NCBI GenBank assembly: GCA_945861315.1
Contig: CAMAUB010000033.1
Coordinates: 1-9,687, forward strand
DNA: 9,687 nucleotides
Reading direction: 5' to 3'
DNA from: Chlamydia trachomatis
GTDB taxonomy: Bacteria > Chlamydiota > Chlamydiia > Chlamydiales > JAAKFR01
The notes under the pieces were generated by a model that was not told the origin of the DNA, searched no databases, and saw only the letters and a program-made list of their open reading frames with translations. The number at the start of each line of letters is the position of its first letter. The first letter of the stretch is position 1. Below, in pieces: positions 1-9,687 of the stretch. The translations under genes and the position numbers were made by a program.

Positions 1-103
1 TCCTGTAAAGACATTTTTTTTATTCCATTCTGACTGGCCATGTCTTAGCAAAATTAATTTTCCCATGCGCATATAATAGCAAATAGGTTAAAATAGTTCC
101 ACT
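1..103 (+). promoter_or_regulatory. upstream region of the pseudouridine synthase gene, possible -10 box
   Basis: This short AT-rich stretch lies before the first gene. It contains a perfect TATAAT at 72-77, about 26 bases ahead of the ATG at 104, which would give a leader of roughly 20 bases. No good -35 box sits 16-18 bases upstream (around 49-54 the sequence is CAAAAT), so the promoter call is weak. No clear Shine-Dalgarno sequence precedes the ATG; the nearest purine run, AGG at 85-87, is too far away. The 5' part may hold the end of an upstream gene, but nothing coding can be recognised there. Confidence 0.25.
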
Positions 104-799
104 ATGTCGAAAATTCGCTTAAATAAAGCCCTTAAAGAGATTGCTTCAAGGCGCGCAGCAGAGGAGATTATCTTTGCTGGTCGAGTCTGCGTTAATGGAG
201 AGGTTGAACTCAAACCTCAGACGATGGTTGAAGAAGAGGATGAGATTGCCGTCGATGGTAAGCCTCTGAAAAAGCAAGAGCGTAAAGTCTATTTTTTACT
301 TAATAAACCTGCTGGATATATCTGCACAGCCAAAGAAGGACCTTCTAAGCGTGTCCTTGATCTGTTTCGAAATCTTCCTTATCGCCTTTTCACCGTCGGC
401 AGGCTTGATCGAGAGACATCTGGACTCCTTCTTGTAACAAATGATGGAGACTTCGCCAACCAGATCGCACATCCCTCCTTTAATATTCAGAAGGAATACC
501 TTGTTAAAACAGCTCAAGATATCACCGATGAGCATCTCAAGCTCCTCTCTCGAGGAACGCTTGTTCAAAGGACAGTTGTGCGCCCTATTTCTGTCAAAAA
601 AGTTCGTCGAGGAACACTTAAAATTGTTGTGGGTGAGGGGAAAAAACATGAGGTACGCCTTTTAATCCAAGCAGCAGGCCTTACACTGCTCGACTTGAAT
701 CGCATTCGCGTTGGTTCCCTAAACCTTGATAAAATGGCTCTTGGTAGTTTTCGTGAGCTATCAATAAAAGAGCTTGCTTTTTTTAATGCTAGACCTTAA
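104..799 (+). CDS. RsuA/RluB-family rRNA pseudouridine synthase
   Basis: This enzyme would isomerise one uridine of ribosomal RNA to pseudouridine in the cytoplasm during ribosome assembly. An S4 RNA-binding domain occupies about residues 3-50, with the typical ASRRAAEEII and VCVNG segments. The catalytic motif GRLDRETSGLLLVTNDG is at about residues 99-115, with Asp102 as the expected nucleophile. The KHEVR segment and the C-terminal RIRVGSL...LG block complete the family pattern. The length of 231 residues is normal for RsuA, RluB and RluE proteins. The target (16S U516 or a 23S site such as 2605) cannot be decided from the sequence, so no symbol is given. The ATG at 104 is the only start that keeps the S4 domain intact. 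The next gene begins 14 bases downstream, so the two may be co-transcribed. Confidence 0.93.
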   Translation: MSKIRLNKALKEIASRRAAEEIIFAGRVCVNGEVELKPQTMVEEEDEIAVDGKPLKKQERKVYFLLNKPAGYICTAKEGPSKRVLDLFRNLPYRLFTVGRLDRETSGLLLVTNDGDFANQIAHPSFNIQKEYLVKTAQDITDEHLKLLSRGTLVQRTVVRPISVKKVRRGTLKIVVGEGKKHEVRLLIQAAGLTLLDLNRIRVGSLNLDKMALGSFRELSIKELAFFNARP

Positions 800-813
800 A
801 ATCTCAACCGATT

Positions 814-1665
814 ATGGATCCAACAGGAAGTTCTCCACACTCTGCCAGGGAATCTCGATCCGAGGCAAATCAAGATCAACCTTCTCTTTGCGAAGGCGTT
901 ATGTCCTTTTTTGTAAGGCGGTTTTATCATAGGGTTAGTCAAGAGCCCGCCCCTGCGACCTGTGAACGCCCAATTCGAAGCATTTTCCCCACACCACCCG
1001 AAAGGGAGTATACCGTTCGTCTCTTCGATAGACATATGCAGGACTATTTACCCAAAGAGGTTCTGCGTAGGCTTGCTGAGGTAAGAACATCTGACGATCT
1101 TAAGCACCTCACTTTGGAGGTAAGAGTAGAATGTGCTCGATACAATGCTCTTAGCGATGGAAGTGGTAGACTTAGCACTCAAAGTGCATCTGCATATGAC
1201 TACACAAATTTGGCTGAAAAATGGGCCGTCCTCGAAGCGCTACTTGGCAAGCCTTGTATTGAAAGAAGATTTGAACTGCTAGAACAATTCAATACTTTTG
1301 ACACATTTGAAGGTCCTACAGAAATCATTGAGCGTATGAGAAATCAATTTCATACAGTGATAGTTGTCCTATTTGGTCAATTTCGCTTTGAACGGGAATG
1401 GAGAACACTTTCACCAGCAGAACTACTTAAAGCCTTAAAAAATATGAGTGAGATTGCCGCTAAGCTCATGCCTTCTTCTGAATATTTGGATCAAAGTAGT
1501 GCAATTCCCCGCTTTGCTGCTAAAGTTGAAGATGGAGACTTCCATGATCTTGCAGACCATCTAATTGGCTTGCAAAATCTTGCCGATCAACTTCATTGTT
1601 TTTACTTAGTTTCGCGAGTTCAGCAAAAAAATATCCATTCCATCTTAAGTATAACTTGGATATGA
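814..1665 (+). CDS. hypothetical soluble helical protein
   Basis: I do not recognise this family. The 283-residue product has a Ser-, Asp- and Gln-rich, probably disordered first 30 residues, followed by a largely helical, charged body with no membrane span or signal peptide. Candidate helices include about 85-125 (rich in Leu, Arg and Glu) and 225-270. A Ser-rich, unstructured N-terminus is compatible with a type III secretion signal, but that is only a suggestion. There are two plausible starts. The ATG at 814 has no Shine-Dalgarno sequence. The in-frame ATG at 901 (residue 30, MSFFVRR) is preceded by GAAGG a few bases upstream and would give about 254 residues. The stop lies 8 bases before palindromic element A, so the C-terminus may have been reshaped when that element arrived. 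It follows the pseudouridine synthase closely on the same strand. Confidence 0.7.
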   Translation: MDPTGSSPHSARESRSEANQDQPSLCEGVMSFFVRRFYHRVSQEPAPATCERPIRSIFPTPPEREYTVRLFDRHMQDYLPKEVLRRLAEVRTSDDLKHLTLEVRVECARYNALSDGSGRLSTQSASAYDYTNLAEKWAVLEALLGKPCIERRFELLEQFNTFDTFEGPTEIIERMRNQFHTVIVVLFGQFRFEREWRTLSPAELLKALKNMSEIAAKLMPSSEYLDQSSAIPRFAAKVEDGDFHDLADHLIGLQNLADQLHCFYLVSRVQQKNIHSILSITWI

Positions 1666-1673
1666 CTGTCTAG

Positions 1674-1837
1674 TATACCCAAACAACTTGAAGAATTGGA
1701 TTTGGGCTGACGTGAAAGCTCATGCGATTGAACGATCATAAACGACCAAATATTAGAAATATGGGATTGTTTATGATCGTTCAAGCCCAGGGCTTTGACG
1801 CAGCCGAAATTCCAATTTTTCAAGTTGTTTGGGTATA
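1674..1837. repeat. element A: 164-bp near-perfect palindrome
   Basis: The whole gap between two genes folds on itself. The outer arm TATACCCAAACAACTTGAA (1674-1692) is repeated exactly in inverted form at 1819-1837. Pairing continues inward through ATTGGA, GGCTG, AAAGC and TTGAACGATCATAAAC to ATATT (1750-1754), a 3-base turn and AATAT (1758-1762). Only a few mismatches and single-base gaps interrupt arms of more than 70 bases. The inner core (1711-1737; inverted partner 1775-1800) is shared with element B. The element carries no ORF of its own. Transcribed RNA would form one long hairpin. A TA dinucleotide at each end would fit a Tc1/IS630-type miniature element, but the ends are themselves palindromic, so a target duplication cannot be shown. 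The next gene's ATG follows directly at 1838. Confidence 0.92.
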
Positions 1838-2074
1838 ATGCTCCTTCTAATTCTGATTTTTTGCTTAGCTATTTTGATTCCAATTTTTCTCAAGAGAAAA
1901 AAAAATAAAAGACGCGTAGATGCTGTCTTCTTGGATATAAAAAAATGGAAGAGTCAGGTAAAAGAGTTTAAAAAGCATGCCGGCAGATCAGATTTGGACA
2001 CTGAAAAATTAGAAATGGCAGAAAATCGCCTCACATTTGCAAAAAATGCTTACAAGATTAAGATGAAGAGATGA
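1838..2074 (+). CDS. small single-span membrane protein, hypothetical
   Basis: The 78-residue product has a hydrophobic segment at about residues 1-18 (MLLLILIFCLAILIPIF), then a very basic stretch (LKRKKNKRR) and a charged helical tail of about 50 residues that may form a coiled coil. By the positive-inside rule the tail should be cytoplasmic. I chose the ATG at 1838. An in-frame TTG at 1829 exists, but it lies inside the arm of element A and adds only three residues. There is no Shine-Dalgarno sequence; the bases before the start belong to the palindrome. The gene ends in an ATGA overlap with the lipoprotein gene, so the two are probably translated together and may work together. The function is unknown. 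Confidence 0.62.
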   Translation: MLLLILIFCLAILIPIFLKRKKNKRRVDAVFLDIKKWKSQVKEFKKHAGRSDLDTEKLEMAENRLTFAKNAYKIKMKR

Positions 2075-2808
2075 TTTTTAGACTTATCTTAGTGGCAGTA
2101 CTTTTTCTAGTTGGTGGATGCGGATCTAAAAGTCCCGAGTTTGGAGAGCACTCCATTGGGCGTGATCCAACATGGTTTCCCCTTAACTTTAAGTTACAAA
2201 CAGCAAATATCAATGCCTTTGTAAACTCGCTTGTCGCTGCTATTGCACGCACTGAGCATATCCCCATGCGCATTTTAGATGTCGATTGGGACTCCCTTTA
2301 TACCCATCTTGAGCAAAAGAGCTATGCTGGAGCCTTTACCTCATTTCCAATGAATGAAGAAAATCTTGGCCGCTACTCTTTCTCCAAGCCCTTTTTACTT
2401 CTAGGTCCAGTTTTGATTGTTCCAGAGCATTCAAATGCTACAACTCTAAGCGATCTTCGCAACAAGGTGGTTGGAATCAATCAATTTGATGATTCCATAT
2501 TGATCGTACAAAAACAACCAACCATTATTATCAAGCTTTACCAGAATATGCCAACGGCGCTTGAAGAGCTTGCTGCTGGCCGCATTGATGCAGTCTTGAT
2601 GCCAACTCTAGAAGCGCACGCGCTTGTCCCAAACCTTTATCCTGGAATGCTCAAAATTGTGACACCTCCTCTTTCGGATAAGGCACTTCGCCTAATCACA
2701 CTTAAAGGAGAGAATGAGCAATTGATCAAATGTTTCAATAGAGGCCTCAAAGAGATGAAGATAACAAAACAGTATGAACTCTTGCGTGAAAAGTTCGGTG
2801 TCAACTAG
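2071..2808 (+). CDS. amino-acid ABC transporter substrate-binding lipoprotein (SBP_bac_3 type)
   Basis: This looks like a periplasmic binding protein for a polar amino acid, of the kind that delivers ligand to an ABC importer. Residues 1-16 are a short signal peptide ending in the lipobox LVGGC, so Cys17 should be lipidated. The body has the family's features: YSFSKPFLLLGPVLIV around residue 101, a hinge-region segment LSDLRNKVVGI near 126, and ALEELAAGRIDAVLMP near 162, equivalent to the G-R-(I/V)-D-A motif of family 3 binding proteins. At 245 residues it has a normal length. Chlamydia carries relatives named FliY and ArtJ; which ligand this one binds cannot be told. No permease or ATPase for it is present here. 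Its start overlaps the preceding small gene by four bases, and the stop lies just before the hairpin at 2811-2840. Confidence 0.85.
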   Translation: MIFRLILVAVLFLVGGCGSKSPEFGEHSIGRDPTWFPLNFKLQTANINAFVNSLVAAIARTEHIPMRILDVDWDSLYTHLEQKSYAGAFTSFPMNEENLGRYSFSKPFLLLGPVLIVPEHSNATTLSDLRNKVVGINQFDDSILIVQKQPTIIIKLYQNMPTALEELAAGRIDAVLMPTLEAHALVPNLYPGMLKIVTPPLSDKALRLITLKGENEQLIKCFNRGLKEMKITKQYELLREKFGVN

Positions 2809-2810
2809 TC

Positions 2811-2840
2811 TATACCCAAAACTCAGGTTATTTGGGTATA
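2811..2840. repeat. 30-bp hairpin with element-A-type ends
   Basis: TATACCCAAA (2811-2820) and its exact inverse TTTGGGTATA (2831-2840) enclose ten bases, ACTCAGGTTA. The 10-bp arms are identical to the outermost ten bases of both ends of element A, but the conserved inner core is missing. It begins two bases after the lipoprotein stop codon, so it could act as a transcription stop or an RNA-stabilising hairpin. No run of T follows, so it is not a standard intrinsic terminator. It may be a minimal member or remnant of the same repeat family. Confidence 0.75.
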
Positions 2841-2845
2841 ATTCT

Positions 2846-3049
2846 ATGAAAATGGTTTGGGCCGTCATTATTTTGTTTGTGCTTGTAATGGGAACAGTTG
2901 TAGCTGTCGCGTTCAAAATTCCTTCAAATCAAACAGGCATTGACCCAGCCAAAATTGCACAGCTGCGGCTTGATAATGGCTCGCCCAAGAATAACTTCTT
3001 CATCCAAAACTGCGCCAAAGCCCCTCCCTTAGGGCCCGTAAAACAATAA
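2846..3049 (+). CDS. small single-span envelope protein, hypothetical
   Basis: The 67-residue product has an N-terminal hydrophobic span at about residues 4-23 (VWAVIILFVLVMGTVVAVAF), followed by a polar tail of about 44 residues with a single Cys (FFIQNC) and a Pro-rich end (APPLGPVKQ). I chose the ATG at 2846 because the membrane span begins directly after it. An earlier in-frame ATG at 2774 would overlap the lipoprotein gene and place a polar stretch before the span; ATG 2852 is also possible. No Shine-Dalgarno sequence is visible. The last six codons and the stop are part of the left arm of element B, so the C-terminus may be altered or truncated. The topology and a DsbD_2-like neighbour faintly recall the FixH/CcoH oxidase-assembly proteins, but it is much shorter than those and I see no diagnostic motif. 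Confidence 0.55.
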   Translation: MKMVWAVIILFVLVMGTVVAVAFKIPSNQTGIDPAKIAQLRLDNGSPKNNFFIQNCAKAPPLGPVKQ

Positions 3050-3197
3050 CATGGACGACTGGATGGCGCCCAAAGCCCCGGGATTGAACGATCGAAATGG
3101 AGTTAGTATATTGACTCATACGAACTCCATTTCGATCGTTCAATCGCAAGAGCTTTCGCGCTAGTCCAGTCATCCATGTTATTATTTTACGGGCCCT
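3031..3197. repeat. element B: 167-bp near-perfect palindrome
   Basis: The left arm starts AGGGCCCGTAAAA (3031-3043) and the right arm ends with its inverse, TTTTACGGGCCCT (3185-3197). Pairing continues through AATAACATGGA, GACTGGA, AAAGC and ATTGAACGATCGAAATGG to GTAT (3106-3109), an 8-base loop ATTGACTC (3110-3117) and ATAC. By eye about 70 of 80 arm positions match. The inner core (3067-3093 and its inverted partner 3134-3160) is shared with element A, while the outer arms are unrelated to A's. The left arm contains the last codons and stop of the upstream gene, and the right arm ends one base before the downstream start codon at 3199. No ORF of its own is present. Confidence 0.92.
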
Positions 3198-3198
3198 T

Positions 3199-3843
3199 AT
3201 GATTTTCTCTTTGATTCCTATCTATATTTTTGGAAATCTCCACTGCATTGGGATGTGCGGGCCTATAGTTATGCTTTTAGCAAAGCACCCCCATCGTTGG
3301 CTCTATTTTTGGGGCAGAATTGCCTCTTTTTCTCTAGCCGCCCTACTGGCTGCTGAGGTTGGTCTTCTATTTTCTTCCTCATATTTCTCTCTTGCTGTTG
3401 GAACTTCTATCTGCATGATGGGAATTTTCCTTCTATTTCATCTATCTCTTCCAACTTCAAAGCGAGTTTCAAAACCTCTCGCGCGCATTGGAGCACTTGT
3501 TTCAAAATTAATTCTGATCAACCATCCAATGGCCACTTTTCTTTTTGGTTTTTGTACCGTCTTATTACCTTGCGGACAGAGTTTGATTGTCTTTTCTGCT
3601 TGCGCCTTGGCTCCCTCTGCTTGGATCGGCTTTTTCAATGGGTTTTTGTTCGCTCTATGCACCTCTCCATCTCTTGTCCTAGCGATGTATGCATCAACGC
3701 TTTTTCGTAGATGGCAAGATAAGTATCGCTTCATAATGGGTGGGATGACCCTCTTTATTGGATTACTTGCACTTCTACGTGGCTTTGCGAATTTAGATCT
3801 AATTCCCCACCTCACTCTCCCTCACCATATTGTCTTGTATTAA
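3199..3843 (+). CDS. DsbD_2 / TauE-SafE-like integral membrane protein
   Basis: This polytopic inner-membrane protein has about six hydrophobic segments (roughly residues 3-25, 36-58, 64-83, 112-134, 142-166 and 180-196). The N-terminal motif HCIGMCGP at 15-22 (Cys16, Cys20) and LLPCG at 122-126 (Cys125) are the signature of the DsbD_2 family, often annotated as sulfite exporter TauE/SafE or urease accessory UreH-like. Family members are frequently found beside copper or cbb3-oxidase assembly genes and are thought to handle metals or thiols, though their activity is poorly defined. The length of 214 residues is close to usual. The ATG at 3199 begins one base after element B and has no Shine-Dalgarno sequence; the motif starts only 14 residues in, so this start is near the true one. 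No oxidase genes are in the window, so the role here is open. Confidence 0.8.
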   Translation: MIFSLIPIYIFGNLHCIGMCGPIVMLLAKHPHRWLYFWGRIASFSLAALLAAEVGLLFSSSYFSLAVGTSICMMGIFLLFHLSLPTSKRVSKPLARIGALVSKLILINHPMATFLFGFCTVLLPCGQSLIVFSACALAPSAWIGFFNGFLFALCTSPSLVLAMYASTLFRRWQDKYRFIMGGMTLFIGLLALLRGFANLDLIPHLTLPHHIVLY

Positions 3844-3872
3844 ATTTTAAAGTATGAACACTTGAAAAAAAT

Positions 3873-3879
3873 AAAGAGG
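3873..3879 (+). promoter_or_regulatory. ribosome binding site of sthA
   Basis: AAAGAGG lies nine bases before the ATG at 3889. It is the clearest Shine-Dalgarno sequence in the window and fixes the start of the transhydrogenase gene. Most other genes here have none, so this gene may begin its own translation unit after the 45-base gap. Confidence 0.6.
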
Positions 3880-3888
3880 TTTTTCTAG

Positions 3889-5295
3889 ATGGATAAATAT
3901 GACTTAATCGTAATTGGTAGTGGGCCAGCAGGAGAAAAAGCGGCAGTTAAAGCCGCTTACTTTGGGCATCGCGTTGCATTAATTGAACGAGAGACTGTTT
4001 TTGGTGGAGCTGGAGTCAATACTGGTACACTTCCATCTAAAACATTGAAAGAGACAGCGTTGTATCTTTCTGGAAAATATGACAAAGGACTTTTTGGTGT
4101 TGATCGAGATGTTGAAACTGATTCCAGCATTGAAACATTCATGTACCGAAAAAATTACATTATTAAAACTGAAGGAGAAGCGGTTCATCGTAACTTGCTT
4201 CGCCATAAGGTTGATATCTATCATGGCGTTGCTACATTCGTTGATAGGAATACAGTACTTGTGAATGGTCCCAAAGAGATCGACTTGAAGGGAGAATTCA
4301 TTTTAATTGCTACGGGATCATATCCCTTCCATCCAAACACGATTCCTTTTGATTTAAAACGTATTCATGACTCAGACAGCATTCTAAATATTACTCGCTT
4401 CCCTCAATCAATTGTCGTCTTAGGTGCTGGTGTTATCGGATGTGAATATGCAACAATTTTTTCCACAATGGGAACAAAGGTCTTTTTGATCAACCATGTT
4501 GATAAAATTCTAACCTTCATTGACCAAGAGATCATCAAAGCCTTTGTTGACCAGATGAAGCATGATGAGATAGATCTTCTTTTCAATAAATCTGTGTCAA
4601 AGATTATAGCGCCAAAGACTACAGAAGATAAGGTACGCGTGGAACTTGAAACAGGAGAAGCTCTCAATGTTGATATGTTTCTCTTTGCTGCAGGACGCTG
4701 CGGTCGAGTAAAGGAGCTTAATCTTGATAAAGTGGGTATTCCAATTTCTACACGGGAGACCCTTTCAGTCAATGAAAACTACCAAACAAATGTCCCAAAT
4801 ATCTATGCATGTGGAGATGTCATCGGTTTCCCTGCTTTGGCAAGTACAAGCATGGACCAAGGACGCGTAGCGGTTGCACACATGTTCCAAACAAAAGACC
4901 TTGAGCGGATTGCACGAATCCTGCCCTATGGTATTTATACCGTTCCAGAGATTTCTTGTGCCGGTCTAAGTGAGGAGGAAGCAAAAGAAAAAGGCATTGC
5001 CTATTGCACGGGAGTTGCCAGACATAAAGATATGCCAAGAGGGAAAATTATGGGTGCTGAATCTGGTATGCTCAAACTCGTCTTTACTCGAGACGATCTT
5101 GTAGTGAGAGGAGTACATATTGTCGGCAACTTGGCTACAGAGCTTATCCACCACGGGGTAAGTCTGATCCAAGGAAATTTGACCTTGATGGATGTCATTG
5201 CAAAAGTCTACAATTTCCCGACCCTACATGATTTATTTAAATATGCAGCCTATGATGGACTTGGGAATTTAGCAGGATATAAAATCAAAGAATGA
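3889..5295 (+). CDS. sthA: soluble (Si-specific) pyridine nucleotide transhydrogenase
   Basis: This cytoplasmic flavoprotein passes hydride between NADPH and NAD+ and so balances the two pools. The 468-residue length is normal. The FAD-binding fold opens with IGSGPAGEKAA (9-19). The usual disulfide site of the lipoamide dehydrogenase family reads GGAGVNTGTLPSKTL (39-53), where both redox cysteines are replaced (Gly42 and Thr47), which argues for a transhydrogenase rather than a dehydrogenase. The NAD(P) fold has GAGVIGCEYA (179-188) followed by LINHVDKILTFIDQE, resembling the equivalent segment of known SthA proteins. The second FAD motif is YACGDVIG (306-313). The C-terminal interface has YNFPT where disulfide reductases have His-Pro-Thr, again as in SthA. 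E. coli SthA keeps one Cys at the first position; here it is lost. The stop overlaps the oppA-like start by four bases (ATGA). Confidence 0.9.
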   Translation: MDKYDLIVIGSGPAGEKAAVKAAYFGHRVALIERETVFGGAGVNTGTLPSKTLKETALYLSGKYDKGLFGVDRDVETDSSIETFMYRKNYIIKTEGEAVHRNLLRHKVDIYHGVATFVDRNTVLVNGPKEIDLKGEFILIATGSYPFHPNTIPFDLKRIHDSDSILNITRFPQSIVVLGAGVIGCEYATIFSTMGTKVFLINHVDKILTFIDQEIIKAFVDQMKHDEIDLLFNKSVSKIIAPKTTEDKVRVELETGEALNVDMFLFAAGRCGRVKELNLDKVGIPISTRETLSVNENYQTNVPNIYACGDVIGFPALASTSMDQGRVAVAHMFQTKDLERIARILPYGIYTVPEISCAGLSEEEAKEKGIAYCTGVARHKDMPRGKIMGAESGMLKLVFTRDDLVVRGVHIVGNLATELIHHGVSLIQGNLTLMDVIAKVYNFPTLHDLFKYAAYDGLGNLAGYKIKE

Positions 5296-7343
5296 AATTT
5301 ATAAAAGCAATTGTTGGCTTAGTTGTCATATTACTGCTTGCACTTGTGTGGTGGTCTTCAAATCTTATTGAAGAAGACATCAAGCATCTACGATCGGATA
5401 TTCGTCGCCTTCAAAAAGAGACTGAAACACTCTCACAAAAACTGAGTCGAGCAACCTTATCCTCAGCATCTATTGCCTCGACACCTACGACATCTATTGC
5501 TCGCCTAAATATTGACAACGCATACCCCAATCTGCTTGAAATAGATCATTACTACACAAGCGTACTTCCTGCAACACTTGGGTCAAATTTTGTCCCAAAG
5601 GGAGTGCGAAAAGAGGCACTGATCGGACGGCCTGAAAACCTCCATCCTTTCAATGGTTTCCGTGATGTCTCCTTGATGCATGCTATGTGTACTTCCTCAC
5701 TTGCCGGACTCCAATTTGGTAAATTTGAAACAATCGCACCCGATCTTGCTATCAAAATTGAAGCTCGCCCCCGAGATGATCTTCCTGAAATTTCAGAATA
5801 TTGGGTTCATATCAGAGATGATGCACAGTGGTGCCCACTCTCAGAAGCACACTTTCCTTCAAATTTTGAGCTTGCCCCCTCCTTTCTTGAAAGCCACCGA
5901 GTCACAGCCCACGATTTTAAGTTCTTCTTCGATGCTGTCATGAACCCCTATATCTCAGAGGCAAAAGCAGCCTCTTTGAGAACCTATCTACATGAAATTG
6001 AAGACTTCCGTATTATTGATGACTATACTTTTGTCGTCCGTTGGCGCCCCTTAGAAAAAGAAGATGGAACCCTTAAGCTCAAATATGCCGCACTTAGTTT
6101 AACCGGTTCGCTACAACCCTTACCCTGTTTTGTCTACCAATACTTTGCAGATGGGAGCAAAATTCTCGATGTTGATAGCGATCCTAATACCTATAGAACA
6201 AACTCTGTTTGGGCTCAAAACTTTGCCCACCATTGGGCAAAAAATTATATCGTTAGCTGTGGCCCCTACATTTTTGATGGTATGAATGATGAAGGAATTT
6301 TTTTTCGACGCAATCCAAACTATCACAATCAATACGCCGTTTTGACTGAAGGAATGCACTATCTTTTCAAAGAGGGTCCCGATGCCGTTTGGCAAGATTT
6401 TAAGGCTGGGAACCTCGACCACTGTGTTCTTGCTCCAAATCAGCTTGCAGAGTATGACACATTTCTGCAAAGCACTGAATATAAGCAGCAAAAACAAAAT
6501 GGTTGTGGAATTCAATCAATAGACTATATCGATCGCTGTTTCTACTATCTTGGTTGGAATCAGGGGAATCATTTTTTTGGATCGCCTAAAACACGTCAAG
6601 CGCTCACTTTTGCAATTGATAGACGTCGTATCATTGAGCAAAATCTCAACCAAATGGCCATCTCCATTACTGGCCCCTTTTTCCCCTATTCCTCTGCTTA
6701 TGATACAACCATTGTCAACTGGCCTTACAATCCAGATCAAGCACGTCGTCTCTTAGATGAGGATGGATGGGTTGACCTTGATGGAGATGGAGTGCGAGAC
6801 AAAGTTATCGACGGCAAACGCATACCTTTTCGATTCAAACTCAATTACTTTGTAAAAAGTCAGTCGACAAAAATTATTGTTGATTACATAGCAACTACAC
6901 TTCGAAGCATAGGAGTTGATTGCCAACCTTATGGGCTTGACATTACAGATCTCTCTAGACAGTTTGATGATAAAACATTTGATGCCATCTATATGGGATG
7001 GAAACTTGGAACCCCTCCAGACGACCCGAGGCAAATCTGGCATTCATCTGGAGCTCATGAAAAAGGTTCCTCAAACGCAATTAGTTTTATTAACCCCAAA
7101 ATTGATACAATTATTGAAACACTTAATTATGAGTCTGACCACAAAAAGCGCACCCAGCTTTACCATCAATTCCATCAAATCATCCATCAAGAAAATCCTT
7201 ACACCTTTCTCTATACACCAAAAGTGCGTTTGCTTTATCGTGATTGCGTGAAAAACCTTTTTATTCCGAGAGACAGACAAGATTTGATTCCAGGAGCTGA
7301 TATTCCTGAGCCAAATCTGCAAGTGATATGGATCGATGACTAA
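5292..7343 (+). CDS. oligopeptide ABC transporter substrate-binding protein, membrane-anchored (OppA family)
   Basis: This is a family 5 (SBP_bac_5) peptide-binding protein that should capture peptides in the periplasm for an Opp-type importer. Residues 5-25 form a membrane anchor (AIVGLVVILLLALVWW) with no lipobox Cys, and 26-54 are a charged heptad-like stretch, probably a coiled coil, which holds the binding domain away from the membrane. The binding domain shows PENLHPFNGF (114-123), VTAHDFKFFFDAV (204-216), RNPNYH (340-345), TRQALTFAIDRRRI (434-447) and GWVDLDGDGVRD (492-503), in the family order. At 683 residues it is longer than E. coli OppA (about 540), partly because of the anchor and linker. 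Chlamydia has a comparable gene (oppA_4, CT480) beside oppB_2. The start overlaps the sthA stop by four bases and the end overlaps oppB by eight, so translation is likely coupled. Confidence 0.9.
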   Translation: MKFIKAIVGLVVILLLALVWWSSNLIEEDIKHLRSDIRRLQKETETLSQKLSRATLSSASIASTPTTSIARLNIDNAYPNLLEIDHYYTSVLPATLGSNFVPKGVRKEALIGRPENLHPFNGFRDVSLMHAMCTSSLAGLQFGKFETIAPDLAIKIEARPRDDLPEISEYWVHIRDDAQWCPLSEAHFPSNFELAPSFLESHRVTAHDFKFFFDAVMNPYISEAKAASLRTYLHEIEDFRIIDDYTFVVRWRPLEKEDGTLKLKYAALSLTGSLQPLPCFVYQYFADGSKILDVDSDPNTYRTNSVWAQNFAHHWAKNYIVSCGPYIFDGMNDEGIFFRRNPNYHNQYAVLTEGMHYLFKEGPDAVWQDFKAGNLDHCVLAPNQLAEYDTFLQSTEYKQQKQNGCGIQSIDYIDRCFYYLGWNQGNHFFGSPKTRQALTFAIDRRRIIEQNLNQMAISITGPFFPYSSAYDTTIVNWPYNPDQARRLLDEDGWVDLDGDGVRDKVIDGKRIPFRFKLNYFVKSQSTKIIVDYIATTLRSIGVDCQPYGLDITDLSRQFDDKTFDAIYMGWKLGTPPDDPRQIWHSSGAHEKGSSNAISFINPKIDTIIETLNYESDHKKRTQLYHQFHQIIHQENPYTFLYTPKVRLLYRDCVKNLFIPRDRQDLIPGADIPEPNLQVIWIDD

Positions 7344-8811
7344 CTATCTAATTAGAAGACTCTTTCTCCTTCCTGTGACACTTTTTGCCATTATCCTCGT
7401 CAATTTTGTCATCCTCAACCTTGTTCCTGGAGATCCAGTTACAGTCACAGACCGCAGCGCAACAGGAGATCTCACACGCTCTGCTGATATGCCCGGGAAC
7501 ATGGAAGAGAATCAACATCTTCTTTTTAGAGAGCACTACGGCTTGACACTTCCTATCCTCTTCAACACTTGGTGGAATCTCTCGGAGGAAAAACTACGCA
7601 AGGCTTTGTCTCAGCTAGCCAAAGAGGGTGAAGAGATGAGTGTACAAAACTACCACAAACTCAAAACCTTATGGGGAGATCGCGCCCGTTTTATCATGCC
7701 TCTCTTACTACTAGAAGCACAAACTCCAAGCAATCCCTTTTTCATTCGCAAAATCGCAGCAAATCTCTTTATCCGAGGAGGAACCCAGCAAGGTTATGTC
7801 GGCCCCACCTTAAGCGATAAACAGAAGCAAATTAACCGTGAAGTAGCAGCCTCTAATAGCCACTTAAACTCCTTAAGAGCCTCAGACCGCGACTCCTTAG
7901 AAAACCTTGAGCAGAAGATTACTCAACTTACTACCTGGTTTTCTACGCAAACTGATACCTATCGAAAAACAAATTGGGAGAAAGTTAAGACCTTTTTCTT
8001 TGAAACGCGCTTTTTTCGCTACCTCTCCCGCGTCACACTGCTTGACTTTGGAACACTGCGCAACGATAGCAACAAAAGCGTGATCAGTGAAGTTGCGATG
8101 CGCATTAAATATTCATTGACACTTGCAGTGATCCCCATGCTCATCACCTTTTGTTTGTGCCAAGTGTTTGGAATGATGATGGCCTACTACCAAAACAAAT
8201 GGCCTGACTTTACACTGAATATCTTTTTCCTCATTCTATTTGCCATTCCAATTTTTGTTGTAGCACCCTTCCTGATTGAAAAAGTGGCCCTGCATCACAC
8301 AGTTCCTTTCACAAATATACCCATCCCCTTTAGCGGTTTTCATAGCTCAGAGCAAACCTATCGCAACCTTACCTCTATCAAGAGAGTTGCGGACGTCTCT
8401 CTTCATCTCTTTCTTCCCCTCATTGCCATCATGTATGGAACTGTGGCTGTACAAGCACGCCTCTCGCGCACCGCCTTCCTTGAAGTGCTTCGACAAGACT
8501 ATATCCGCACAGCCTATGCAAAAGGGCTTCCACTTAAAACGATCCTTATCAAACACGTTGGGCGCAATGGCGCTATCACCATTGTGACATCGCTTGCCGC
8601 CTCCCTTGGCATTATCCTAGGAGGTTCACTCATCGTAGAAACAGTCTTTGAAATTAATGGTTTTGGACGCTTTTTCTATCAAGCCATTCTTAACCGAGAT
8701 TATAACGTTGTTCTTTTTTCTGCTTTTGCAGGATCACTTCTCACACTTGTGGGCTACATCGTAGCTGATGTTTCCTATACACTGTTAGATCCACGCGTTG
8801 CACTTGACTAA
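7336..8811 (+). CDS. oppB: oligopeptide ABC transporter permease, OppB type with large insertion
   Basis: This is the inner-membrane permease subunit of a peptide importer. TM1 is at about 8-30, followed by VPGDPVT and EHYGLTLPI (66-74), as in OppB/DppB proteins. The DFG segment (237-239) and the IKYSLTLAVIPMLI span (257 onward) start the conserved permease core, with later spans near 292-312, 354-374, 414-436 and 461-481. The ATPase-coupling EAA loop is EVLRQDYIRTAYAKGLPLK (383-401) with a following Gly. The protein has 491 residues instead of the usual 300-340 because about 150 mostly helical, charged residues lie between GLTLPI and DFG, facing the periplasm. Its ATG at 7336 overlaps the oppA-like stop by eight bases. 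No oppC or ATPase gene follows; the next gene is convergent, so the rest of the transporter must be encoded elsewhere. Confidence 0.9.
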   Translation: MTNYLIRRLFLLPVTLFAIILVNFVILNLVPGDPVTVTDRSATGDLTRSADMPGNMEENQHLLFREHYGLTLPILFNTWWNLSEEKLRKALSQLAKEGEEMSVQNYHKLKTLWGDRARFIMPLLLLEAQTPSNPFFIRKIAANLFIRGGTQQGYVGPTLSDKQKQINREVAASNSHLNSLRASDRDSLENLEQKITQLTTWFSTQTDTYRKTNWEKVKTFFFETRFFRYLSRVTLLDFGTLRNDSNKSVISEVAMRIKYSLTLAVIPMLITFCLCQVFGMMMAYYQNKWPDFTLNIFFLILFAIPIFVVAPFLIEKVALHHTVPFTNIPIPFSGFHSSEQTYRNLTSIKRVADVSLHLFLPLIAIMYGTVAVQARLSRTAFLEVLRQDYIRTAYAKGLPLKTILIKHVGRNGAITIVTSLAASLGIILGGSLIVETVFEINGFGRFFYQAILNRDYNVVLFSAFAGSLLTLVGYIVADVSYTLLDPRVALD

Positions 8812-8819
8812 ACAAAATA

Positions 8820-9671
8820 TTAAGTGCTAGCTCTAGGCACGAAAAATGTTACTAGCGGGCTCCCTCCTGCTTCTCTCCGAAGAAAGAAATCTCCTCTAGA
8901 AAGAGAGAAGCTCCTGCTCATTGGTGCATCTGATGGACTCATCCTTAGCCCCGATTGGACTGATTTGATACTCGCATCTATGTCTTTCTGATCCTGAAAC
9001 GACAGAACACCAGTAGGCACGAAAAATGTTACTAGCTCGCCTTCTGCTGATTTCTGAAGAAAGAGAGTCCCTCCAGAAATGGACACCCTCTTGTCTAGGG
9101 ACACCCTCTTGTCTATTGGTTGAGTTGGATCCAACCGTAGCCCCTCTCTCATTCTTGTGGCAGCTTCATCTATTTTTCTCTGATCCTCAGGCGATAATGA
9201 GAGAATAGTAGCATCAGTAGTTGGTACGAAAAATGTTACTAGCTCGCCTTCTGCTGGGTGCCGAACGAAGAAAGTCCCTTTAGAAAGAACGTGGCTCTCG
9301 GTTAGTCTTCCAGCTGAATCAACACCTATGAGCTGCTGTGCTTCTCTGACAGCAGCATTTATTGTTGTCAGATCATCAGGCGATAGAGCATCAAGATCAA
9401 CTAGAGTTCGCTTTGGAAATCTTATGCAACGTAAAGCAAGAACAGCAATCAAACCTAAACCAACACCACCTGTTACAACGGAGCATGCTATTAGGCCCGC
9501 CGGGCTAACTGCAAAGGCTCCCAAGTGCATTGCTAGAGTAATACTAATTGCAAGAAATAAGTTCATAAAATCATGCCAGACCGTGCAGTAGATTTGATCA
9601 AGCATTTCGAAGCTCATATTATTAAATATGAGCGAGAAAGGGTTGTTCAAAGATGCTGTGCGAGATGGCAT
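8820..9671 (-). CDS. two-span protein with three tandem repeats, candidate inclusion-membrane protein
   Basis: I do not recognise this family. Residues 35-55 and 57-80 are two closely spaced hydrophobic helices separated by SPAG, the two-lobed pattern typical of chlamydial Inc proteins, which are type III secreted into the inclusion membrane. After the basic RCIRFPKR come three repeats of about 60 residues (95-150, 157-219, 223-279). Each has a charged helix (LSPDDL, LSPEDQ, LSFQDQ), a linker and a probable beta hairpin ending in an identical LVTFFVP. Repeat 2 contains an extra 6-residue duplication (DKRVSLDKRVSI). There is no cleavable signal peptide. I chose the ATG at 9669-9671; Met19, preceded by TTTAATAAT, is an alternative and keeps both spans. 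No Shine-Dalgarno sequence is visible. The stop lies 8 bases from the oppB stop, with no terminator between these convergent genes. Confidence 0.75.
   Translation of the reverse strand: MPSRTASLNNPFSLIFNNMSFEMLDQIYCTVWHDFMNLFLAISITLAMHLGAFAVSPAGLIACSVVTGGVGLGLIAVLALRCIRFPKRTLVDLDALSPDDLTTINAAVREAQQLIGVDSAGRLTESHVLSKGTFFVRHPAEGELVTFFVPTTDATILSLSPEDQRKIDEAATRMREGLRLDPTQPIDKRVSLDKRVSISGGTLFLQKSAEGELVTFFVPTGVLSFQDQKDIDASIKSVQSGLRMSPSDAPMSRSFSLSRGDFFLRREAGGSPLVTFFVPRAST
8836..9243. repeat. three direct copies of an 18-base DNA repeat inside the repeat-protein gene
   Basis: ACGAAAAATGTTACTAGC occurs without change at 8839-8856, 9019-9036 and 9226-9243, with the preceding bases nearly the same (GGC, GGC, GGT). 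The copies are 180 and 207 bases apart, both multiples of three, and encode the LVTFFVP end of each protein repeat. Copies two and three also share the next stretch, TCGCCTTCTGCTG. Identity at silent positions suggests recent duplication or gene conversion. Confidence 0.9.
9081..9116. repeat. 18-base tandem duplication
   Basis: GGACACCCTCTTGTCTA is present twice head to tail, at 9081-9097 and 9099-9115. The period of 18 bases adds six residues in frame to the second protein repeat (DKRVSLDKRVSI). It looks like a recent replication slippage event and could vary between strains. Confidence 0.9.
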
Positions 9672-9687
9672 GAGTTTGTCAACTTAT

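Follow-up and report, generated by a model that had tools for sequence, protein, structure and literature searches.

MITEs are usually seen as shrunken copies of one parent transposon, in which the ends have been kept and the middle has been lost. The Correia elements of Neisseria (NEMIS or CREE) are described as hairpins in two size ranges (104-108 and 153-157 bp) that have variant inverted ends, a conserved directional core, a frequent association with TA targets, processing by RNase III, and an IHF site that may help synapsis of the ends (PMC2649163). As described in PMC2229807, the RUP element of Streptococcus pneumoniae is 107 bp long, occupies TA targets, and has ends like those of IS630-Spn1, its proposed mover; ERIC (also IRU or RU-1), which is found in many species of enterobacteria, is a 127-bp palindrome with TA at its ends and a target duplication; and YPAL (RU-2) of Yersinia is a palindromic element of about 168 bp for which empty and filled sites are known. 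As to the Chlamydiota, the string "chlamyd" is absent from the accessible part of a 2024 review of prokaryotic MITEs (PMC10969869), the accessible part of the Waddlia genome paper deals with repeats and transposases without using "palindrom," "inverted repeat," or "mite" (PMC2878342), and that of a paper on spider endosymbionts with Rhabdochlamydia lacks "miniature" and "IS630" (PMC9997750). We found no report of the hairpin family described here in the open-licence literature.

The hairpins that we describe here are ordinary in kind, being hairpin MITEs of the Correia, RUP, and ERIC type, and are unusual in that a constant centre is combined with differing ends. They resemble Correia elements, as these are described, in having a conserved core and inverted, variable ends. 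However, Correia elements are described from one genus and have 26-bp ends with small variants, whereas the present hairpins have unrelated arm classes, two types of target duplication, and a core that is found across a phylum. In the account given by PMC2229807, RUP differs in having one arm family in one species, with no exchangeable arms reported; ERIC differs in having a 7-bp terminal repeat and no arm classes tied to different transposons; and YPAL differs in having ends without TA and duplications of 3-26 bp.

The stretch of DNA under study (the window) is 9,687 nucleotides long and comes from a metagenomic contig of 12,258 bp. Around the two hairpins, A and B, are co-directional genes for a pseudouridine synthase, a hypothetical protein, a small membrane protein, a family-3 solute-binding protein (with relatives in records named Chlamydiales or Chlamydiae), a second small membrane protein, a DsbD-like protein, and a pyridine-nucleotide oxidoreductase. 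Element A (positions 1676-1835, plus strand) is 160 bp long, has ends of the TATAC type, and is bounded by TA dinucleotides (1674-1675 and 1836-1837); its left core, GAAAGCTCATGCGATTGAACGATC, is at 1714-1737 and its right core, GATCGTTCAAGCCCAGGGCTTTG, is at 1775-1797, both on the plus strand. Element B (3032-3196, minus strand) is 165 bp long, has ends of the TWA type, and lies between TTA duplicates (3029-3031 and 3197-3199), with its left and right cores on the minus strand at 3134-3157 and 3071-3093, respectively. The final codons and the stop of a small membrane-protein gene (2846-3049, plus strand) are now within B. Between A and B is element C (2813-2838, no strand assigned), a 26-bp hairpin that is bounded by TA dinucleotides (2811-2812 and 2839-2840), has A-like ends, and is a relative without the core.

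A first-pass annotation made from the letters of the window had called A and B nearly perfect inverted repeats with dissimilar outer arms and a shared 27-base core. The long inverted repeats are confirmed at these places. The predicted RNA folds of A and B (-96.5 and -119 kcal/mol, respectively) were equalled by none of 200 shuffles. The boundaries of the elements have been refined to those given above. The repeats are nearly but not fully perfect: in each element 32 of the 40 nucleotides outside the core match ungapped, and the core has mismatches as well. The core match is exactly the one claimed, with 25 of 27 positions identical between A (1711-1737) and inverted B (3134-3160), as compared with a best 27-mer of 18 in 40 shuffled A/B pairs, and the outer arms are indeed dissimilar, being identical at 14 of 37 positions. 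A search of Rfam gave five matches at E ≤ 1, none of which reached its own gathering score.

Elsewhere in the window, a predicted gene on the minus strand (8820-9671) contains three imperfect units of about 190 bp with GELVTFFVP-like encoded stretches, and its match to DUF6916 is weak and below the cut-off. The start of this gene, at the window's end, holds an imperfect palindrome of about 130 bp (9557-9687), which gave no match to the core model described below. A hypothetical gene without a Pfam match (814-1665) lies between the pseudouridine synthase and small membrane-protein genes; in the related locus L001 these two genes are adjacent, without the hypothetical gene between them.

A and B are members of one hairpin family that extends across the Chlamydiota, far beyond the window. 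A 24-letter pattern for which A and B were the sole sources matched 45 of 232 Chlamydiota genomes when three mismatches or fewer were allowed, with up to 95 matches per genome, whereas the reversed pattern, used as a control, matched none of the 232. The core match, already above that of shuffled sequence, is thus not peculiar to these two places. The same pattern had no matches in 11 genomes that were reached via gene neighbourhood. A covariance model of the inner 104 positions, built from 30 copies (A, B, and 28 others), detected the family in 100 of the 232 genomes at E ≤ 0.001; the copy numbers that it yields are floors, as at most 17 candidates were scored per genome. One of the 11 neighbourhood genomes, the MAG to which locus L004 belongs (G004), was matched by the model, and among genomes G012-G032, many of them of 1.0-1.2 Mb, G013 and G016 were the only ones matched. 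Outside the phylum, plasmids (searched with positions 1674-3197, plus one element), phages, and E. coli gave no match, nor did viral contigs with the exact pattern. Many copies of the family are at contig ends. A Parachlamydiaceae MAG locus (L008) has many long hairpins of other sequence, of GGGGTCAGGCCTG and ACCACAGAGG types (for example at 157-253 and 10749-10875), that are without the family core.

To describe a typical copy we used 149 full elements from 141 loci, which gave 138 usable copies (elements too near the end of a locus or containing N were left out) and 120 unique ones. The 68 copies in which both cores are present have a near-fixed layout: a 40-nt arm is followed by the left core (24 nt), an inner stem-loop, the right core (23-24 nt), and a second 40-nt arm. 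The core hairpin between the arms is 88 nt long. The consensus of the left core is near GAAAGCTCCCGCGRTTGAACGATC and that of the right core is GATCG(A)TTCAAYCCCGGGGCTTTG. Automatic end-calling gave a length of 160-172 bp for 99 of the 138 copies, the remainder including overshoots into the flanks. There are conserved differences between the left and right cores, with 109 C.C and 92 G.G cells in the core among the 120 unique copies, and the orientation is clear in all 149 full elements (at least 19.3 bits between strands). The inner stem is variable but preserves its pairing, both sides having changed in 24 of 39 pairs; on this point the first-pass annotation, which had suggested selection for folding, was right. 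Individual copies depart from this layout: in L019 (1371-1564) the inner stem-loop is longer and of different sequence while the core and arms are kept, in L043 and L046 the inner loop is inverted, and in L050 the right arm holds a copy of the end. The last three look like the products of template switches within the palindrome. In L097 and L050, both from genome G041, the arm of a full copy contains a short hairpin without the core.

The arms can be alike within a genome and are unrelated between arm classes. In G041 one arm type is present in all 17 fetched copies, and 374 arms of that type were counted. Sequence of the TATAC type is found at both ends of 70 of the 120 unique copies and TWAGG at both ends of 14; by the crude pattern that we used, the remainder are CTAG-type, variant, or mixed. 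A belongs to the TATAC type, its arms matching a second end sequence found in G041 at 25 and 24 of 26 positions. B is of the TWA type: both of its arms match L030 at 18 of 26 positions and they match L028 at 18 and 16, whereas the match to L032 is weaker and that to L017 is not above shuffles. Identity in the inner 88 nt is uncorrelated with identity in the arms (Spearman -0.016 over 7,140 pairs of the 120 copies, the pairs not being independent). Inner identity was at least 90% in 195 pairs, and in 53 of these the arms were at most 45% identical, as compared with a mean of 34% and a 95th percentile of 42% for shuffled arms; the arms of the remaining 142 pairs are more alike. To take one pair, the centres of L017 (TWA-type) and L025 (CTAG-type) are 98% identical and their arms 33%. 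Conversely, in L323, from genome G095, TWA-type arms of 40 nt enclose another centre, which is core-less and of similar size; the end sequence of L323 recurs elsewhere in G095. Pieces of the core remain in the short forms L313, L314, and L316, which we therefore take to be internal deletions. G041 also contains short forms that are core-less, so the core is evidently dispensable for some copies. Thus, as judged by comparing copies, arms and core are separable, and the combination of a conserved centre with replaceable arms, first noticed in A and B, holds across the phylum.

Relatives of the window reveal how two of its hairpins arrived. L001 (SP4CHLAM17), L002, L004, and L005 lack the hairpin, and in each of them the small gene overlaps the DsbD-like gene as ATGA. 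B sits exactly at that overlap: when it is removed from the window together with one TTA, the sequence becomes TTATGA and the overlap is restored, the stop of the small membrane-protein gene then overlapping the start of the next gene. At the position of C, L001 reads TCAACTAGTCTA identically to the window and then continues without the hairpin. From these empty sites we infer that B and C were inserted, bringing their own arms. For A there is no clean empty site, as L001 is without both A and the adjoining hypothetical gene. In the class to which B belongs, 14 of 15 copies are flanked on either side by an identical TTA or TAA (compatibility of the ends with TA or AA was a condition of the search), and inverted pairs 64-171 bp apart have matching TWA in 31 of 32 cases among the places listed, a set that overlaps the 15 copies; given a free choice between TTA and TAA, about half of the pairs would match. 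This 3-bp duplication implies a second transposase. Duplications of 3 bp with the sequence TWA or TNA are typical of IS5/IS1031- and Harbinger-type enzymes. In the TATAC class the TA belongs to the palindrome, and the evidence for duplication is therefore the single empty site of C in L001. In sum, the hairpins have the hallmarks of MITEs: lengths (160 and 165 bp) that are too short for a transposase gene, self-matching arms, a target-site duplication (TWA in the class of B), and, in G041, many copies with conserved ends.

What might have moved them? IS630-family (DDE_3) genes are present in 77 of the 232 genomes; six genomes searched beforehand had none. We fetched 32 DDE_3 loci (L251-L282) and compared the 14 with candidate end pairs with all arms (for L260, one end only). 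For seven of the 14 (L257, L271, L268, L280, L273, L252, and, with one end tested, L260), the match to some arm exceeded that obtained in every one of 100 shuffles. L271 gave the closest match of these, its two ends agreeing with an arm at 25 and 26 of 26 positions; the other seven were not consistently above shuffles. The matched ends are TATACC, TATACTGC, ATACCATT, TATATAG, and CTAGTGTC. TATAC- and CTAG-type arms match IS630-family terminal repeats in the phylum, and the arms of A in particular match the end of L257 at 20 and 21 of 26 positions, which was equalled in none of 1,000 shuffles. The core was not found between the ends of any of the 14 IS630-type elements, and in L268 and L273 hairpins lie outside the IS element. 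In L253 (G004; 724-830) half a hairpin abuts an IS630-type transposase gene, as though the loop had been the insertion site of the element. The presence of DDE_3 genes is not associated with that of the hairpins (they occur in 35 of the 100 hairpin genomes and in 42 of the other 132, p = 0.67), and the hairpin-rich G041 has none; many copies may therefore be leftovers of lost engines. For the TWA class we found no IS630 end of its type in the fetched loci, no PF13359 or PF13340 match in 11 genomes searched for each, and, at the listed places, no pair of TWA-type ends separated by 0.8-2 kb. DDE_Tnp_1 (PF01609), present in six of six genomes, was rejected as a partner: at 26 loci no matching end pair surrounds a gene, single end-like patterns being near six of the 26, and a recheck for TWA-type ends yielded no engine for that class.

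The first-pass annotation was therefore right about the hairpins, the core, and the replaceable arms, but its argument that a constant centre speaks against a MITE is not supported. Conserved outer ends, which it had named beforehand as the finding that would tell against it, are what the copies of G041 display, with one arm type in 17 of 17 as in a normal MITE; in addition, several arm types match IS630 terminal repeats, and the sites of B and C are empty in relatives.

That the hairpins are structured RNAs or mRNA-processing signals, such as RNase III targets, selected to fold in place would accord with the very stable folds of A and B and with the pairs changed on both sides (24 of 39), but we consider it improbable. 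On the oriented strand G.T exceeds A.C in the arms (89:68, p = 0.11) and in the inner stem (42:25, p = 0.05), but the excess is slight and, the copies being related, the counts are not independent. Likewise, own arms match each other better than permuted arms do in eight of nine genomes, but in G041 (30 copies) 1857 of 2000 permutations were at least as good as the own arms, and the eight other genome sets mix arm families, which could yield a better own-arm match. We read the symmetry of the arms mainly as a property of the transposing lineage. Nor does position point to a role in transcripts. Among 124 distinct sites, 44 are between co-directional genes, 22 between divergent genes, and 16 between convergent genes, 33 are centred inside a mechanical ORF of at least 90 aa, and 9 are without a gene within 600 bp on one side, ORF calling being crude. 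At the 44 co-directional sites 18 copies have the same orientation as the genes and 26 the opposite one (p = 0.29); given this lack of strand bias, the transcribed, RNase III-processed role that the first-pass annotation had suggested is not indicated at each place. Moreover, B breaks a conserved gene overlap.

Two further explanations invoke movement of another kind. The core module might insert into existing palindromes, such as terminators, the arms being the target; the occurrence of the same centre in unrelated arms and of core-less hairpins with the same ends would fit this idea, to which we nevertheless give very little credence. We rejected it on account of the empty sites of B and C in relatives, which contain no palindrome, and it sits poorly with arms that are conserved among G041 copies and match IS630 ends, and with short forms (L313, L314, and L316) that keep pieces of the core. 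Alternatively, a Y1 (HUH, REP/RAYT-like) transposase might move the hairpins as single-stranded DNA. Y1 genes are present in 93 of the 232 genomes and in 47 of the 100 hairpin genomes, but the association is not significant (p = 0.08), 53 hairpin genomes, including G041, are without a Y1 match, and duplications of 2-3 bp together with long terminal repeats are features of DDE-type enzymes. We have rejected Y1 enzymes as partners and hold this to be the least probable of the explanations considered.

The evidence as a whole makes it very likely that A and B are non-autonomous, MITE-type hairpins whose arms are likely the recognition sites of transposases encoded elsewhere. The arms of A would be recognised by an IS630-type transposase and those of B by a putative TWA-duplicating enzyme; judging from the sequence matches, transposases of other elements would move the hairpins in trans. 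Recombination within the palindromes, or a switch of template there, may be the source of new pairings of arm and core. Least certain is why the core is kept. By analogy with Correia elements, it might act as a bend bound by protein, or as an extruded hairpin, that helps the two ends to meet, and we favour a hinge or protein site for end pairing as its putative role. That the core contains a two-way promoter (TTGAAC, 17 nt, TATT) was considered and set aside. A scan of positions 1600-3300 gave five sites (one of them in B) as against 3.7 expected. Among the 120 copies the pattern occurs with at most three mismatches in 41 of 240 strands, compared with 15 of 240 shuffled ones, but the letters TTGAAC are among the less conserved; a core promoter is a weak idea only.

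A bolder proposal, for which we put the chances at a little under even, is that the core hairpin is a long-lived module with its own history that has been re-paired as a whole, on both sides at once, with unrelated transposon ends and has been kept for a function of its own. The core would then spread by switching engines between TA- and TWA-duplicating classes across the Chlamydiota, and its function would be that of a host-protein site or a folded hinge rather than recognition by one transposase.

The Chlamydiota hairpins reverse the usual picture of a MITE, in that across a phylum of intracellular bacteria they retain the middle while the ends vary and target duplications of two kinds occur. 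They also bear on the annotation of environmental chlamydial genomes, as the end of a gene can be supplied by an inserted copy in place of the original one; B is a case in point. Finally, if module exchange is true, the family would provide a natural series for learning how a gene-less parasite changes its transposase and what the core of a MITE does.
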